A DNA stretch of 64,000 nucleotides from Streptomyces guryensis (GTDB taxonomy: Bacteria; Actinomycetota; Actinomycetes; Streptomycetales; Streptomycetaceae). Shown in pieces: positions 1-64,000 of the stretch. Each line of letters opens with the position of its first letter. Positions within the stretch are counted from its first letter, which is position 1. The stretch spans positions 124,001-188,000 of the forward strand of contig NZ_JAJSBI010000003.1 in the NCBI RefSeq assembly GCF_021261325.1, in the 5' to 3' direction. The translations under genes were made by a program, and so were the position numbers. Below the pieces are notes generated by a model. That model was not told the DNA's origin and did no database searches. It worked only from the letters and a program-made list of their open reading frames with translations.

Positions 1-640
1 CGACGTTCAGCGCGGCCGTCGTCGTGGTCCTGCCGGACTGGTGCACGGCCCGCACGGCGACGGTGTGGGTGCCCAGGGCGAGGGTCGCGCCGACCGAGGT
101 GGACGTGCCGGAGGCGGTGGCGGCGACCTTGCCGTCCACCAGCAGCTCGAACCTGGAGATCAGCGAACCCGGCGTGGTCGTCAGGTCGACCTCGAGCCCC
201 TTGGGCAGGCCCGAGCCGGTGGAGCCGTCCTTGTGGACGACCTGGACCTGGACGCCGTCGGAGGGGCCGACCCACAGCGGCTCGGACGCGCCGCGTGCGT
301 CGGCGCCCGCCTCCGGGTCCTGAAGGGGGTCGACGTCCGCCTCCAGGTCCTTCCAGGCGGTCCACTCACCGGTCGCGCTGCTGCGGGTTCGCACCTGGGC
401 CGCGCCGTGCAGCCGCTTGGTCGCCCCCGTCCAGGAGACACCCAGCATCGAGAACTGCCTCGTCTCCGTGCGCGGCAGCTCCCGTCTGCCGCTCGCCGTG
501 CTCTTCAGGGCCAGGTCGTAGACCCGCACCGGTCGCTTGGCCTGTCCGTGGTGGGAGGACGGGCTGGCGACGGCGTACGTCACCACGCCCCCGCCTCCCA
601 GTACCACCGCGCCGAGCGTGACCCACGCCCGTCGTCTCAT
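1..640 (-). CDS. secreted peptidoglycan-recognition/amidase-type protein, N-terminal part (runs off the window)
   Basis: The reading frame is open from an ATG at 640 to the window edge, so only about the first 213 residues are present. It starts with MRRRAWVTLGAVVLGGGG, a positively charged stretch followed by a hydrophobic segment, which reads as a signal peptide or membrane anchor. Further on are FSMLGVSWTG, a TRSSATGEWTAW stretch and EPLWVGPSDGVQV, the pattern I know from the N-terminal half of Streptomyces peptidoglycan-recognition/N-acetylmuramoyl-L-alanine amidase-like proteins. The next part looks Ig-like. The amidase domain itself would lie outside the window, so the enzymatic role is inferred. 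A GGAG ribosome site lies just before the ATG. The promoter region would fall inside the truncated ATPase next door. Confidence 0.6.
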   Translation of the reverse strand, partial: MRRRAWVTLGAVVLGGGGVVTYAVASPSSHHGQAKRPVRVYDLALKSTASGRRELPRTETRQFSMLGVSWTGATKRLHGAAQVRTRSSATGEWTAWKDLEADVDPLQDPEAGADARGASEPLWVGPSDGVQVQVVHKDGSTGSGLPKGLEVDLTTTPGSLISRFELLVDGKVAATASGTSTSVGATLALGTHTVAVRAVHQSGRTTTTAALNV

Positions 641-675
641 GCTCCGAGCGGGTCCGTGGCCTGTACGTCACAGCG

Positions 676-1989
676 GTGCGGGAGGAGGGGCGGCTGCCCG
701 CGATCCAGCGGTTCAGCGACGCGGTCGCCGCCCACGCCGGTCTCAGGCCAGGGAGCCTGCGTCTGACCGATTGGCGTGACGTCCTCTCCAACGCCCTCGA
801 TGTGACCGCCCGTTCGTCCCACCCGCTCTTGGTGATCGACGAGTTGCCGTACTTGCTTCAGCACTCGCCTGAAATCCCGGGGCTGCTGCAACAGCTTTAC
901 GACGAACGCCAGCGGGGTGCCCGGTCCGGTGCCGGGCCGGGGCCGCGGCTGATCCTCTGTGGATCGGCGATGAGCGTCATGCACGAACTGCTTTCGGGGA
1001 CCAAGCCGCTACGAGGACGCGCCGTTGTCGATCTACGGCTGGGTGCCTTCGACTACCGGGAGAGCCGGGCCTTCTGGCAGATCACCGACCCGCTGACCGC
1101 GCTGAAGGTGCACGCGGTCCTGGGCGGAGCTCCTGGCTACCGGCCGGTGGCTGCTCGGCCGCATCCGGACGACGGCTTCGACAGTTGGCTCGCCCGGACG
1201 CTGCTGGACCCGGGGCGGGCGGTGTACTCGCGTACCGAGACCGAGTACCTGCTGCGTGAGGACCCGAGGATCACGCAGCACACGCTGTACTACGACATCC
1301 TCACCGCGATCGCGAACGGGGCCACCACACCCAGCAAGATCGGGGCCGCCCTGGAGCGCCAGCGCAACGCCGTCGCTCACCCGCTCGGAGTGCTCGAATC
1401 CACCGGCTACATCCGGCGGGAACAGGACATCCTCCGCTCCAGGCACCCCGTCATTACCCTCGCCGACCCCGTCATCCGCTTCAACCAGCTCGTCACCCTC
1501 CCGCAGGCCGCCGCCGTGGAGCAGGGCTTCGCCGAGCAGGTGTGGCAGCAGGCCGCTCCGACCTTCAACTCCAGGATTCTCGGGCCGCACTTCGAGGATC
1601 TGGCCCGCGACTTCACGCGTCGTTTCGCCCACACCCTGCTGCCCAGTGGACTGCCCGGCCCTGTCGGCACCACCGAGGTTGCTGACCAGGCCGCCCGGAC
1701 GAAGCACGAGGTCGATGTCATCGCCCTGGCCGCAGGCGAGCGCCCGCAGGCTCCCCGCGCGAGGATCGCGCTGCTGGGCGAGGCCAAGGCGACGGCCGCC
1801 CGCCGGGGCACCGGTGACCTGGAGCGACTGGAACGTATTCGTGGTCTGCTCGCAGATCAGGGGTACGACACCGATGCCACCACTCTGGCTCTGTACTCCC
1901 TGCACGGCTTCTATCCCGACCTGGTCGAACTGGCCGACCATCGTGACGATCTTCTCCTGGTCGACCTGGCCACCCTGTACGGCAGCTGA
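676..1989 (+). pseudogene. 5'-truncated archaeal-type ATPase (DUF234/ATPase_2-like), Walker A lost
   Basis: The 437-residue frame resembles the middle and end of the ATPase_2/DUF234-type proteins: a Walker B-like LLVIDELPYLL at residues 51-61, an LCGSAMSVM sensor-type motif near residue 95, a winged-helix part (TPSKIGAAL) and a DUF234-like nuclease end (EVDVIAL, GEAKAT). Family members are usually about 450-500 residues and begin with a GRRRVGKT-like P-loop. Here the frame is closed by a TGA at 619 and only SERVRGLYVTA precedes the GTG, so the P-loop is missing. The loss lies at the start codon of the divergent gene ending at 640, so a deletion or recombination probably joined the two. A shortened product might still be made, but it could not bind ATP in the usual way. 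Confidence 0.65.
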
Positions 1990-2626
1990 CACCAAGGGGC
2001 GCCAGTCTCTGAACGAGGCGAGCGCGGGTGCCTGCCGGCGGGGCGCGTGCCGAAGCCATGCGAGCCACCGGTGCAGTTGGCTCCGCACGCCGCATTCCTC
2101 TCTGGCCTGCAGCGATGACTTTCCGAGCCGCACGTAGTGGCACCCCGCTGCCAGGCAATGGGATTTCGCCGGGTCAGCGGTCACCGGCGGGAGACGGAGG
2201 GCTGTCCGACCAGGTGACAAGGTTTCCTGCTCGCGCACCTGGGGCGTTGCCAAAGCCGGCCGGTGGCGGCCGCACCGTCAGATATCGGAGTCAACTGACC
2301 GGGTTCCGTGCATCGCCCCAGGTCAGAGTCCCAAAACCGAAGCAACGGCCGGGGCCGCCACCCCCCACAGGAGAGGCCCCGGCCGTCGCGCGGTCGGGCC
2401 GCGCGGCGGCCCGTACTCTCTACAGCGCCGTGAGTGCGGTATCTGTCACACCCCGGGTACGGCGCGCACCTTCGCAAGGTGGTTGCATGGGGTACGGACA
2501 TGGACGAGCAGCGGTTTCAGGTCGTAACGTGCCTTTCGCGCCGGGCGCGGAAGACGAATGACCATCGCAGACCATCGCAACGATCGGCGGCCTGGACGCC
2601 GCGACCATCGAACGAGGAACCATCGG
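1990..2626. other. intergenic region without a recognisable gene
   Basis: No frame here shows a convincing protein; the open frames are low-complexity Arg/Pro/Ala shadows. The region holds the hairpin at 2345-2386 and the leader of the sigma factor gene. A short frame from about 2488 ends with TGA overlapping an ATG at 2558, which could act as a leader peptide if the sigma factor started there, but nothing else supports it. The part next to the truncated ATPase may be scar sequence. Confidence 0.5.
2345..2386. terminator. GC-rich hairpin, probable terminator
   Basis: Positions 2345-2356 (ACGGCCGGGGCC) pair perfectly with 2375-2386 around an 18-base loop. It lies between the truncated ATPase and the sigma factor gene and could end transcription from the left. 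Confidence 0.5.
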
Positions 2627-3289
2627 GTGCTGGGGGACGACGCGGAGCTGACCGCCGCGGTGCTTGCGGCACAGGACGGGAACGAGACCGCGTTCCGGAC
2701 TGTGTACCGAGCCGTGCATCCGCGGCTGCTCGGCTACGTCCGCACGCTCGTCGGCGATCCGGACGCCGAGGACGTCGCGTCCGAGGCCTGGCTGCAGATC
2801 GCCCGTGATCTGGACCGGTTCAGCGGCGACGCGGACCGCTTCCGCGGCTGGGCCGCCCGGATAGCCCGCAACCGGGCGCTGGACCACATACGGATGCGCG
2901 GCCGCCGCCCCGCGATCGGCGGCGACGAGACGGAACTGACCGGCCGGGCCGCCGAGTCCGACACCGCCGGCGAGGCCATGGAGTCCCTGGCCACCGACCA
3001 CACGCTCTCGCTGATCGCCCGGCTGCCGCAGGACCAGGCCGAGGCCGTCGTGCTGCGCGTGGTCGTGGGCCTCGACGCCAAGACCGCCGCCGAGACGCTC
3101 GGCAAGCGCCCGGGTGCCGTACGCACTGCGGCGCACCGCGGTCTGAAGCGGCTCGCGGAACTGCTCGGCGAGGATCCGGAATCGACTGTCGGGCTGGACG
3201 GGCTGCCGCCCCAGAGGGAACCGCGCGGCCGCGCGGTGACGTCCGCGAGTGTGACGCAAAGCGTTGCGCGGACGCAGAAGGACATGTGA
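2627..3289 (+). CDS. ECF-type RNA polymerase sigma factor
   Basis: This sigma-70 family factor would direct RNA polymerase to a small promoter set. Region 2 is visible as FRTVYRAVHPRLLGYVRTLV followed by DAEDVASEAWLQIARDL, then FRGWAARIARNRALDHIR (region 2.3/2.4). Region 4 is LIARLPQDQAEAVVLRVVVG with the helix-turn-helix AAETLGKRPGAVRTAAHRGL. I chose GTG at 2627 because GAGGAA lies 7 bases upstream and family homology begins there; ATG at 2558 would add 23 charged residues. The TGA overlaps the ATG of the next gene, so the two are translationally coupled. The partner may be its membrane regulator. Confidence 0.85.
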   Translation: MLGDDAELTAAVLAAQDGNETAFRTVYRAVHPRLLGYVRTLVGDPDAEDVASEAWLQIARDLDRFSGDADRFRGWAARIARNRALDHIRMRGRRPAIGGDETELTGRAAESDTAGEAMESLATDHTLSLIARLPQDQAEAVVLRVVVGLDAKTAAETLGKRPGAVRTAAHRGLKRLAELLGEDPESTVGLDGLPPQREPRGRAVTSASVTQSVARTQKDM

Positions 3290-4362
3290 TGGCCGACGAG
3301 CGCTGTGCCTTTCCGGGGGACGCGGAGCCCTCCAGCGGCTCCGCCGGGGGCCGGCCCCCCGGCCGGTGGCTGGACCGCGAAACGGCGGAACTCCTGCTGC
3401 GCGGAGAGTCACTCGAAACGGTCGACGCCGCCTCCCGCGACCAGGCCGAACGGCTCGCGAAGACCCTCGACGGGCTGATCGTCGAGTCCCCGCCGAGCGC
3501 CGAACTCCCCGGTGAGGCCGCCGCCCTGGCCGCCTTTCGCGCGGCCCGGTCCGGCGCGCGCGCCGAGCAGGCCGCCGCCGGCCGCAACCGTGCCGGGGAC
3601 TCCGACGCCGGGCTCGTCCGCATCGGAGGCTCCGCCCCGGACCCCGGGCGCTCCCGCTGGGGCCGGCCCGCGCGCTTCGGGCTGACGGCCGTACTGGCCG
3701 CCGGCATGGTCGGCGGTGTCGCGTTCGCGGCGACGACCGGAGTGCTCCCGACGCCGTTCGGCCACAACGAGCCCGGCCCCGGCCCCGTCGCCTCCGTCTC
3801 GGCGGCCGCGAGCCCCGACCGCCCGTTCGTGTCGCCCTCGCAGAACAGCGCCCTGGGCGACCAGACCCCCGACGGTTCCACTTCCCCTTCCACCGGCCCG
3901 ACGACCCCGAACGGCTCGACGGGCGGCGGCTCCTCGACCGAGCCCGGCTCCGGCTCCGACGAGGAGCGGGCCGCCGGCGGCGCTTGGTGGCTGGGGGCCC
4001 CGTCGGCCTGCCGCGACATGCGCGACGGCAGGGAACTCACCGCCGACCGCAGGCGGGCCCTGGAGGGCGCGGCGGGCGGCTCCGGCCCGGCCCGCGTCCG
4101 CAAGTACTGCAAGGTCGTCCTCGCCGGCACCGACGGCACGTCCCGCAGCGACGGCGACAAGGGCGGCGGCCGGGGCAGGGGCGGCCAGGGCGACCAGAAC
4201 GGCAAAGGCGGCGGCCAGGGGAACCAGGGCGGTGACGGCGACGGCCACCACATAGCCCCCGGCAGCCCCGCCATCACACCGTCCCCCCTCCCGAGCCTCC
4301 TGCCGAGGCAGCTGGTCCCGACGCCGCACCGGTCCCCGAAGCCGCCCCACAGCACCCTCTGA
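3289..4362 (+). CDS. single-pass membrane protein coupled to the ECF sigma factor
   Basis: The 357-residue protein has an N-terminal soluble part of about 125 residues (WLDRETAELLLRGESLETVD), one membrane helix near residues 126-145 (FGLTAVLAAGMVGGVAFAA), and an outer segment rich in Ser, Thr, Pro and Gly with a Gly/Gln/Asn-rich stretch near residues 288-320. Its start overlaps the sigma stop by one base, so it probably modulates the sigma factor. However, no HxxxCxxC zinc motif of the classic ZAS anti-sigma domain is visible. The SACRDMRDG and VRKYCKVV motifs carry two cysteines that could form an extracellular disulfide. The function is inferred from position and topology only. Confidence 0.75.
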   Translation: MADERCAFPGDAEPSSGSAGGRPPGRWLDRETAELLLRGESLETVDAASRDQAERLAKTLDGLIVESPPSAELPGEAAALAAFRAARSGARAEQAAAGRNRAGDSDAGLVRIGGSAPDPGRSRWGRPARFGLTAVLAAGMVGGVAFAATTGVLPTPFGHNEPGPGPVASVSAAASPDRPFVSPSQNSALGDQTPDGSTSPSTGPTTPNGSTGGGSSTEPGSGSDEERAAGGAWWLGAPSACRDMRDGRELTADRRRALEGAAGGSGPARVRKYCKVVLAGTDGTSRSDGDKGGGRGRGGQGDQNGKGGGQGNQGGDGDGHHIAPGSPAITPSPLPSLLPRQLVPTPHRSPKPPHSTL

Positions 4363-4571
4363 CCTGCGGTTTTGCAGCTCCGAAAATTATCTTTGCGCCG
4401 CCAGTAACGTTTTCGGCCCCACCCACGCAGTACTGAGTGAGCCGACTGGTCATCGGCCGTCGCACAGAGCCGGGGTTCCCCCCGTACCCACGGCTCGTGC
4501 ATCGGCGCGGGCGGGACACGTTCCCCCGGTTCCGCCCGCGCCCCACTCACTTCTTCTCCCGGTTCCGGGAC

Positions 4572-5408
4572 TCACCGGTACACGACGACCTTGTCGCCGT
4601 TGTCCACCTGCGCGTACAGACCGGCGATCGCCGTCTCGTCCCGGACGTTGACACAGCCGTGCGAGGCGCCGGCGTAACCGCGGGCCGCGAAGTCGTACGA
4701 GTAGTGCACGGCCTGGCCGCCGCTGAAGAACATGGCGTACGGCATGGACGAGTCGTAGAGCGTCGACCAGTGGTGACGGGACTTCCAGTACACGTGGAAG
4801 ACGCCCTCGCGGGTGGGCGTGCCCGTCGCGCCGAAGCGGACCGACATCGTCGACACCGTCCGCCCGTCGATCATCCAGCGCAGGGTGCGGCTCGTCTTGT
4901 CGATGCACAGCACCCGCCCGGTCAGACACCGCGGATCGGCCGGGCCGGCGCTCTGGCCGCCCATCAGATACAGCTCCCACTTCCCGGGCTCGTGCGTCAT
5001 CCCCAGCAGCCGCTGCCAGGTGGCGGTGTCCGTCTCCCCGGTCCTCGGCAGCCCGCGCTTGCCCTGGAACCCCCTGACCGCGTCCTCGGTCAGGTCGTCG
5101 TACGTCCCGGTCGGGCCGTCGTGGAGCCAGGCGACCTGACGCAGCCGGGCCTGGAGTTCGCGCACGTCGTCGCCGAAGTCGCCGCGGGACCACAGGACGG
5201 CGGGGCCGGCCGTGGAGGTGGAGGGGGACGGGCTCGGCCTGCCGTCGGAGCCGGAGCCGGGCTCGCCGGAGGACGCCTTGCTGTCCGGCAGCCGGATGTG
5301 CACGGGCGAGTGCCCCTTGCCGTCCGTGCCCTGCACGGTGCAGCCGCACACGGTGACCAGGGCCGCCAGTGCCGCCGCGGCGGCGATCGATCTCCCCATG
5401 CCCGTCAT
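4572..5408 (-). CDS. L,D-transpeptidase (YkuD) lipoprotein with peptidoglycan-binding domain
   Basis: It should make 3-3 cross-links or attach proteins in peptidoglycan outside the membrane. The N-terminus (MTGMGRSIAAAAALAALVTV followed by CGC) is a signal peptide with a plausible lipobox VCGC. A PG_binding_1 domain follows (VRELQARLRQVAWL, GFQGKRGLPRTGE). The YkuD core ends in HYSYDFAARGYAGASHGCVN with the catalytic His and Cys in SHGCVNVRD. A GTG at 5435 would add nine residues but has no ribosome site, so ATG at 5408 is preferred. It converges with the sigma/membrane-protein pair and is divergent from the mutase gene. Confidence 0.85.
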   Translation of the reverse strand: MTGMGRSIAAAAALAALVTVCGCTVQGTDGKGHSPVHIRLPDSKASSGEPGSGSDGRPSPSPSTSTAGPAVLWSRGDFGDDVRELQARLRQVAWLHDGPTGTYDDLTEDAVRGFQGKRGLPRTGETDTATWQRLLGMTHEPGKWELYLMGGQSAGPADPRCLTGRVLCIDKTSRTLRWMIDGRTVSTMSVRFGATGTPTREGVFHVYWKSRHHWSTLYDSSMPYAMFFSGGQAVHYSYDFAARGYAGASHGCVNVRDETAIAGLYAQVDNGDKVVVYR

Positions 5409-5608
5409 ACGCACTGCGACCCCCGTCGTCCTCACCGGTGGAACCGATAGACCCGCGTGTCACCTGAGATGCTGCCCGCGGATGACGGGTCGCGAACGGC
5501 GGGGCATGGTTGTGACGGAGACCGCAAAACCGCTGTGAGGAAGCTCCCAGCGTGCTCCCCTCCACCGACTGCACGCACCCCGCTACAGTCCGCAGGAGGG
5601 TCGGTCTG

Positions 5609-5620
5609 TACTGGCCAGTA
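5609..5620. promoter_or_regulatory. palindrome TACTGGCCAGTA in the mutase leader
   Basis: A perfect 12-bp palindrome 22 bases before the mutase ATG, overlapping where a promoter or leader would be. The form resembles TetR-family operators, but the regulator is unknown. Confidence 0.4.
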
Positions 5621-5642
5621 ACTCAGCGGGAGGCATCACACC

Positions 5643-7241
5643 ATGGCGCGCGAGTCGGGCAGTGCTCGATTTACTGAGAGTGGACTGCCCATCGAACCGG
5701 TCTACGGGCCTGAGGACCTTGCGGGCTGGGACCCGGCGGAGAAGCTGGGCGAGCCCGGCCGGTACCCCTTCACCCGCGGTGTCTACCCGTCGATGTACAC
5801 GGGCCGCCCCTGGACGATGCGCCAGTACGCCGGTTTCGGCACGGCGACGGAGTCCAACGCCCGCTACAAGCAGCTGATCGCCAACGGCACGATGGGTCTG
5901 TCGGTCGCCTTCGACCTGCCGACCCAGATGGGCCACGACTCCGACGCCGCGATCGCGCACGGCGAGGTCGGCAAGGTCGGCGTGGCGATCGACTCCGTCG
6001 AGGACATGCGGGTGCTGTTCGGCGGGATCCCGCTGGACAAGGTCTCGACGTCGATGACGATCAACGCCCCGGCGGCCCTGCTGCTGCTCATGTACCAGCT
6101 GGTCGGTGAGGAGCAGGGCGTGAGCGCCGACAAGCTGACCGGCACGATCCAGAACGACGTGCTGAAGGAGTACATCGCGCGGGGCACGTACATCTTCCCG
6201 CCGAAGCCCTCCCTCCGGCTGATCGCCGACATCTTCAAGTACTGCAGGGCCGAGATCCCGAAGTGGAACACGATCTCGATCTCCGGCTACCACATGGCGG
6301 AGGCGGGTGCCTCGCCCGCTCAGGAGATCGCCTTCACGCTGGCCGACGGCATCGAGTACGTCCGTACGGCGGTCGCCGCCGGTATGGACGTCGACGACTT
6401 CGCACCGCGTCTCTCCTTCTTCTTCGTGGCCCGTACGACGATCCTCGAAGAGGTCGCCAAGTTCCGTGCGGCCAGGCGTATCTGGGCCCGCGTGATGAAG
6501 GAGGAGTTCGGCGCGAAGAACCCGAAGTCGCTGATGCTGCGCTTCCACACGCAGACGGCGGGGGTCCAGCTGACGGCCCAGCAGCCGGAGGTGAACCTGG
6601 TCCGGGTCGCCGTCCAGGGCCTCGGCGCGGTCCTCGGCGGCACGCAGTCGCTGCACACGAACTCCTTCGACGAGGCGATCGCGCTGCCGACCGACAAGTC
6701 CGCGCGGCTGGCCCTGCGTACCCAGCAGGTGCTGGCCTACGAGACCGACGTGACGGCGACCGTCGACCCCTTCGCGGGCAGTTACGTCGTCGAGAAGATG
6801 ACCGACGAGGTGGAGGCGGCCGCCGTCGAGCTGATGGCCAAGGTGGAGGAGATGGGCGGCGCGGTCAACGCGATCGAGCACGGCTTCCAGAAGTCCGAGA
6901 TCGAGCGCAGCGCCTACCGCATCGCCCAGGAGACCGACTCCGGCGAGCGGGTCGTGGTCGGCGTCAACCGCTTCCAGCTGGACGAGGAGGAGCCCTACGA
7001 GCCGCTCCGCGTCGACCCGGCCATCGAGGCCCAGCAGGGGGAACGCCTGGCGAAGCTGCGCGCGCAGCGGGACCAGCCGGCGGTGGACGCCGCCCTGGCG
7101 GCCCTGAAGAAGGCGGCGGAGGGCGAGGACAACGTCCTCTATCCCATGAAGGACGCGCTGCGGGCGCGGGCGACGGTGGGCGAGGTGTGCAACGCGCTGC
7201 GGGAGGTCTGGGGGACGTATGTCCCGTCGGACGCGTTCTGA
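5643..7241 (+). CDS. methylmalonyl-CoA mutase, large catalytic subunit without B12 domain
   Basis: The 532-residue protein is the TIM-barrel part of the adenosylcobalamin-dependent acyl-CoA mutases, which interconvert methylmalonyl-CoA and succinyl-CoA. Motifs seen: [31 protein letters not shown] with the Tyr that marks methylmalonyl over isobutyryl mutases, [10 protein letters not shown], then [13 protein letters not shown] with the substrate-binding Arg, and [14 protein letters not shown]. No DxHxxG cobalamin-binding domain follows, so a separate small B12 subunit must be encoded elsewhere. GGGAGG lies about 8 bases before the ATG. Substrate could also be a related acyl-CoA such as ethylmalonyl-CoA. 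Confidence 0.85.
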
Positions 7242-7347
7242 GCCGGCGCTCGCGGTCCGTTGACCGTCTGACGGCTGCGCCGTGGCTGGCCGCGACCACG
7301 CGACGGAGCCGCATACCGATACCGCGATGGCATCCCCTGAGCAGGGA

Positions 7348-7401
7348 AAGCCCCTTGCGGTCGCGCGAGGGTTCGTAACCTCGCGCGACAGCAAGGGGCT
7401 T
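7348..7401. terminator. long terminator hairpin between convergent genes
   Basis: Positions 7348-7370 and 7379-7401 form a 23-bp stem with one mismatch and an 8-base loop. It sits between the mutase and the convergent polysialyltransferase-like gene and can act on both strands. Confidence 0.8.
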
Positions 7402-7430
7402 CGTGCTGCCACAGGGCGGTCCAGCAGGGC

Positions 7431-7470
7431 TTTCAAGGGGCGCGGGGAACTGCGCGACCAGCCACGACGG
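7431..7470. repeat. dispersed Streptomyces intergenic repeat (type B)
   Basis: Contains GGGGCGCGGGGAACTGCGCG followed by ACCAGCCACGACG. Related copies recur in this window near 15300, 30370, 43340, 50655, 55090 and 59225, always outside or at the edges of genes. Confidence 0.7.
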
Positions 7471-7499
7471 CGCCGTGGACAGAAGACGGCCCATCCCCT

Positions 7500-8831
7500 C
7501 TAGCGCTGCACAGCCCTCCGCAGCGCCCGAGCCCGCCGCACAACCCTCCGTGCCGTGGAGTTCCGCGGAATGAACGCCAGCCGCTCCGGCAGCCCCCCCG
7601 GCAGACCCAGCGCGGTGAGGCGCTTGCGCCTGAAGTACCGCTTGGTGCGCACGGACAGATGCTCGGAGAGATGACGTTCCGCAGCCGCCCGCAGGGACGG
7701 GTAGATCTGCGGCTGCATCGTGTAGCTGAGCGTGTCGAGCAGACCGTCCAGGGTGCTCGCGGGCAGCGTCTTCTCGCCCTTGCCGCGCTCCAGGTCCGGC
7801 AGCAGCGCGTCGGCGAGGACGACCGGCACCCGGTTGCTGTTCTGGTACGGCGTGAGCCCGCCCAGCAGCGGTGCCGTACCGATGCGGGCGACCGGGAGGC
7901 CGTAGAACGCGGACGCGGTGAAGAGGGCCGTGGAGAAGCAGCCGACGACCAGGGCGGGCGGCGACTGCTCGAACAGCACCTCGGCGAGGACCGGCATGTC
8001 GAGGACGGTGAGGTCGACGCCCAGCTTCCCGGCCTCGGTCTCCAGGGCGCGGCTGTAGCGGGCCGGCGCGGTGGGGTGCGGCTTGAAGACGATCGAGCGG
8101 TGCCCGCGCTCGACCGCCCCGCGCATCATCCGTACGTGCAGGCCCTCCTCCTCCTCGGGGGAGAGGATGCCCAGTGCGGACAGGTACTGGCCGAGCAGCA
8201 GCGCCGAGTTCTCGGGCAGGACGGGCAGGTCCCGTACGGAGGAGGTGAGTTCGCCCATCACCTTCAGGAACGCCTCGGTCGGCACCAGCTCCGCCGGGAC
8301 GTCGAACTCGGTCAGCAACCGCGGGGTCAGGTCCGGCACCAGGTCCAGGTGGAGCAGCCGCCGCACGCGTGTCCCGACCAGCGGGTCGATCTTGTTGCGG
8401 GTGGGGCCGTAGCTCATCAGGCCGTCGGCGTAGACGTGCACGGGCGCGTCGGTGAACAGCTGCGCCACCGTCAGCGCCGGGGCGACCTGGATGGACTCCA
8501 CGACCAGCTCCACCCGGTCGTCGCCCAGGCCCCAGAGCAGACGCAGATAGCGCTCGAAGAGCGGGATGTCGTCCTGGCGCGGGGTCCAGGCGCCCGGGTG
8601 GAAGGGGCGGATGGCCTCGTTCCAGGACAGGACCTCGTCGAAGTGGTCGCGCAGCGGTTCGAAGCCCGGCATCTCGTCGACGGGCACCGTCGTCTCCGGG
8701 GTCGCCGAGTTGTTGAAGACCAGCAGCAGGCTGCGGTCCTCGTCCTCGAAGCAGTCCGAGTCCAGCGCGGCGGCCAGGGTGGCGGCGCCGTACAGGGTCG
8801 AGACGCAGTAGATGCGGGTGGTACGGGGCAT
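7500..8831 (-). CDS. polysialyltransferase-like glycosyltransferase (GT-B fold)
   Basis: The 443-residue protein shows the three motifs typical of bacterial sialyltransferases with GT-B fold: an acidic-Gly motif (VYADGLMSYGP, near residue 140), HP (VFKPHPTAP) and Ser-Thr (GCFSTALFTA). It most resembles the alpha-2,8-polysialyltransferase-type family. The tail is very basic (RRVVRRARALRRAVQR), which suits membrane attachment at the cytoplasmic face. The ATG overlaps the TGA of the upstream GT2 gene, so the two form one operon. With the ulosonate synthase and CMP-transferase across the divergent promoter, a role in building a cell-wall ulosonic-acid polymer is likely; the exact linkage is not known. 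Confidence 0.7.
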   Translation of the reverse strand: MPRTTRIYCVSTLYGAATLAAALDSDCFEDEDRSLLLVFNNSATPETTVPVDEMPGFEPLRDHFDEVLSWNEAIRPFHPGAWTPRQDDIPLFERYLRLLWGLGDDRVELVVESIQVAPALTVAQLFTDAPVHVYADGLMSYGPTRNKIDPLVGTRVRRLLHLDLVPDLTPRLLTEFDVPAELVPTEAFLKVMGELTSSVRDLPVLPENSALLLGQYLSALGILSPEEEEGLHVRMMRGAVERGHRSIVFKPHPTAPARYSRALETEAGKLGVDLTVLDMPVLAEVLFEQSPPALVVGCFSTALFTASAFYGLPVARIGTAPLLGGLTPYQNSNRVPVVLADALLPDLERGKGEKTLPASTLDGLLDTLSYTMQPQIYPSLRAAAERHLSEHLSVRTKRYFRRKRLTALGLPGGLPERLAFIPRNSTARRVVRRARALRRAVQR

Positions 8832-9817
8832 CAGGCAGCCGCCTTCGCTGTCGTGATCCTGCGCCGCAGTCGCCGCAGCTTGGAGGAGCGGTGCAGGTCC
8901 ATCGTCTCGAGTACGTCGCCGAGCATGTCCTGCGGCAGGCGCTGGATGGCGGCCGCGCTGCGGGCCCGCAGCTGCCGGTACACGGACGGCTCCCACTTGT
9001 CCTCGTCCGAGACGTGGTGGGCGATGATCGCGCAGTATGTGCGCACCGCCTTCGGCAGCAGCCGGTCCGCGTCCGGATCCTTGGCCGTCTCCTCGATGAC
9101 CTGGTCGAAGGCGCGGATGAAGTCGAGCTGGCGGACGTCGCCGATCTGCGTCAGGGAGGACGCCACCCCGCGCCGGTAGAAGACGCCGAGCAGGCTCACC
9201 ACGGCGAACGACTCCGCCTCGCGGTGCAGCTTCCAGATCCACGGCCGGTCCTCGGCCGTGCGCAGCCCGTCGGTGAAGTGCAGCAGGCCCTGGTCGAGGA
9301 GCCGGCGGTGGTAGGCGCCCGCCCAGGCGAAGGCGTAGTCCACGGAGGTCGAACGGTCGGCGGGCAGGATCGCCGCGCGCGGGTTCAGTGCCTCCCAGCG
9401 GCGCCCGATGGGGACCCTGCTCACGCTGCGCGCGCGGGCGGTCGCCTGCACATGGTCGGTGCGCACGAAGTCGACGCCCAACCCCTCGATGGCCGCGACC
9501 AGTTCGGCGAAGTAGCCGGGAGCCAGCCAGTCGTCGCCGTCCAGGAACGTCAGGTACTCGCCCTGCGCCGCGTCCAGTCCGGTGTTGCGGGCGGTGGCGA
9601 GTCCCCCGTTCTTCTCATGGCGGATATACCGCACCTGCGCCACGTCGGAGAGTTCCTCGGCCGCGCGTTCGAGAATCGCCGGAGTTTCGTCCTTCGAATG
9701 GTCGTCGACCAGTACGAACTCGAAATCCCGTTGTGCGTTCAGGCGGAGGCTTTTGAGGGTGTCCGGGGCGTATTGCTGCACGTTGTAGAACGGCACGATC
9801 ACGGAAAGCTTTGGCAC
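8831..9817 (-). CDS. family 2 glycosyltransferase
   Basis: The 328-residue protein has the GT-A nucleotide-binding start KLSVIVPFYN, then FVLVDDHSKDETP, GGLATARNTGLDAAQGEYL and the metal-binding FLDGDDWL; EDRPWIWK may supply the catalytic acidic residue. No membrane helix is seen. Its GTG start faces the ulosonate gene set, and its stop overlaps the start of the polysialyltransferase-like gene. It probably adds a sugar during assembly of the surface polymer. Donor and acceptor cannot be told from sequence. Confidence 0.85.
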   Translation of the reverse strand: MPKLSVIVPFYNVQQYAPDTLKSLRLNAQRDFEFVLVDDHSKDETPAILERAAEELSDVAQVRYIRHEKNGGLATARNTGLDAAQGEYLTFLDGDDWLAPGYFAELVAAIEGLGVDFVRTDHVQATARARSVSRVPIGRRWEALNPRAAILPADRSTSVDYAFAWAGAYHRRLLDQGLLHFTDGLRTAEDRPWIWKLHREAESFAVVSLLGVFYRRGVASSLTQIGDVRQLDFIRAFDQVIEETAKDPDADRLLPKAVRTYCAIIAHHVSDEDKWEPSVYRQLRARSAAAIQRLPQDMLGDVLETMDLHRSSKLRRLRRRITTAKAAA

Positions 9818-10014
9818 ACGAGAAGAGTAAGAGGCAGGTCGGCGGCGTAACTTTCCGGTGCCCGTACAGGGGGTGAACTCAATGTGTCGGAACGGTGCAT
9901 CACCTGTAGCTCCGGGGATTTCGCGGGCCAGTTCGGCTCTCGGCGGGGTGTTGTTAACTTTTTGTTGAGGTGTGGTTGGGCCGCGCCTCGGAATTGCTTC
10001 TTACCGTCTTCGTC
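9818..10014. promoter_or_regulatory. divergent promoter region of the surface-polymer locus
   Basis: The 197 bases between the two operons include an AT-rich element GTTAACTTTTTGTTGAGG at 9953-9970. A closely similar element lies upstream of the amidohydrolase gene at 16261-16278. Both lie about 60 bases before a GTG start. No clear -10/-35 pair was assigned. Confidence 0.4.
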
Positions 10015-11355
10015 GTGCCACCAAGTACCTCGAAGCCCACGCGAATCGCCGTGCTCGCGGACTCCGACACCCGCTGGAAATGGGGTGCGTTGACCGCGGC
10101 TCGTATCGCCCCGGGCCCGTCCATGGAAACCGCTCCCCGCGAGGACGCGCAAGTCGGTCTCGAGCTGAGCGGATTCCTGCTGCGCGGGCGGGCGACCCCG
10201 ACCGCCCGCCAGCTGGCGGAGGTCGGTGTGCGCGCCGACTCCCTCAGGGAGGTCACGGCCGTCGAGTTCCTGCGCGCCATGGGGGAGGAGGAGTACGACC
10301 TCGTCGTGCTCGCCCTCGTCGGCGGCGGCGTACAGGCCATGCTGCACGGCCTGGCGCATGTGTGGCAGGGCCGCGAGCGACGCCCCGTCGTCGTCACCGG
10401 CTACGTCGGGGTCGTCTACGAGAAGCTCGCCGACGGCCTCCTGCTGCGGCACGGCGCGGACCTCGTCCTCGCCAACTCCCGCCAGGACGCGGAGCGTTTC
10501 CGGGCGGTGTACGAGGGGGTGGGCGCCGACGCCTCGTCGGTGACCGAGGTGGCACTCCCGTTCCTCGGCGGTTCCTCGTACGAAGGTGAACACGACCCGT
10601 ACACCGTCGTGTTCGCCGTACAGCCGTCCGTCCCGGACTCCCGCAAGGACCGCACCTACCTGCTGAACCGGCTGATCCAGCACGCCCGGCTGCACCCCGG
10701 GCGCGAAGTGCTGCTGAAGCTGCGCTCCAAGCCGGGCGAGCACACCACGCACATCGAGGAGCAGCCCTACCAGAAGCTGGTCCAGCGGCTCGATCCGCCG
10801 GCCAACTTCCGCCTGGTGTACGGGAACATGGGCGAGGTCCTCGACCGCACCGACCTGCTGGTCACCATCAGCTCGACGGCCGCACTGGAGTCCCTGCACC
10901 GCCGCATCCCGACGGTCGTCCTGACCGACCTGGGTGTGCGCGAGGTGCTCGGCAACCACCACTTCGTGGGCTCCGGATGCCTTGCCTCCTGGGACGAGCT
11001 GGACGCCGGGCACCGGCCGACGGCCGACGAGGAGTGGGTGTCCCGGCAGGGCGTCGCCGCGGACGGTTCCTACGCCACCGCCTTCGACGCGGCCCGCGAA
11101 CGCATCGCCAAGCTGCTCGACCGCGGCCCGTCGCCCCTCACCCCGTACTACACACCGGCGACGGCTCCCGGCTACCTGCCCGGCATCCTCGCCCGCCACC
11201 ACCTCGGCCCCGACGGCAGTCCGCTGCCCGGCGCCCCCGCCGCCGACAGGGAGCCGGGCCCGGTCCGGCAGATCGTCCGCCGGGCGGCGCGCGGCGCCTA
11301 CCGGCACGGGGTCCAGCGGGTGGCTCCGGTGATCCGGCGGATGGGGGAGCTGTGA
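10015..11355 (+). CDS. DUF6716-type putative glycosyltransferase
   Basis: The protein begins VPPSTSKPTRIAVLADSDTR and matches my memory of the DUF6716 putative glycosyltransferase family of actinomycetes. It has GT-B features: a first Rossmann half (VVLALVGGGVQAML, RRPVVVTGYVGVVYE), LLKLRSKPGEH, and VTISSTAALESLHR, which resembles the Ser-Ser motif of sialyltransferase-like enzymes. I chose GTG at 10015 because the conserved KPTRIAVLADSD follows it directly; an upstream start at 9970 would add 15 unrelated residues. The stop overlaps a GTG that opens the frame leading into the CMP-transferase. Function in the ulosonic-acid polymer pathway is inferred from context. Confidence 0.75.
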   Translation: MPPSTSKPTRIAVLADSDTRWKWGALTAARIAPGPSMETAPREDAQVGLELSGFLLRGRATPTARQLAEVGVRADSLREVTAVEFLRAMGEEEYDLVVLALVGGGVQAMLHGLAHVWQGRERRPVVVTGYVGVVYEKLADGLLLRHGADLVLANSRQDAERFRAVYEGVGADASSVTEVALPFLGGSSYEGEHDPYTVVFAVQPSVPDSRKDRTYLLNRLIQHARLHPGREVLLKLRSKPGEHTTHIEEQPYQKLVQRLDPPANFRLVYGNMGEVLDRTDLLVTISSTAALESLHRRIPTVVLTDLGVREVLGNHHFVGSGCLASWDELDAGHRPTADEEWVSRQGVAADGSYATAFDAARERIAKLLDRGPSPLTPYYTPATAPGYLPGILARHHLGPDGSPLPGAPAADREPGPVRQIVRRAARGAYRHGVQRVAPVIRRMGEL

Positions 11356-11937
11356 GCACCGAGCGGACGAACGTGCCCACCCCGCCCGCGGACGCCGCAG
11401 AAGCGGCCGTCGCGCGAGCGGTGTCCACCGCGAAGACAGGCGCACTGCATCCGGACACTGCCTTCGAACCGGCCGGTGCTGCCGGACTGGCGGGTGTCGC
11501 CGGACTGACGGGTGCTGCCGGACCGACCGGCGCTCCCGAACCGACGGACGCCCCCGAACCGACGGGCGCTCGGGTTTCGGCCGGTGCGGCCGCTCGGCCT
11601 GTGGGTGCCTCGGGCGCGGCAGGCGCAGGAAGCGGAGGCGTCGTTGCTCCGGCGGCAGCCGCTCGGGCCGCGGGCGTCTCAGGGGCCCCGGCTGTGGGCG
11701 CTTCAGCGACAGGCGGTGCCCGGAGCGCGGTCGCCCGGAACGCGACAGGAGTGCCGGCCGTGCCCGCTGCGGTCTCGTCCCGTGTGCCGGCCGCGGGCGC
11801 CGCACGTTCCGCCGCTCCGCGGACCACGGACGGCCCGGTCCCGACCGGCCTGCCTGCCGCGGTCGCCCCAGAACCGACCGGAGCGCGAGCCGCGTTCGCC
11901 CCGATTCCTCCGCAAGGAGCCCAAGGAGTAGACCCCA
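11352..11937 (+). other. low-complexity in-frame extension upstream of the CMP-transferase
   Basis: From a GTG at 11352, which overlaps the TGA of the previous gene, the frame runs open for about 195 codons directly into the CMP-transferase. It encodes almost only Ala, Gly, Pro, Thr and Val with irregular repeats such as EPTGA and GLAGVAGLTGAAG. No domain is recognisable. It could be a translated disordered N-terminus or an untranslated spacer, since a strong ribosome site and ATG occur at its end. Confidence 0.55.
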
Positions 11938-13202
11938 TGTCCAACCCGCAAGCGGGCCAAGGCGCTTCCGTGCGCCGGGTGCTCGCGGTGATTCCCGCGC
12001 GCGGCGGCTCCAAGGGTGTGCCCGCGAAGAACCTCGCCCCCGTCGGCGGAGTACCGCTGGTGGCGCGGGCGGTGCGCGAGTGCCGGGCGACCCGTCTGGT
12101 GACCGACGTCGTGGTGTCCACCGACGACCAGGCCATCGCCGCGGCGGCCCGGCAGGCCGGCGCCGAGGTCGTGCTGCGGCCCGCCGCCATCGCCGGGGAC
12201 ACGGCGACCTCCGAGGCGGCCGTCCTGCACGCCATGGACGCCCACGAGGCCCTGCACGGCGCCGCCGTCGACGTGGTGGTGTTCGTGCAGTGCACCAGCC
12301 CGTTCATCATCCGCGAGGACATCGACGGAGTGGCGGCCGCGGTCGTCGAGAACGGCGCGGACACGGCCGTCACCGTGGCCCCCTTCCACGGCTTCATCTG
12401 GCGGGACGCCGAGGACGAGGTCGTCGCGGGCACCGTCGCGGAGGCCGATGCGGCCACCGGCGGCGGCTACGGCGTCAACCACGACAAGTCGTACCGCCCC
12501 CGCCGTCAGGACCGCCCCCAGGACCTCCTGGAGACCGGCGCGGCCTACGCGATGGACGCCCCCGGCTTCCGCAAGCACCAGCACCGCTTCTTCGGCCGTA
12601 CGGAACTCGTCCGCACCGAGCCGGCACGGGTTCTGGAGATCGACGACCCGCACGACCTCGCGCGGGCCCGGGCCCTGGCACCTCTGTTCGACGCCGACCG
12701 GCCCGGCGCCCTCCCGACCGCCGACGACATCGACGCGGTCGTACTGGACTTCGACGGCACCCAGACCGACGACAGGGTGCTGATCGACGCCGATGGAAAG
12801 GAGTTCGTCTCCGTGCACCGCGGAGACGGCCTCGGCATCGCGGCGCTCCGCAAGAGCACGCTCAAGATGCTGATCCTCTCCACGGAGCAGAACCCGGTCG
12901 TCGCCGCCCGGGCCCGGAAGCTGCAGATCCCGGTCCTGCACGGCATCGACCGCAAGGACCTCGCACTGAAGCAGTGGTGCGAGGAGCAGGGCATCGCGCC
13001 CGAGCGCGTGCTCTACGTCGGCAACGACGTCAACGACCTCCCGTGCTTCGCCCTCGTGGGCTGGCCCGTGGCGGTCGCGAGCGCCCACGACGTGGTACGC
13101 GGCGCCGCACGTGCGGTCACCACCGTCCCCGGTGGCGACGGCGCGATCCGAGAGATCGCCAGCTGGATCCTCGGCCCCTCTCTCGACTCCCTAAACAAGT
13201 AA
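11938..13202 (+). CDS. CMP-ulosonate (acylneuraminate) cytidylyltransferase fused to KdsC-like HAD phosphatase
   Basis: The first domain carries VLAVIPARGGSKGVPAKNL, the CTP-binding signature of CMP-sialate/CMP-Kdn synthetases, then VVVSTDDQAIAAAA and VFVQCTSPF. The second domain, from about residue 255 on, is a HAD phosphatase: DAVVLDFDGTQTDD with the nucleophile Asp pair, KMLILSTEQN, KDLALKQWC and VGNDVNDLPC. This domain order matches the vertebrate CMAS fusion, whose tail acts on Kdn-9-phosphate, so this protein could dephosphorylate the ulosonate and then activate it. ATG at 11938 has AAGGAG in front of it; the frame also extends to a GTG at 11352. It lies directly before the ulosonate synthase. 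Confidence 0.85.
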
Positions 13203-13216
13203 GGACAGTTCCTGCC

Positions 13217-14155
13217 ATGAGCACCAACTCCCGTCTGCGCACGTTCGGTTCGAAGACCGCCGGCCCGGGTCAGCCCGTCTACGTCGTCGGCGAGATCGGC
13301 ATCAACCACAACGGCGAGCTCGAGAACGCCTTCAAGCTGATCGACGCCGCCGCCGAGGCCGGCTGCGACGCGGTCAAGTTCCAGAAGCGCACCCCCGAGA
13401 TCTGCACCCCGCGCGACCAGTGGGACATCGAGCGCGACACTCCCTGGGGCCGGATGACGTACATCGACTACCGCCACCGCGTGGAGTTCGGCGAGGACGA
13501 GTACCGCCAGATCGACGAGTACTCCAAGGAGAAGGGCATCGCCTGGTTCGCCTCCCCGTGGGACACCGAGGCCGTCGCCTTCCTGGAGAAGTTCGACGTT
13601 CCCGCCCACAAGGTCGCCTCCGCCTCCCTGACCGACGACGAGCTGCTGCGCTCCCTGCGCTCCACCGGCCGCACGGTCATCCTCTCCACCGGCATGTCGA
13701 CCCCGAAGCAGATCCGCCACGCCGTCGAGGTCCTCGGCTCGGAGAACATCCTGCTCTGCCACGCCACCTCGACGTACCCGGCGAAGGCCGAGGAGCTCAA
13801 CCTCCGCGTCATCAACACCCTGCAGGCCGAGTTCCCGAACGTTCCGATCGGCTACTCCGGCCACGAGACCGGCCTGCAGACGACCCTCGCCGCGGTCGCC
13901 CTCGGCGCCACCTTCGTCGAGCGCCACATCACCCTGGACCGCGCGATGTGGGGCTCCGACCAGGCCGCCTCCGTCGAGCCGCAGGGCCTGACCCGCCTCG
14001 TCCGCGACATCCGCACCATCGAGGCCTCCCTCGGCGACGGCGTCAAGAAGGTCTACGACTCCGAGCTCGGCCCCATGAAGAAGCTGCGCCGCGTCACGGG
14101 CGTCGTCGCCGAGGCGGAGATCGCCGCGGCCGCCGGCGAGCCGGTCTCGGTCTGA
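13217..14155 (+). CDS. NeuB-family ulosonate (Kdn/N-acetylneuraminate) 9-phosphate synthase, no SAF domain
   Basis: It should condense phosphoenolpyruvate with a mannose-type sugar or its 6-phosphate to give a nine-carbon ulosonic acid. NeuB motifs are clear: VVGEIGINHNGELENAFKLI, CDAVKFQKRTP, WFASPWD, KVASASLTDDELL, LSTGMST, LCHATSTYPA, IGYSGHETG and VERHITLDRAMWGSDQAASV. At 312 residues it stops where the C-terminal SAF (antifreeze-like) domain of most NeuB proteins would begin. With the HAD phosphatase domain in the preceding gene, a Kdn-9-phosphate route is the better guess than free sialic acid. It is 14 bases downstream of the CMP-transferase. Confidence 0.85.
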   Translation: MSTNSRLRTFGSKTAGPGQPVYVVGEIGINHNGELENAFKLIDAAAEAGCDAVKFQKRTPEICTPRDQWDIERDTPWGRMTYIDYRHRVEFGEDEYRQIDEYSKEKGIAWFASPWDTEAVAFLEKFDVPAHKVASASLTDDELLRSLRSTGRTVILSTGMSTPKQIRHAVEVLGSENILLCHATSTYPAKAEELNLRVINTLQAEFPNVPIGYSGHETGLQTTLAAVALGATFVERHITLDRAMWGSDQAASVEPQGLTRLVRDIRTIEASLGDGVKKVYDSELGPMKKLRRVTGVVAEAEIAAAAGEPVSV

Positions 14156-14206
14156 CTCTGATCCGAACACCCTGTAACGCCCTACGACGGGACGGTCGTA
14201 CGAAGG

Positions 14207-15289
14207 ATGAGCCGCCGCGCCGGGTCAGCCGGCCCCCACACTCTCGCGTTCGTCGAGAGCCCGGTACAGCTGCTGAACGTGCTGGAGTGGGCGCACCTCC
14301 ATGCCCTCGGGGCCCAGGAGGCACCCGGCCCGGGACTCACCCTCGTCGTCCTGTCCCCGAACGACCCCATGACCCGGGGCCAGCTGCGCCGGATGGCCGA
14401 GCTGGCCCGGGACGAGGGGTACGCGGTCCGCTGGGAGGAGGCGCGCGGAGGGCCGGGCGCCCCCTTCCACACCATCGGCGGCCTGACCCCGCTGCTGCGG
14501 CGGGCCCGCCGGGTCGTGATGGGCGACCCGTTCTCCCGTTACGTACAGCTCCTGCTGACCATCACCAAGGCGCGTGAGCTGGTCGTCGTCGACGACGGCA
14601 CGGCGACCATGGAGTTCGTCGCCCAGCTGGCCCGCGGCGAACGCCTCGTCCGCTGGCACCGCAAGGGCGGCCGCATCGGCGCGCGGGACCTGATCTTCGC
14701 GCCCGTCTCCTCCTCGGCCCGCCGCCGGCTCACCCCCAGCGCGAAGCGGCACGTGGAGATCTTCTCCTCCATGCCGATGGACGAGAAGCCGGAGGGGGTG
14801 ACGGTCACGGCGAACGACTTCGCCTGGACCCGGGCCCGCTTCGGTCCGCCCCGTATCACCAAGGGCGCCGACATGGTGGGCACCTCACTGGTGGAGACCG
14901 GTGTGGTGGACGGCGAGCGCTACCTGGAGGCCGTCCGCACCCTGGCGAAGGCCCACGGCGCCACCCGCTACTTCGCCCACCGTCGCGAGCGCACGGACAA
15001 ACTCCACCGGCTGGCCGCCGAGACGGGCCTGGAGATCGTCCGCCCCGACCTCCCCCTGGAGCTGATCGCCCGCCGCGGCCCGATCGGCCGCACGATCCTG
15101 AGCTTCCCCTCGACGGTCGTCCACACCCTCCCGCTGGCCCTGACAGGCACCGAGGTCCGCGTCGCCGTCTGCGACATCGACCCGGCCTGGCTCACCCAGA
15201 ACGCCTCACCACGGGCACAGGGCTTCCTGTCGGGGGTCACGGGGACGGCGCGGGACGTGACACGACTGTCGGCGGTCACCGCGGCCTGA
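14207..15289 (+). CDS. putative sialyltransferase-like glycosyltransferase
   Basis: The 360-residue protein has no family I can name with certainty. It opens like GT52/CpsK-type sialyltransferases (LAFVESPVQLLNVLEW). It then shows an acidic-Gly motif (LVVVDDGTATMEF, near residue 127), a His motif (RYFAHRRERTDK) and a Ser/Thr motif (LSFPSTVVHTLPL), the same order as the catalytic and CMP-binding motifs of GT-B sialyltransferases. It follows the ulosonate synthase by 51 bases and is probably the last gene of that operon. A role in transferring the ulosonic acid onto the polymer is inferred. Confidence 0.65.
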   Translation: MSRRAGSAGPHTLAFVESPVQLLNVLEWAHLHALGAQEAPGPGLTLVVLSPNDPMTRGQLRRMAELARDEGYAVRWEEARGGPGAPFHTIGGLTPLLRRARRVVMGDPFSRYVQLLLTITKARELVVVDDGTATMEFVAQLARGERLVRWHRKGGRIGARDLIFAPVSSSARRRLTPSAKRHVEIFSSMPMDEKPEGVTVTANDFAWTRARFGPPRITKGADMVGTSLVETGVVDGERYLEAVRTLAKAHGATRYFAHRRERTDKLHRLAAETGLEIVRPDLPLELIARRGPIGRTILSFPSTVVHTLPLALTGTEVRVAVCDIDPAWLTQNASPRAQGFLSGVTGTARDVTRLSAVTAA

Positions 15290-15299
15290 AGGGGTGCGG

Positions 15300-15375
15300 G
15301 CTGTGTCGATATGCGGCTCCGCCGCGTGGGCGCGCCCTTGAAGGGGCGCGGGGACTTGCGCGACCAGCCACAACG
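15300..15375. repeat. dispersed intergenic repeat (type B)
   Basis: Holds both halves of the element: a GCGGCTCCGCCGCGTGGGCG part and GGGGCGCGGGGACTTGCGCG, followed by ACCAGCCACAACG. It fills most of the gap between the surface-polymer operon and the convergent methyltransferase. Confidence 0.7.
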
Positions 15376-15414
15376 ATGCCGCAGACAAAACTGCACAACC
15401 CGCGGAGCGACCCC

Positions 15415-16083
15415 TCAGCTGTCCTTCCGCGCCAGCAAGAACGCCCGCGCCCGTGTCTCCTCGCCATCCGGCTCCCGCAGGACGCGGGCTTGCACCCGCA
15501 GACCCGCCTTGACCAGCCGCTCAGCCACGGCATCCGGCGTACGCCAGTAGTAGTCCAGCGAGATCTCGCGACCGAAGCGCTCGTCCAGGTGCATACGCCC
15601 GTCCTCAGCGCCGCTCTGGAAGCACAGCAGCACATGGCCGCCGGGCAGCAGCACGCGGCGGAACTCGTCGAAGACCGCCGGCAGGTGGTCGTCCGGGACG
15701 TGGATGACCGAGTAGAGGGCGAGCACACCGCCCAGCGTCTCGTCCGGCAGGTCCAGCGAGGTCATCGAGCCCACATGGAAGCGCAGCCCGGGATACGCCT
15801 GCCGGGCCAGCGCCACCATGCCGGGCGACACGTCGACCCCGAAGGCCGGCACACCGAGCGCGTCGAGCCGCGCCGTGACATGACCGGGCCCGCTTCCGAC
15901 ATCGGCGACAGGAGCCGTACCGGCCGCCCGGACGAGCTCGGCGAAGGCGGTGACCAGGGCCAGGTCCAGCGGTCTGCCGCTCAGATGGTCGGCGAACTGC
16001 TCGCTGTACGGGCGGGCGATCGCGTCGTACGAGGCTCGGGTGGCATGCAGGAAATCCGGGCTGCCCGGTATCGCGGAGCTCAC
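15415..16083 (-). CDS. class I SAM-dependent methyltransferase
   Basis: The 222-residue protein has the S-adenosylmethionine-binding motif VADVGSGPGHV near residue 62, an acidic residue at the end of the second strand (FGVDVSPGMV), and ALYSVIHVPDD plus FRRVLLPGGHVLLCF of the Methyltransf_11/25 families. The substrate is unknown. I used the GTG at 16083 (VSSAIPGSPDFL); a longer frame upstream is of shadow quality. It is convergent with the surface-polymer operon and separated from it by a repeat, so it is probably an independent gene. Confidence 0.8.
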   Translation of the reverse strand: MSSAIPGSPDFLHATRASYDAIARPYSEQFADHLSGRPLDLALVTAFAELVRAAGTAPVADVGSGPGHVTARLDALGVPAFGVDVSPGMVALARQAYPGLRFHVGSMTSLDLPDETLGGVLALYSVIHVPDDHLPAVFDEFRRVLLPGGHVLLCFQSGAEDGRMHLDERFGREISLDYYWRTPDAVAERLVKAGLRVQARVLREPDGEETRARAFLLARKDS

Positions 16084-16318
16084 GGGCCCGCACCCTACTG
16101 GCGGCCGGGATCCGGGCCCGTATCTCCGGCAGTGCGGTCCCGACAGGCGGAACGGAACCACCGGGGAGGGGCGAGGCGTGGTATGCGTAGAGAAAAGCAA
16201 GGTATACCCACCTCAACCCTTGCCCATGCGTCGTGCGGCCAGATTTTCTTCCCCTGACGGGTTGAACTTTTGTTGATCGAGGGGCAGTTGGCCACCCCGG
16301 CGTCCTACGCTTTAGAGG

Positions 16319-17551
16319 GTGAAGCAACTGATGTCCCCAGAGTCCGAGGCCGATCACCCCGGGGAAGCCGTGCTCCCCGGCACGCTGCCCGAAACGCTGC
16401 GTGCCGAACTCGTGGCCTTCCGGCGCGACCTGCACATGCACCCCGAGCTCGGCAACCAGGAGTTCCGTACGACCGCGGCGATCAAGGCGCGGCTCGAGGC
16501 GGCAGGCCTCCGGCCGCGTGTGCTCGCCACCGGTACCGGGCTCGTCTGTGACATCGGGGAGTGGGACGGCGGGCGGCCCATGCTGGGCCTGCGCGCCGAC
16601 ATCGACGGCCTGCCCATCCCGGACACGAAGAGTGAGTGCGCGTACCGCTCGACCGTGCCGGACCGCGCGCACGCGTGCGGTCACGACGTGCACACGACCG
16701 TGGTGCTGGGCGCCGGTCTGGTCCTGGCCGGACTGCACAAGCAGGGGAAGCTCCCGCGGCCCGTACGGCTGGTCTTCCAGCCGGCCGAGGAAGTACTGCC
16801 GGGCGGCGCCGCCGACGCCATCGAGTGCGGGGTGCTCGACGGGGTGGGACGGATGATCGCCGTGCACTGCGACCCCCGGGTGGACGCCGGTCGCATCGGC
16901 CTCACGCACGGCGCCATCACCTCCGCCTGCGACCGCCTCGAGGTGGCGCTCGACGGACCCGGCGGGCACACCGCCCGCCCGCATCTGACCACCGACCTGG
17001 TCACCGCCGCCGCCCGCGTCGCCGTCGACGTGCCCGCCCTGGTCGGCCGGCGTGTGGACACCCGCAGCGGGCTCGCCATCACCTGGGGCCGCATCGAGTC
17101 GGGCCACGCCCCGAACGTCATCCCGCAGCACGCCGAGCTCTCCGGCACCGTGCGCTGCCTCGACATCGAGGCCTGGCGGCAGGCGCCGGACCTGGTGGTC
17201 GCCGCCATCGACGAGGTCGCCAACCTGCACGGCGCCAAGTCGGAGATCAACTACGTGCGCGGAGTCCCGCCCGTGGTCAACGACCCGGACGTGACCGACC
17301 TGCTGCGCGACGCCATGTCCGCCCGCCGCGGCGCCCAGTCCGTCGAGGACACCGAGCAGAGCCTCGGCGGCGAGGACTTCTCCTGGTACCTGGAGCATGT
17401 CCCCGGCGCCATGGCCCGTCTCGGCGTCCGCCCCCCGGGCGAGCGCACGGTGCGCGACCTGCACCAGGGCGACTTCGACGCCGACGAGTCGGCGATCACG
17501 GTCGGTGTCGAGCTGTTCACGGCAGCGGCCCTGCTGGACGCGGAGAACTGA
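16319..17551 (+). CDS. M20-family metallo-amidohydrolase
   Basis: The 410-residue protein belongs to the M20D group, which cleaves N-acyl or amino-acid conjugates (hippurate and IAA-amino acid hydrolases are examples). Motifs: RRDLHMHPELGNQEF, GLRADIDGLP, the metal-binding HACGHDVHTT, QPAEEVLPGGA with the catalytic Glu pair, and LGGEDFSWYLEHVPGA near the end. The GTG at 16319 (VKQLMSPES) is used; an in-frame ATG lies at 16331. Upstream at 16261-16278 is an AT-rich element shared with the surface-polymer promoter region. The natural substrate is not deducible. Confidence 0.85.
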   Translation: MKQLMSPESEADHPGEAVLPGTLPETLRAELVAFRRDLHMHPELGNQEFRTTAAIKARLEAAGLRPRVLATGTGLVCDIGEWDGGRPMLGLRADIDGLPIPDTKSECAYRSTVPDRAHACGHDVHTTVVLGAGLVLAGLHKQGKLPRPVRLVFQPAEEVLPGGAADAIECGVLDGVGRMIAVHCDPRVDAGRIGLTHGAITSACDRLEVALDGPGGHTARPHLTTDLVTAAARVAVDVPALVGRRVDTRSGLAITWGRIESGHAPNVIPQHAELSGTVRCLDIEAWRQAPDLVVAAIDEVANLHGAKSEINYVRGVPPVVNDPDVTDLLRDAMSARRGAQSVEDTEQSLGGEDFSWYLEHVPGAMARLGVRPPGERTVRDLHQGDFDADESAITVGVELFTAAALLDAEN

Positions 17552-17723
17552 TCCCAGCGCGTCGAACGGCCCCCTCGGGGGCCGTTCCGCCGACCGGCGC
17601 AACCTGCTCGTAAGCCAATCGTGCGCGCATCGAAATCCGTGTGTGTGACGGCGGCGGAGCATGAGTTCAGACGGTGTTTGCCTCGAATCGATAACGGCTT
17701 CGAGAGGGGTGTTTTTCTGACAT

Positions 17724-17735
17724 CTACGCGCGTTA
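17724..17735. promoter_or_regulatory. degenerate copy of the nucleoside-regulon palindrome, upstream of bmpA
   Basis: CTACGCGCGTTA matches the first ten bases of CTACGCGCGTAG seen at 31296, 43285 and 47369. It lies 105 bases before the GTG of the nucleoside-binding lipoprotein. Confidence 0.55.
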
Positions 17736-17839
17736 CGATGCCGCGAAGCCGACGCCGCAGGGGCGTCCGGGCCCGAGCACTGGCATGGTGCTCACATGAA
17801 GCGCCGACAAGGCGCTCAGGTCAGGTGAAGGAGCCTCCC

Positions 17840-18898
17840 GTGCGCCGGGTAGCCAAGCTTTCCGCTGCGTGTATCGCCACCGCAGCTCTTGCACTGACTG
17901 CCACAGCCTGTGGCAGCACCTCGTCCCAGAACGACAGCTCGTCCTCCGCTTCCTCCGGCGGCGGCAAGGGCATCAAGATCGGTCTCGCCTACGACGTCGG
18001 CGGCCGTGGTGACCGTTCCTTCAACGACTCCGCCGCGCGCGGTGCCGACAAGGCTGTGAAGGAGTTCAACGGTTCCATCAAGGAGCTGACCGCCAAGCCC
18101 TCCGACACCGAGGCCGACCGCGAGCAGCGCCTGACCGACCTGGCGAGCGCGGGCTACAACCCGATCGTCGCCGTCGGCTTCTCCTACGCCGCCTCGGTCG
18201 ACAAGGTCGCCAAGCAGTTCCCGAAGGTCAACTTCGGTCTGATCGACTCGGTCGCGACCTCCCCGAACGTCGACAGCATCACCTTCACCGAGGAGCAGGG
18301 CTCCTACCTGGCCGGTGTCGCGGCGGCGCTGAAGACCAAGAAGGACCACGTCGGCTTCATCGGTGGTGTGGACGTCCCGCTGATCAAGAAGTTCGAGGCG
18401 GGTTACGTCCAGGGTGTCCACGACACCAACGCCAAGGTCAAGGTGGACGTCCAGTACCTGACCCACGGCTCGGACACCTCCGGCTTCTCCAGCCCCGACA
18501 AGGGCAAGGCGGCCGCGCAGGGCATGCTCGACAACGGCGCCGACGTGATCTACTCCGCGGCTGGCTCCTCCGGCAACGGCTCCATCGAGGCCGTCCACGG
18601 TGCCAAGGGCGCCTGGGCGATCGGCGTGGACTCGGATCAGTACAACATCCCGGGTCTGGCCGCCTACAAGAGCTCGATCCTGACCTCGATGGTCAAGAAC
18701 GTGGACGTCGGTGTCTACGACTTCATCAAGTCCGTGCACGACGGCAAGCCGCTGACCGGCAACCAGGTCTACTCGCTCGCCAAGAACGGTGTCGGCCTGG
18801 CCACCAGCGGTGGCTTCATCGACGACATCAAGGCCCAGCTGGACGCCGCGAAGAAGAAGATCGTCGACGGCACCGTCAAGGTCAAGACCGCCCCGTGA
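17840..18898 (+). CDS. BMP-family nucleoside-binding lipoprotein
   Basis: This is the extracellular ligand-binding component of a nucleoside ABC importer. The 352-residue protein starts VRRVAKLSAACIATAALALT and ends its signal at the lipobox LTATAC, followed by a Ser-rich linker. The BMP/PnrA core reads IKIGLAYDVGGRGDRSFND, VAVGFSYAASVDKVAKQFP, FTEEQGSYLAGVAAAL, GFIGGVDVPLIKKFEAGY and WAIGVDSDQYN. GAAGGAG lies 8 bases before the GTG. A hairpin after the gene separates it from the transporter operon, which would let the binding protein be made in excess. A possible operator lies at 17724. Confidence 0.9.
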   Translation: MRRVAKLSAACIATAALALTATACGSTSSQNDSSSSASSGGGKGIKIGLAYDVGGRGDRSFNDSAARGADKAVKEFNGSIKELTAKPSDTEADREQRLTDLASAGYNPIVAVGFSYAASVDKVAKQFPKVNFGLIDSVATSPNVDSITFTEEQGSYLAGVAAALKTKKDHVGFIGGVDVPLIKKFEAGYVQGVHDTNAKVKVDVQYLTHGSDTSGFSSPDKGKAAAQGMLDNGADVIYSAAGSSGNGSIEAVHGAKGAWAIGVDSDQYNIPGLAAYKSSILTSMVKNVDVGVYDFIKSVHDGKPLTGNQVYSLAKNGVGLATSGGFIDDIKAQLDAAKKKIVDGTVKVKTAP

Positions 18899-18921
18899 CC
18901 TGACGGTTCCCGCCGAACCCC

Positions 18922-18960
18922 GGCTCGGCGAGGGCGTGTCCCACAGCCCCTCGCCGAGCC
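18922..18960 (+). terminator. hairpin between the binding protein and the ABC operon
   Basis: Positions 18922-18934 pair perfectly with 18948-18960 (13 bp) around a 13-base loop, 24 bases after the lipoprotein stop codon. Confidence 0.75.
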
Positions 18961-18977
18961 ATAACAATGTGTCAACT

Positions 18978-18989
18978 CTACGCGTGTAG
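18978..18989. promoter_or_regulatory. nucleoside-regulon palindrome upstream of the ABC transporter operon
   Basis: CTACGCGTGTAG differs by one base from CTACGCGCGTAG. It lies 75 bases before the proposed start of the ATPase and just after the terminator, so the transporter operon has its own control region. Confidence 0.7.
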
Positions 18990-19063
18990 CATGGAGTTGC
19001 CGCGCTAGCGTCGCCGACGCCTGCCCTCCCCCTCAGCCCCTTTGTCCCCGAGGAGAGTGCGCC

Positions 19064-20644
19064 ATCAACGCGTCCAGCCCTCCCGCTGCCGTCGAACTGC
19101 GCGGCATCACCAAGCGATTCCCCGGTGTCGTGGCCAACAAGGACATCGACATCACCGTCCGTACAGGCACCGTCCATGCCCTGTGCGGTGAGAACGGCGC
19201 CGGCAAGTCCACCCTGATGAAGATCCTCTACGGCATGCAGCAGCCGGACGAGGGGACCATCACGGTGAACGGCGAGACGGTCACCTTCCACAACCCCGCC
19301 GACGCCATCGCCCGCGGCATCGGCATGGTGCACCAGCACTTCATGCTCGCCGACAACCTCACCGTCCTGGAGAACGTCGTCCTGGGCGCCGAGAAGCTGT
19401 ACGGCATCGGCGCCAAGGCCCGTACGAAGATCAAGGAGATCTCCGACGCATACGGCCTGAACGTCCGGCCCGACGTCCTCCTGGAGGAGCTCGGCGTCGC
19501 CGACCGCCAGCGCGTGGAGATCCTCAAGGTCCTCTACCGCGGCGCCAAGACGCTCATCCTCGACGAGCCCACCGCCGTCCTCGTGCCGCAGGAGGTCGAC
19601 GCACTCTTCGACAACCTGCGCGAGCTGAAGGCCGAAGGCCTCACGGTCATCTTCATCTCCCACAAGCTGGGCGAAGTCCTGTCGGTGGCCGACGAGATCA
19701 CCGTCATCCGGCGCGGCACCACCGTCGGCACGGTCGAACCGGCCGGCACCACCCCCAAGCAGCTCGCCGAGCTGATGGTCGGCAGCGAACTGCCCACCCC
19801 GGAGACCCAGGAGTCGACGGTCACGGACGTGCCGCTGCTCAAGATCGACGGCCTGCACCTGAGCCAGACCGACCTCGACGGCGTCGAGCGCGTCATCCTC
19901 GACGCGATCTCCTTCACCATCCACAAGGGCGAGGTCCTGGGCATCGCCGGCGTGGAGGGCAACGGCCAGTCCGAACTGGTCGAGGCGATCATGGGCATCC
20001 GAGACCCGGACGCCGGCGTCATCACCCTCGACGGCACCGACATCTCGCACGCCCCCACCCGCAACCGCCGCGAGGCCGGCGTCGGCTATATCCCCGAGGA
20101 CCGCCACCGCCACGGCCTGCTCCTGGAAGCACCGCTGTGGGAGAACCGCATCCTCGGCCATGTCACCGAGAAGCCCAACTCGCGCGGCCAGCTCCTCGAC
20201 ATCAAGGCCGCCCGCACCGACACCGAGCGCATCATCCAGGCGTACGACGTCCGTACCCCCGGCATCGACGTCACCGCCGCCTCCCTCTCCGGCGGCAACC
20301 AGCAGAAGCTGATCGTCGGCCGCGAGATGAGCCACGCGCCCAAGCTGCTGATCGCCGCCCACCCCACCCGCGGTGTGGACGTCGGCGCACAGGCCGCGAT
20401 CTGGGACCACATCCGCGAGGCCCGCCGCGAGGGCCTGGCCGTACTGCTGATCTCCGCCGACCTGGACGAGCTCATCGGCCTGTCCGACACCCTGCGGGTG
20501 ATGTACCGCGGCCGACTGGTCGCCGACGCCGACCCCGCCACGATCACCCCCGAGGAGCTGGGCTCCGCCATGACGGGTGCGGCCGCCGGCCACCTGGAGC
20601 ACACCGAGGACTCCGCCGAGGACCACGAGGACGACGCCCGATGA
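19064..20644 (+). CDS. nucleoside ABC importer ATPase (two nucleotide-binding domains), probable ATC start
   Basis: This is a sugar/nucleoside-type ATPase with two ABC domains in tandem. The first shows VHALCGENGAGKSTLMKILY, VHQHFMLADNLTVLENV, then LILDEPTAVL; the second shows EVLGIAGVEGNGQSELVEAI, ASLSGGNQQKLIVGREM, then LLIAAHPTRGVDVG. Between the in-frame TAA at 18962 and a GTG at 19130 there is no ATG, GTG or TTG. Starting at 19130 would remove the first strand VELRGITKRFPGVVA that the fold needs. An ATC at 19064 (then NASSPPAAVELRG) has GAGGAG 8 bases upstream and fits the family N-terminus, so an ATC start is proposed. The stop overlaps the permease ATG by four bases. Confidence 0.85.
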   Translation: MNASSPPAAVELRGITKRFPGVVANKDIDITVRTGTVHALCGENGAGKSTLMKILYGMQQPDEGTITVNGETVTFHNPADAIARGIGMVHQHFMLADNLTVLENVVLGAEKLYGIGAKARTKIKEISDAYGLNVRPDVLLEELGVADRQRVEILKVLYRGAKTLILDEPTAVLVPQEVDALFDNLRELKAEGLTVIFISHKLGEVLSVADEITVIRRGTTVGTVEPAGTTPKQLAELMVGSELPTPETQESTVTDVPLLKIDGLHLSQTDLDGVERVILDAISFTIHKGEVLGIAGVEGNGQSELVEAIMGIRDPDAGVITLDGTDISHAPTRNRREAGVGYIPEDRHRHGLLLEAPLWENRILGHVTEKPNSRGQLLDIKAARTDTERIIQAYDVRTPGIDVTAASLSGGNQQKLIVGREMSHAPKLLIAAHPTRGVDVGAQAAIWDHIREARREGLAVLLISADLDELIGLSDTLRVMYRGRLVADADPATITPEELGSAMTGAAAGHLEHTEDSAEDHEDDAR

Positions 20645-21765
20645 ACAAGCTGACCCAACGCATCGACAAGGAGCGGCTGCTCCTCGGCATCGCGGCACCG
20701 CTGCTGGCGATCGTCGCCGCGCTCGTCGTCACCGCCCTGGTCATCCTCGCCACCGGCAAGAACCCGGGCTCCGCCTTCAGCGACATGGTGACCTACGGCT
20801 CCGCCAGCGACAGCCAGGTCTACATCCTCAACAAGGCGACGACGTACTACCTGGCGGGTGTCTCGGTGGCCATCGGCTTCCGGATGAACCTGTTCAACAT
20901 CGGCGTCGACGGCCAGTACCGGATCGCCGCGTTCTTCGCCGCGGTCCTCGGCGGCGCGCTGACCACGCCCGGCTGGATCTCCATCCCGCTGATCATCCTG
21001 TGCGCCATGGCGACCGGTGCCCTGTGGGCGGCCATCGCGGGCGTCCTCAAGGTGACCCGGGGTGTCAGCGAGGTCATCTCGACGATCATGCTGAACTCGA
21101 TCGCCACCGCGATCATCGCCTACCTGCTGCAGCCGGGGAAGCTCGCCGAGCTCCAGAGCGGCGGCACGGTGATCTCCACCAAGCCGCTGCCGTCGTCCTC
21201 GTACTTCTTCCAGATCAACACCGGTGCGGCGGGCGAGCTGTGGGGCTTCATCGTCATCGCCGTGGTCGTCGGCGTCGCCTACTGGTTCGTGCTCGGCCGC
21301 ACCCGCTTCGGCTTCGACCTGCGTACCGTCGGCCAGTCCGAGAGCGCGGCCATGGCGAGCGGTGTCTCCGTCAAGAAGATGATCGCCACCAGCATGGTCA
21401 TCTCGGGTGCGGTGGCCGGTCTGATCGGCATGCCCACCCTGCTCAACGACAGCCACCAGTTCAGCAACGACTTTCCGACGGGCATCGGCTTCACCGGTAT
21501 CGCCATCGCCCTGCTCGGCCGCAACAACCCGGTCGGCATCGCGCTCGGCGCGCTCCTGTGGGGCTTCCTGGAGCGCACCACCAACCACCTCGAGTTCGAG
21601 GGGTACGACAAGGAGATCCTCGGCGTCATCCAGGGCGTGATCGTCCTGTGCGTCGTCATCGCCTACGAGCTCGTAGGCCGCTACGGCCTCAGGCGCCAGC
21701 AGCAGCGGGTCGGCGCCGAGCTCGCCGCCCAGGCCGCCACGACCCAGAAGCAGGAGGTGGCGTGA
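20641..21765 (+). CDS. nucleoside ABC importer permease 1
   Basis: The 374-residue protein is a BPD_transp_2-type membrane permease with about eight to nine hydrophobic helices. Recognisable parts are YYLAGVSVAIGFRMNLFNIG then VDGQYRIAAFFAAVLGG, TRGVSEVISTIMLNSIA and IGFTGIAIALLGRNNPVG. The ATG overlaps the ATPase stop (ATGA) and the stop overlaps the next permease, so the genes are translationally coupled. It should form the heterodimeric channel with the second permease. The soluble C-terminal tail (QQQRVGAELAAQAATTQ) is cytoplasmic. Confidence 0.9.
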   Translation: MNKLTQRIDKERLLLGIAAPLLAIVAALVVTALVILATGKNPGSAFSDMVTYGSASDSQVYILNKATTYYLAGVSVAIGFRMNLFNIGVDGQYRIAAFFAAVLGGALTTPGWISIPLIILCAMATGALWAAIAGVLKVTRGVSEVISTIMLNSIATAIIAYLLQPGKLAELQSGGTVISTKPLPSSSYFFQINTGAAGELWGFIVIAVVVGVAYWFVLGRTRFGFDLRTVGQSESAAMASGVSVKKMIATSMVISGAVAGLIGMPTLLNDSHQFSNDFPTGIGFTGIAIALLGRNNPVGIALGALLWGFLERTTNHLEFEGYDKEILGVIQGVIVLCVVIAYELVGRYGLRRQQQRVGAELAAQAATTQKQEVA

Positions 21766-23051
21766 TGACTGCCACGATGACCGACACGCCGCCCCCCGCG
21801 GCTCCCAAGGCGGACACCGAACGTGGCCGCTCAGGCCGCTCGTTCGGCCAGATCCTCATGATCGTCGCCGGTGCGCTGCTGCTCGTCGCCGCGGTCCGCG
21901 TCATCACCGGCTCCGATCAGCTCACCTCCGAGGGCCAGGTCTCCGCCGCCCTCGGCCTCGCGGTGCCGATCGGCCTCGCCGGTCTGGCCGGCCTGTGGTC
22001 CGAGCGGTCCGGTGTGGTCAACATCGGCCTCGAGGGCATGATGATCCTCGGCACCTTCGGCGCCGGCTGGATCGGCTGGCAGTCCAACCCGTGGCTCGGC
22101 CTGCTGTGCGGCATCGGCTTCGGTGTCCTCGGCGGCCTGGTGCACGCCGTCGCGACCATCACCTTCGGCGTCGACCACATCGTCTCCGGTGTCGCCGTGA
22201 ACCTCCTCGCACTCGGTACCACCCAGTATCTCGCCAAGCTGTTCTTCACGAACGGCAAGGCGGCCGACGCGGGCGGCAACCCGAAGCAGTCCCCGCCGGT
22301 CGACACGCTGCCCAACTTCGACATCCCGGGCCTCTCCAGCGGGCTGCACTCCATCGAGAACCACCACTGGTTCCTGATCTCCGACATCGCGGGCATCCTC
22401 GGCGGCCTGGTCACCGACCTGTCGGTGGTGACGGTCTTCGCCATCCTGCTGTTCGTCGGCAGCTGGTGGCTGCTGTGGCGCACCCCGTTCGGTCTGCGGC
22501 TGCGTTCCTGCGGTGAGAACCCGATCGCCGCGGAGTCCCTCGGCGTCAACGTCTACAGGTACAAGTACGCGGCCGTGGCCGTCTCCGGCGGCCTCGCCGG
22601 CCTGGGAGGCGCCTTCCTCGCGCTGGTCACCTCCCACACCTACCTGGAGGGCCAGACCGGCGGGCGCGGCTACATCGGTCTCGCGGCCATGATCTTCGGC
22701 AACTGGCGACCGGGCGGCCTCGCGATGGGCGCCGGCCTGTTCGGCTACTCCGACGCCCTCCAGCTGCGCAACGGCGGCCAGACCGTCCACGCGCTGCTGC
22801 TCCTGCTGGTGGTGCTGCTCATGGCGATGGCGGGCTGGAAGCTGTACAAGAAGGCGCACTGGCAGGGCGGCATCAGCCTCATGGTGGGCGCGGGCGTCCT
22901 GGTCTGGTACCTGGTCACCGACGAGGTCCCGAGCGACTTCGTGGGCGCCACCCCGTACGTCGTCACGCTGCTGGTGCTGTCGCTGTCCGCGCAGCGCCTG
23001 CGGATGCCGAAGGCGGACGGCATGCGCTACCGGAAGGGCCAGGGCAAGTGA
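21765..23051 (+). CDS. nucleoside ABC importer permease 2
   Basis: The 428-residue protein is the second BPD_transp_2-type permease. Motifs are GLAVPIGLAGLAGLWSERSG then VVNIGLEGMMILGTFGAGW, FGVDHIVSGVAVNLLALG, SCGENPIAAESLGVNV and YIGLAAMIFGNWRPGG. It is longer than the usual 300-350 residues because of an N-terminal cytoplasmic stretch and extra helices at the C-terminus (VWYLVTDEV, YVVTLLVLSLSAQRL). The start codon shares one base with the previous stop. GTG of the cytidine deaminase overlaps its own stop. Confidence 0.9.
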   Translation: MTATMTDTPPPAAPKADTERGRSGRSFGQILMIVAGALLLVAAVRVITGSDQLTSEGQVSAALGLAVPIGLAGLAGLWSERSGVVNIGLEGMMILGTFGAGWIGWQSNPWLGLLCGIGFGVLGGLVHAVATITFGVDHIVSGVAVNLLALGTTQYLAKLFFTNGKAADAGGNPKQSPPVDTLPNFDIPGLSSGLHSIENHHWFLISDIAGILGGLVTDLSVVTVFAILLFVGSWWLLWRTPFGLRLRSCGENPIAAESLGVNVYRYKYAAVAVSGGLAGLGGAFLALVTSHTYLEGQTGGRGYIGLAAMIFGNWRPGGLAMGAGLFGYSDALQLRNGGQTVHALLLLLVVLLMAMAGWKLYKKAHWQGGISLMVGAGVLVWYLVTDEVPSDFVGATPYVVTLLVLSLSAQRLRMPKADGMRYRKGQGK

Positions 23052-23449
23052 CCCCGCCGGCCGCCGTCGACTGGGAGGCGCTGCGGGACCTGGCCCGCGA
23101 GGCCATGTCCCACGCGTACGCCCCCTACTCGGGCTTCCCCGTCGGGGTCGCCGCCCTGGTCGACGACGGCCGTACGGTCTCCGGCTGCAACGTCGAGAAC
23201 GCCTCCTACGGCCTCGGCCTGTGCGCCGAGTGCGGGCTGGTCTCGGAGCTGCAGCGCACCGGCGGGGGCCGGCTCACGCACTTCACCTGCGTCGACGGCC
23301 GGGGCGAGATCCTCGTCCCGTGCGGCCGCTGCCGCCAGCTGCTGTACGAGTTCGGGGGCCCGGAACTCCTCCTGGAGACCCCGGCGGGAATCCTCCCCCT
23401 CTCGGAGATGCTGCCCCAGGCCTTCGGGCCGGGCCATCTCACCAAGTAA
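23048..23449 (+). CDS. cdd: cytidine deaminase
   Basis: It hydrolyses cytidine or deoxycytidine to uridine or deoxyuridine. The 133-residue length fits the small tetrameric form. Zinc-site motifs are present: NVENASYGLGLCAE with the first Cys ligand and catalytic Glu, and PCGRCRQLLYEF with the two further Cys ligands. SHAYAPYSGFPVGVAAL is the family N-terminal signature. The GTG overlaps the permease stop (GTGA), so imported cytidine is converted by an enzyme made from the same mRNA. Confidence 0.95.
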   Translation: MTPPAAVDWEALRDLAREAMSHAYAPYSGFPVGVAALVDDGRTVSGCNVENASYGLGLCAECGLVSELQRTGGGRLTHFTCVDGRGEILVPCGRCRQLLYEFGGPELLLETPAGILPLSEMLPQAFGPGHLTK

Positions 23450-23529
23450 CTCCCGTACGGCCCCTCCGGCTCGAACCCTTCGAACGGAGGGGCCGCACAC
23501 TTCCATGAACCTCGGAAGGAACGCACCCC

Positions 23530-24813
23530 ATGGCCATGGACGCCATCTCCGTCATCCGCACCAAGCGGGACCGCGGTGAGCTCAGCGACGAGCAGATCGA
23601 CTGGGTCATCGACGCGTACACCCGCGGGGAGGTCGCCGACTACCAGATGGCCGCGCTGAACATGGCCATCCTCCTCAACGGCATGAACCGCCGCGAGATC
23701 GCCCGCTGGACCGCCGCGATGATCGCCTCCGGCGAGCGCATGGACTTCTCCTCCCTGTCCCGCCCGACGGCCGACAAGCACTCGACGGGCGGCGTCGGCG
23801 ACAAGATCACGCTCCCGCTGGCGCCCCTGGTCGCGGCCTGCGGCGCGGCCGTCCCCCAGCTCTCGGGCCGCGGCCTCGGCCACACCGGTGGCACCCTGGA
23901 CAAGCTGGAGTCGATTCCCGGCTGGCGCGCGCTGCTGTCGAACGAGGAGATGCTGAACGTCCTCGACACGACCGGCGCGGTGATCTGCGCGGCGGGCGAC
24001 GGCCTGGCCCCGGCGGACAAGAAGCTGTACGCCCTGCGTGACGTGACCGGGACGGTCGAGGCGATCCCGCTGATCGCGTCCTCGATCATGTCCAAGAAGA
24101 TCGCCGAGGGCACCGGCTCCCTGGTCCTGGACGTGAAGGTGGGCACGGGCGCCTTCATGAAGACGATCGAGGACGCGCGGGAACTCGCCTCCACGATGGT
24201 GGGCCTGGGCACGGACCACGGTGTGAAGACGGTCGCGCTGCTGACGGACATGTCGACCCCGCTGGGCCTCACCGCAGGCAACGCCCTGGAGGTCCGCGAG
24301 TCGGTGGAAGTCCTGGCGGGCGGCGGCCCGGCGGACGTGGTGGAACTGACCATCGCGCTCGCCCGCGAGATGCTCGACGCGGCCGGAGTGAAGGACGCCG
24401 ACCCGGCGAAGGCCCTGGCCGACGGCTCCGCGATGGACGTCTGGCGCCGCATGATCGCGGCCCAGGGCGGCGACCCCGACGCGCCGTTGCCCACCTCTCG
24501 CGAGCAGCACGTCATCAAGGCCCCGTCCTCGGGCGTCCTGACCCGCCTCGACGCGTACGGCATCGGCGTCGCCGCCTGGCGCCTGGGCGCGGGCCGCGCC
24601 CGCAAGGAGGACCCGGTGCAGGCGGGCGCGGGCGTCGAGATGCACGCCAAGCCGGGTGACACGGTGACGGAGGGCCAGGCCCTCCTGACCCTGCACACCG
24701 ACACCCCCGAGCGCTTCGAGTACGCGCTCCAGGCGGTGGAGGGGTCTTACGACATCGGGGCGGCGGGGACGGAGTTCTCGGCTTCGCCTGTGGTGCTGGA
24801 ACGTATCGCCTGA
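23530..24813 (+). CDS. deoA: thymidine/pyrimidine-nucleoside phosphorylase
   Basis: It splits thymidine or deoxyuridine with phosphate into base and 2-deoxyribose-1-phosphate. The 427-residue protein has the family signature SGRGLGHTGGTLDKLE and the phosphate-binding KHSTGGVGDKITLPLAPLVA. VLDVKVGTGAFMK and the PYNP C-terminal domain (YGIGVAAWRLGAGRARKEDP, VQAGAGVEMHAKPGD) follow. ATG at 23530 has GGAAGGA about 11 bases upstream; ATG at 23536 is also possible. It is the last gene of the ABC operon, 80 bases after the deaminase. Its product feeds the mutase and deoC products encoded elsewhere in this window. Confidence 0.93.
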   Translation: MAMDAISVIRTKRDRGELSDEQIDWVIDAYTRGEVADYQMAALNMAILLNGMNRREIARWTAAMIASGERMDFSSLSRPTADKHSTGGVGDKITLPLAPLVAACGAAVPQLSGRGLGHTGGTLDKLESIPGWRALLSNEEMLNVLDTTGAVICAAGDGLAPADKKLYALRDVTGTVEAIPLIASSIMSKKIAEGTGSLVLDVKVGTGAFMKTIEDARELASTMVGLGTDHGVKTVALLTDMSTPLGLTAGNALEVRESVEVLAGGGPADVVELTIALAREMLDAAGVKDADPAKALADGSAMDVWRRMIAAQGGDPDAPLPTSREQHVIKAPSSGVLTRLDAYGIGVAAWRLGAGRARKEDPVQAGAGVEMHAKPGDTVTEGQALLTLHTDTPERFEYALQAVEGSYDIGAAGTEFSASPVVLERIA

Positions 24814-24836
24814 CCTGCAGTTTCCTCGTTTGGGTC

Positions 24837-24868
24837 AACGGGATCGGTGGACCGCCGCCGGTCCCGTT
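24837..24868 (+). terminator. terminator after the nucleoside operon
   Basis: Positions 24837-24847 and 24858-24868 pair over 11 bp with one G-T pair, 24 bases after the deoA stop. Confidence 0.65.
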
Positions 24869-24907
24869 CGGCATGCTGGGATCGGTGACGACCGAATGGA
24901 GACCGCC

Positions 24908-25501
24908 ATGAGCGCACTCGCCGCCGAGTCCGGGCCCCCCAGGGACGCGGACTGGGACGAGATCGTCCGTGTCTGGGAGGAGACGGACGCTCCCGAGAGC
25001 AGCAAGGTGGAGATCATCGAAGGGATCGTCACCGTGTCGCCTCCGCCGTCCGAAGAGCACAACGACACCGCTGAGCTGCTTCACGAGCTCCTGTACGGGG
25101 CACGACCTGCTGGCTGCGAGTGGGGTATCTATCAGACGCTCGGGCTGACGTGCCCAGAGACGGGCAGCCTGTTCGTTCCCGACCTGTGCGTGGTACCGAG
25201 AGCTGCCTTGCGTCGCGGAACGCGCGTGCACGCCGGCGAGGCGGAACTGGTCGTCGAGGTCACATCGCGGAGCAATGCGAACCACGATCGCATCAAGAAG
25301 GCCCATGGCTACGCCGTGGCGGGCGTGCCGCTCTATCTCCTCCTGGACGCCTGGCAGTCGGGGCGTCCGACGGCGACGCTCTACGGGGAACCGCAAAGCG
25401 GCACATACCGAGTCCTCGCGTCGGTGGAGTACGGCGAGGAGCTGACGCTGCCCGCACCGTTCAAGCTGGCCCTCGACACCGGCATCTTCCCGCTCAGCTG
25501 A
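24908..25501 (+). CDS. Uma2-family (DUF820) putative endonuclease
   Basis: The 197-residue protein has the PD-(D/E)XK-type layout of Uma2/DUF820 proteins: KVEIIEGIVTVSPPPSEEHN, FVPDLCVVPRAAL with the catalytic Asp, ELVVEVTSRSNANHDRIKKA with the Glu and Lys positions, and GVPLYLLLDAWQSGR. Such genes are frequent in Streptomyces and usually stand alone; what they cut is unknown. ATG at 24908 is chosen, with GGAG 8 bases upstream. It is convergent with the AEC transporter. Confidence 0.8.
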   Translation: MSALAAESGPPRDADWDEIVRVWEETDAPESSKVEIIEGIVTVSPPPSEEHNDTAELLHELLYGARPAGCEWGIYQTLGLTCPETGSLFVPDLCVVPRAALRRGTRVHAGEAELVVEVTSRSNANHDRIKKAHGYAVAGVPLYLLLDAWQSGRPTATLYGEPQSGTYRVLASVEYGEELTLPAPFKLALDTGIFPLS

Positions 25502-25508
25502 CACCTGA

Positions 25509-26429
25509 TCATCCCAACATCGCCGCTACCGCCACCAGCACCGGCACCGACAACACCGTCGACAAAAGGATCGAGTCCCGCGCCAACCCCTCGGCCACCC
25601 GATAGCGGCTCGCGTACGTGTACAGGTTCTGCGCCGCCGGAAGCGCCGACGTCACCACCACGTCGAGGAGTTGGTGGCCGCGCAGCCCGAACACCCCCAC
25701 CGCCAGGCCCCAGGCAGCCACCGGCTGCCCCACCGCCTTCAGCGCGACCGACAGGAACACGGGGAACCTGTCGGCGCCCCGCCCCGGCATGGTGCTGCCG
25801 CACAGGGAGATGCCGAAGGCCAACAGGACTGCCGGGACGGACATGTTGCCGATCAGGGTCAGCGGGTCCATGACCGGGCCCGGGACATGAACGCCGGTCG
25901 CGGCCACCGCGACACCGGCCAGGGAACCGACCGCGATCGGGTTACGCAGCGGAGTGAGCAGCCGTAGCCACAGCGGCCCCTTCTCGCCCTTGCCGGAGAG
26001 GTCCAGGATCGTCAGGGCGATCGGGGTGACCGCGATGATCTGGAACAGCAGCACCGGCGCCACCAGCGAGGCGTCACCCAGTACATACACGGCGATCGGG
26101 ATGCCGAGGTTGCCCGAGTTGACGTAGCTGGAGCACAGGGCGCCGATCGTGGTGCGGCCCACGCCCCAGCCCCGTACGGCACCGACCGCGACGAAGACAC
26201 CGGCCGCGGCTGCCGTGCTCATGGCCGTCACGAGCAGCCGGCTGGAGAAGATCACCGACAGGTCGGCCCGCGCGAGCGTGGTGAACAGGAGCGCCGGGGA
26301 CGCCACATGGAAGGCCAGCTTGGTCAGCACCTCGCGCCCGTGCTCCCCGAGGTGGCCCTGCCGTCCGATCACATAGCCGACACCGATGACCACCGCGATG
26401 ACCGCGAAGCCCGTCAGCACTCCCTGCAC
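25509..26429 (-). CDS. AEC-family (auxin efflux carrier-type) transporter
   Basis: The 306-residue protein is an integral membrane carrier with about ten helices in two inverted halves. Family marks are VIGVGYVIGRQGHLGEHGRE, SYVNSGNLGIPIAVYVLGD, NPIAVGSLAGVAVAATGVHV and SALPAAQNLYTYASRY. Bacterial members export small carboxylates such as malate or malonate, but the substrate here cannot be told. GTG at 26429 is used because it lies directly before the first helix (VQGVLTGFAVIAVVIGVGYV). It ends 7 bases from the convergent Uma2 gene. Confidence 0.85.
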   Translation of the reverse strand: MQGVLTGFAVIAVVIGVGYVIGRQGHLGEHGREVLTKLAFHVASPALLFTTLARADLSVIFSSRLLVTAMSTAAAAGVFVAVGAVRGWGVGRTTIGALCSSYVNSGNLGIPIAVYVLGDASLVAPVLLFQIIAVTPIALTILDLSGKGEKGPLWLRLLTPLRNPIAVGSLAGVAVAATGVHVPGPVMDPLTLIGNMSVPAVLLAFGISLCGSTMPGRGADRFPVFLSVALKAVGQPVAAWGLAVGVFGLRGHQLLDVVVTSALPAAQNLYTYASRYRVAEGLARDSILLSTVLSVPVLVAVAAMLG

Positions 26430-26573
26430 GGTGCCCCCTCGGCGGGGAGGAGGCCGTCGGGTATCCGGGGCGGTGCTGATGCTTGGGGCATACACCCAAC
26501 CCTCCGGGGGAGGAGGGCGGCAGGTCAATGTGATCCCGGTCGGCGAACCCGCCCGGCAGGCGTGTGCGCCGCG

Positions 26574-26960
26574 ATGAGTTCCGCCCGCCCGCCCGGTCTA
26601 CCGCTCGTGGATGCGATGACCCCCGCCGTACTCGTGCTGTCCGGCCCCGTCACCCGTGACGAGGTGACCGGGCTGTGCGACGACGTGCGGGCGCTGCTGG
26701 AGACCACTGCTGCCGGGGTCGTGGTGGTCGACGTCGCCGCGATCGGGCCGCCGGGTCTGGGTGCCGTGGATCTGCTGGCGCGGCTGGAGCTGGCCGCCCG
26801 GAGGGCCGGGGGCCGGATACGGCTGCGCGAGCCGGCTCCCTCCCTACACGCCCTCCTCGACCTGGTCGGGCTCCGCTTCGAGGTGGAGGGGCAGACCGAA
26901 CAGCGGGAACCAGCGCTCCGTGTCGAGGAAGAAGTGGAACCCGGAGAGCCCGCCCTCTGA
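26574..26960 (+). CDS. STAS-domain protein
   Basis: The 128-residue protein looks like a single STAS domain of the anti-sigma-factor-antagonist type: AVLVLSGPVTRDEVTGLCDD, VVVVDVAAIGPPGLGAVDLL and ARLELAARRAGGRIRLREP. The usual phosphorylatable Ser of the DxSxxDSSG motif is replaced (AIGPPGLGAVD), so it may not be regulated by a kinase. Its last 117 bases overlap the end of the sigma factor on the other strand, which is unusually long. The C-terminal 39 residues may therefore be a by-product of that overlap. Confidence 0.65.
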   Translation: MSSARPPGLPLVDAMTPAVLVLSGPVTRDEVTGLCDDVRALLETTAAGVVVVDVAAIGPPGLGAVDLLARLELAARRAGGRIRLREPAPSLHALLDLVGLRFEVEGQTEQREPALRVEEEVEPGEPAL

Positions 26961-27848
26961 TATCTCCAGCACCTGCACCGCCCAGGGGGTGAAGCCGCCC
27001 TTCTCCGGGTCCGGCTTGTACTGGGCGAACCCCGGCAGGCCGTTGACCTGGACCGGCAGCAGCCGGGAGCCCTCGCAGGCGGAGCCCAGGGTCGTCATGA
27101 AGCCCGTGATGTCGTCGTGGCCGGTCAGCCACAGGTCGAACGGCGGCATCGTCATCACCGCGTCCTCGTGCAGCAACGCCGTCAGCGCGGTCATGTCGTA
27201 CCCCTCGAAGGCCGCCACATAGCGGTCCAGGAGCTTGCGCTGCTCCTCGTCGAGGGGGTCGGAGACGGCCGCGCCCGCCGCCTTGTCGCCCTGCTCGCGC
27301 TCGGCGAGGGTCGCCCGGGCCCGCTGCAGGGCGCTGTTGACCGACGCCACCGAGGTATCCAGCAGTTCGGCGACCTCACTGGCCTTCCACGCGAGGACCT
27401 CGCGAAGGATCAGTACCGCGCGCTGCTTGGCGGGCAGCTGCTGCAGAGCCGCCATGAAGGCGAGCCGCACCGACTCCTTCGCGACGGCGGCCTCCGCCGG
27501 ATCCTCGACGGTCGGCAGCACGCGGGCGTCCGGCATCGGCTCCAGCCAGGTGTTGTCCGGACGGGGGGAGAGGGCAGCCCGGGCGAGGGGCGTCGACTCG
27601 CTCAGGTCCATCGGGCGGGCGCGCTTGTTGCCGGCGGTCAGCATGTCCAGGCAGACGTTCGTCGCGATGCGGTACAGCCAGGAGCGGAGGCTGGAGCGGC
27701 CCTCGAACTTCTCGTAACTGCGCCACGCGCGGACCATCGTGTCCTGTACCGCGTCCTCGGCCTCGAAGGAGGAGCCGAGCATGCGGTAGCAGTAACCGGT
27801 CAGCTCGACGCGGTGTTTCTCGAGCCTGACGTCGAGGTCTGTCGTCAT
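26844..27848 (-). CDS. ECF sigma factor with C-terminal SnoaL-like domain (SigG/ECF56-like)
   Basis: The 334-residue factor has region 2 (YCYRMLGSSFEAEDAVQDTM then VRAWRSYEKFEGRSSL, and RSWLYRIATNVCLDML) and region 4 (LQQLPAKQRAVLILREVLAW, then EVAELLDTSVASVNSALQRA). These are followed by about 130 residues of SnoaL/NTF2-like fold (YVAAFEGYDMTALTALLHED, MPPFDLWLTGHDDITGFM). Such sigma factors usually lack a dedicated anti-sigma factor, and the fused domain is thought to control activity. ATG at 27848 is used. Its 3' end overlaps the convergent STAS gene by 117 bases. Confidence 0.88.
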   Translation of the reverse strand: MTTDLDVRLEKHRVELTGYCYRMLGSSFEAEDAVQDTMVRAWRSYEKFEGRSSLRSWLYRIATNVCLDMLTAGNKRARPMDLSESTPLARAALSPRPDNTWLEPMPDARVLPTVEDPAEAAVAKESVRLAFMAALQQLPAKQRAVLILREVLAWKASEVAELLDTSVASVNSALQRARATLAEREQGDKAAGAAVSDPLDEEQRKLLDRYVAAFEGYDMTALTALLHEDAVMTMPPFDLWLTGHDDITGFMTTLGSACEGSRLLPVQVNGLPGFAQYKPDPEKGGFTPWAVQVLEISEGGLSGFHFFLDTERWFPLFGLPLHLEAEPDQVEEGV

Positions 27849-27974
27849 CGTCCACCCACCCCTGTGGCCGTTCTGTGTCGCGCCTTTGCGCCCAGCACGT
27901 CCGAAGCTAGCGCAGGGCACTGACAATGGCGTGCCGGGCGGGGGAATGCGCAGGTGGGTGGGGGTGCCGTCGCC

Positions 27975-28050
27975 AGGGGGCTGCGCCCCCTGGACCCCGC
28001 TTCGGCCCGAACGGCCGCGTCCTCAGACGCCGGACGGGCTGAAAGATGCC
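27975..28050. repeat. dispersed intergenic repeat (type A), overlapping the MFS gene end
   Basis: Holds a GGGGCTGCGCCCCCTGGACC part and a CTCAGACGCCGGACGGGCTG part. Similar copies lie at 46421-46494, 62172-62240 and, inverted, 60887-60960. The repeat supplies the last codons and stop of the MFS gene (SFSPSGV). Confidence 0.75.
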
Positions 28051-29327
28051 GGCCGGCGTTCGCGTCGCGCGGCCACCCGTGCCGCCCGCGTCCCGAACAC
28101 CGTGATCGTCACGACCCCCAGCACCGCCAGCAGTCCCACCCCGACCGTTCCGGTCCAGCCGCCGGCGTGGAAGGCCATGGCCCCGATCGTGCTGCCCGCG
28201 CTGGAGCCGATGTAGTACGCCGACTGGTACAGGGCGGAAGCCTGCGCACGCCCCGTCATCGCCGTCTTGCTCACCGCCGACGACGCGACCGCGTGCCCGG
28301 CGAAGAACCCCGCGGTGATCAGCACCAGCCCCAGCAGCACCGGCACGAGAGACCCCGCGAGGGACAGGACCAGGCCCGACGCCGTCGTACCGCCCGCCAG
28401 GTACAAAGCCCCACGGCGGCCCAGCCGCCCGACCAGCCGGCCCGCGGTCGAGGCGGACACCGTACCCACCAGGTACACCAGGAAGACCGACCCGACGATG
28501 CCCTGCGGAAGCGAGAACGGCGCCTCCGTCAGGCGGTAACCGACCACCGTGTACACACCGCCGAACACCGTCATGAACAGCGCACCGATCGCGTACAGCC
28601 GGCACAGCAGCGGGTTCGACAGATGGCCGCGGACCGTACGGGCCAGCACCCGCGGCCGCAGCGAGCCGGTCCTGAAGTGTTGCGGCGCGGGCAGCAGCAG
28701 CCGGAACGCCACCGCGCACACCACCGCGATCGCCCCGATCACACCGACCGCGACCCGCCAGCCCCACTCCTGCGCGACCCACCCGGTGATGACGCGGCCG
28801 CTCATCCCGCCGACACTGTTCCCGGCGACGAACAGCCCGATCGCCGTGACCAGCGCCTTCGGCCGGACCTCTTCGGCGAGATACGCGGTCGCCGACGCCG
28901 GAAGCCCGGCCAGCGCGGCCCCCTGCACCGCCCGCAGCACCACCAGCGCGGTCAGCGAGGGCGCGAACGGGACCAGCAGCCCCACCGTCACCGCGACCGC
29001 CAGCGATCCCGTCATCACCGTACGGCGCCCGAACCGCTCCGACAGCGCGCTCATCGGAAGGACGAACAGCGCCAGACCACCGGTCGCCGCCGCCACCGTC
29101 CAGCTCGCCTCGCTCGCCGCCACCCCGAACTCGCCGGAGATCAGCGGCAGCAGGGCCTGCGTGGAGTACAGCAGCGCGAAGGTCGCGACCCCCGCGAGGA
29201 AGAGGGCGAAGCTCATCCGGCGGTAGCCGGGGCCGCCCGGCGTCATACGGGAATCGACGGCAGGGACGACGGGGACAACGGATGCGGCGCCCACGACGGT
29301 GGGCGCCCCGGTACTGGCGGGAGACAT
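28023..29327 (-). CDS. MFS transporter
   Basis: The 434-residue protein has twelve predicted membrane helices. Helix 1 reads FALFLAGVATFALLYSTQAL, the loop 2-3 motif is LSERFGRRTVMTGSLAVAV, and the second half has GRLVGRLGRRGALYLAGGT. The whole resembles the YnfM/inner-membrane drug-efflux type of the major facilitator family. It is divergent from a LysR regulator with 63 bases between the starts, a usual layout for a regulator controlling its efflux target. Its C-terminus is encoded by a type A repeat. Substrate unknown. Confidence 0.85.
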   Translation of the reverse strand: MSPASTGAPTVVGAASVVPVVPAVDSRMTPGGPGYRRMSFALFLAGVATFALLYSTQALLPLISGEFGVAASEASWTVAAATGGLALFVLPMSALSERFGRRTVMTGSLAVAVTVGLLVPFAPSLTALVVLRAVQGAALAGLPASATAYLAEEVRPKALVTAIGLFVAGNSVGGMSGRVITGWVAQEWGWRVAVGVIGAIAVVCAVAFRLLLPAPQHFRTGSLRPRVLARTVRGHLSNPLLCRLYAIGALFMTVFGGVYTVVGYRLTEAPFSLPQGIVGSVFLVYLVGTVSASTAGRLVGRLGRRGALYLAGGTTASGLVLSLAGSLVPVLLGLVLITAGFFAGHAVASSAVSKTAMTGRAQASALYQSAYYIGSSAGSTIGAMAFHAGGWTGTVGVGLLAVLGVVTITVFGTRAARVAARRERRPASFSPSGV

Positions 29328-29390
29328 GCCACGAAACTACGTACGGCCCCGCTCATCCGTCCAATGCATGGAATCGCCATAATCGTTCCC

Positions 29391-30362
29391 ATGGTGCATC
29401 AGCAGAGGTCACAAGCTCGCGTGTCACCGTCCAGTGACACAAAAGACGCCAAGGCCGCCAACGACATCGTCTCGCTGCTCGCCCCGCGCCTCGCCCACTT
29501 CGCCGGCGTCGCCCGTACCGAGCACGTCACGCGCGCGGCCCAGGAGATGCAGGTCCCGCAGTCCACCCTGTCCCGGGCCATGGTCCGGCTCGAACAGGAC
29601 CTGGGCGTCGACCTGTTCGCCCGCCGCGGCCGCACCGTCTCGCTCACTCCGGCCGGCCGCTCCTTCCTCGGCTCCGTCGAACGCGCCCTCGCCGAGATCG
29701 AGCGTGCCGCCGAGGAGGTCCGCGCGGACGCCGACCCGGCCACCGGCAAGGTCGCCTTCGGTTTCCTGCACACCATGGGCGCCGAGACGGTCCCCGGCCT
29801 CATCCACGCCTTCCGGGCCGACCACCCTCGCGTCCGCTTCAGCCTCGTCCAGAACTACGGCGAGGCGATGCTGGAGAAGCTGCGCTCGGGCGAACTCGAC
29901 CTCTGCCTGACCTCCCCGGTCCCCGACGCCCCCGACCTGGTGGCCCGCCGCCTCGACGAACAGAAACTCCGCCTGGTCGTCCCCGCGGACCACCCCCTGG
30001 CGTCCCGCCGCCGCATCCGCCTGGCAGAAGCAGCCGACGAAACCTTCGTCACCCTCGAACCGGGCTACGGCATGCGCCGCATCACGGACGACCTCTGCAA
30101 GGAGGCCGGCTTCAAGCCCCGTATCGCCTTCGAGGGTGAGGAGGCGGAGACCCTGAGGGGCCTGGTGGCGGCGGGCCTGGGGGTAGCTCTTCTGCCCCCG
30201 CCCGCCTTCCCTCGCCCCGGTGTTGTGGAACTTGCGGTCACAGCCCCGAGAGCGGCCCGCGAAATCGGCGTGGCATGGCTCGACGGCCACCCGGACACCC
30301 CTCCGGTGGCAGCCTTCAAGAAGTTCCTGATCTCAAGAAGGGGCAACCTGCTGCCGGCCTGA
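29391..30362 (+). CDS. LysR-family transcriptional regulator
   Basis: The 323-residue protein has a winged helix-turn-helix at residues 28-90 (LAHFAGVARTEHVTRAAQEM then QVPQSTLSRAMVRLEQDLGV and LFARRGRTVSLTPAG). A LysR substrate domain follows (GKVAFGFLHTMGAETVPGLI, LDLCLTSPVPDAPDLVARRL, VAAGLGVALLPPPAF). It lies divergent from the MFS gene. The short shared region contains TCCAATGCATGGA near 29360, which could be a LysR binding site. It probably controls the transporter and itself. Confidence 0.9.
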   Translation: MVHQQRSQARVSPSSDTKDAKAANDIVSLLAPRLAHFAGVARTEHVTRAAQEMQVPQSTLSRAMVRLEQDLGVDLFARRGRTVSLTPAGRSFLGSVERALAEIERAAEEVRADADPATGKVAFGFLHTMGAETVPGLIHAFRADHPRVRFSLVQNYGEAMLEKLRSGELDLCLTSPVPDAPDLVARRLDEQKLRLVVPADHPLASRRRIRLAEAADETFVTLEPGYGMRRITDDLCKEAGFKPRIAFEGEEAETLRGLVAAGLGVALLPPPAFPRPGVVELAVTAPRAAREIGVAWLDGHPDTPPVAAFKKFLISRRGNLLPA

Positions 30363-30365
30363 GCA

Positions 30366-30415
30366 GCAGGGCTCCTCAAGGGGTGCGAGGAACTGCGCGA
30401 CGAGCCACGACCCAC
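30366..30415. repeat. partial dispersed intergenic repeat (type B)
   Basis: A diverged copy reads CTCAAGGGGTGCGAGGAACT and then GCGCGACGAGCCACGAC. It fills the gap after the LysR gene. Confidence 0.55.
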
Positions 30416-30448
30416 CCGCACCCCGCACACGACCCGAACCCCGAGCTG

Positions 30449-31210
30449 TCACCGGCGCAGAGACTTGCCGAACCCCGCAGCCAACGGCATCCGCAACCCC
30501 AAAGGAGGCGGAGCCGCCAACGCATCCTCCACCGGCCGCGAGAACGACCGCCCGAACAGCGCCCCCATCACGAAGTCCTCGGCCAGCGCGTGCACTTCAC
30601 TCCGGTACTGATGCAACCCATGGCCGTCGGAGTGCACTTCGAACCGGCACACGTCCCGGTTCGCCTTCTTCGCCCGCGCCGCCAGCCGAAACGACAGTTC
30701 GGGATCGGTCCGCTCGTCATTCGTGCCATGAACTATCAGCACGCGCCGCCCAGCCAGCTGCTTCACCGGTTCAGGCGAAGCGGCGACGTCCTCCTCGGGC
30801 AGCCAGGGAGCCATCGCCAGTACGGAGTTGACGGCCTCGTGCCCGCCCGCGCGCAGGGCGGCCCGGCCGCCCATGTCGAGGCCGGCGAGGCAGACGGGGA
30901 CGTCGCCGTACCGTCGTACGGCTTCGTCCGCGGCCCAGGAGGCGTCCCGCGCCAGATGTGCCTCGCTGCCGTTCCAGCCGCGGTAGCGGTAGTGGACTAC
31001 ATGCGTGGCCAGCCCCTCCTCCCGTCCCGCACGGGCCAGTCGGCGGCCCAGTGCGCGTACGGAGGCGGTCGCCAGCATGGGGGACGGTCTGCGGGCCGAC
31101 TCCTCGTCGCCGCCGGGGAGCAGCAGGACCACTCCGCTGACCGCCGTCGGCTCCGGGCCGAGCGCCCTCCCCAGCCGGGCCCGTCGAACCGGCGTCGCTT
31201 GGTGTGCCAT
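30449..31210 (-). CDS. alpha/beta-hydrolase-fold protein with Asp at the nucleophile position
   Basis: The 253-residue protein shows the alpha/beta-hydrolase core VVLLLPGGDEESARR, HVVHYRYRGWNG, and a nucleophile elbow CLAGLDMGGRAALRAG. It also has an acid site in LIVHGTNDERTDPELSF and a His in VHSDGHGLHQY. The elbow is usually GxSxG; here it reads GLDMG, with Asp in place of Ser, as in haloalkane dehalogenases and epoxide hydrolases. Overall similarity is still to dienelactone-hydrolase-like proteins. It may be an ester-independent hydrolase or a non-catalytic relative. It lies divergent from adenosine deaminase. Confidence 0.8.
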   Translation of the reverse strand: MAHQATPVRRARLGRALGPEPTAVSGVVLLLPGGDEESARRPSPMLATASVRALGRRLARAGREEGLATHVVHYRYRGWNGSEAHLARDASWAADEAVRRYGDVPVCLAGLDMGGRAALRAGGHEAVNSVLAMAPWLPEEDVAASPEPVKQLAGRRVLIVHGTNDERTDPELSFRLAARAKKANRDVCRFEVHSDGHGLHQYRSEVHALAEDFVMGALFGRSFSRPVEDALAAPPPLGLRMPLAAGFGKSLRR

Positions 31211-31295
31211 GACAGAACAGTGTCAGAAGGGTTGGTGTACGTGCCCCGTCCTTGCGGTCACCGTTACGTATCGACGGCGTTGTAAAGCGGGCGAT

Positions 31296-31307
31296 CTACG
31301 CGCGTAG
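31296..31307. promoter_or_regulatory. nucleoside-regulon palindrome upstream of adenosine deaminase
   Basis: Perfect CTACGCGCGTAG. Its last base runs into GGAGG at 31307-31311, the ribosome site of the adenosine deaminase gene, so a bound repressor would block both transcription and access to the start region. Confidence 0.75.
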
Positions 31308-31323
31308 GAGGTAGAGTGCGGAA

Positions 31324-32481
31324 ATGACGAGCCAGACCATCTCGAACACCCCGACGCCGGAGCAGATCCGCCGGGCGCCGAAGGTTCTGCTGCACGACCA
31401 CCTCGACGGCGGCCTCCGCCCCGGGACGATCGTCGAACTGGCCCGTGACGCGGGCTATGACCGCCTCCCCGATACCGACCCCGGCAAGCTCGGTGTCTGG
31501 TTCCGGGAGGCCGCCGACTCCGGTTCGCTGGAGCGGTATCTGGAGACCTTCTCCCACACCGTCGGCGTGATGCAGACGCGGGACGCGCTGGTGCGGGTCG
31601 CGCGCGAGTGCGCCGAGGATCTCGCCGAGGACGGCGTCGTCTACGCCGAGGTGCGGTACGCGCCCGAGCAGCACCTGGAGGGCGGGCTCAGCCTCGAAGA
31701 GGTCGTCGAGGCCGTCAACGAGGGCTTCCGGGAAGGGGAGCGGCTCGCGCGGGAGAGCGGTCACCGGATCCGCGTCGGCGCCCTCCTCACCGCCATGCGG
31801 CACGCGGCCCGCGCCCTGGAGATCGCCGAACTCGCCAACAGGTACCGGGACCTGGGGGTGGTGGGCTTCGACATCGCGGGTGCCGAGGCCGGTTACCCGC
31901 CCACCCGGCACCTCGACGCCTTCGAGTATCTGAAGCGCGAGAACAACCACTTCACGATCCACGCCGGTGAGGCCTTCGGGCTGCCGTCCATCTGGCAGGC
32001 CCTGCAGTGGTGCGGCGCCGACCGGCTCGGGCACGGCGTGCGCATCATCGACGACATCCAGGTGCACGCCGACGGCTCGGTGAAGCTCGGGCGGCTCGCC
32101 TCGTACGTACGGGACAAGCGCATCCCGCTCGAACTGTGCCCCAGCTCCAACCTCCAGACCGGCGCGGCGGAGTCGTACGCCGAACACCCGATCGGTCTGC
32201 TGCGCCGACTGCACTTCCGTGCAACCGTGAATACGGACAATCGACTCATGTCCGGCACAAGTATGAGCAAGGAATTCGAGCACCTTGTCGACGCCTTCGG
32301 TTATTCGCTCGACGACATGCAGTGGTTCTCCGTCAATGCGATGAAATCAGCGTTCATTCCTTTCGATGAACGACTGGCGATGATCAATGACGTGATCAAG
32401 CCCGGATATGCCGAGCTGAAGTCCGAATGGCTGTTCCAGCAGACCGCTTCCACCAGCGGTTCCGTGGACTCGGAGGGGTAA
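31324..32481 (+). CDS. add: adenosine deaminase
   Basis: It converts adenosine or deoxyadenosine to inosine or deoxyinosine. The 385-residue protein has the zinc-binding [10 protein letters not shown] at residues 24-33, [15 protein letters not shown] with His and catalytic Glu, [24 protein letters not shown] and [18 protein letters not shown] with the metal Asp. Inosine can then be used by the purine nucleoside phosphorylase at 46520. The perfect palindrome at 31296 directly before the ribosome site links it to the transporter, deoC and phosphorylase genes. A hairpin at 32504-32536 ends the unit. Confidence 0.95.
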
Positions 32482-32503
32482 CCCGGGATATCGGGGTGTA
32501 TGG

Positions 32504-32536
32504 AATGCGGACGGGTATTCACAACCCGTTCGCATT
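32504..32536 (+). terminator. terminator after adenosine deaminase
   Basis: Positions 32504-32516 pair with 32524-32536 (13 bp with one G-T pair) around a 7-base loop, 23 bases after the stop. Confidence 0.7.
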
Positions 32537-32621
32537 TCGATGTTTGCGGCGGGCGGGTGCCCGTGTTTACGGTCGTGGACACCGCTCACATTTCCCCAAC
32601 CCCATTTCGAGGACGCATTTC

Positions 32622-32975
32622 ATGAAGCAGTCTGCTGCCAAGACCCTCGGTGTCGCCGCTCTCGGTGCCGCCTTCGCCGCCACGGGCGCGGGCGCCGCGA
32701 ACGCGGCCCCGGCGGTCCCGGACGCGACCGGGACGCTGGACTCCGTCACCAGCGCGCTCCCGGCGCAGAACGTCTCCCAGGCGCTGCCTGGTGCCCAGGC
32801 GGCGGTGGCCCAGGGCAAGCCCGCCCTCGAACGCGGTCTCTCCTCCGTGCAGCCGTCCGCCCGTGCGCTCGCCGACGGCCCGTCCGCGCCGGTCGCCGGA
32901 CTGCTCGGCGGTCTGCCGGTGCAGTCGACCCTGCCCACGCACGGCCTGCCCGTGAACGGCATGCCGATCGGCTGA
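32622..32975 (+). CDS. small secreted protein of unknown function
   Basis: The 117-residue protein starts MKQSAAKTLGVAALGAAFAA and has a signal-peptide cleavage site near GAANAAPAV. The mature part of about 85 residues is rich in Ala, Pro, Leu and Val without cysteine: TLDSVTSALPAQNVSQALPG, GLLGGLPVQSTLP, GLPVNGMPIG. I do not recognise a domain. A similar architecture is found at 38832-39233, another short secreted protein. The ATG follows GAGGACGCATTTC. A 20-bp hairpin lies between it and the convergent PspC gene. Confidence 0.7.
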   Translation: MKQSAAKTLGVAALGAAFAATGAGAANAAPAVPDATGTLDSVTSALPAQNVSQALPGAQAAVAQGKPALERGLSSVQPSARALADGPSAPVAGLLGGLPVQSTLPTHGLPVNGMPIG

Positions 32976-32993
32976 GCCGCCGCCCTTCGAACG

Positions 32994-33038
32994 CGCCGAT
33001 GGGGCGCACCCCCGGGCAGGGGGTGCGCCCCATCGGCG
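32994..33038. terminator. perfect 20-bp bidirectional terminator hairpin
   Basis: Positions 32994-33013 and 33019-33038 are perfectly complementary over 20 bp with a 5-base loop, between two convergent genes. Confidence 0.85.
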
Positions 33039-33055
33039 TACCTGCGGGAAGGGGC

Positions 33056-33259
33056 TCACCAGGCGGTGCGGGCCGCCTTGTCCTCGGAGGGCAGCAGGAT
33101 CCACAGCGCTATGTAGAGCAGGAACTGCGGGCCCGGCAGCAGACACGAGAGCAGGAAGATCACGCGCATCGTGGTCGCGGAGGTGCCGAAGCGCCGCGCC
33201 AGACCGGCGCACACGCCGCCGATCATGCGGCCGTGGGTGGGGCGGACGAGGGCGGACAT
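33056..33259 (-). CDS. PspC-domain membrane protein
   Basis: The 67-residue protein is a lone PspC domain: GRMIGGVCAGLARRFGTSAT, then a membrane helix VIFLLSCLLPGPQFLLYIAL and WILLPSEDKAA. PspC proteins are single-pass membrane proteins; in enterobacteria PspC senses envelope stress, but actinobacterial stand-alone members have no assigned task. The start MSALVRPTHG is the only good one. Confidence 0.88.
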   Translation of the reverse strand: MSALVRPTHGRMIGGVCAGLARRFGTSATTMRVIFLLSCLLPGPQFLLYIALWILLPSEDKAARTAW

Positions 33260-33354
33260 GTGCGGCTCCTTCGTGAGCGTCGGTGGGGGCGGCCTCTTGG
33301 CGGCTGCCTCATCTGCCTTCCACGCTACGGAGACGAAGGGGGCAAAGCGTCGCT

Positions 33355-33906
33355 CTACGGTGCGATCCCGACCCTGGGAAACGTCGGGGTCCGACCCTGA
33401 ACCGCTTCCTCCTGACGGATGGCTGCCCGTTCACTCCGCTCGGACCTGCGGCGGAGCCGGGAGCGGGCCGCGGGGACGACCGCGAGGTGGGCGAGGCCCA
33501 CACCCGCGGTGTTCAGAAGCACCGAGTCGACGTCCGGGACCCGGCCCGGCACCCCGGTCTGCAGCAGCAGGATGCCCAGGGAGACCAGCGCACCCGCGGC
33601 GACCGTACGGACGAACGAGGCGAACGGGAAGGCCCAGAGCCTGCCGTGCGCCATCGGGAGCAGTACGCCTAGTGGCGCGAGAAGCCCGACGCCCTCACCG
33701 ATGCGGCGGGCCGCCTCCGGCCGGCCCAGGGCCAGGTCGGCGCGGATGCCGGCGAACGGATGCAGGTTGGGGGGCATCACCCAGGGCACGTCCAGCGGGC
33801 GCAGCGTGAACCAGGCGACGAACGCGAGGTGTGCGACAAGGAGGACACCCCCTGCCACACGGATACGGATCGCGGCGCTGTCGCCGATGGAGCCTTGACG
33901 CTGCAC
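33355..33906 (-). CDS. VanZ-family membrane protein
   Basis: The 183-residue protein has four hydrophobic helices and VanZ-like motifs: VAWFTLRPLDVPWVMPPNLH near residues 36-55, EGVGLLAPLGVLLPMAHGRL, and LQTGVPGRVPDVDSVLLNTA, which is the conserved GR..D..D..N pattern. VanZ-like proteins in Streptomyces are common and rarely linked to glycopeptide resistance. The GTG at 33906 is preferred; an upstream GTG at 33981 would add 25 residues. It is 95 bases upstream of the PspC gene on the same strand. Confidence 0.75.
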   Translation of the reverse strand: MQRQGSIGDSAAIRIRVAGGVLLVAHLAFVAWFTLRPLDVPWVMPPNLHPFAGIRADLALGRPEAARRIGEGVGLLAPLGVLLPMAHGRLWAFPFASFVRTVAAGALVSLGILLLQTGVPGRVPDVDSVLLNTAGVGLAHLAVVPAARSRLRRRSERSERAAIRQEEAVQGRTPTFPRVGIAP

Positions 33907-34036
33907 GCCCCCGTAGACGCCGCCCGCGGCGGGATCGGTTCCGGCTTGCCCGCAGGTACCTGCATGAGGCTTGCGCCACACGCCCCTTTCACGGCTCGTT
34001 CACCTCCGGGGCGCCCCTCCGGCTCACTCGCGTACG

Positions 34037-34639
34037 TCAGCCGCCCGTGACCCCGCTCGACGGCGGCTGCTCGGTGCCCGGACGGGAGCGGACCTCGTCC
34101 GTGCACTCGTAGCGGAGCAGGGGCTCCTTGCCGGGACCGCCGAGGATGACCGAGCCGTCGCCCTGGGCCGCCGCCGAGTCGGAGAACGTGCAGACGACCT
34201 GGGCCAGCGCGAAGGACGTGAGGTCACCGGGCGGACTGCTCAGCCGGAGCGTGTCGTCGGGGTCGCCGGAGCGGGGGCCGCTCACGGTCATGCCGCCGCG
34301 TACGTCCGTGGTGTACCCGGCCTCCTTCTCCGCGGCCGACGGCGTGGCCGCGAGCTGGTCGAGCAGCCCCTGCGCCACCAGCACCCGCCGCCGCGAGTCC
34401 GGGGAGCCGTCCGGGACCCGAACCGTCCGGTCCACGGCGACCAGCGAGGAGCCGCACAGCAGGAACACCTGCACCGGCAGCCCGCGCGACGCCTGGGTGG
34501 AGACCTCCGGCTCGGTCGGCGAGCACTGCACCTGGGAGGGCGCCGCCCCGAAGTCCGTGGGCACCTCCGTGGAGCGGATGCCGCAGCCGGTGAGCAGCGC
34601 GGCCAGGACGGGGAGCGCCAGCAGACGTCGTACGGTCAT
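34037..34639 (-). CDS. afsQ3: lipoprotein of the AfsQ system (AfsQ3-like)
   Basis: The 200-residue protein has a signal peptide MTVRRLLALPVLAALLTGCG with lipobox LLTGC and a cysteine-containing outer part (VQCSPTEPEV, VFLLCGSSLVAVDRTV, LAQVVCTFSDSAA). Its ATG overlaps the stop of the sensor kinase by four bases, so it is the third gene of the afsQ1-afsQ2-afsQ3 operon known from S. coelicolor. The mature part has a GerMN-like look. A role in signal sensing at the membrane is inferred from the operon. Confidence 0.82.
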   Translation of the reverse strand: MTVRRLLALPVLAALLTGCGIRSTEVPTDFGAAPSQVQCSPTEPEVSTQASRGLPVQVFLLCGSSLVAVDRTVRVPDGSPDSRRRVLVAQGLLDQLAATPSAAEKEAGYTTDVRGGMTVSGPRSGDPDDTLRLSSPPGDLTSFALAQVVCTFSDSAAAQGDGSVILGGPGKEPLLRYECTDEVRSRPGTEQPPSSGVTGG

Positions 34640-36201
34640 GAGGCGTTCCCGTTCTTCCCCGTGTCCTTCTCGGACTCCTCCGTCAGCGCCGACGCGTCCC
34701 GCGGCAGCCGCAGCGTGAACACCGCACCCCCGTCGGGGGAGTTGGCGGCGATGATCTCACCGCCGTGGATATGGGCGTTCTCCAGGGCGATGGACAGGCC
34801 CAGGCCGCTGCCCTCGGAGCGCGGCCGGGACGCGCTCGCCTTGTAGAAACGGTCGAAGACGTGCGGCAGGACGTCCTCGGGGATGCCCGGCCCGTGGTCG
34901 CGCACCGCGATGACGATCCGGTCGTCCTCGGGCCGCACCGACACCCGCACCGGCGACCCGCCGTGCTTGAGCGCGTTGCCGATCAGGTTGGCGAGGATCA
35001 CGTCCAGGCGGCGCGGGTCGAGGCGGGCGTGGAGGCCGCGCTCGGCGTCCAGGTCGACCGCGTCCAGCCAGGCGCGGGCGTCGATGCAGGCGGTGATCTG
35101 GTCGGCGAGGTCGACGTCGTCCAGGACCAGCCGTGCGGTGCCCGCGTCGAAGCGGGTGACCTCCATGAGGTTCTCGACGAGGTCGTTGAGCCGCCGGGTC
35201 TCGCTGACGACGAGCCGTACGGCGGGCTCGATCATCGGGTCCATCGACCCGTTCTCAGCCTCCAGCTCCTCCTCCAGGATCTCCGTCACGGCGGTGATCG
35301 CGGTGAGCGGCGTACGGAGTTCATGGCTCATGTCGGCGACGAACCGCCGGGACGCCTCGTCCCGTGCGGCCATGTCCTCGACCCGCTTCTCCAGCGCCTC
35401 GGCCGCGTAGTTGAACGTCCGTGACAGATCGGCGAGTTCGTCGGTCCCGGACACCCTGAGCCGGGTGTCCAGCCTGCCCTCGCCGAGCCGGCGGGCGGCG
35501 GCCCCGAGCCGCTGCACGGGCTTGAGCACGGTGGAGGCGGCGGCCTGCGCGAGCAGCGCCGAGCCGACCAGCGCCAGCCCGGTGGCGATCCCCAGCGACC
35601 AGGCCAGGGAGTTGAGGTCCTTGGCCTCCGGCTCCAGCGACTTGAGCATGTACCCGGTCGCCCCGCCGTCGATCACCCTCGTGCCCGCCACCAGGTACGG
35701 CGTGCCGTGGACGACGACGCGCTGCCAGTACAGGTGGTACGCGTACTTGTTGCCCGAGTCGACCTGCTGCTTCTTGTTCACGGCCGCGCGCAGCGGCTCG
35801 GGCACGTCCCGCAGCGAGAAGCCGTCCAGGCCGCCCGAACTGCCGTAGACCGTCCTGCCGTCGGCGTCCTGCGCGACGAGGATCACGCTGAAGCGCTGGC
35901 TGCTGTTCGCCATCTGGCCCGCGGTGTGCTGCAGTTCGTCCTGCGTGGGGTGCGCGGTCAGGGTGCCCGCCCGGGTCTGCATCGCCTGCCGGAAGTCGCC
36001 GAGCACCGCGTCCTGGGTGCGGGTGAGCACGGCCTCGCGGTTGAGCCAGTAGGCGATCCCGGACGCGGACACGGCGGCGGTGAGCGCCACCAGTCCGAAG
36101 ACGACGACCAGGCGCAGCCGCAGACTGGTGAAGCGCAGCCGTGAAAGATGTCCCTTGCGGGTCGCGGCCCAGCCGCGAACCCCCCCCTGCGCAGTTGTCA
36201 C
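34636..36201 (-). CDS. afsQ2: sensor histidine kinase AfsQ2
   Basis: The 521-residue kinase phosphorylates AfsQ1, which links nitrogen/glutamate state to antibiotic production in S. coelicolor. A first helix (LRLVVVFGLVALTAAVSASG, residues 25-45) and a second (WSLGIATGLALVGSALLAQA, about 190-210) frame an outer sensor. Then come HAMP (VQRLGAAARRLGEGRLDTRL), the phospho-acceptor His in FVADMSHELRTPLTAI, the N-box ANLIGNALKHG and G-box RDHGPGIPED. GTG at 36201 overlaps the stop of afsQ1, and the stop overlaps the lipoprotein ATG. Naming rests on synteny with afsQ1 and sigQ. Confidence 0.9.
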   Translation of the reverse strand: MTTAQGGVRGWAATRKGHLSRLRFTSLRLRLVVVFGLVALTAAVSASGIAYWLNREAVLTRTQDAVLGDFRQAMQTRAGTLTAHPTQDELQHTAGQMANSSQRFSVILVAQDADGRTVYGSSGGLDGFSLRDVPEPLRAAVNKKQQVDSGNKYAYHLYWQRVVVHGTPYLVAGTRVIDGGATGYMLKSLEPEAKDLNSLAWSLGIATGLALVGSALLAQAAASTVLKPVQRLGAAARRLGEGRLDTRLRVSGTDELADLSRTFNYAAEALEKRVEDMAARDEASRRFVADMSHELRTPLTAITAVTEILEEELEAENGSMDPMIEPAVRLVVSETRRLNDLVENLMEVTRFDAGTARLVLDDVDLADQITACIDARAWLDAVDLDAERGLHARLDPRRLDVILANLIGNALKHGGSPVRVSVRPEDDRIVIAVRDHGPGIPEDVLPHVFDRFYKASASRPRSEGSGLGLSIALENAHIHGGEIIAANSPDGGAVFTLRLPRDASALTEESEKDTGKNGNAS

Positions 36202-36875
36202 TGAGGAGTGTCCAGCCGGTAGCCCACGCCCCGCACGGTACGGATCAGCGTCGGGGACGACGGCACGTCCTCGACCTTGGCGCGCAGCCGCTGGACGCAC
36301 GCGTCCACCAGCCGGGAGTCGCCCAGGTAGTCGTGCTCCCACACCAGACGCAGCAACTGCTGCCGGGACAGCGCCTGGCCGGGCCGCCGGCTCAGCTCCA
36401 GGAGCAGCCTGAGTTCGGTCGGTGTGAGCTGCAGGTCCTCGCCGTTCTTGGTCACGGTCATCGCCGCGCGGTCGATGACCAGGCTGCCGAAGCTCGCCGC
36501 GTCGGTCGACTCGCGGTCCCCGCGCCGCAGCACGGCCCGGATCCGGGCGTCGAGCACCCGTCCCTGGATCGGCTTGACCACATAGTCGTCCGCGCCGGAC
36601 TCCAGGCCCACGACCACATCGATGTCGTCACTCCGCGCGGTCAGCAGAATGATCGGCAACTGGTCCGTGCGCCGGATGCGCCGGCACACCTCGAACCCGT
36701 CGATGCCGGGCAGCATCACATCCAGCACGATCAGGTCCGGCCGTTGCTCCCGCAGGAGCTTCAGACCGTCCTCACCGGTGGCAGCGGTGGCAACCCGGTG
36801 TCCCTGGCGCGTAAGAGACAGCTCCAGGGCCGTACGGATGGCGTCGTCATCCTCGATCAGCAACAGGGTAGGCAC
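36198..36875 (-). CDS. afsQ1: response regulator AfsQ1
   Basis: This 225-residue OmpR/PhoB-type regulator has the receiver LLLIEDDDAIRTALELSL, the phospho-acceptor Asp in PDLIVLDVMLPGIDGFEVCR, LLTARSDD and the Lys in YVVKPIQGR. The winged helix contains LTPTELRLLLELSRRPGQAL and DSRLVDACVQRLRAKVEDV. Length and sequence agree with what I recall of S. coelicolor AfsQ1. GTG at 36875 gives the standard 225 residues; ATG at 36893 would add six. It lies divergent from sigQ, and a perfect GTnAC-N6-GTnAC AfsQ1 site stands between them. Confidence 0.93.
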   Translation of the reverse strand: MPTLLLIEDDDAIRTALELSLTRQGHRVATAATGEDGLKLLREQRPDLIVLDVMLPGIDGFEVCRRIRRTDQLPIILLTARSDDIDVVVGLESGADDYVVKPIQGRVLDARIRAVLRRGDRESTDAASFGSLVIDRAAMTVTKNGEDLQLTPTELRLLLELSRRPGQALSRQQLLRLVWEHDYLGDSRLVDACVQRLRAKVEDVPSSPTLIRTVRGVGYRLDTPQ

Positions 36876-36993
36876 GCGCTCATTCTGGCCCATGGTGGGT
36901 CGGGGTTTCGACTCCTGCCGCGGACCTGTATGCCTGCGTGCCCGTACCGCTCTCCTCTGTGACCGCGCTGTGTCTTCCCGATGGCCGACCCCT

Positions 36994-37009
36994 GTGACAG
37001 GTCTGTGAC
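36994..37009. promoter_or_regulatory. AfsQ1 binding box (GTGAC-N6-GTGAC)
   Basis: GTGAC at 36994-36998 and GTGAC at 37005-37009 are separated by exactly six bases (AGGTCT). This is a perfect match to the published AfsQ1 consensus GTnAC-N6-GTnAC, in the afsQ1-sigQ intergenic region. Confidence 0.88.
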
Positions 37010-37129
37010 AGTCGGCGGACACCGCCATGAAGGTGCGCGGGCAAGCTTCTCGGCACAGGCAAGGAAGCACCGCAGAGATCCACCGCCTGAGCAAGCCGAA
37101 CACCGGAAGTCCACGACGGGGGGCGCGAG

Positions 37130-37873
37130 ATGAACATGCTGCACAGCACGAGCACCAGCGCAGTGATCACGCGCCTGCACGATGTGAACGGGGGCCGGGG
37201 TTCTGAGAAGTCCGGTGCCGTGAGCGGGCGGGGGTGCGCTCGCGGCGCCGGGCGTCAGCACACCGCGTACATGACGGTGGTTGACAACCTCACGGGGGAA
37301 ACGCACGGGGGAAGCGCGTACAGGGAGGACACGGGGGAGCGTCGTTCGCTGTCGGAGGCGGAGTTCACCGCCTACGTCCAGGAGCGCCGCGCCTCCCTGT
37401 ACGCCACCGCCTACCACCTGACCGGTGACCGCTTCGAGGCCGAGGACCTGCTGCAGAGCGCGCTGTTCTCGACGTACCGGGCGTGGGACCGGATCAGCGA
37501 CAAGGCCGCGGTCGGGGGCTACCTCCGCCGCACCATGACGAACCTGCACATCAGCGCGTGGCGCCGCCGCAAGCTGAACGAGTACCCGACCGAGGAACTG
37601 CCGGAGACGCCCGGCGACACGGACGCGATGCGCGGCACGGAGCTGCGCGCGGTCCTGTGGCAGGCGCTCGCCCGCCTCCCCGAACTCCAGCGCACCATGC
37701 TGGTCCTGCGCTACTACGAGGGCCGCACGGACCCGGAGATCGCGGAGATCCTCGACATCAGTGTCGGCACGGTGAAGTCCAGCATCTGGCGGTCGCTCCG
37801 CCGGCTGCGCGAGGACGAGGTCCTCAGCTTCGGCCGTGACGAGGAGGACGCCTTCGGGGAGCTCGTCGCCTGA
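37130..37873 (+). CDS. sigQ: ECF sigma factor SigQ
   Basis: The 247-residue sigma factor has an N-terminal extension of about 75 residues. Region 2 then reads YVQERRASLYATAYHLTGDR, EAEDLLQSALFSTYRAWDRI, YLRRTMTNLHISAWRRRK, and region 4 ALARLPELQRTMLVLRYYEG with the helix-turn-helix EIAEILDISVGTVKSSIWRS. It is a SigE-like (SACE/ECF-type) factor. In S. coelicolor sigQ is divergent from afsQ1 and activated by it, and the same arrangement and AfsQ1 box are seen here. ATG at 37130 follows GGGGGGCGCGAG. An ATG at 37271 (MTVVDNLTG) would also give a complete sigma factor. Confidence 0.9.
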   Translation: MNMLHSTSTSAVITRLHDVNGGRGSEKSGAVSGRGCARGAGRQHTAYMTVVDNLTGETHGGSAYREDTGERRSLSEAEFTAYVQERRASLYATAYHLTGDRFEAEDLLQSALFSTYRAWDRISDKAAVGGYLRRTMTNLHISAWRRRKLNEYPTEELPETPGDTDAMRGTELRAVLWQALARLPELQRTMLVLRYYEGRTDPEIAEILDISVGTVKSSIWRSLRRLREDEVLSFGRDEEDAFGELVA

Positions 37874-37874
37874 G

Positions 37875-37983
37875 GGTTGGGGGGAAGCAAGTAACGGGGG
37901 AAGTACGGGGGAAGTACGGGGGAGCGGTAACCGGGGGGACCCACGGGGGTTCATGGGGGAAGCACCGAGGGGGAACGGGGGAG
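37875..37983 (+). other. G-run-rich 3' region of sigQ
   Basis: About ten runs of five or more G occur on the plus strand within 110 bases, partly as a repeated GGGGGAAGTAC unit. Such spacing allows G-quadruplex structures in the RNA or DNA. No gene is seen here. Confidence 0.6.
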
Positions 37984-38022
37984 AGCGGGACTGGAGGGCC
38001 GGGGGGTCCGTCCAGTCCCGCT
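37984..38022 (+). terminator. terminator between sigQ and the convergent kinase gene
   Basis: Positions 37984-37995 (AGCGGGACTGGA) pair perfectly with 38011-38022 and are followed by TTCTGTTG. Confidence 0.8.
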
Positions 38023-38069
38023 TTCTGTTGTGTGCTCCCGCTGCCGTGCTCCCGTTCTCGTGGGTGCCG

Positions 38070-38705
38070 TCAGCGTGAGGGAGTCGCCGCGGGGCGCCGG
38101 CCCACCGCGGCCGCGGCCAGTCGGCCCAGGGCCTCGTCCCGGTCGCAGGCGTGGGCTCCGAGTGCGGTCTGGCGGGCGATGATCGAGCGTTCCTGGCGCA
38201 TCAGGCGCCAGCCGCGGCGCAGCAGGAACGGGACCGACTTGCGGCCCTCCTTGAGGTCCCGCAGGAAGCGGCGGCGGAAGGTGCGGACCGGGCCTCGGTT
38301 CAGGCACAGCGCGTCGGCCAGCAGTCCCAACTCCCGGCAGCGCTCGACGATCTCGGCCGCGAAGATGCCCTCCGCTATGAACAGTGGTGTCCGGCCGATG
38401 TCGACGGCCTCCTCGCCGGTGCGGGCGGAGAGGGAGATGTCGTAGACGGGGACCTTCGTACGGCCGGTGCGGCACAGCTCCGCGATCGCGGCGACAGCCG
38501 TGTCCGTGTCCCAGGAGTCCGGGTGGTCCCAGTCGATGTCGGAGCTTGCCGCCACCAGCGGCAGCGTCGGGTCCTCGCCCTCCTTGTAGAAGTCGTCGAG
38601 GCGCAGCACGGGAAGCCCGGAGCGGGCGGCGACAAGGGACTTGCCCGAGCCCGAGGGGCCGCAGAGCAGCACGACGCGGGCGGCGGCGGGGAGATGGATG
38701 CTCAC
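38070..38705 (-). CDS. uridine kinase-like P-loop protein
   Basis: The 211-residue protein has a Walker A VVLLCGPSGSGKS at residues 10-22, the base-binding-type LRLDDFYKEGEDP, DWDHPDSWD, VPVYDISLSARTGEE and FIAEGIFAAEIVERC, the typical order of the uridine kinase/PRK family. It is probably a nucleoside or small-molecule kinase; given the other nucleoside genes in this window, uridine is an option but no operator is nearby. GTG at 38705 (VSIHLPAAARV) is used. It is convergent with sigQ. Confidence 0.8.
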   Translation of the reverse strand: MSIHLPAAARVVLLCGPSGSGKSLVAARSGLPVLRLDDFYKEGEDPTLPLVAASSDIDWDHPDSWDTDTAVAAIAELCRTGRTKVPVYDISLSARTGEEAVDIGRTPLFIAEGIFAAEIVERCRELGLLADALCLNRGPVRTFRRRFLRDLKEGRKSVPFLLRRGWRLMRQERSIIARQTALGAHACDRDEALGRLAAAAVGRRPAATPSR

Positions 38706-38831
38706 GGGACACCAGTTTGACGTATTCCGTACGTCCTGCCGACCCCGCGGGTCGGCTTTGGTGTGCGCATCACATCTCAACTACCCTTCGTGTCGACCTG
38801 ATTACTCAGCGAATCCAAGGTGACTACTGCA

Positions 38832-39233
38832 ATGGCACGACACGCTTCCCCCTCCAAGCCGCACGCCCGGCGCGCCCTGATCGCCCTCGCCACCGTCTCG
38901 GCGGCACTTGGCGCGAGCGCGGCGACGGCGTCCGCGGACTCCACCGCGGCCGTGAAGGTGCCGCTGTCGCCGGCCACCGCGGCCGACGCGCTCGGCAAGC
39001 TCGACCCGCAGAAGAGCCTCCAGGGCCCGACCGGCCAGGTGCGGTCCGTCACCGGCTCCGTTCAGGGCCTCAAGCGGGGCGCCCTCACCCGCAACACCGT
39101 CGGCCCGACGGACAACCACATCGCCGGCCCGCTCTCCGGACTGGCCGCTCTGAGTCAGGAAAGCCCGGTCGGTTCGGTTCCGGCGGCGCTGGAGACGGCC
39201 GCCATGCTGCTGGGCGGCCCTCGGGTGGTCTGA
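38832..39233 (+). CDS. small secreted protein of unknown function
   Basis: The 133-residue protein starts MARHASPSKPHARRALIALA, a long twin-basic N-terminus followed by a hydrophobic core, with cleavage likely near ATASADS. The mature part of about 95 residues has no cysteine and few charges (VPLSPATAADALGKLDPQKS, HIAGPLSGLAALSQESPVGS). I do not recognise a domain. It resembles in build the secreted protein at 32622-32975. The gene is followed by the hairpin at 39252-39290. Confidence 0.7.
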   Translation: MARHASPSKPHARRALIALATVSAALGASAATASADSTAAVKVPLSPATAADALGKLDPQKSLQGPTGQVRSVTGSVQGLKRGALTRNTVGPTDNHIAGPLSGLAALSQESPVGSVPAALETAAMLLGGPRVV

Positions 39234-39251
39234 ATCCGGCCCGCGCATGAC

Positions 39252-39290
39252 AGAGCCGCGTCTTCCCCCGACGGGGGAGGGCGCGGCTCT
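39252..39290 (+). terminator. terminator after the secreted protein gene
   Basis: AGAGCCGCG at 39252-39260 pairs with CGCGGCTCT at 39282-39290, with an inner CCCC/GGGG pair. It is similar in sequence to the hairpin at 39888-39925 on the other side of the toxin-antitoxin pair. Confidence 0.75.
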
Positions 39291-39310
39291 CAGGTTTGCC
39301 TGATCGTTGA

Positions 39311-39562
39311 TCAGGCGGTTCGGCCGAGGTGGGTGACCATGATGTGGATCACGTCGTTGTCGATGATGTACAGCACCCGGTAGTCGCCGACGTGCCAGCG
39401 GCGAAGATCGGGGGAGCCGTAGGGGATGGAACCTGGCGGGCGTGGGTCGGTGGCCAAGGCGTCTACGGCCTCGTATACGGCGGACAAGCCGGCTGGGTCC
39501 TCCTTGAGGAACCGCACGGCCGTGCTCGTGGCACCGGGCTCCCAGATGATCTCGTAGGCCAC
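39311..39562 (-). CDS. RelE/ParE-type toxin
   Basis: The 83-residue protein has the RelE fold pattern: YEIIWEPGATSTAVRFLKED, VDALATDPRPPGSIPYGSPD, then RRWHVGDYRVLYIIDNDVIH with the conserved GDYRVLY motif. RelE-like toxins cleave ribosome-bound mRNA; ParE types poison gyrase, and sequence alone does not separate them well, though WHVGDYRV favours RelE. The GTG directly follows the antitoxin stop (TAAGTG), the usual tight coupling. Confidence 0.88.
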   Translation of the reverse strand: MAYEIIWEPGATSTAVRFLKEDPAGLSAVYEAVDALATDPRPPGSIPYGSPDLRRWHVGDYRVLYIIDNDVIHIMVTHLGRTA

Positions 39563-39811
39563 TTACCGCAGCCCCAGCATCCGGCCGACTTCCTCGTGAG
39601 GGATGCCCGGTTCGAGCGTTCCCTCTGCCTTGCGCCGCTGGTAGTCCGCGAACACCAGGGCGTCTTCGAGATCCTCTATCACCTGCGGCGATACGAGGAG
39701 AGCGGCCACGTGTCCGTGATCGGTGAGGGCGATGGTCTCGCGGCCGTGGGCGGCGCGGCGGACCAGGTCGCCGAGCTGGGAGCGGGCTGCGCTGATGGCG
39801 ATCTCTACCAT
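39563..39811 (-). CDS. Phd/YefM-type antitoxin
   Basis: The 82-residue protein begins MVEIAISAARSQLGDLVRRA, the Phd/YefM N-terminal fold that binds DNA, followed by HGRETIALTDHGHVAALLVS and a C-terminal helix (DALVFADYQRRKAEGTLEPG) that would wrap the toxin. ATG at 39811 is preferred to upstream codons because the family N-terminus starts there. It precedes the toxin without a gap. A near-perfect inverted repeat just upstream is the likely self-repression site. Confidence 0.88.
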   Translation of the reverse strand: MVEIAISAARSQLGDLVRRAAHGRETIALTDHGHVAALLVSPQVIEDLEDALVFADYQRRKAEGTLEPGIPHEEVGRMLGLR

Positions 39812-39823
39812 GCGCACATGGTG

Positions 39824-39843
39824 ACACAAGATTACTCTAGTGT
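39824..39843. promoter_or_regulatory. candidate autorepression operator of the toxin-antitoxin pair
   Basis: ACACAAGA (39824-39831), four bases, then TCTAGTGT (39836-39843): arms match at seven of eight positions. It lies 12 bases before the antitoxin ATG. Confidence 0.6.
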
Positions 39844-39887
39844 GCAATTCATATGACTATAGGCCTGCATGGCTCACCTCGGCAGGA

Positions 39888-39925
39888 GAGCCGCGCCTCC
39901 CCCGGACGGAGGAGAGGCGCGGCTC
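39888..39925 (-). terminator. terminator after the aldehyde dehydrogenase genes
   Basis: GAGCCGCGCC at 39888-39897 pairs perfectly with GGCGCGGCTC at 39916-39925. It ends the deoC operon on the minus strand. Confidence 0.75.
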
Positions 39926-39938
39926 GGCTGGTGAGGGC

Positions 39939-40844
39939 TCAGTACGCCGAGCCCGACGCGCCCAGCGACCCCGTGGGGTGCCAGACCGTCTTCGTCTCCA
40001 GGAACGCCGTCATGCGGTCGGTGCCAGGCGTCGCCGACCAGTCGGCTTCATCCACAGGCTGTGGACGGAGAACCCGCTTCAGGTTGTCCGCCGCCGCGAT
40101 CTCCAGCTCCTTCGCCAGGCCGTCGTCGTTGCCGGCGCCGGCGAGGTCGATCGCGTTGACGTCCTGGTGCGCGGCCAGTGGTGCCGCGATCTCCGCCGTA
40201 CGGCCGGAGAGGACGTTGACGACGCCGCCGGGCAGGTCCGAGGTGGCCAGCACCTCGCCCAGGGACAGCGCGGGGAGCGGGGACTTCTCGGAGGCCACCA
40301 CGACCGCGGTGTTGCCGGTCGCGATCACCGGGGCGATCACCGAGACCAGGCCGAGGAACGACGACTCCTGGGGGGCCAGGACGGCCACCACTCCCGTCGG
40401 TTCGGGCGAGGACAGGTTGAAGTACGGGCCCGCGACCGGGTTTCCGCCGCCGACCACCTGGGTGATCTTGTCGGTCCAGCCCGCGTACCAGACCCAGCGG
40501 TCGATCGCCGCGTCGACGATGACGGTCGCCTTGGACTTGGACAGGCCTTCCGCGTCGGCCACTTCACGCACGAACTGCTCGCGGCGGCCCTCCAGCATCT
40601 CGGCGATGCGGTAGAGGACCTGGCCGCGGTTGTAGGCGGTGGCCCCTGACCACGCCCCGAACGCCTTGCGGGCGGCGACCACCGCGTCACGGGCGTCCTT
40701 GCGGGACGAAAGGGGCACGTTCGCCAGCCAGTTGCCCTTTTTGTCCGTCACCTCGTACACCCGGCCGCTCTCGGAACGCGGGAACTTCCCGCCGACGTAC
40801 AGCTTGTAGGTCTTGAAGACGCTCAGACGGTTCGGTTCAGACAT
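39939..40844 (-). CDS. aldehyde dehydrogenase-like protein lacking the catalytic half (ALDH16-like partner)
   Basis: The 301-residue protein resembles the NAD-binding half of aldehyde dehydrogenases (LYVGGKFPRSESGRVYEVTD, YAGWTDKITQVVGGGNPVAG, EPTGVVAVLAPQESSFLGLV, VIATGNTAVVVASEKSPLPA). Full enzymes have about 480-500 residues. Here the ELGGKS Glu motif is replaced by AGAGNDDGLAKELEIAAADN, and the part with the catalytic Cys is missing. This matches the degenerate second module of the ALDH16 type. It starts 8 bases inside the end of the intact enzyme gene, so both are made together and probably associate. A structural or regulatory role is inferred. Confidence 0.8.
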   Translation of the reverse strand: MSEPNRLSVFKTYKLYVGGKFPRSESGRVYEVTDKKGNWLANVPLSSRKDARDAVVAARKAFGAWSGATAYNRGQVLYRIAEMLEGRREQFVREVADAEGLSKSKATVIVDAAIDRWVWYAGWTDKITQVVGGGNPVAGPYFNLSSPEPTGVVAVLAPQESSFLGLVSVIAPVIATGNTAVVVASEKSPLPALSLGEVLATSDLPGGVVNVLSGRTAEIAAPLAAHQDVNAIDLAGAGNDDGLAKELEIAAADNLKRVLRPQPVDEADWSATPGTDRMTAFLETKTVWHPTGSLGASGSAY

Positions 40845-42300
40845 CGAGGTACGCCTCCAGGCCGTGGCGGCCGCCCTCGCGGCCGAAGCCCGACTCCTTG
40901 TAGCCGCCGAACGGCGAGGTCGGGTCGAACTTGTTGAACGTGTTGGACCAGACGACGCCCGCACGGAGCTTGTTCGCGACGGCGAGGATGCGCGAGCCCT
41001 TCTCCGTCCAGATGCCCGCCGACAGGCCGTACGGGGTGTTGTTGGCCTTGGCGACCGCCTCGTCCGGGGTGCGGAAGGTGAGGACGGACAGCACGGGGCC
41101 GAAGATCTCGTCGCGGGCGATCCGGTGCGCCTGGGTGACGTTCGTGAAGAGCGTCGGGGCGAACCAGTAGCCGGAGGACGGGATCTCGCAGGCCGGGGAC
41201 CAGCGTTCGGCGCCCTCCGCCTCGCCCTGCTCGACGAGGGTGGTGATGCGGGAGAGCTGCTCCTCGGAGTTGATCGCGCCGATGTCCGTGTTCTTGTCCA
41301 GCGGGTCGCCGAGGCGGAGCGTGGACAGGCGGCGCTTGAGGGAGTCCAGCAGCTCGTCCTGGATCGACTCCTGGACGAGGAGCCGGCTGCCCGCGCAGCA
41401 GACCTGGCCCTGGTTGAAGAAGATCCCGTTGACGATGCCCTCGACGGCCTGGTCGATGGGGGCGTCGTCGAAGACGATGTTGGCGCCCTTGCCGCCCAGT
41501 TCGAGGGTGAGCTTCTTGCGGGAGCCCGCCACTGTGCGGGCGATCTCCTTGCCGACCGCCGTCGACCCCGTGAACGCGACCTTGTTGACGTCCGGGTGGG
41601 CGACGAGCGCGGCGCCCGTGTCGCCGTAGCCGGGAAGGATGTTCACGACGCCCTTGGGGAGGCCGGCCTGGCGGCAGATGTCCGCGAAGAACAGGGCGGA
41701 CAGGGGGGTCGTCTCGGCGGGCTTCAGCACTACCGTGTTGCCGGTGGCGAGCGCCGGGGCGATCTTCCACGCCAGCATCAGGAGCGGGAAGTTCCAGGGG
41801 ATGACCTGGCCGGCCACGCCCAGGGGGCGCGGGGCGGGGCCGCTGTGTCCATTCGTCGTCCTCCGGCCGAACCCAGCGTGGTCGAGCTTGTCCGCCCAGC
41901 CCGCGTAGTAGAAGAAGTGCGCGGCGACCAGGGGGAGGTCGGCGTCGCGGGTCTCCTTGATGGGCTTGCCGTTGTCCAGGGTCTCCAGGACCGCCAGCTC
42001 ACGGCTGCGCTCCTGGATGATCCGCGCGATGCGGAACAGGTACTTGGCGCGCTCCGAGCCGGGCAGCGCCGACCACTTCTCGAAGGCCTTGCGGGCGGCC
42101 TTCACCGCGCGGTCGACGTCCTCGGAACCGGCCTGGGCGATCTCCGACAGCACCTCCTCCGTGCTCGGGGAGACCGTCTTGAAGACCTTGCCGCCGGCCG
42201 CGTCGGTGAACTCGCCGTCGATGAACAGGCCGTACGAGGGCGCGATGTCGACGATCGCGCGGGACTCGGGTGCGGGTGCGTATTCGAATGCCGATGCCAT
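40837..42300 (-). CDS. NAD-dependent aldehyde dehydrogenase
   Basis: The 487-residue enzyme is complete: GLFIDGEFTDAAGGKVFKTV, the cofactor-site VIPWNFPLLMLAWKIAPALA, FTGSTAVGKEIARTVAG, LTLELGGKGANIVFDDA with the general-base Glu, and FFNQGQVCCAGSRLLVQESI with the catalytic Cys. SPFGGYKESGFGREGG ends the domain. It starts 5 bases after deoC on the same strand; deoC releases acetaldehyde, which this enzyme would oxidise to acetate. It overlaps the degenerate dehydrogenase gene by 8 bases. Confidence 0.92.
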   Translation of the reverse strand: MASAFEYAPAPESRAIVDIAPSYGLFIDGEFTDAAGGKVFKTVSPSTEEVLSEIAQAGSEDVDRAVKAARKAFEKWSALPGSERAKYLFRIARIIQERSRELAVLETLDNGKPIKETRDADLPLVAAHFFYYAGWADKLDHAGFGRRTTNGHSGPAPRPLGVAGQVIPWNFPLLMLAWKIAPALATGNTVVLKPAETTPLSALFFADICRQAGLPKGVVNILPGYGDTGAALVAHPDVNKVAFTGSTAVGKEIARTVAGSRKKLTLELGGKGANIVFDDAPIDQAVEGIVNGIFFNQGQVCCAGSRLLVQESIQDELLDSLKRRLSTLRLGDPLDKNTDIGAINSEEQLSRITTLVEQGEAEGAERWSPACEIPSSGYWFAPTLFTNVTQAHRIARDEIFGPVLSVLTFRTPDEAVAKANNTPYGLSAGIWTEKGSRILAVANKLRAGVVWSNTFNKFDPTSPFGGYKESGFGREGGRHGLEAYLDV

Positions 42301-42305
42301 GGTGA

Positions 42306-43265
42306 TCAGTCCACCGTCACGTAGTCGGGGCCGGAGTAGCGGCCGGTGGCCAGCTTCTGACGCTGCATCAGCAGGTCGTTCAGGAGCGAGGAGGCGCCGA
42401 AGCGGAACCAGTGGTTGTCCAGCCAGTCCTCGCCGGCGGTCTCGTTGACCAGTACGAGGAATTTCACGGCGTCCTTGGTCGTCCTGATGCCGCCGGCGGG
42501 CTTCACACCCACCTGCACCCCGGTCTGCGCGCGGAAGTCGCGCACGGCCTCCAGCATCAGCAGGGTGTTGGCGGGGGTGGCGTTGACCGCGACCTTGCCG
42601 GTGGACGTCTTGATGAAGTCCGCGCCCGCCAGCATGCCGAGCCAGCTCGCGCGGCGGATGTTGTCGTACGTCGACAGCTCGCCGGTCTCGAAGATGACCT
42701 TGAGGCGGGCCGCCGTGCCGCAGGCTTCGCGTACGGCGACGATCTCGTCGTACACCTTCACGTAGTTGCCCGCGAGGAACGCCCCGCGGTCGATGACCAT
42801 GTCGATCTCGTCGGCGCCCGCGGCGACGGCCTCGCGCACGTCGGCCAGCTTCACGGCGATCGGGGCGCGGCCCGCCGGGAAGGCGGTGGCGACCGAGGCG
42901 ACCTTCACGGAGGAGCCGGCGACGGCCTCCTTCGCGGCGGGCACCATGTCGGGGTAGACGCAGACGGCCGCGGTCGCGGGGGTCGTACGGTCCGTGGGGT
43001 CGGGGTGGACCGCCTTGGCGCCGAGTGCCCGGACCTTGCCCGGGGTGTCCGCGCCTTCCAGCGTCGTCAGGTCGACCATCGAGATGGCGAGGTCGATGGC
43101 GTACGCCTTCGCGGTCGTCTTGATGGAACGGGTGCCGAGCGAGGCGGCGCGCGCCTCCAGGCCGACCGCGTCGACGCCGGGCAGCCCGTGGAGGAAGCGG
43201 CGCAGCGTGCTGTCGGACGCGGCGACGTCAGCGAGAGCATGTGCTGTGGGTGCAGTGGTGGGCAT
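42306..43265 (-). CDS. deoC: deoxyribose-phosphate aldolase
   Basis: It cleaves 2-deoxyribose-5-phosphate to glyceraldehyde-3-phosphate and acetaldehyde. The 319-residue protein has class I aldolase motifs: IDLAISMVDLTTLEGADTPG, VCVYPDMVPAAKEAVAGS, GADEIDMVIDRGAFLAGNYV, LKVIFETGELSTYDNIRRA, ADFIKTSTGKVAVNATPANT with the Schiff-base Lys, and VGVKPAGGIRTTKDAVKFLV. I chose ATG at 43265 (MPTTAPTAH), leaving the palindrome at 43285 upstream as operator. It leads the operon with the two aldehyde dehydrogenase genes. Confidence 0.94.
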   Translation of the reverse strand: MPTTAPTAHALADVAASDSTLRRFLHGLPGVDAVGLEARAASLGTRSIKTTAKAYAIDLAISMVDLTTLEGADTPGKVRALGAKAVHPDPTDRTTPATAAVCVYPDMVPAAKEAVAGSSVKVASVATAFPAGRAPIAVKLADVREAVAAGADEIDMVIDRGAFLAGNYVKVYDEIVAVREACGTAARLKVIFETGELSTYDNIRRASWLGMLAGADFIKTSTGKVAVNATPANTLLMLEAVRDFRAQTGVQVGVKPAGGIRTTKDAVKFLVLVNETAGEDWLDNHWFRFGASSLLNDLLMQRQKLATGRYSGPDYVTVD

Positions 43266-43284
43266 GGTCACCAGACGAGCATAT

Positions 43285-43296
43285 CTACGCGCGTAG
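43285..43296. promoter_or_regulatory. nucleoside-regulon palindrome upstream of deoC
   Basis: Perfect CTACGCGCGTAG, preceded by AT and ending 20 bases before the deoC start codon. Confidence 0.75.
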
Positions 43297-43337
43297 CGGC
43301 TGTACACCCCGGAAGGAACGGCTCTGTGCGACGCGGG

Positions 43338-43390
43338 GGAGCGGCCCGCCCCTCAACAGGCGCCGGGAACTGCGCGACCAGCCACAGACA
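43338..43390. repeat. dispersed intergenic repeat (type B)
   Basis: Contains GCGCCGGGAACTGCGCGACC and then AGCCACAGAC, a diverged copy, between deoC and the divergent membrane protein. Confidence 0.6.
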
Positions 43391-43468
43391 AGCCGCGCCC
43401 GCGCATGGCGTGTCCCCCCACGGTGCCTGGGCGCCACCCCGCCCACAGCCTGAGGCACAATCGGCAGC

Positions 43469-44170
43469 ATGACGACCCCGGACCACGACTCCCCAGCACC
43501 GCCGCCCCCGGCCTCCCAGTTCAAGGACCGGGCGTACCGGTCGTCCGGGGGCATCGCCGGCGGGGTCCTGCTGCTTGCCCTCGCGGGCTGGCTGGGCATC
43601 GACGCGATCGTCTCCGGGCACGGCCGCACCCCATGGCTGGCCCTCGCCACCCTGATCCTCGTCGTGCCGCTGATCGTCGCCTTCACGCTGCGCCCCGCCG
43701 TCCACGCCAACGAGGAGCGGCTGCGCATCCGCAACCCGTTCCGCATCGTCGTGGTGCCCTGGGGGGAGGCCGCCACGCTGCGGTCCGGCTACTCCAACGA
43801 GGTCGTCGTGAAGTCCGGCGGCAAGTACCAGCTGTGGGCCGTCCCCGTCTCGCTGCGGGCGCGGAAGAGGGCGGCGCGGCAGGGGGCCAGGGCGAAGGCG
43901 GACCGGGCCGCGGATGCGAGCGGAGGGGGCCGGCGGGGCCGTCTGGGCGGTGTCTTCGGGCCCAGCGGGCTCTCGGGCGGTGCCGCGGTCCCTGAGGGGT
44001 CCCCGCGAGCCGAGAGCGACAAGGTCATGGACGACCTGCGCGAGCTGCTCGAAGCCCATGAGCAGGCGGAGACGGCGCAGGGCGAGGTGACGGTGCGCTG
44101 GGCGTACGAGATCGCGGGGCCCGCGCTGGCCGGGGCGGTACTGCTGGCGATCCTCGCGGCGACGGGCTGA
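43469..44170 (+). CDS. PH-domain (bPH-like) membrane protein
   Basis: The 233-residue protein has two N-terminal membrane helices (GGVLLLALAGWLGIDAIVSG and WLALATLILVVPLIVAFTLR). A bacterial PH-like segment follows (VHANEERLRIRNPFRIVVVP, then WGEAATLRSGYSNEVVV), then a basic, Gly-rich linker, and a last helix (GPALAGAVLLAILAATG). Proteins like this are common in Streptomyces and unassigned. It lies divergent from the deoC operon. Confidence 0.78.
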   Translation: MTTPDHDSPAPPPPASQFKDRAYRSSGGIAGGVLLLALAGWLGIDAIVSGHGRTPWLALATLILVVPLIVAFTLRPAVHANEERLRIRNPFRIVVVPWGEAATLRSGYSNEVVVKSGGKYQLWAVPVSLRARKRAARQGARAKADRAADASGGGRRGRLGGVFGPSGLSGGAAVPEGSPRAESDKVMDDLRELLEAHEQAETAQGEVTVRWAYEIAGPALAGAVLLAILAATG

Positions 44171-44750
44171 CCCGCACCTGATACGGCGGTCCGGGGCCCG
44201 GCCCGGGGCTGACGAGGCCACGTGGACCGCCGGGCTTTGGCCCGGGCAACTGGGATTCGGCTTGGGCTGCTGGTTTCTGGCCGGATGGCCTGGGGTTTGT
44301 TTGGGTGGTTGCTGGTTGCTGGTTGCTGGTTGCTGGTTGCTGGTTGCTGGCCTGTGCGGCTGGTCGTTGGCCTGGGCAGCTGGGATTCGGCTTGGGCCGC
44401 TGGTTTCTGGCTCGGATTGCCGGGCCCAGTCCGGGCCCGGCCCCGCTCAGGCCCCAGGTGCGGTAAAGCCCGGCCGTGGGCTCCGGGCTACCGCTTCGCG
44501 GCTTCATTCGGCATGCTCAGCTCATACCTCGGCCACGACGGCCATCCCCTACCCCGACGGAAACCAGGGGCCACTGCCGGCTCGGTGGTCCTGAGGGGCC
44601 GGGAAACGGCGACTGCGCGTTCGCGGCAGTCGCCCGCTGCCGCGGTACCCGACGGCTGCCCGCCCGCCGCGGGAAGGCACGCACACCCGCCGCCGGAGGC
44701 AGGCGCACCCGTGCGGGTGACCGAGCGCGTGATCCTGCTTGCGGCGTGGC
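44171..44750. other. gene-free stretch with simple repeats
   Basis: This 580-base gap between the PH-domain gene and the convergent mutase gene is rich in T and G for the genome (many TGG/TTG runs). It holds a heptanucleotide array at 44307-44348. It also holds two copies of a 37-base element, 44244-44280 and 44374-44410, with three differences by eye (GGGCAACTGGGATTCGGCTT against GGGCAGCTGGGATTCGGCTT at their starts). No gene is convincing here. Confidence 0.65.
44307..44348 (+). repeat. tandem heptanucleotide array (GGTTGCT)x6
   Basis: Six exact copies of GGTTGCT, followed by GG. Two diverged copies of a longer element lie on either side at 44244 and 44374. Confidence 0.95.
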
Positions 44751-46382
44751 TCAGATGCCGGCCGCCGCCGACAGGTCCCGCTTGATCGCCGCCAGGAGGT
44801 CGTTCGCGGTGGCGTGGGCCGCCGGAAGACCGGTGTGCGCGGCGACGGGGACCACGACCTCCAGGTAGCACTTCAGCTTGGGCTCCGTGCCGCTCGGGCG
44901 GACGATGACGCGGGCGCCGTCGAGCGTGTAGCGCAGCCCGTCGGTGGGCGGCAGCCTGTCGGTGCCCCGGGTGAGGTCCTCGGCCCTGGTGATGGCGAGG
45001 CCCGCGAGCTCGGTCGGCGGCTGCTCGCGCAGCCGCTCCATGGCACGGCCGATGACCGTGAGGTCCTCCACCCGGACCGAGAGCTGGTCGGTGGCGTGCA
45101 GCCCGTGCTCGACGGCGAGGTCGTCGAGGAGATCCGGCAGGGTCCGCCCCTCCTCCTTGAGCTCGGAGGCCAGCTCGGTGATCAGCAGCGCGGCGGTGAT
45201 GCCGTCCTTGTCGCGCACCCCGTCCGGGTCGACGCAGTAGCCGAGGGCCTCCTCGTAGCCGTAGCGCAGGCCCTCGACGCGGGCGATCCACTTGAAGCCG
45301 GTCAGCGTCTCCTCGTACGGCAGGCCTGCTTTCTCGGCGATACGGCCGAGGAGGGACGACGAGACGATCGACTCCGCGAAGGTGCCCTGGGCGCCCCGCC
45401 GGACGAGGTGGGCGGCGAGCAACGAGCCCACCTCGTCGCCGCGCAGCATCCGCCAGTCGCCGCCGTCCTTCACGGCCACGGCGCAGCGGTCGGCATCGGG
45501 GTCGTTGGCGATGATCAGGTCCGGGTCGGTCGCGCGGGCCTGCGCGAAGGCGAGGTCCATGGCGCCCGGCTCTTCCGGGTTGGGGAAGGCGACGGTGGGG
45601 AAGTCCGGGTCGGGCTCGGCCTGCTCGGCGACCAGGACGGGCGCCGGGAAACCGGCGCGGGCGAACGCGGCGAGCAGGACGTCCCTGCCGACGCCGTGCA
45701 TCGCCGTGTAGACGGTGCGGGCGGTGCGCGGGGAACCGGCGGCGAGCACCGCGTCCGTGCGGGCCAGATAGGCGTTCAGGACGCTGTCGTCGAGGATCTC
45801 CCAGCCGGCTTCCGGACGCGGCACGTCGTCCAGGGAGACGATCGCGTCGATCTCGGCGGCGATCTCCGCGTCGGCCGGCGGCACGATCTGCGAACCGTCG
45901 CCGAGATAGACCTTGTAGCCGTTGTCGCGCGGCGGGTTGTGGCTGGCGGTGACCTCCACGCCCGCGACCGCGCCGAGATGCCTTATCGCGAAGGCGAGCA
46001 CGGGGGTGGGCAGCGGCCGGGGCAGTACCGCGGCGCGAAAGCCCGCGCCCGTCATCACGGCCGCCGTGTCGCGGGCGAAGTCCGCGGACTTGTGCCGGGC
46101 GTCGTAGCCGATGACGACGAGACCGCCGCGCTCTCCCCTGGCGTTGAGATACGCGGCCAGACCGGCGGCGGCACGGATGACGACCGCACGGTTCATCCGC
46201 ATCGGCCCCGCCCCGAGCTCACCGCGCAGACCCGCGGTGCCGAACTGGAGGGTGCCGCTGAATCGCTCTTCGAGCTCCGCGGCCTCGCCGGCCTCGATGA
46301 GCTTGGCGAGCTCGTCGCGGGTCTCCGGGTCGGGGTCCTCGGCGAGCCATGCGTTGGCGCGGGTGAGCAGTTCGTCGTGCAC
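44751..46382 (-). CDS. phospho-sugar mutase, probably phosphopentomutase (PGM2-type)
   Basis: The 543-residue enzyme is an alpha-D-phosphohexomutase family member: FGTAGLRGELGAGPMRMNRA, the phospho-Ser loop EVTASHNPPRDNGYKVYLGD, the metal loop IIANDPDADRCAVAV, EETLTGFKWIA and the C-terminal phosphate loop VIVRPSGTEPKLKCYLE. Sequence and length fit the PGM2/YhxB branch, whose members often act on ribose- and deoxyribose-1-phosphate. It lies downstream of purine nucleoside phosphorylase on the same strand, so phosphopentomutase is the natural task here. GTG at 46382 (VHDELLTRANAW) is used. A type A repeat sits in the gap between the two. Confidence 0.85.
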   Translation of the reverse strand: MHDELLTRANAWLAEDPDPETRDELAKLIEAGEAAELEERFSGTLQFGTAGLRGELGAGPMRMNRAVVIRAAAGLAAYLNARGERGGLVVIGYDARHKSADFARDTAAVMTGAGFRAAVLPRPLPTPVLAFAIRHLGAVAGVEVTASHNPPRDNGYKVYLGDGSQIVPPADAEIAAEIDAIVSLDDVPRPEAGWEILDDSVLNAYLARTDAVLAAGSPRTARTVYTAMHGVGRDVLLAAFARAGFPAPVLVAEQAEPDPDFPTVAFPNPEEPGAMDLAFAQARATDPDLIIANDPDADRCAVAVKDGGDWRMLRGDEVGSLLAAHLVRRGAQGTFAESIVSSSLLGRIAEKAGLPYEETLTGFKWIARVEGLRYGYEEALGYCVDPDGVRDKDGITAALLITELASELKEEGRTLPDLLDDLAVEHGLHATDQLSVRVEDLTVIGRAMERLREQPPTELAGLAITRAEDLTRGTDRLPPTDGLRYTLDGARVIVRPSGTEPKLKCYLEVVVPVAAHTGLPAAHATANDLLAAIKRDLSAAAGI

Positions 46383-46420
46383 GTCCGGGTCAGCCTCTCG
46401 TTGTCTCGTGGTGCGGGTCC

Positions 46421-46494
46421 CTGGGGGCCGCGCCCCCGGACCCCCCTTCGGCCCGAAGGGCCTCGTCCTCAAACGCCGGACGGGCTGAAAATGC
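46421..46494. repeat. dispersed intergenic repeat (type A)
   Basis: Holds CTGGGGGCCGCGCCCCCGG and CTCAAACGCCGGACGGGCTG, inside the gap between the phosphorylase and mutase genes. Confidence 0.8.
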
Positions 46495-46519
46495 CGCACC
46501 GCCCCGAGCAGTACCGCCC

Positions 46520-47344
46520 TTACAACCGGCCGAGCACCTGAGCGATCAACGACCCCATCCGAGTCGCCGAGTCCCGCCCGGCCTGCAGAACCTCCTCGTG
46601 GTTCAACGGTTCACCCGTCATCCCCGCGGCGAGGTTCGTCACGAGAGAAATACCCAGCACCTCGGCACCCGCCTCCCGCGCCGCGATGGCTTCCAGCACC
46701 GTCGACATACCCACCAGGTCCGCCCCGATCACCCGGGCCATCCGGATCTCGGCCGGCGTCTCGTAGTGCGGGCCGGGGAACTGGGCGTAGACGCCCTCCT
46801 CCAGGCTGGGGTCGATCTCCTTGCACAGGGCGCGCAGCCGCGGCGAGTACAGGTCCGTCAGGTCGACGAAGTTCGCGCCGACGATCGGCGAGGTCGCCGT
46901 CAGGTTGATGTGGTCGCTGATCAGCACCGGCTGCCCGGGCCGCATGCCCTCGCGCAGCCCGCCGCAGCCGTTGGTCAGCACGACGGTCTTGCAGCCGGCG
47001 GCGACGGAGGTGCGGACGCCGTGCGCGACGGAGGCGACCCCGCGGCCCTCGTAGTAGTGCGTACGGCCCAGGAAGACCAGGGCCCGCTTCTCGCCGATCT
47101 TGTACGAGCGGATCCTGCCGCCGTGCCCCTCCACCGCCGGCGGCGGGAAACCGGGCAGCTCGGTGACGTGGAACTCGGCGTCGGGTGCACCGAGGGCGTC
47201 CACGGCCGGTGCCCAGCCGGAGCCCATCACGAGGGCGACGTCGTGGGTCTCGGCGCCGGTCAGTTCGCGCAGGCGCGCGGCGGCGGCGTCGGCGGCGGCG
47301 TGAGGGTCGCCCTGGATGTCGTCCGGAAGAAGAGATGCGTTCAC
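46520..47344 (-). CDS. purine nucleoside phosphorylase
   Basis: It splits inosine, guanosine and their deoxy forms with phosphate into base and pentose-1-phosphate. The 274-residue protein belongs to the trimeric PNP type: [86 protein letters not shown] and the purine-site [23 protein letters not shown] at 47344 (VNASLLPDD) is chosen; an upstream TTG at 47365 lies next to the operator. The perfect palindrome at 47369 precedes it. The next gene is the mutase. Confidence 0.92.
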
Positions 47345-47368
47345 GCGTCGAGAGTAGCCGCTCAACGC

Positions 47369-47380
47369 CTACGCGCGTAG
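47369..47380. promoter_or_regulatory. nucleoside-regulon palindrome upstream of purine nucleoside phosphorylase
   Basis: Perfect CTACGCGCGTAG, followed by A, 24 bases before the GTG start at 47344. Confidence 0.75.
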
Positions 47381-47488
47381 ATGGCAGAGCTCACGGGATG
47401 GCGATCGTTGTCTTGTCGTTTCCAACGAAGCACGTGACACAACGGGACCTTTGCGGCCCCTGTGGTCCGACTGTGAACCTGCCGCGCT

Positions 47489-47926
47489 TCAGCAGGGGCG
47501 TTTCCGTAGCTCCATCACATAGTCGTGCGGAGCGCCCGCGGACTCGGCGGCATCGGCGATCTCGCCCAGATACCGCGCAGACGGCAGCCCGCCCTCATAG
47601 CCGTCGAGGACGTACGTCCACGCCGACTCCTCGCCTTCCATCGTGTGCACCCGCACCCGCATCCGGCGGTAGACGCCCAGGCCGACGCCCTCCCAGCGGT
47701 CCATGGACTCCTCGTCCAGCGGCGCGATGTCGTACAGCGCGACGAAGACCTGCGAGAACGGGTCCTCGACGATCGTCGCCAGGGCACCCTCCCAGCCCAT
47801 GTGCTCGCCCCCGAACGTCAGCCGCCAGCCGTTCAGCCAGCCCGTGGCGCGCATCGGCGAGTGCGGAGCGCGGCGGGTCATCAGCCGCGCGTCGAGGTTG
47901 CCGGCGTACGCGGCGTAGAGCGACAT
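47489..47926 (-). CDS. gamma-glutamylcyclotransferase-like protein
   Basis: The 145-residue protein has the GGCT-like start MSLYAAYAGNLDARLMTRRA (a Y-x-Y/A-GNL form), then GWLNGWRLTFGG, ATIVEDPFSQVFVALYDIAP with the usual acidic loop, and LDEESMDRWEGVGLGVYRRM. Family enzymes release 5-oxoproline from gamma-glutamyl compounds, but the actinobacterial form has no tested substrate known to me. It lies divergent from the LpdA gene. Confidence 0.8.
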   Translation of the reverse strand: MSLYAAYAGNLDARLMTRRAPHSPMRATGWLNGWRLTFGGEHMGWEGALATIVEDPFSQVFVALYDIAPLDEESMDRWEGVGLGVYRRMRVRVHTMEGEESAWTYVLDGYEGGLPSARYLGEIADAAESAGAPHDYVMELRKRPC

Positions 47927-48032
47927 GGGTCGAGGGTACGGCAGTCGGCACGGGCGCCCCTGACGTATCAAGGGCACCTTGCCAACCCATTGCCCCGCCC
48001 CGAGGCAGTGGCACCTTGAGCGGTGCGGGACA

Positions 48033-49481
48033 ATGGGGTACGTGACTCGGATCGTGATCATCGGTGGCGGACCCGGCGGATACGAGGCGGCCCTGGTGGC
48101 CGCCCAGCTCGGCGCGGAGGTGACCGTCGTCGACTGCGACGGTCTGGGCGGGGCGTCGGTGCTGACCGACTGCGTACCGTCGAAGACCCTTATCGCTACG
48201 GCCGAGGTGATGACCACCTTCGACTCGTCGTACGAAGAGCTCGGCATCATCGTCGCCGACGACACCCCGCCGCTGGAGCAGGCGGCCCGGGTGGTCGGCG
48301 TGGACCTCGGGAAGGTCAACCGCCGTGTGAAGCGGCTCGCCCTCGCCCAGTCCCACGACATCACCGCCTCCGTCACCCGCGCCGGCGCCCGGGTCATGCG
48401 CGGCCGCGGCCGTCTGGAGGGCATGCAGGCCCTCGACGGCTCCCGCAAGGTGATCGTCTCCACCGCCGACGGCACCGAGGAGACCCTCGTCGCCGACGCC
48501 GTGCTGATCGCGACCGGCGGCCACCCGCGCGAGGTGCCCGACGCCCAGCCCGACGGCGAGCGCATCCTCAACTGGACGCAGGTGTACGACCTGAACGAGC
48601 TCCCCGAGGAGCTCATCGTGGTCGGTTCGGGTGTGACCGGTGCCGAGTTCGCCGGCGCCTACCAGGCCCTGGGCTCGAAGGTCACCCTCGTCTCCTCCCG
48701 GGACCGCGTGCTGCCGGGTGAGGACCCGGACGCCGCCGCCGTCCTGGAGGACGTCTTCCGCCGCCGCGGCATGAACGTCATGGCCCGCTCCCGCGCCGCC
48801 GCCGCCAAGCGGGTCGGCGACCGCGTCGAGGTCACCCTCTCCGACGGCCGTGTCATCACGGGATCCCACTGCCTGATGGCCGTCGGCGCCATCCCCAACA
48901 GCGAGGGCATGGGCCTGGAGGAGGCCGGCGTCAGGCTGCGCGAGTCCGGGCACATCTGGACCGACAAGGTCTCGCGGACGACCGCTCCGGGCGTGTACGC
49001 CGCCGGTGACGTGACGGGCGTCTTCGCCCTCGCCTCGGTGGCCGCCATGCAGGGACGCATCGCCATGTACCACTTCCTCGGCGACGCGGTGGCCCCGCTG
49101 AATCTGAAGACCGTCTCGTCCAACGTCTTCACCGACCCCGAGATCGCGACCGTCGGCTACACACAGGCCGACGTCGACGCGGGCAAGATCGACGCCCGAG
49201 TGGTCAAACTCCCGCTCCTGCGCAACCCGCGCGCCAAGATGCAGGGCATTCGCGACGGCTTCGTGAAGCTCTTCTGCCGTCCGGGCACGGGCATCGTGGT
49301 CGGCGGTGTGGTCGTCTCCCCGCGCGCCTCGGAACTGATCCATCCGATCTCGATCGCCGTCGACAACAATCTGACGGTCGAACAGATCGCGAACGCATTC
49401 ACCGTGTACCCCTCCCTTTCGGGGTCGATCGCGGAGGTCGCCCGGCAGCTCCACACGCGCAAGACCGGCGGCGAAGTCTGA
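48033..49481 (+). CDS. LpdA-type NAD(P)H-quinone reductase (flavoprotein disulfide reductase family)
   Basis: The 482-residue flavoprotein starts with an FAD-binding TRIVIIGGGPGGYEAALVAA and has a second Rossmann site (ELIVVGSGVTGAEFAGAYQA) and GVYAAGDVTGVFALASVAAM. A true dihydrolipoamide dehydrogenase has C-x4-C before the PSK; here the loop is GGASVLTDCVPSK with one Cys only. The C-terminal His-Glu dyad (HAHPTLSE) is replaced by ANAFTVYPSLSGS. Both changes are described for M. tuberculosis LpdA, a quinone reductase. ATG at 48033 or GTG at 48042 can be the start. It precedes the DeoR gene on the same strand. Confidence 0.87.
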   Translation: MGYVTRIVIIGGGPGGYEAALVAAQLGAEVTVVDCDGLGGASVLTDCVPSKTLIATAEVMTTFDSSYEELGIIVADDTPPLEQAARVVGVDLGKVNRRVKRLALAQSHDITASVTRAGARVMRGRGRLEGMQALDGSRKVIVSTADGTEETLVADAVLIATGGHPREVPDAQPDGERILNWTQVYDLNELPEELIVVGSGVTGAEFAGAYQALGSKVTLVSSRDRVLPGEDPDAAAVLEDVFRRRGMNVMARSRAAAAKRVGDRVEVTLSDGRVITGSHCLMAVGAIPNSEGMGLEEAGVRLRESGHIWTDKVSRTTAPGVYAAGDVTGVFALASVAAMQGRIAMYHFLGDAVAPLNLKTVSSNVFTDPEIATVGYTQADVDAGKIDARVVKLPLLRNPRAKMQGIRDGFVKLFCRPGTGIVVGGVVVSPRASELIHPISIAVDNNLTVEQIANAFTVYPSLSGSIAEVARQLHTRKTGGEV

Positions 49482-49647
49482 CGGCCGAAACCGACTCCTA
49501 GCTGGTCACAGGGAGTTGTCGAGCATGCGTACGGCATAGGCGGGGCGGGTAGGCCCTATACCACTTCCCGCCCTTGTGTGCGAACAACTTCTGCTATTCG
49601 GCGCAAACAGCTGAAAGCAGACGGTCGTTGGGGTTACTGTCAGTTTC

Positions 49648-50595
49648 GTGTTCGCTGCAGAACGTCGCCAATTGATCCTCGAAATGGTGCGAGCGAACGG
49701 GGCCGTGTCGCTCCGTGAGCTCGCCCGCGTCGTCCAGACCTCCGAAGTGACCGTACGGCGGGACGTGCGCGCACTGGAGGCAGAAGGACTCCTCGACCGC
49801 CGGCACGGCGGTGCGGTACTGCCGGGCGGGTTCACGCGGGAGTCCGGCTTTCCGCAGAAGTCACATCTCGCGACCGCCGAGAAGACGGCCATCGCCGACC
49901 TCGCCGCCAACTTCGTGGAAGAGGGCGAGGCCATCGTGGTCGGGGCGGGTACCACCACCCAGGAGCTGGCCCGCCGGCTCGCCCGGGTCCCCGGGCTGAC
50001 CGTCGTCACCAACTCCCTGCTGGTCGCCCAGGCGTTGGCCCATGCCAACCGCGTGGAGGTCGTGATGACCGGCGGCACCCTGCGCGGCTCCAACTACGCC
50101 CTCGTGGGCAGCGGTGCCGAGCAGTCACTGCAGGGGTTGCGGGTGTCCAGGGCCTTCCTGTCCGGGAGCGGGCTCACCGCCGAGCGCGGGCTGTCCACGT
50201 CCAACATGCTGTCGGCGTCCGTGGACCGGGCACTGGTGCAGGCGGCCGCGGAGGTCGTCGTCCTCGCCGATCACACCAAGCTCGGTACGGACACGATGTT
50301 CCAGACCGTGCCCACGGATGTGATCACCCGTCTTGTGACGGACGAGCCGCCGCCTCATGACGACCGGGCCGGCACGGAGTTGCAGGCTCTCGCCGACCAG
50401 GGCGTGCAGATCGCGGTGGCCGGGGCGGCCGGGAACTCGGGCGGTGATTCCGTCCCCCCGCGCCAGCCGCGCCGGGACGTGGCGCTGCCTGGGCCGCGGC
50501 GCGGTCAGGCCTCCGGCCTTCGGGCGGCAACCGTGCTTGACCCCTCCGGGGGGGAGCGGGAGCGGGCTCGGGTTGCGGATCTGCGGCGGCGTTAG
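49648..50595 (+). CDS. DeoR-family transcriptional regulator
   Basis: The 315-residue protein has an N-terminal winged helix (AAERRQLILEMVRANGAVSL, then ELARVVQTSEVTVRRDVRAL and LDRRHGGAVLPGG). A DeoR sensor domain follows (FVEEGEAIVVGAGTTTQELA, VTNSLLVAQALAHANRVEVV, MTGGTLRGSNYALVG, FLSGSGLTAERGLSTSN, VVLADHTKLG). DeoR sensors usually bind sugar phosphates, so it is a local candidate for control of the nucleoside genes, but no CTACGCGCGTAG copy lies before it. About 70 residues at the end are low-complexity and Arg-rich. Confidence 0.88.
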   Translation: MFAAERRQLILEMVRANGAVSLRELARVVQTSEVTVRRDVRALEAEGLLDRRHGGAVLPGGFTRESGFPQKSHLATAEKTAIADLAANFVEEGEAIVVGAGTTTQELARRLARVPGLTVVTNSLLVAQALAHANRVEVVMTGGTLRGSNYALVGSGAEQSLQGLRVSRAFLSGSGLTAERGLSTSNMLSASVDRALVQAAAEVVVLADHTKLGTDTMFQTVPTDVITRLVTDEPPPHDDRAGTELQALADQGVQIAVAGAAGNSGGDSVPPRQPRRDVALPGPRRGQASGLRAATVLDPSGGERERARVADLRRR

Positions 50596-50654
50596 GGTTT
50601 CTGCCCATTCGCCGTAGGGGTTCGTCATGTTGGGCGGGTGCGGGTGCGGGTGCG

Positions 50655-50720
50655 GGTTGGTTGTGGCTTGTCGCGCCCCCGCGGCGGAGCCGCAAATCGA
50701 TACAGCCCCGCGGCCCCTGA
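50655..50720. repeat. dispersed intergenic repeat (type B)
   Basis: Holds TTGTGGCTTGTCGCGCCCCC and GCGGCGGAGCCGCAAATCGA, between the DeoR and TetR genes. Confidence 0.7.
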
Positions 50721-50748
50721 AGGCCGCTGCCCTCAGGTCGGCTATGGC

Positions 50749-51369
50749 TCAACCGGCCCTCAGGCCCCGCAGGGTGAGGGTCAGCAAGCGGTCCGCCAAG
50801 TCCGGGTCTGCCGGTGATTCCTCCGCTGCCAAGGCGATCGCGTTGGTCAGTTGGAGAAGGTCGGTGATCGTGACGTCCTCGCGGACGTTGCCCGCTTGCT
50901 GTGCGCGACTGAGAAGGGCCGCGCCCGCCTCGTGCATCGGGCCGCTGCAGTTGGCCAGTGCCGAGGTGTCGTCGGAGGTGACGGACATCAGGGCCAGGGC
51001 CAGGCCGCGGTACTCGCCGGCGTGGGTGATGATCTCGCGGAGCCAGGTCACCAGGGCCGTGCACGGCTCGGGGGCGCCCAGGAGTGCGTGGGAGCGGTCC
51101 AGGAGGTCGCTCACCGCTTCCTCGAAGACGGCGCTCAACAGGGCGTGGCGGTTGGGGAAGTGGCGGTACAGGGTGCCGATGCCGACGCCCGCGCGCCGGG
51201 CCACGTCCTCCAGGGACGCGTCCGTGCCGTGCGCGGCGAACGCGGCGCGGGCCTCGGTGAGCAGCCGCTCGTAGTTGCGGCGGGCGTCGGCACGCATGAC
51301 ACGCGGGGGCGCCGGCGTCACCTCTGCGCCGCCGTTCGCCGCGGTCCCCGCCGCCGTCGTGCCCACCAT
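50749..51369 (-). CDS. TetR-family transcriptional regulator
   Basis: The 206-residue protein has a helix-turn-helix at residues 29-75: ADARRNYERLLTEARAAFAA then HGTDASLEDVARRAGVGIGT and LYRHFPNRHALLSAVFEEAV. A ligand-binding helical part follows (DLLDRSHALLGAPEPCTALV, VREDVTITDLLQLTNAIALA), the SBP/TetR_C-type layout typical of Streptomyces TetR proteins. ATG at 51369 is used. It is convergent with DeoR and lies on the minus strand, downstream of the carboxylase genes but separated from them by a strong hairpin. Target unknown. Confidence 0.87.
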   Translation of the reverse strand: MVGTTAAGTAANGGAEVTPAPPRVMRADARRNYERLLTEARAAFAAHGTDASLEDVARRAGVGIGTLYRHFPNRHALLSAVFEEAVSDLLDRSHALLGAPEPCTALVTWLREIITHAGEYRGLALALMSVTSDDTSALANCSGPMHEAGAALLSRAQQAGNVREDVTITDLLQLTNAIALAAEESPADPDLADRLLTLTLRGLRAG

Positions 51370-51487
51370 GCCTCCCACCTGCCCTCGCGCGCGTCCCTGT
51401 CTGCCTCCAGCATGCCATCGAGGATGCGCGAGCGGGCCTCCCGCAGGCCGTACCCGTCTTGCCGGGCGGGAGAAGCAACGGGAAGAA

Positions 51488-51532
51488 CGAGGCGCCCGGC
51501 GGACTGACTGCTCCAGTCCGCCGGGCGCCTCG
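51488..51532 (-). terminator. strong terminator after the carboxylase alpha subunit
   Basis: Positions 51488-51506 pair perfectly with 51514-51532 over 19 bp around a 7-base loop, 28 bases beyond the stop at 51561. Confidence 0.85.
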
Positions 51533-51560
51533 GGATGTCGTACGGAACGACCGTGCTGCG

Positions 51561-53333
51561 TCAGTCCTTGATCTCGCAGATCGCGGCGCCGGAGCTGACG
51601 GACGCGCCGACGTCGGCGGACAGGCCCTTGATGGTGCCGGACTTGTGGGCGTTGAGCGGCTGTTCCATCTTCATCGCCTCCAGGACGACGACCAGGTCGC
51701 CCTCCTTGACCTCCTGGCCTTCCTCGACGGCGATCTTGACGATCGTGCCCTGCATCGGGGAGGCGAGGGTGTCGCCCGAGGCGACCGGGCCGGACTTCTT
51801 GGCGGCGCGGCGCTTCGGCTTGGCGCCGGCGGCGAGGCCGGTGCGGGCCAGGGACATGCCCAGCGAGGACGGGAGTGAGACCTCCAGGCGCTTGCCGCCG
51901 ACCTCGACGACGATCGTCTCGCGGTCCGAGTCGTCCTCGGCCTCGGTCTCGGCCGGGGCGGCGAACGCGGGGATCTCGTTGACGAACTGGGTCTCGATCC
52001 AGCGGGTGTGGACCGTGAACGGCTCGCCGGAGCCGGTCAGTTCGGGCGCGAAGGCCGGGTCCTTGACCACCGCGCGGTGGAAGGGGATCGCCGTCGCCAT
52101 GCCCTCGACCTGGAACTCCTCCAGGGCGCGGGACGCCCGCTGCAGGGCCTGCTCGCGGGTGGCGCCGGTGACGATCAGCTTGGCGAGCAGGGAGTCCCAG
52201 GCCGGGCCGATGACCGAGCCGGACTCGACGCCCGCGTCCAGGCGGACGCCCGGGCCGGTGGGCGGGGCGAAGGTGGTGACGGTGCCGGGGGCCGGGAGGA
52301 AGTTGCGGCCCGGGTCCTCGCCGTTGATGCGGAACTCGAAGGAGTGGCCGCGCAGTTCCGGGTCGTCGTAGCCGAGTTCCTCGCCGTCGGCGATGCGGAA
52401 CATCTCGCGGACCAGGTCGATGCCGGCGACCTCCTCGGTGACCGGGTGCTCGACCTGGAGGCGGGTGTTGACCTCCAGGAAGGAGATCGTGCCGTCGAGG
52501 CCGACGAGGAACTCCACGGTGCCGGCGCCGACGTAGCCGGCCTCCTTGAGGATGGCCTTGGACGAGGAGTACAGCTCGGCGACCTGCGCCTCGGACAGGA
52601 ACGGCGCCGGGGCCTCCTCGACCAGCTTCTGGTGGCGACGCTGGAGCGAGCAGTCACGGGTGGAGACGACGACCACGTTGCCGTGGCTGTCGGCCAGGCA
52701 CTGGGTCTCCACGTGCCGCGGCTTGTCCAGGTAGCGCTCGACGAAGCACTCGCCGCGGCCGAAGGCGGCCACGGCCTCGCGGACCGCGGAGTCGTAGAGC
52801 TCGGGGACCTCTTCCAGGGTGCGGGCGACCTTCAGGCCGCGGCCGCCACCGCCGAAGGCGGCCTTGATGGCGATCGGCAGGCCGTGCTGCTCCGCGAAGG
52901 CGACGACCTCGTCCGCGCCGGAGACCGGGTCGGGCGTGCCGGCCACCAGCGGGGCGCCGGCGCGCTGGGCGATGTGCCGGGCGGCGACCTTGTCACCCAG
53001 GTCGCGGATGGCCTGCGGCGGCGGGCCGATCCAGATCAGCCCGGCGTCCAGGACCGCCTGCGCGAAGTCGGCGTTCTCGGAGAGGAAGCCGTATCCGGGG
53101 TGGATGGCGTCCGCGCCGGACTCTCTGGCCGCGTTCAGGATCTTGTCGATCACCAGGTAACTGGTCGCCGGGGTGTCACCGCCCAGGGCGAACGCCTCGT
53201 CCGCGGCGCGGACATGCAGAGCGTCGCGGTCCGGGTCCGCGTAGACGGCCACGCTCGCGATCCCGGCATCCCGGCAGGCCCGGGCCACGCGGACAGCGAT
53301 TTCGCCACGGTTGGCGATGAGCACCTTGCGCAC
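51561..53333 (-). CDS. acyl-CoA carboxylase alpha subunit (biotin carboxylase and BCCP)
   Basis: The 590-residue subunit carboxylates its own biotin and hands the CO2 to the beta subunit. The biotin carboxylase core has [40 protein letters not shown], the ATP-grasp [16 protein letters not shown] and the catalytic [14 protein letters not shown]. The C-terminal biotin domain has [19 protein letters not shown] with the biotinylated Lys. GTG at 53333 is preceded by AAGGAGGGAGC. It is the AccA2 type, working with the epsilon and beta subunits at 55168 and 55386 as propionyl/acetyl-CoA carboxylase. Confidence 0.94.
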
Positions 53334-53716
53334 GATTGAGGCTCCCTCCTTGAAACAAGCCGAGTTTAGGGACTGGCTACACGGCACTACGACCCGTCCC
53401 CAGTGGTGAGCTTGCCCACACGGAGCGTGATGCGAGGCTTGCTCGACCCGGGAAATCCCTTGTCGCACCTCGGTACGCAGGACTCCTCTCGGAAACCCTA
53501 GCTCTCCCATGTGGTCAAGGTCTCTGTGAGAGCGTGCTGCGGGCCACTCGGTTTCTTTGTGGAGTCCCTACGAATGGCCCAACGAATCTTTGCCGCCCGC
53601 CGAACCCTTGTCCCAGGGTTTACCCGTTAGTAGCGTTCGCGATGTCTCGTACGTACTCGAGGTGACAACAGGGTTGTCCGACCCGCTCGGGCGGCAGTCG
53701 AAAGTGGGTGGGACCG
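53334..53716. other. divergent control region of the carboxylase alpha gene
   Basis: The 383 bases between the alpha subunit and the membrane protein gene contain the strong ribosome site AAGGAGGGAG of the alpha subunit and AT-richer segments (for example GAGTTTAGGGACTGGCTAC on the plus strand near 53360). No palindrome or other gene stands out. Confidence 0.5.
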
Positions 53717-54232
53717 GTGGTGCGCAGACCGGTGGCATGGGTCGTGGCGGTCGTGCTCTTCGCGGAGGCGTTCGGCATCGCGGCGCTGAACTGGTTCCTG
53801 GGGGTCGTCGTCGACCGGCAGGACATGTCCCTGGCCGGCCTCGACCCGGACATGATGTCGGCGTCCTCGAAGATCGGCGGCGTCGTCTTCGGCCTCTACT
53901 TCGCCCTGTGCGGCCTGGTCGCGCTCCTCGTGGCGGTCCGTGACCGCCCGCCGGCCGGCTTCGGGCGCATCCTGCTGATCAGCGCGGCGGTCGTGCACGG
54001 GCTGCTGGGGGCGTTCGCGTGGGGGCTGGTGGGCTGGACCGCGTTCCTGTTCATGGTGGTCGTGCTGGCCCTCATAGTGCTGCTCCTGATGACGTACGAC
54101 AGCCCGGCCGAACCCAGCGACGCGGTCCCGCCCGCGGCGCCCGGCCCCGAGAACGACGGCGGCAGGGACGAGGGCGGCAAGGACGAAGGGGGCTCTCCCG
54201 TCACTTCTCCGCCGGCGCCCACAACTCCGTGA
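53717..54232 (+). CDS. small four-helix membrane protein
   Basis: The 171-residue protein has helices near residues 5-28 ([20 protein letters not shown]), 50-75 ([20 protein letters not shown]), 85-105 ([20 protein letters not shown]) and 108-130 ([18 protein letters not shown]). An acidic Gly/Pro-rich tail ([20 protein letters not shown]) follows. No family is recognised; such proteins stand next to the carboxylase genes in Streptomyces. Start at 53717, 53720 or 53708 cannot be settled. The last 32 bases overlap the maf gene on the other strand. Confidence 0.75.
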
Positions 54233-54818
54233 TGCCGACGCCCAGCTGGGCGAGCAGCCGGCGCACGAGGGGCAGGCTGATGCCGATCACATTGCCGTGG
54301 TCGCCGTCGATGCCCTCGATGAACGGCGCGCTGCGGCCGTCGAGCGTGAACGCCCCCGCGACATGGAGGGGTTCGCCCGAGGCGACGTAGGCGGCGATCT
54401 CCTCGTCGGTGGGGTCGCCGAAGCGGACGACCGTGGAGGCGGTGGCGGACGCGTACCGCTTGTTCGCCGTGTCCCAGACGCAGTGCCCCGTCTGCAGAAT
54501 GCCCGCCCGGCCGCGCATCGACTTCCAGCGGGCCGTCGCCTCCTCGGCGTCCGCGGGCTTGCCCAGGGCCTCGTCGTCCAGCTCCAGCACGGAGTCGCAG
54601 CCGATCACCAGAGCGCCGTGTGCCTCCGGCCTGGCGGCGACGACGGAAGCCTTGGCCTCCGCCAGGGCGAGGGCGAGTTCGGCCGGAGTGGGGGCGGTGA
54701 CGGCGTCCTCGTCCACGCCGCTGACGATCACCTCCGGTGCGAGGCCTGCCTGGCGCAGGAGGTTCAGCCGGGCGGGGGACTGGGAGGCCAGGATGAGGCG
54801 GCGGGGCGCGTCTGTCAT
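54201..54818 (-). CDS. Maf-family nucleotide pyrophosphatase
   Basis: The 205-residue protein has the Maf start [20 protein letters not shown], the conserved [37 protein letters not shown], and [20 protein letters not shown] then GNVIGISLP. Maf enzymes hydrolyse non-canonical nucleoside triphosphates. ATG at 54818 ([10 protein letters not shown]) is used. The length is normal. It lies inside the carboxylase cluster as in other Streptomyces. Confidence 0.92.
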
Positions 54819-54879
54819 GCGGTCAGCGTAGCCGCGCGGTGCCACGCGGCGGAGCCGCACATCGATGCGGCGGCGGGGG

Positions 54880-55008
54880 TCACCTCAGGCCGATCACGAC
54901 CATCGCGAGGATCATGGCCAACGCCATGAGGAGGCCGAGCCGCCGCAGCATCTCCTGGGTGTCGCGGAGTTCCTTGGGGGGCTCGTTCTCAGGGTCGGAC
55001 CACAGCAT
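54880..55008 (-). CDS. 42-residue single-pass membrane protein
   Basis: The short frame reads [20 protein letters not shown] followed by a hydrophobic helix ([19 protein letters not shown], ending at the stop). The sequence is a plausible conserved small membrane protein rather than a chance frame: a Pro/acidic start, a basic RR before the helix and one clean helix. It lies between maf and the epsilon subunit. A ribosome site GGTGGC is weak. A perfect 16-bp palindrome lies 36 bases upstream. Confidence 0.7.
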
Positions 55009-55043
55009 GCCACCAGCGTGCGGCCAGGGCGGGGGGCCGTGCC

Positions 55044-55059
55044 TGAGTACGCGTACTCA
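55044..55059. promoter_or_regulatory. perfect 16-bp palindrome TGAGTACGCGTACTCA
   Basis: The site is 36 bases before the ATG of the small membrane protein. It is fully symmetric and is followed by AGTTTGGCCC. The binding factor is unknown to me. Confidence 0.65.
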
Positions 55060-55089
55060 AGTTTGGCCCGCAGACGTTGTTGTTCGTCT

Positions 55090-55155
55090 GCGGGCCCGGT
55101 GGGGGCTGGTCGCGCAGTTCCCCGCGCCCCTGAAAGATCGCGCAGTTCCCCGAGC
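55090..55155. repeat. dispersed intergenic repeat (type B), doubled
   Basis: Carries two versions of TCGCGCAGTTCCCCG, one as GGCTGGTCGCGCAGTTCCCC and one as AAGATCGCGCAGTTCCCCG. Confidence 0.7.
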
Positions 55156-55167
55156 CCCTACAGGTCC

Positions 55168-55377
55168 TTACCCCGGCCAGTAGGTGCGGGTCCACGCCGT
55201 CGGGCCCGGCTTCGGCAAGCGGTGGGACGCGATCCTGGCCGGGTCCGACCAGGAGTCCCTGTCTCGTGTCGCGCCGGGCGGGACGGAGGCCTCCGCCGCG
55301 GCGCGGGCGCGGACCACCGCCAGGGCGGCGGCCAGCTCCTCCGGGGTCGGGTTGCCCCGTACGACCTTGATCGTCAC
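55168..55377 (-). CDS. acyl-CoA carboxylase epsilon subunit
   Basis: The 69-residue protein fits the actinobacterial AccE/PccE type: VTIKVVRGNPTPEELAAALA near the start, followed by a variable middle and the C-terminal WSDPARIASHRLPKPGPTAW and RTYWPG. The epsilon subunit helps the alpha and beta subunits to associate. GTG at 55377 follows the beta subunit stop by 8 bases, so both come from one mRNA. The conserved W..P......P.P..W pattern supports the call. Confidence 0.9.
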   Translation of the reverse strand: MTIKVVRGNPTPEELAAALAVVRARAAAEASVPPGATRDRDSWSDPARIASHRLPKPGPTAWTRTYWPG

Positions 55378-55385
55378 ATCGACTC

Positions 55386-56978
55386 CTAGAGGGGGATGTT
55401 GCCGTGCTTCTTCGGAGGCAGGGATTCCCGCTTGGTGCGCAGTTGACGCAGGCCGCGCACGACGTGCCGGCGGGTCTCGGACGGCATGATCACCGAGTCG
55501 ACGTAGCCGCGTTCGGCCGCGATGTAGGGGTTGAGGAGCGCGTCCTCGTACTCCTGGATCAGACGGGCGCGGGTCGCCTCCACATCGCCGTTCGCCTCGG
55601 CCTCGGCGATGGTGCGGCGGTGCAGGATGTTGACCGCGCCCTGGGCGCCCATGACGGCGATCTGGGCGGTCGGCCAGGCGAGGTTGATGTCCGCGCCGAG
55701 GTGCTTGGAGCCCATGACGTCGTAGGCGCCGCCGAAGGCCTTGCGGGTGATGACCGTGATCAGCGGGACCGTCGCCTCGGCGTAGGCGTAGATCAGCTTG
55801 GCGCCGCGGCGGATGATGCCGGTGTGCTCCTGGTCGACGCCCGGGAGGAAGCCCGGCACGTCGACGAAGGTGATGACCGGGACGTTGAAGGCGTCGCAGG
55901 TGCGCACGAAGCGCGCCGCCTTCTCGCTCGCGTCGATGTCGAGGCAACCCGCGAACTGCATCGGCTGGTTGGCGACGATGCCGACCGGGTGTCCCTCCAC
56001 CCGCCCGAACCCGGTGAGGATGTTCGGGGCGAACAGCGGCTGCGTCTCGAAGAACTCGGCGTCGTCCAGGACGTGTTCGATCACCGTGTGCATGTCGTAC
56101 GGCTGGTTCGCGCTGTCCGGCACGATCGCATCCAGCTCGAGGTCCTCGGCCGTGACCGCCAGGTCCGCCTCCTCCGGGAAGACCGGGGCCTCGGAGAGGT
56201 TGTTGGACGGCAGGTACGACAGCAGCTGCTTGACGTACTCGATGGCGTCCTTCTCGTCCCCGGCCATGTGATGGGCCACGCCGGAGGCGGAGTTGTGGGT
56301 GCGGGCGCCGCCCAGCTCCTCGAAGCCGACGTCCTCACCGGTGACCGTCTTGATGACGTCCGGCCCTGTGATGAACATGTGCGAGGTCTGGTCGACCATG
56401 ACCGTGAAGTCGGTGATCGCCGGGGAGTAGACCGCACCGCCGGCGCAGGGGCCGACGACCAGGCTGATCTGCGGGATGACACCGCTGGCGTGCGTGTTGC
56501 GGCGGAAGATCTCGCCGTACGCGCCCAGGGAGGCCACGCCCTCCTGGATGCGGGCGCCGCCGGAGTCGTTGATGCCGATGACCGGACAGCCGGTCTTCAG
56601 CGCGAAGTCCATGACCTTGACGATCTTCTGGCCGTAGACCTCGCCCAGCGCGCCGCCGAAGACGGTGAAGTCCTGGGAGAAGACGGCGACCGGGCGGCCG
56701 TCGACCGTGCCGTATCCGGTGACCACGCCGTCCCCGTACGGACGGTTCTTGTCCAGACCGAAGTTCGTCGAGCGGTGCCTGGCGAACTCGTCCAGCTCGA
56801 CGAAGGAGCCCTCGTCCAGCAGGAGCTCGATCCGCTCACGGGCCGTCAACTTGCCCTTGGCGTGCTGTTTTTCGACGGCGCGTGCCGAGCCGGCGTGCGT
56901 CGCTTCCTCGATACGACGCTGGAGATCCGCGAGCTTGCCCGCGGTGGTGTGAATATCGATCTCTTCCGGCTCCGACAT
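55386..56978 (-). CDS. pccB: propionyl-CoA carboxylase beta subunit
   Basis: The 530-residue carboxyltransferase moves CO2 from biotin to propionyl-CoA (or acetyl-CoA), giving methylmalonyl-CoA. Both crotonase-like halves are visible: [40 protein letters not shown] and [20 protein letters not shown]; then [40 protein letters not shown] and [20 protein letters not shown]. Asp at the position in DINLAWPT fits propionyl-CoA use. ATG at 56978 ([10 protein letters not shown]) is chosen over an upstream codon. Divergent from birA. Confidence 0.93.
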
Positions 56979-57089
56979 CGGGATCGCGGCTCCCTGCCTG
57001 CTCAAAAGGGGGGACGGTTACTCATCCGTAGAGTAGTGGCGGCGCTACGAATCAGCAGTGCGGCGTTTCACACACCTAGGGTGGCTTGC

Positions 57090-57950
57090 ATGACGCCGCG
57101 AGATGCTTCAGACGACAGCCGCTGGTCCGATCTGGACCGGCCTCCGCTCAATGCCGCCGCGCTGCGGCGCGGGCTCGTGCAGGAGGGCGGCCTGTGGCGC
57201 GAGGTGGAGGTGGTGCAGAGCACCGGTTCCACCAACTCCGACCTGGTCGCCCTGGCGGGCGCGGGCAAGGCGGGCGAGGGTTCGGTCCTGGTCGCCGAGG
57301 AGCAGACCGCGGGGCGGGGCCGCCTGGACCGCCAGTGGACCGCTCCGGCCCGCTCCGGCCTCTTCTTCTCCGTGCTGCTGAACCCGGCCGAGGTGCCGGT
57401 CGCCCGCTGGGGCTGGCTGCCGCTGATCACCGGGGTCGCCGTGGCGACCGGGCTGTCCCGCTCCGCGGGCGTCGACACGGCACTCAAGTGGCCCAACGAC
57501 CTGCTCGTGTCCATCGGCGGCGAGGAGCGCAAGGCCGGCGGCGTCCTCGCCGAGCGGGCCGGGGACGGCGGAGTGGTCGTCGGCGTCGGTATCAACGTCA
57601 CCCTGCGTGAGAACGAACTGCCGGTTCCCCAGGCGGGCTCGCTGGCGCTCGCCGGAGCGGTCAGCACGGACCGCGATCCGCTGCTGAGGGCGATGTTGCG
57701 CTCCCTGGAGGAGTGGTACGGCCGCTGGAGGGAGGCCGGCGGCGATCCGGCGGTCAGCGGGCTGCAGGAGACGTACGCGGCGGGCTGCGCGACGCTGGGG
57801 AAGACAGTGCGGGCCGAGCTGCCGGGCGACCGGTCGATCACCGGGGAGGCGGTGGCGGTGGATGGCGACGGAAGGCTGGTGATCGCGACGGAGGACGGCG
57901 TCCAGGAGCCGGTGGGTGCCGGGGACATCGTGCATCTGAGGCCCCTGTGA
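57090..57950 (+). CDS. birA: biotin-protein ligase
   Basis: It activates biotin with ATP and attaches it to the carboxylase biotin domain. The 286-residue protein has VEVVQSTGSTNSDLVALAGA, the biotinyl-AMP site VAEEQTAGRGRLDRQWTAP, ALKWPNDLLVSIGGEERKAG with the catalytic Lys and GGVVVGVGINVTL. A small C-terminal domain follows (ITGEAVAVDGDGRLVIATED). There is no N-terminal DNA-binding domain, so it is not a repressor. It stands divergent from the carboxylase genes whose product it modifies. Confidence 0.93.
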   Translation: MTPRDASDDSRWSDLDRPPLNAAALRRGLVQEGGLWREVEVVQSTGSTNSDLVALAGAGKAGEGSVLVAEEQTAGRGRLDRQWTAPARSGLFFSVLLNPAEVPVARWGWLPLITGVAVATGLSRSAGVDTALKWPNDLLVSIGGEERKAGGVLAERAGDGGVVVGVGINVTLRENELPVPQAGSLALAGAVSTDRDPLLRAMLRSLEEWYGRWREAGGDPAVSGLQETYAAGCATLGKTVRAELPGDRSITGEAVAVDGDGRLVIATEDGVQEPVGAGDIVHLRPL

Positions 57951-58072
57951 CCGAGGGTGGATGCACGGCTGCCTGCAGCTGTGCACGACTCCCGGGAGTG
58001 AGCTAGGGCACACCTGCCGTACAGTTGAGGCCGGTCGATACCTGACCGTGGCAGATCGGAAGGGCAGCAGGC

Positions 58073-59188
58073 GTGACCGTCGACGACACGGGCTCCGGCA
58101 CGGGCGCGGACGGCCGGGTGGACCCCCACGCCGCCGATCCCGGCGAGGACCCGCTCGCCCTGCGCCTGGAACACCTGATCCTCGGCGCCGAGCGGCGCTA
58201 CACCCCTTTCCAGGCGGCCCGCAGCGCGGGTGTCTCGGTGGAGCTGGCCACCCGTTTCTGGCGGGCCATGGGCTTCGCCGACATCGGGCAGGCCAAGGCG
58301 CTCACCGAGGCCGACGTGCTCGCGCTGCGCCGCCTGTCCGGCCTCGTCGAGGCCGGGCTGCTGAGTGAGGCGATGGCCGTGCAGGTGGCCCGCTCCACCG
58401 GCCAGACCACGGCCCGTCTGGCGGAGTGGCAGATCGACTCCTTCCTGGAGGGCCTGACCGAGCCCCCGGAACCCGGGATGACCCGCACCGAGGTGACGTA
58501 CCCGATCGTCGAACTGCTCCTGCCCGAGCTGGAGGAGTTCCTCGTCTACGTCTGGCGGCGCCAGCTCGCCGCCTCGGCCGGGCGGGTCGTGCAGGCCGCC
58601 GACGACGAGGAGATGGTCGACCGGCGCCTGGCCGTCGGCTTCGCGGACCTCGTCGGTTTCACCCGCCTCACCCGGCGTATGGAGGAGGAGGAACTCGGCG
58701 AGCTCGTCGAGGCCTTCGAGACCACCGCCGCCGACCTGGTCGCCGCGCACGGCGGCCGGCTGGTCAAGACGCTGGGTGACGAAGTGCTCTACGCGGCCGA
58801 CGACGCCGGGATCGCCGCCGAGATCGCGCTGCGTCTCATAGAGACCATGGCGAACGACGAGACGATGCCGGAGCTGCGCGTCGGCATCGCCTTCGGCACC
58901 GTGACCACTCGTATGGGCGATGTCTTCGGTACGACGGTGAACCTCGCCTCCCGGCTGACGTCCATAGCTCCGCGCGACGCCGTCCTGGTCGACGCCGACT
59001 TCGCCCAGGAACTCATCCGCACCGGGGAGGCACCGGCCTCCGAGGCCGAGGCGGCGGAAGCCGCCGCGGCGGCGGAGAAGGAGGGGGAGGAGCCTCCGGT
59101 GTACCGGTTTGCCCTGCAGCCGATGTGGCAGCGGCCGGTGCGGGGGCTCGGTGTGGTTGAGCCGTGGCTGCTCACGCGGCGGGGCTGA
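58073..59188 (+). CDS. cya: class III adenylate cyclase
   Basis: It makes cAMP, needed for spore germination and development in S. coelicolor. The 371-residue protein has an N-terminal part of about 185 residues, including a helical region with FQAARSAGVSVELATRFWRA like a pH-sensing/MerR-like dimerisation segment. The cyclase domain follows: VGFADLVGFTRLTRRMEEEE with the first metal Asp, LVKTLGDEVLYAADDAGIAA with the second, and GTTVNLASRLTSIAPRDAVL with Asn and Arg of the transition-state pair. No membrane helix is seen. GTG at 58073 is used. Confidence 0.9.
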   Translation: MTVDDTGSGTGADGRVDPHAADPGEDPLALRLEHLILGAERRYTPFQAARSAGVSVELATRFWRAMGFADIGQAKALTEADVLALRRLSGLVEAGLLSEAMAVQVARSTGQTTARLAEWQIDSFLEGLTEPPEPGMTRTEVTYPIVELLLPELEEFLVYVWRRQLAASAGRVVQAADDEEMVDRRLAVGFADLVGFTRLTRRMEEEELGELVEAFETTAADLVAAHGGRLVKTLGDEVLYAADDAGIAAEIALRLIETMANDETMPELRVGIAFGTVTTRMGDVFGTTVNLASRLTSIAPRDAVLVDADFAQELIRTGEAPASEAEAAEAAAAAEKEGEEPPVYRFALQPMWQRPVRGLGVVEPWLLTRRG

Positions 59189-59222
59189 GGGTCCCTCCGG
59201 GTGGGGCGTTGGTTGTCCGCGG

Positions 59223-59290
59223 CGCCGTCGTGGCTGGTCGCGCCCACGCGGCGGAGCCGCATACCGGCACAGCCCCGCGCCCCTTCAGGG
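59223..59290. repeat. dispersed intergenic repeat (type B)
   Basis: Holds GTGGCTGGTCGCGCCCACGC and GGCGGAGCCGCATACCGGCA, between the cyclase and the convergent proline-rich protein. Confidence 0.75.
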
Positions 59291-59315
59291 CAAGGTCGAG
59301 GCCCCGTACACGTTC

Positions 59316-59876
59316 TCAGTCGGCGGCGGGGTGGTCCACGCACAGGCCGATGACCGGTACGCACAGGCCGGGCTCGTCCGTCTCGCCCGGCTGCTGCGGC
59401 GGCGGGGGTGTCGTCCGGCCGGGTGTCGGTGTCGGCCGTGGGGCGGGGGTCGTCGTCGTAGGCGGTTGTCGAGTGGTCGTGGGCGCCGGGGCGTTCGGCG
59501 TGACCGGGATTGTCGTGGTGCCCGCAGTGGTCGCCCGGTTCGCCGACGGTGCTGCCTGTTCGGGCGGTACGAGGGTGGCACGCGTCGTCGGTTTCGTGTT
59601 CGCGCCGCCCATCGCGTAGGTCGCCGACGGGCTCACCCGGGGGAGGGCCTCGACGGCTGCCACGGCCTTGCTCGACCGGTCGGTGTCGGTGGCCGGGTCC
59701 TGGTGGGGGTCCGCCTCCGCGGTGCCGAGTCCGCCGCCCGCCGGATCCGGTGCCATCCGTACGAGGCTCAGCGCGCCGGCGGCGAGGGCCAGCCCGCTGA
59801 CGGCGAACAGCACCTTGCGGGGGCGGGGCCTGCGATGCCGGCCGCGCCTCACCGATGTCTCCGCCGTCTCCGTCAT
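59316..59876 (-). CDS. membrane-anchored proline/threonine-rich protein
   Basis: The 186-residue protein has a basic N-terminus (RRGRHRRPRPRK), one membrane helix (VLFAVSGLALAAGALSLVRM, residues 21-40), and an outer part of low complexity rich in Pro and Thr (NAPAPTTTRQPPTTTTPAPR). It ends with a short Cys pair segment LCVPVIGLCVDHPAAD. The Pro/Thr part probably spans the cell wall, with the small Cys-containing tip outside. No family is recognised. ATG at 59876 is used. Confidence 0.75.
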   Translation of the reverse strand: MTETAETSVRRGRHRRPRPRKVLFAVSGLALAAGALSLVRMAPDPAGGGLGTAEADPHQDPATDTDRSSKAVAAVEALPRVSPSATYAMGGANTKPTTRATLVPPEQAAPSANRATTAGTTTIPVTPNAPAPTTTRQPPTTTTPAPRPTPTPGRTTPPPPQQPGETDEPGLCVPVIGLCVDHPAAD

Positions 59877-60026
59877 CGTGACCCCTCCCCGTTGCGCCCG
59901 CGCTCCCCTGTGCGCCGTGGCGGACGCACGGTATGCGCTCCCGTGGGCGGTGCGGAGGGAGTTGGGTGGGATGTCACCCGAACGGGGACAACGGGACGAA
60001 ACCCTGCGATGATCGGGCCGAAGGTT

Positions 60027-60042
60027 GTTAACCCGCGTTAAC
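60027..60042. promoter_or_regulatory. paired GTTAAC sites before the enoyl-CoA hydratase gene
   Basis: GTTAAC at 60027-60032 and at 60037-60042, four bases apart and directly before the ribosome site GGAGGG, could be an operator or -10 region. Confidence 0.35.
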
Positions 60043-60053
60043 CGGAGGGTGTC

Positions 60054-60848
60054 ATGAGCGAGGAGCGGTTCGGGGAGTTCGTGGTGGTGCGGCGGCACGG
60101 GCATGTCGCGGAGCTCGTCCTCGACCGGCCCAAGGCCATGAACGCGGTGTCGAGCGAGATGGCGCGGTCGATCGCCGGGGCCTGCGCGGCGCTCGGTGCG
60201 GACCGTGACGTACGGGTGGTCGTGGTGACGTCCACGCACGAGCGGGCGTTCTGCGTCGGGGCGGACCTCAAGGAGCGGAACTCCTTCACCGACGCCGATC
60301 TGCTGCGGCAGCGGCCGGTCGCGCGGGGCGCCTACACCGGCGTCCTGGAGCTGCCGGTGCCGACGATCGCGGCGGTGCACGGGTTCGCCCTGGGCGGGGG
60401 CTTCGAGCTGGCGCTGTCGTGCGACCTGATCGTGGCCGACCGGACCGCCGTGGTGGGGCTGCCGGAGGTGTCGGTGGGCGTCATCCCGGGCGGCGGCGGT
60501 ACGCAGCTGCTGCCGCGGCGGGTGGGGGCCGCGCGGGCGGCCGAGCTCGTCTTCACCGCGCGGCGTCTGCCGGCCGCGGAGGCACGGGAGTTGGGGCTCG
60601 TGGACGAGCTGGTGGAGGAGGGCCGGGACCGGGAGGCGGCGCTCGACCTGGCCGCACGTATCGCCGCGAACTCACCGGTCGGCCTGCGGGCCGCCAAGCG
60701 GGCGCTGCGCCTGGGGCACGGGCTCGATCTGCGGGCCGGGCTGGAGGTCGAGGATGCGGCGTGGCGGTCGGTGGCCTTCTCGGGCGACCGGGCGGAGGGA
60801 GTGGCGGCGTTCAACGAGAAGCGGAAGCCGCAGTGGCCCGGGGAGTGA
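60054..60848 (+). CDS. enoyl-CoA hydratase/isomerase family protein
   Basis: The 264-residue crotonase-fold protein has AELVLDRPKAMNAVSSEMAR, the oxyanion-hole FCVGADLKERNSF, AAVHGFALGGGFELALSCDL with one catalytic Glu position, and GLPEVSVGVIPGGGGTQLLP with the second. A hydratase role in fatty acid or branched amino acid breakdown is likely. GGAGGG lies five bases before the ATG. It is upstream of the GGDEF protein but separated by a repeat. Confidence 0.9.
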   Translation: MSEERFGEFVVVRRHGHVAELVLDRPKAMNAVSSEMARSIAGACAALGADRDVRVVVVTSTHERAFCVGADLKERNSFTDADLLRQRPVARGAYTGVLELPVPTIAAVHGFALGGGFELALSCDLIVADRTAVVGLPEVSVGVIPGGGGTQLLPRRVGAARAAELVFTARRLPAAEARELGLVDELVEEGRDREAALDLAARIAANSPVGLRAAKRALRLGHGLDLRAGLEVEDAAWRSVAFSGDRAEGVAAFNEKRKPQWPGE

Positions 60849-60886
60849 AACCGGGGAGCGGCTTCTGAGCGCCGGTCGGCATCACT

Positions 60887-60960
60887 CAGCCGGTCCGGCG
60901 TTTGAGGACGAGGCCCATCGAGGGTCGATCCGGGCCCTGGGGGCAGAGCCCCGAGGGCCG
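60887..60960. repeat. dispersed intergenic repeat (type A), inverted
   Basis: Reads AGCCGGTCCGGCGTTTGAGG and CCCTGGGGGCAGAGCCCCGA, the reverse orientation of the other type A copies. Confidence 0.75.
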
Positions 60961-61018
60961 GTCACCCCACCGCCGTATCAAGAGAACAAACCAGTGGAAA
61001 CCTCCCTAACCTGGAGTA

Positions 61019-62167
61019 ATGGGTGATGACAAACGGCTCGCGGCCGTCGTCGCGCTCGCGCAGGGCATGGCGGCAGCCCACGGCTCGCGCGAGGCGTGGC
61101 GTGCGGCGGCGGCCGGGGGGTGCCGGGCGCTGGGCGGGAGCTTCGCCGCGTTGTCGGTGTGGGAGCGGGAGCTCGGCCGGCTGCGGGTCCTCGCCAACGT
61201 GGGGGAGCGGGTCGAGGGGGAGGAGGAGTTCCCGGAGGACGAGTCGTACCCCGTGCACCAGTTCCCCGAGATCACCGAGTTCCTGCACGAACGGTGGGCC
61301 GGCGGCGGCGAGCCCGACGCATGGGTCGAGACGGCGCACGGGCCCGCAGCGGGCGGCCGCCCCGGCTATGTCCACCAGCGCGTCGCCGCCCTGCGCCGCC
61401 GCGGCCGGGGCTGCTGCGTCGTCGCCCCGATCGTGCTGAACGGGCGCGCCTGGGGCGAGCTCTACGTCGCCCGTCCCGCCGGTGCTCCCGTCTTCGACCG
61501 GGGCGACGCCGACTTCGCGACCGTTCTGGCCGCCGTGGTCGCCGCCGGGATCGCCCAGGCCGAGCGGCTGGAGGAGGCGAGGCGGCTCGCCTACACGGAC
61601 GCCCTCACCGGCCTGGCCAACCGCCGCGCCGTCGATGTGAAGCTCGACGAGGCCGTCGAGCGGCACCGCACCGATGGCACCGTCGTCAGCCTCGTCGTCT
61701 GCGACCTCAACGGCCTCAAGCGCGTCAACGACACCCAGGGGCATGCCGTCGGCGACCGTCTCCTCGAACGCTTCGGCTCCGTCCTCTCCCTGTGCGGCGC
61801 CATGCTCCCCGGCGCGCTCGCCGCCCGCCTCGGCGGCGACGAGTTCTGTCTGCTCTCCGTCGGTCCGTCGGCCGACGAGGCCGTCAAGGCCGCCGGTGAA
61901 CTCTGCCGTCGCGCCGCCGAGTTGGAGCTCGGCGACGGGGTCGCCTGCGGGGTCGCTTCCACCGAGGATCCCATCGGGCCCGTGCGGTCCTCCCGGCGGC
62001 TGTTCCGGCTGGCGGACGCCGCGCAGTACCGGGCGAAGGCGCTCCGCTCGGGGAAGCCGGTCGTGGCGGGGCGGGAGGGTCCCGACGATCCGGTCGTGCG
62101 GCTGGCTGACGAGCCTTCGCCGCGGGTGCCGGCCGAGCGGCGGCGGTTCCGGGGGCGTCCGGGGTGA
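61019..62167 (+). CDS. GAF-GGDEF diguanylate cyclase
   Basis: The 382-residue protein has a GAF-like sensor domain (residues about 10-185, with RAAAAGGCRALGGSFAALSV, RGRGCCVVAPIVLNGRAWGE, FATVLAAVVAAGIAQAERLE). A GGDEF domain follows: AYTDALTGLANRRAVDVKLD, VVSLVVCDLNGLKRVNDTQG, HAVGDRLLERFGSV and the signature ARLGGDEFCLLSVGP. It should make cyclic di-GMP, which controls sporulation in Streptomyces. The RxxD inhibitory site, normally five residues before GGDEF, is not seen (LPGALAAR). No membrane helix. ATG at 61019 follows GGAGTA. Confidence 0.9.
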   Translation: MGDDKRLAAVVALAQGMAAAHGSREAWRAAAAGGCRALGGSFAALSVWERELGRLRVLANVGERVEGEEEFPEDESYPVHQFPEITEFLHERWAGGGEPDAWVETAHGPAAGGRPGYVHQRVAALRRRGRGCCVVAPIVLNGRAWGELYVARPAGAPVFDRGDADFATVLAAVVAAGIAQAERLEEARRLAYTDALTGLANRRAVDVKLDEAVERHRTDGTVVSLVVCDLNGLKRVNDTQGHAVGDRLLERFGSVLSLCGAMLPGALAARLGGDEFCLLSVGPSADEAVKAAGELCRRAAELELGDGVACGVASTEDPIGPVRSSRRLFRLADAAQYRAKALRSGKPVVAGREGPDDPVVRLADEPSPRVPAERRRFRGRPG

Positions 62168-62171
62168 CGTG

Positions 62172-62240
62172 CTGGGGGCCCCGCCCCCAGGCCCCCGTAT
62201 CGGCCTGAACGGCCTCGCCCTCAAACGCCGGACGGGCCGG
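62172..62240. repeat. dispersed intergenic repeat (type A)
   Basis: Holds CTGGGGGCCCCGCCCCCAGG and CTCAAACGCCGGACGGGCCG, directly after the GGDEF gene. Confidence 0.8.
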
Positions 62241-62273
62241 AGGGCGCTGTAAGGGGCTTACCCGCGACCCGGT

Positions 62274-62294
62274 AGTGACATCTTCGTCTTCACT
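62274..62294. promoter_or_regulatory. inverted repeat AGTGA-N11-TCACT before hutH
   Basis: AGTGA (62274-62278) and TCACT (62290-62294) with eleven bases between, 16 bases before the hutH ATG. Confidence 0.4.
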
Positions 62295-62310
62295 GCGTAC
62301 GCTCCTGAAT

Positions 62311-63855
62311 ATGGATATGCACACTGTGGTGGTGGGGACGTCCGGGGTGACCGCGTCCGACGTTCTCGCCGTGGCACGCGGCGGCGCCCGGGTCGAGCTT
62401 TCCGCGGAGGCCGTGGCGGCCCTCGCCGCCGCCCGCGAGATCGTGGACGCGCTGGCGGCCAAGCCCGAGCCCGTCTACGGCGTCAGCACCGGCTTCGGTG
62501 CGCTGGCGACCCGGCACATCAGCCAGGAGCTGCGCGCTCAGCTGCAGCGCAACATCGTCCGCTCGCACGCCGCCGGCCTGGGGCCGCGGGTGGAGCGGGA
62601 GGTCGTACGGGCCCTGATGTTCCTGCGGCTCAAGACCGTCTGCTCGGGGCACACGGGGGTGCGGCCGGAGGTCGCGCAGACCATGGCCGACGTGCTCAAC
62701 GCGGGGATCACGCCCGTCGTCCACGAGTACGGCTCCCTGGGCTGCTCCGGTGACCTCGCGCCCCTGTCCCACTGTGCCCTCGCGCTCATGGGCGAAGGGG
62801 ACGCGGAAGGGCCGGACGGGAGCGTCCGCCCGGCCGGTGAGCTGCTCGCCGAGCACGGGATCGCCCCCGTGGAGCTGCGCGAGAAGGAGGGCCTCGCCCT
62901 CCTCAACGGCACCGACGGCATGCTCGGCATGCTGGTCATGGCCCTCGCCGACCTGGACGCCCTCTACAAGTGCGCCGACATCACCGCGGCCCTGTCGCTG
63001 GAGGCGCTGCTCGGCACCGACAAGGTGCTGGCACCCGAGCTGCACGCCATCCGCCCGCACCCGGGGCAGGGCGCCTCCGCCGCCAACATGCTGGCCGTGC
63101 TGAAGGGTTCAGAGCTCACCGGGCACCACCAGGACGACGCCCCGCGCGTCCAGGACGCCTACTCGGTGCGCTGCGCCCCGCAGGTCGCCGGTGCCGGACG
63201 GGACACCATGGCGCACGCCCGGCTCGTCGCCGAGCGCGAGCTGGCGTCGGCCGTGGACAACCCGGTCGTGCTGCCCGACGGGCGCGTCGAGTCCAACGGC
63301 AACTTCCACGGCGCTCCGGTGGCGTACGTCCTGGACTTCCTCGCGATCGCCGCCGCGGACCTCGCGTCGATCGCCGAGCGGCGCACCGACCGGCTGCTCG
63401 ACAAGAACCGCAGCCACGGCCTGCCGCCGTTCCTGGCCGACGACGCCGGGGTCGACTCGGGGCTGATGATCGCCCAGTACACGCAGGCGGCGCTGGTGAG
63501 CGAGATGAAGCGGCTGGCCGTACCGGCCTCCGCGGACTCGATCCCCTCCTCCGCCATGCAGGAGGACCACGTCTCCATGGGCTGGTCGGCCGCCCGCAAG
63601 TTGCGTACGGCCGTCGACAACCTCACGCGCGTGGTCGCCATCGAGCTGTACGCCGCCACCCGCGCGATCGAACTGCGCGAGGGCCTGACCCCCGCGGCCG
63701 CCTCGCAGGCGGCCATCACGGCCGTACGGGCGGCGGGGGTCCAGGGGCCCGGCCCGGACCGGTTCCTCGCCCCCGACCTCGCCGCCGCGGACGCCTTCGT
63801 GCGCGACGGGCGTCTGGTCGCCGCGGTGGAGCGCGTGACGGGACCGCTCGCCTGA
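62311..63855 (+). CDS. hutH: histidine ammonia-lyase
   Basis: It removes ammonia from histidine to give urocanate, the first step of histidine use. The 514-residue protein has VYGVSTGFGALATRHISQEL, the cofactor loop EYGSLGCSGDLAPLSHCALA at residues about 138-157, KEGLALLNGTDGMLGMLVMA and SCDSIPSS-type end (ADSIPSSAMQEDHVSMGWSA). The MIO cofactor normally forms from Ala-Ser-Gly; here it reads Cys-Ser-Gly, which I believe also occurs in other Streptomyces. ATG at 62311 (MDMHTVVVGTSG) is used. Confidence 0.95.
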   Translation: MDMHTVVVGTSGVTASDVLAVARGGARVELSAEAVAALAAAREIVDALAAKPEPVYGVSTGFGALATRHISQELRAQLQRNIVRSHAAGLGPRVEREVVRALMFLRLKTVCSGHTGVRPEVAQTMADVLNAGITPVVHEYGSLGCSGDLAPLSHCALALMGEGDAEGPDGSVRPAGELLAEHGIAPVELREKEGLALLNGTDGMLGMLVMALADLDALYKCADITAALSLEALLGTDKVLAPELHAIRPHPGQGASAANMLAVLKGSELTGHHQDDAPRVQDAYSVRCAPQVAGAGRDTMAHARLVAERELASAVDNPVVLPDGRVESNGNFHGAPVAYVLDFLAIAAADLASIAERRTDRLLDKNRSHGLPPFLADDAGVDSGLMIAQYTQAALVSEMKRLAVPASADSIPSSAMQEDHVSMGWSAARKLRTAVDNLTRVVAIELYAATRAIELREGLTPAAASQAAITAVRAAGVQGPGPDRFLAPDLAAADAFVRDGRLVAAVERVTGPLA

Positions 63856-63872
63856 CCGCTCTTACGGGTACG

Positions 63873-63906
63873 AGGGCCGCCGCTGCCTCCCCCCGGCGGC
63901 GGCCCT
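63873..63906 (+). terminator. terminator after hutH
   Basis: AGGGCCGCCG at 63873-63882 pairs with CGGCGGCCCT at 63897-63906 around a 14-base loop. Confidence 0.7.
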
Positions 63907-63915
63907 CCCCGGGCG

Positions 63916-64000
63916 TCAGCTCCGGCGGAGCACGGCCGCCTGCGCCTTGACGGTCTCGGCGGGGACGCCGTACCTGTCCTTCCTGCCCGCCAGGGCCGCC
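63916..64000 (-). CDS. C-terminal end of a gene running off the window
   Basis: A minus-strand frame ending in a TGA at 63916 encodes AALAGRKDRYGVPAETVKAQ followed by AAVLRRS and the stop. It has good codon use for this genome and faces hutH across the hairpin, but too little is present to name it. Confidence 0.4.
   Translation of the reverse strand, partial: AALAGRKDRYGVPAETVKAQAAVLRRS

Follow-up and report, generated by a model that had tools for sequence, protein, structure and literature searches.

A recent deletion very probably beheaded two divergent genes, for an ATPase and a secreted amidase, in Streptomyces guryensis

A stretch of 64,000 nucleotides from Streptomyces guryensis was analyzed (the window; the source genome comprises 10.5 Mb in 78 contigs). 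Here a recent deletion very probably beheaded two divergent neighbors, a gene encoding a mobile, defense-type ATPase and a gene for a secreted cell-wall enzyme, and both are most likely dying remnants and not a new working arrangement. The deletion would have taken the 5' end of the secreted amidase gene, the intergenic region, and the upstream region of the ATPase gene together with a palindrome, the start codon and the P-loop. The ends were presumably sealed by end joining at a microhomology of 2 bp. The features are listed in Table 1.

Table 1. Features at and around the proposed deletion joint (window positions).
Feature	Position	Strand	Remarks
5' part of the divergent secreted-protein gene	1..640	(-)	Runs beyond the window, 425 aa in total; starts at an internal ATG; first 13 native codons gone; no amidase domain
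Scar of a second, in-frame deletion	176..188	(-)	Amidase_2 domain lost; 915 bp relative to L137
Predicted deletion joint	643..651	(.)	2 bp TC at 643-644 common to both parents
ATPase remnant	645..1989	(+)	Frame open from 676, with GTG as a possible start; native start, P-loop and operator-like site missing
Features kept by the ATPase remnant			Walker B at 826-843; winged-helix region; C-terminal E-V-D ... G-E-A-K stretch at 1708-1788
Right end of the inserted ATPase-bearing unit	1990..2335	(+)	Missing from empty-site relatives
Host copy of the unit-flanking direct repeat	2336..2364	(+)	Right copy in relatives; left copy absent from the window
Hairpin	2345..2386	(+)	12-bp stem (2345-2356 / 2375-2386); contains the repeat; unit insertion site
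ECF sigma factor gene (sigma2)	2558..3289	(+)	Frame intact; downstream of the insertion site

For the ATPase, 437 aa are encoded at 676-1989 (+), and the frame is open further up to position 640; between 676 and 640 it contains no ATG, GTG or TTG. A first-pass annotation had described an ATPase that keeps Walker B and lacks the P-loop, and this description was correct. The Walker B motif LLVIDE is present and was invariant in an alignment of 25 orthologues, and no P-loop (Walker A) is encoded in the window copy. Named genomes were scanned with peptide patterns of the window ATPase, which yielded 46 loci. The whole or nearly the whole matching part is held by 39 of them (L061-L099), and the remaining seven (L100-L106) are fragments. 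The named records with the closest ATPase belong to Streptomyces. In 38 of the 39 long loci the P-loop GRRR[H/Y]GKS lies directly upstream of the joint position, and full-length orthologues with an intact P-loop are the rule; the lone exception is L073, whose 5' end is broken and which has GRRRHGKL instead. An ancestral short ATPase was rejected on these counts, and no conserved short orthologue without P-loop was present among the 39 loci. The P-loop form occurs in records of Streptomyces, Nonomuraea and Actinacidiphila and also in a paralogue within the same genome. This paralogue (C11) is full-length and has 70% DNA identity to the window ATPase, and the idea that the genome holds this ATPase a second time in intact form was therefore rejected. 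Other broken or fragmentary copies exist (L073, L100-L106, L140 8671-8843, L152 12691-12770), so loss of this ATPase is not rare. A tRNA-like sequence was seen by eye upstream of the ATPase in the stretch shown of L079, L083 and L098. Genome G107, a single contig of 12.1 Mb, has two equally similar copies in opposite orientation near both ends (C1:206778 and C1:11917675), perhaps in terminal inverted repeats.

Next to the P-loop, the expression signals are affected. A conserved near-palindrome (core GTCGAAGTAGACTTAGAC) occurs in the 120 bp that precede the ATPase start in 35 of the 39 loci, with at most 3 mismatches. It sits 35-42 bp before the assumed start (60 bp in L061), regardless of the flanking DNA, and in its consensus, as typed, 34 of 40 bases are self-complementary. 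It is possibly an operator for the winged helix of the ATPase itself; the sub-threshold matches to a MarR-like winged helix would suggest self-regulation. The near-palindrome had no match in the window at up to 3 mismatches, and a looser pattern had none in the own genome at up to 2. The operator-like site, the start codon and the native upstream region are all missing from the remnant, and no evident ribosome-binding sequence was seen by eye before the GTG at 676. Because an ATP-binding loop and evident expression signals are lacking, the remnant would most likely be a silent young pseudogene.

The position of the joint was determined from both sides. The ATPase homology had been noted to begin near the ATG of the neighbor, and indeed it begins at 643, at a distance of three bases from this ATG (640). 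The BLASTN match to the long orthologue loci L061-L099 started at 642-652 in 39 of 39 cases, and at 643 in most of them. A close ATPase was present in 18 of 391 other genomes of the genus, with matches beginning at 642-647. The homology of the secreted gene to its closer relatives ended mostly at 644-651; one gapped alignment reached 660, and weaker ones ended earlier. The alignments thus place the joint at about 643-651, with an agreement far beyond chance. A match across the joint was found in none of the 391 other genomes (392 were searched including the own one, and two candidate places were scored per genome), so that the comparison of the junction in relatives, which had been proposed as a check, was in favor of a deletion. 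A long repeat at the joint was not present in the parents shown. A simple deletion predicts that the chromosome resumes in the same order to the right of the remnant, and this was seen at 2335/2336 in all five relatives compared.

A layout similar to the state before the deletion is found in Streptomyces hyaluromycini NBRC 110483 (L064), in which both genes are entire and divergent. A 767-aa amidase is encoded at 4842-7145 (-), and the ATPase is in frame from about 7812 (+). Window 173-644 matches L064 6632-7110, and window 643-2038 matches 7968-9363 at 92.6%. In L064 the counterpart of window 644 is 7110 and that of window 643 is 7968; both parents read TC at this place, and 859 bp are missing in the window, which agrees with the earlier proposal that a deletion joined the two genes. 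Other relatives, e.g., G232 (L137), have two genes in the space from the secreted gene to the hairpin, one for an ECF sigma factor and one probably for an anti-sigma factor; the latter is named by its position and had no Pfam or NCBIfam match. This sigma gene is also present in Streptomyces sp. NRRL S-646 (L065), which is the closest relative by the chromosomal sequence that follows the unit downstream (92.6% over window 2305-7246); in L064 and L139 the sigma gene had no match. By the S. hyaluromycini layout the deletion would have had a size of 859 bp. If the ancestor had the ECF sigma/anti-sigma-like pair, the size would have been about 3.4 kb or more, a figure obtained by adding 426 bp of the unit in L064 to the 2945 bp that separate the secreted gene and the hairpin in L137. 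A genome with the joint plus an intermediate state was not found. Further downstream, a mutase-like gene at window 5682-7241 has a second copy in the genome (G000 C17:126495-128053, about 95% identity), around which there was no further match to a 36-kb query within the 30 kb retrieved.

With its 425 codons, the divergent gene extends leftward from position 640, where its ATG lies, and leaves the window. This ATG had been taken for the start codon of the neighbor. In the relatives L064 and L137 the secreted protein starts 13 codons before the residue that matches the window ATG, and the ATG at 640 was therefore rejected as the native start. It is an internal codon of a truncated gene that lost its first 13 codons and its upstream region; a similar DNA block lies upstream of the secreted gene in 9 of 9 other loci. 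An in-frame stop is present at 670, and no alternative start lies between this stop and 640. The sequence GGAG is just one base away from the ATG. The N-terminus of the product, basic plus hydrophobic, was judged by eye to be kept.

The secreted gene shows a further loss. The L064 protein matched Amidase_2 (PF01510) with an E value of 2.9e-16, and the window gene had no match at E values up to 1; the gap relative to L137 is 915 bp, or 305 codons. Among 98 genomes with a match (own included), a single match over both gene halves was seen only in the own genome. Many of the other matching genomes match one half only, and the longest overrun past the point of the gap was 27 bases (G007). A second, in-frame deletion thus removed the catalytic amidase domain and left the scar near 176-188. 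With one outgroup (L064), 15 synonymous and 9 nonsynonymous codon changes were specific for the window gene, and 19 and 9 for L137. With its catalytic domain lost in a separate event, the secreted gene is most likely the second pseudogene.

The ATPase remnant was compared with its orthologues for signs of decay. Of the residue positions without variation among 38 orthologues (L061-L099 without L087), it keeps 239 of 239, and only two residues are unique to it, one of them four codons from the joint. With six outgroups, 21-29 synonymous and 6-11 nonsynonymous codon changes were found only in the window, and 13-22 and 5-8, respectively, in the sister L061; with five of the six outgroups there were more changes on the window side. 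The pairwise omega of the remnant was 0.148 versus L061, an only slightly raised value, and 0.131, 0.087 and 0.090 versus the next three relatives, and the constraint may thus be slightly relaxed. The neutral share of the window branch is at most 6-19%, assuming an omega of 0.1 before the event (five distinct counts from the six outgroups). Disabling mutations after the event were not detected, as the frame is open and the invariant residues are kept, and such an absence of decay is expected if the event is very young. These data point either to a young deletion or to continued constraint on the fragment, and youth is favored because the expression signals are gone. The long frame had been explained by a recent event or by a protein that is kept; the first half of this explanation gained support from the invariant residues, and nothing favors the second half over it. 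Against pure decay stands the mildly suspicious fact that both deletions left open frames, and against a pseudogene that the 437 codons are fully open with little or no relaxed constraint, as would also be seen for a kept protein.

If the protein is kept, translation of the shortened ATPase would begin at the GTG at 676, and the product would serve as a regulator or a dominant-negative partner of the intact paralogue C11. The open frame, the full set of invariant residues, the two unique residues and the presence of a full-length paralogue at 70% DNA identity are in line with this, and yet a young event explains the conservation equally well, given the small neutral share of the branch under the assumed omega. 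In addition, the operator-like site and the start region are gone, no ribosome-binding sequence is evident by eye before the GTG, and another conserved form without P-loop does not exist among the 39 long loci. This function for the fragment is very unlikely. On the other side of the joint, a new antisense promoter in the ATPase remnant might drive the secreted gene from the ATG at 640, and the first-pass annotation had indeed assumed a promoter within the ATPase coding sequence. The intact frame of 425 codons, its N-terminus as judged by eye and the lack of an alternative start before the stop at 670 would fit. However, a sigma-70-like promoter was not found in 560-1300, which is a weak test, as shuffled sequences also give about none; a single base separates the GGAG from the ATG, and with the catalytic domain gone there is less to express. 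The assumption of a promoter thus found no support, and a rewired secreted gene is very unlikely.

The joint could also be an error of assembly, as the genome is a draft of 78 contigs with an estimated contamination of 3%. It lies, however, inside a contig of 547 kb, the sole other match in the genome is with 70% identity too distant for a collapse, and the parents shown have no long repeat at this place, so that an artifact is extremely improbable. It is hardly conceivable that the ATPase was short from the outset and that the other copies acquired the P-loop segment, or that the ATPase was inserted directly into the 5' end of the secreted gene. Nothing beyond the window sequence itself speaks for these versions. 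The distribution of the P-loop form over three genera and the paralogue contradicts the former, and the latter is contradicted by the right boundary of the unit, which is the usual insertion site at 2336 and not the secreted gene. A recent deletion that left two broken genes is thus clearly preferred.

The ATPase itself seems to have arrived from elsewhere. The nearest ATPase, that of S. fuscichromogenes (L061), is 94.0% identical, and the chromosome next to it has 66-85% identity to the window (mostly 79-85%). The ATPase of NRRL S-646 is only 87.9% identical, though the identity downstream is 92.6%. The identities of ATPase and flanks in these two cases show the pattern of horizontal transfer, by which the ATPase was acquired. 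In the relatives without ATPase at this place (L029, L137, L138, L139) the match to the window resumes at 2336, and in L140, which keeps 173 bp of the ATPase, at 2335. Position 2336 begins the repeat that forms half of the hairpin. The hairpin was found downstream of the ATPase in 16 loci, and a second repeat copy was present upstream in 8 and absent in 8 of them; loci with an insertion at the hairpin include L062, L064, L065, L067, L071, L073, L078 and L081. The upstream copies are about 20-30 bp long, as estimated by eye. Among 23 loci without the hairpin in the stretch examined, an upstream copy occurs in one (L068); L072, counted there, has a variant core downstream. The empty site in L029 has one repeat copy. 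Two units comprise little beyond the ATPase (about 1.9 kb in L067 and 1.7 kb in L078). Others carry cargo between the ATPase and the hairpin, i.e., an OLD-like TOPRIM nuclease (L077), an iHD-CE/HSP90-associated protein (L025), or a protein with AAA_16 and TPR (L064). The hairpin upstream of the ECF sigma gene is thus a probable integration hotspot for ATPase-bearing, defense-type units.

The unit ends were also inspected by eye; common to them are repeats like TTGGTCACGCG and, flanking the core, CAGGTCAG in inverted form. Of 315 genomes of the genus, 20 have such a left end matched over 50 bases, in several cases together with the ATPase. A similar left end was seen by eye before NucS-like genes in five loci (L181, L185, L186, L187, L191), and the two NucS-like genes that were scanned matched DUF5655 above and NucS_C below the cut-off. 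L181 and L193 also carry a cytosine methylase and a TraG-like coupling protein. At L153 12943-13212 and L064 7502-7561 a right end, a core and a left end are arranged head to tail, as if the units were able to sit in tandem. By eye, an integrase was recognized neither near the unit ends, including these left ends, nor in the cargo regions of nine loci (ORFs of at least 120 aa with high GC3, few of them scanned with Pfam), and G143, G242, G019 and G314 had no PF00589 or PF07508 match within the stretches retrieved. Only distant ATPase matches were found in phage records (4 of 50,697 records, below 27% identity). A match was present in 128 plasmid records, and the only close one (93.1%) is the 11.85-Mb Nonomuraea gerenzanensis record, which is probably a chromosome.

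A tentative and rather doubtful reading is that these are small, cassette-like Streptomyces units without an integrase of their own, which carry one or a few defense-type genes each between attP-like ends, insert at the hairpin and at other sites, can form tandems and use a recombinase in trans. The attP-like ends would consist of the inverted repeat around the core of 20-30 bp; the cargo would include the ATPase with its palindromic operator, the OLD-like nuclease, iHD-CE, the AAA-TPR protein and the NucS-like proteins; and the window unit would have lost its left end. Open-licence PMC papers on this locus, the ATPase family or the insertion site were not found by title or abstract start.

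The deletion offers a clean snapshot of gene death, with intact parents, a joint at base level and hardly any decay, and the order of loss can be read, i.e., the signals and the catalytic core go first and the frame goes later. For annotation it is a warning, as the secreted protein of 425 aa and the ATP-binding protein of 437 aa encoded here are likely both broken. The event itself is ordinary but cleanly documented, and the units at the insertion site are the more interesting lead. Uncharacterized defense-type genes in Streptomyces can be sought at this site before the ECF sigma gene, and the units raise the question of how they move, apparently without an integrase of their own.

The ATPase was compared with known families. 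The window copy had no Pfam match at an E value of 0.001 and obtained no name from Pfam or NCBIfam. The full-length orthologue matches the archaeal-type AAA+ family ATPase_2 (PF01637) over residues 12-196 with an E value of 7e-5, and missed the gathering score (23.2 versus 33.2 bits). PABY2304 of P. abyssi (PDB 2qen) came first both in the fold comparison with the predicted model (Foldseek E 3e-7) and in the sequence-profile search of the PDB (E 0.0057); the predicted model has a low overall confidence (pLDDT 60.7) and is poor in the middle. In contrast to ATPase_2, the window copy has no P-loop, with Walker B present, and its family has in addition the MarR-like winged helix (with sub-threshold matches) and a C-terminal part for which no Pfam model reaches its cut-off. 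The E-V-D ... G-E-A-K stretch in this part may resemble a PD-(D/E)XK motif; a fold match that confirms a nuclease was not found in the predicted model. Mycobacterial IniR is described as a signal-transduction ATPase of 818 aa with a DNA-binding domain, an AAA+ domain likened to archaeal SSO1545, a MalT-like domain and a C-terminal SdiA-like domain (PMC5760070). By this description it would share with the window ATPase family the AAA+ domain likened to an archaeal ATPase and the DNA-binding domain, and would differ from it in the length of 818 aa and in the MalT-like and SdiA-like domains.

A candidate defense family is also similar. The AAA+ part matches PDLC04984 of the PADLOC candidate defense family PDC-S27 with an E value of 2e-13, the match being limited to profile positions 4-210 of 474, and the genes between ATPase and hairpin in relatives are likewise of defense type. 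As to the event itself, young bacterial pseudogenes arise by microhomology deletions. The case described here is of this kind in its fused divergent genes, lost 5' ends, open frame and intact orthologues in relatives. Unlike that kind, two neighbors were apparently beheaded at once, and a further, in-frame deletion cost one of them its catalytic domain.
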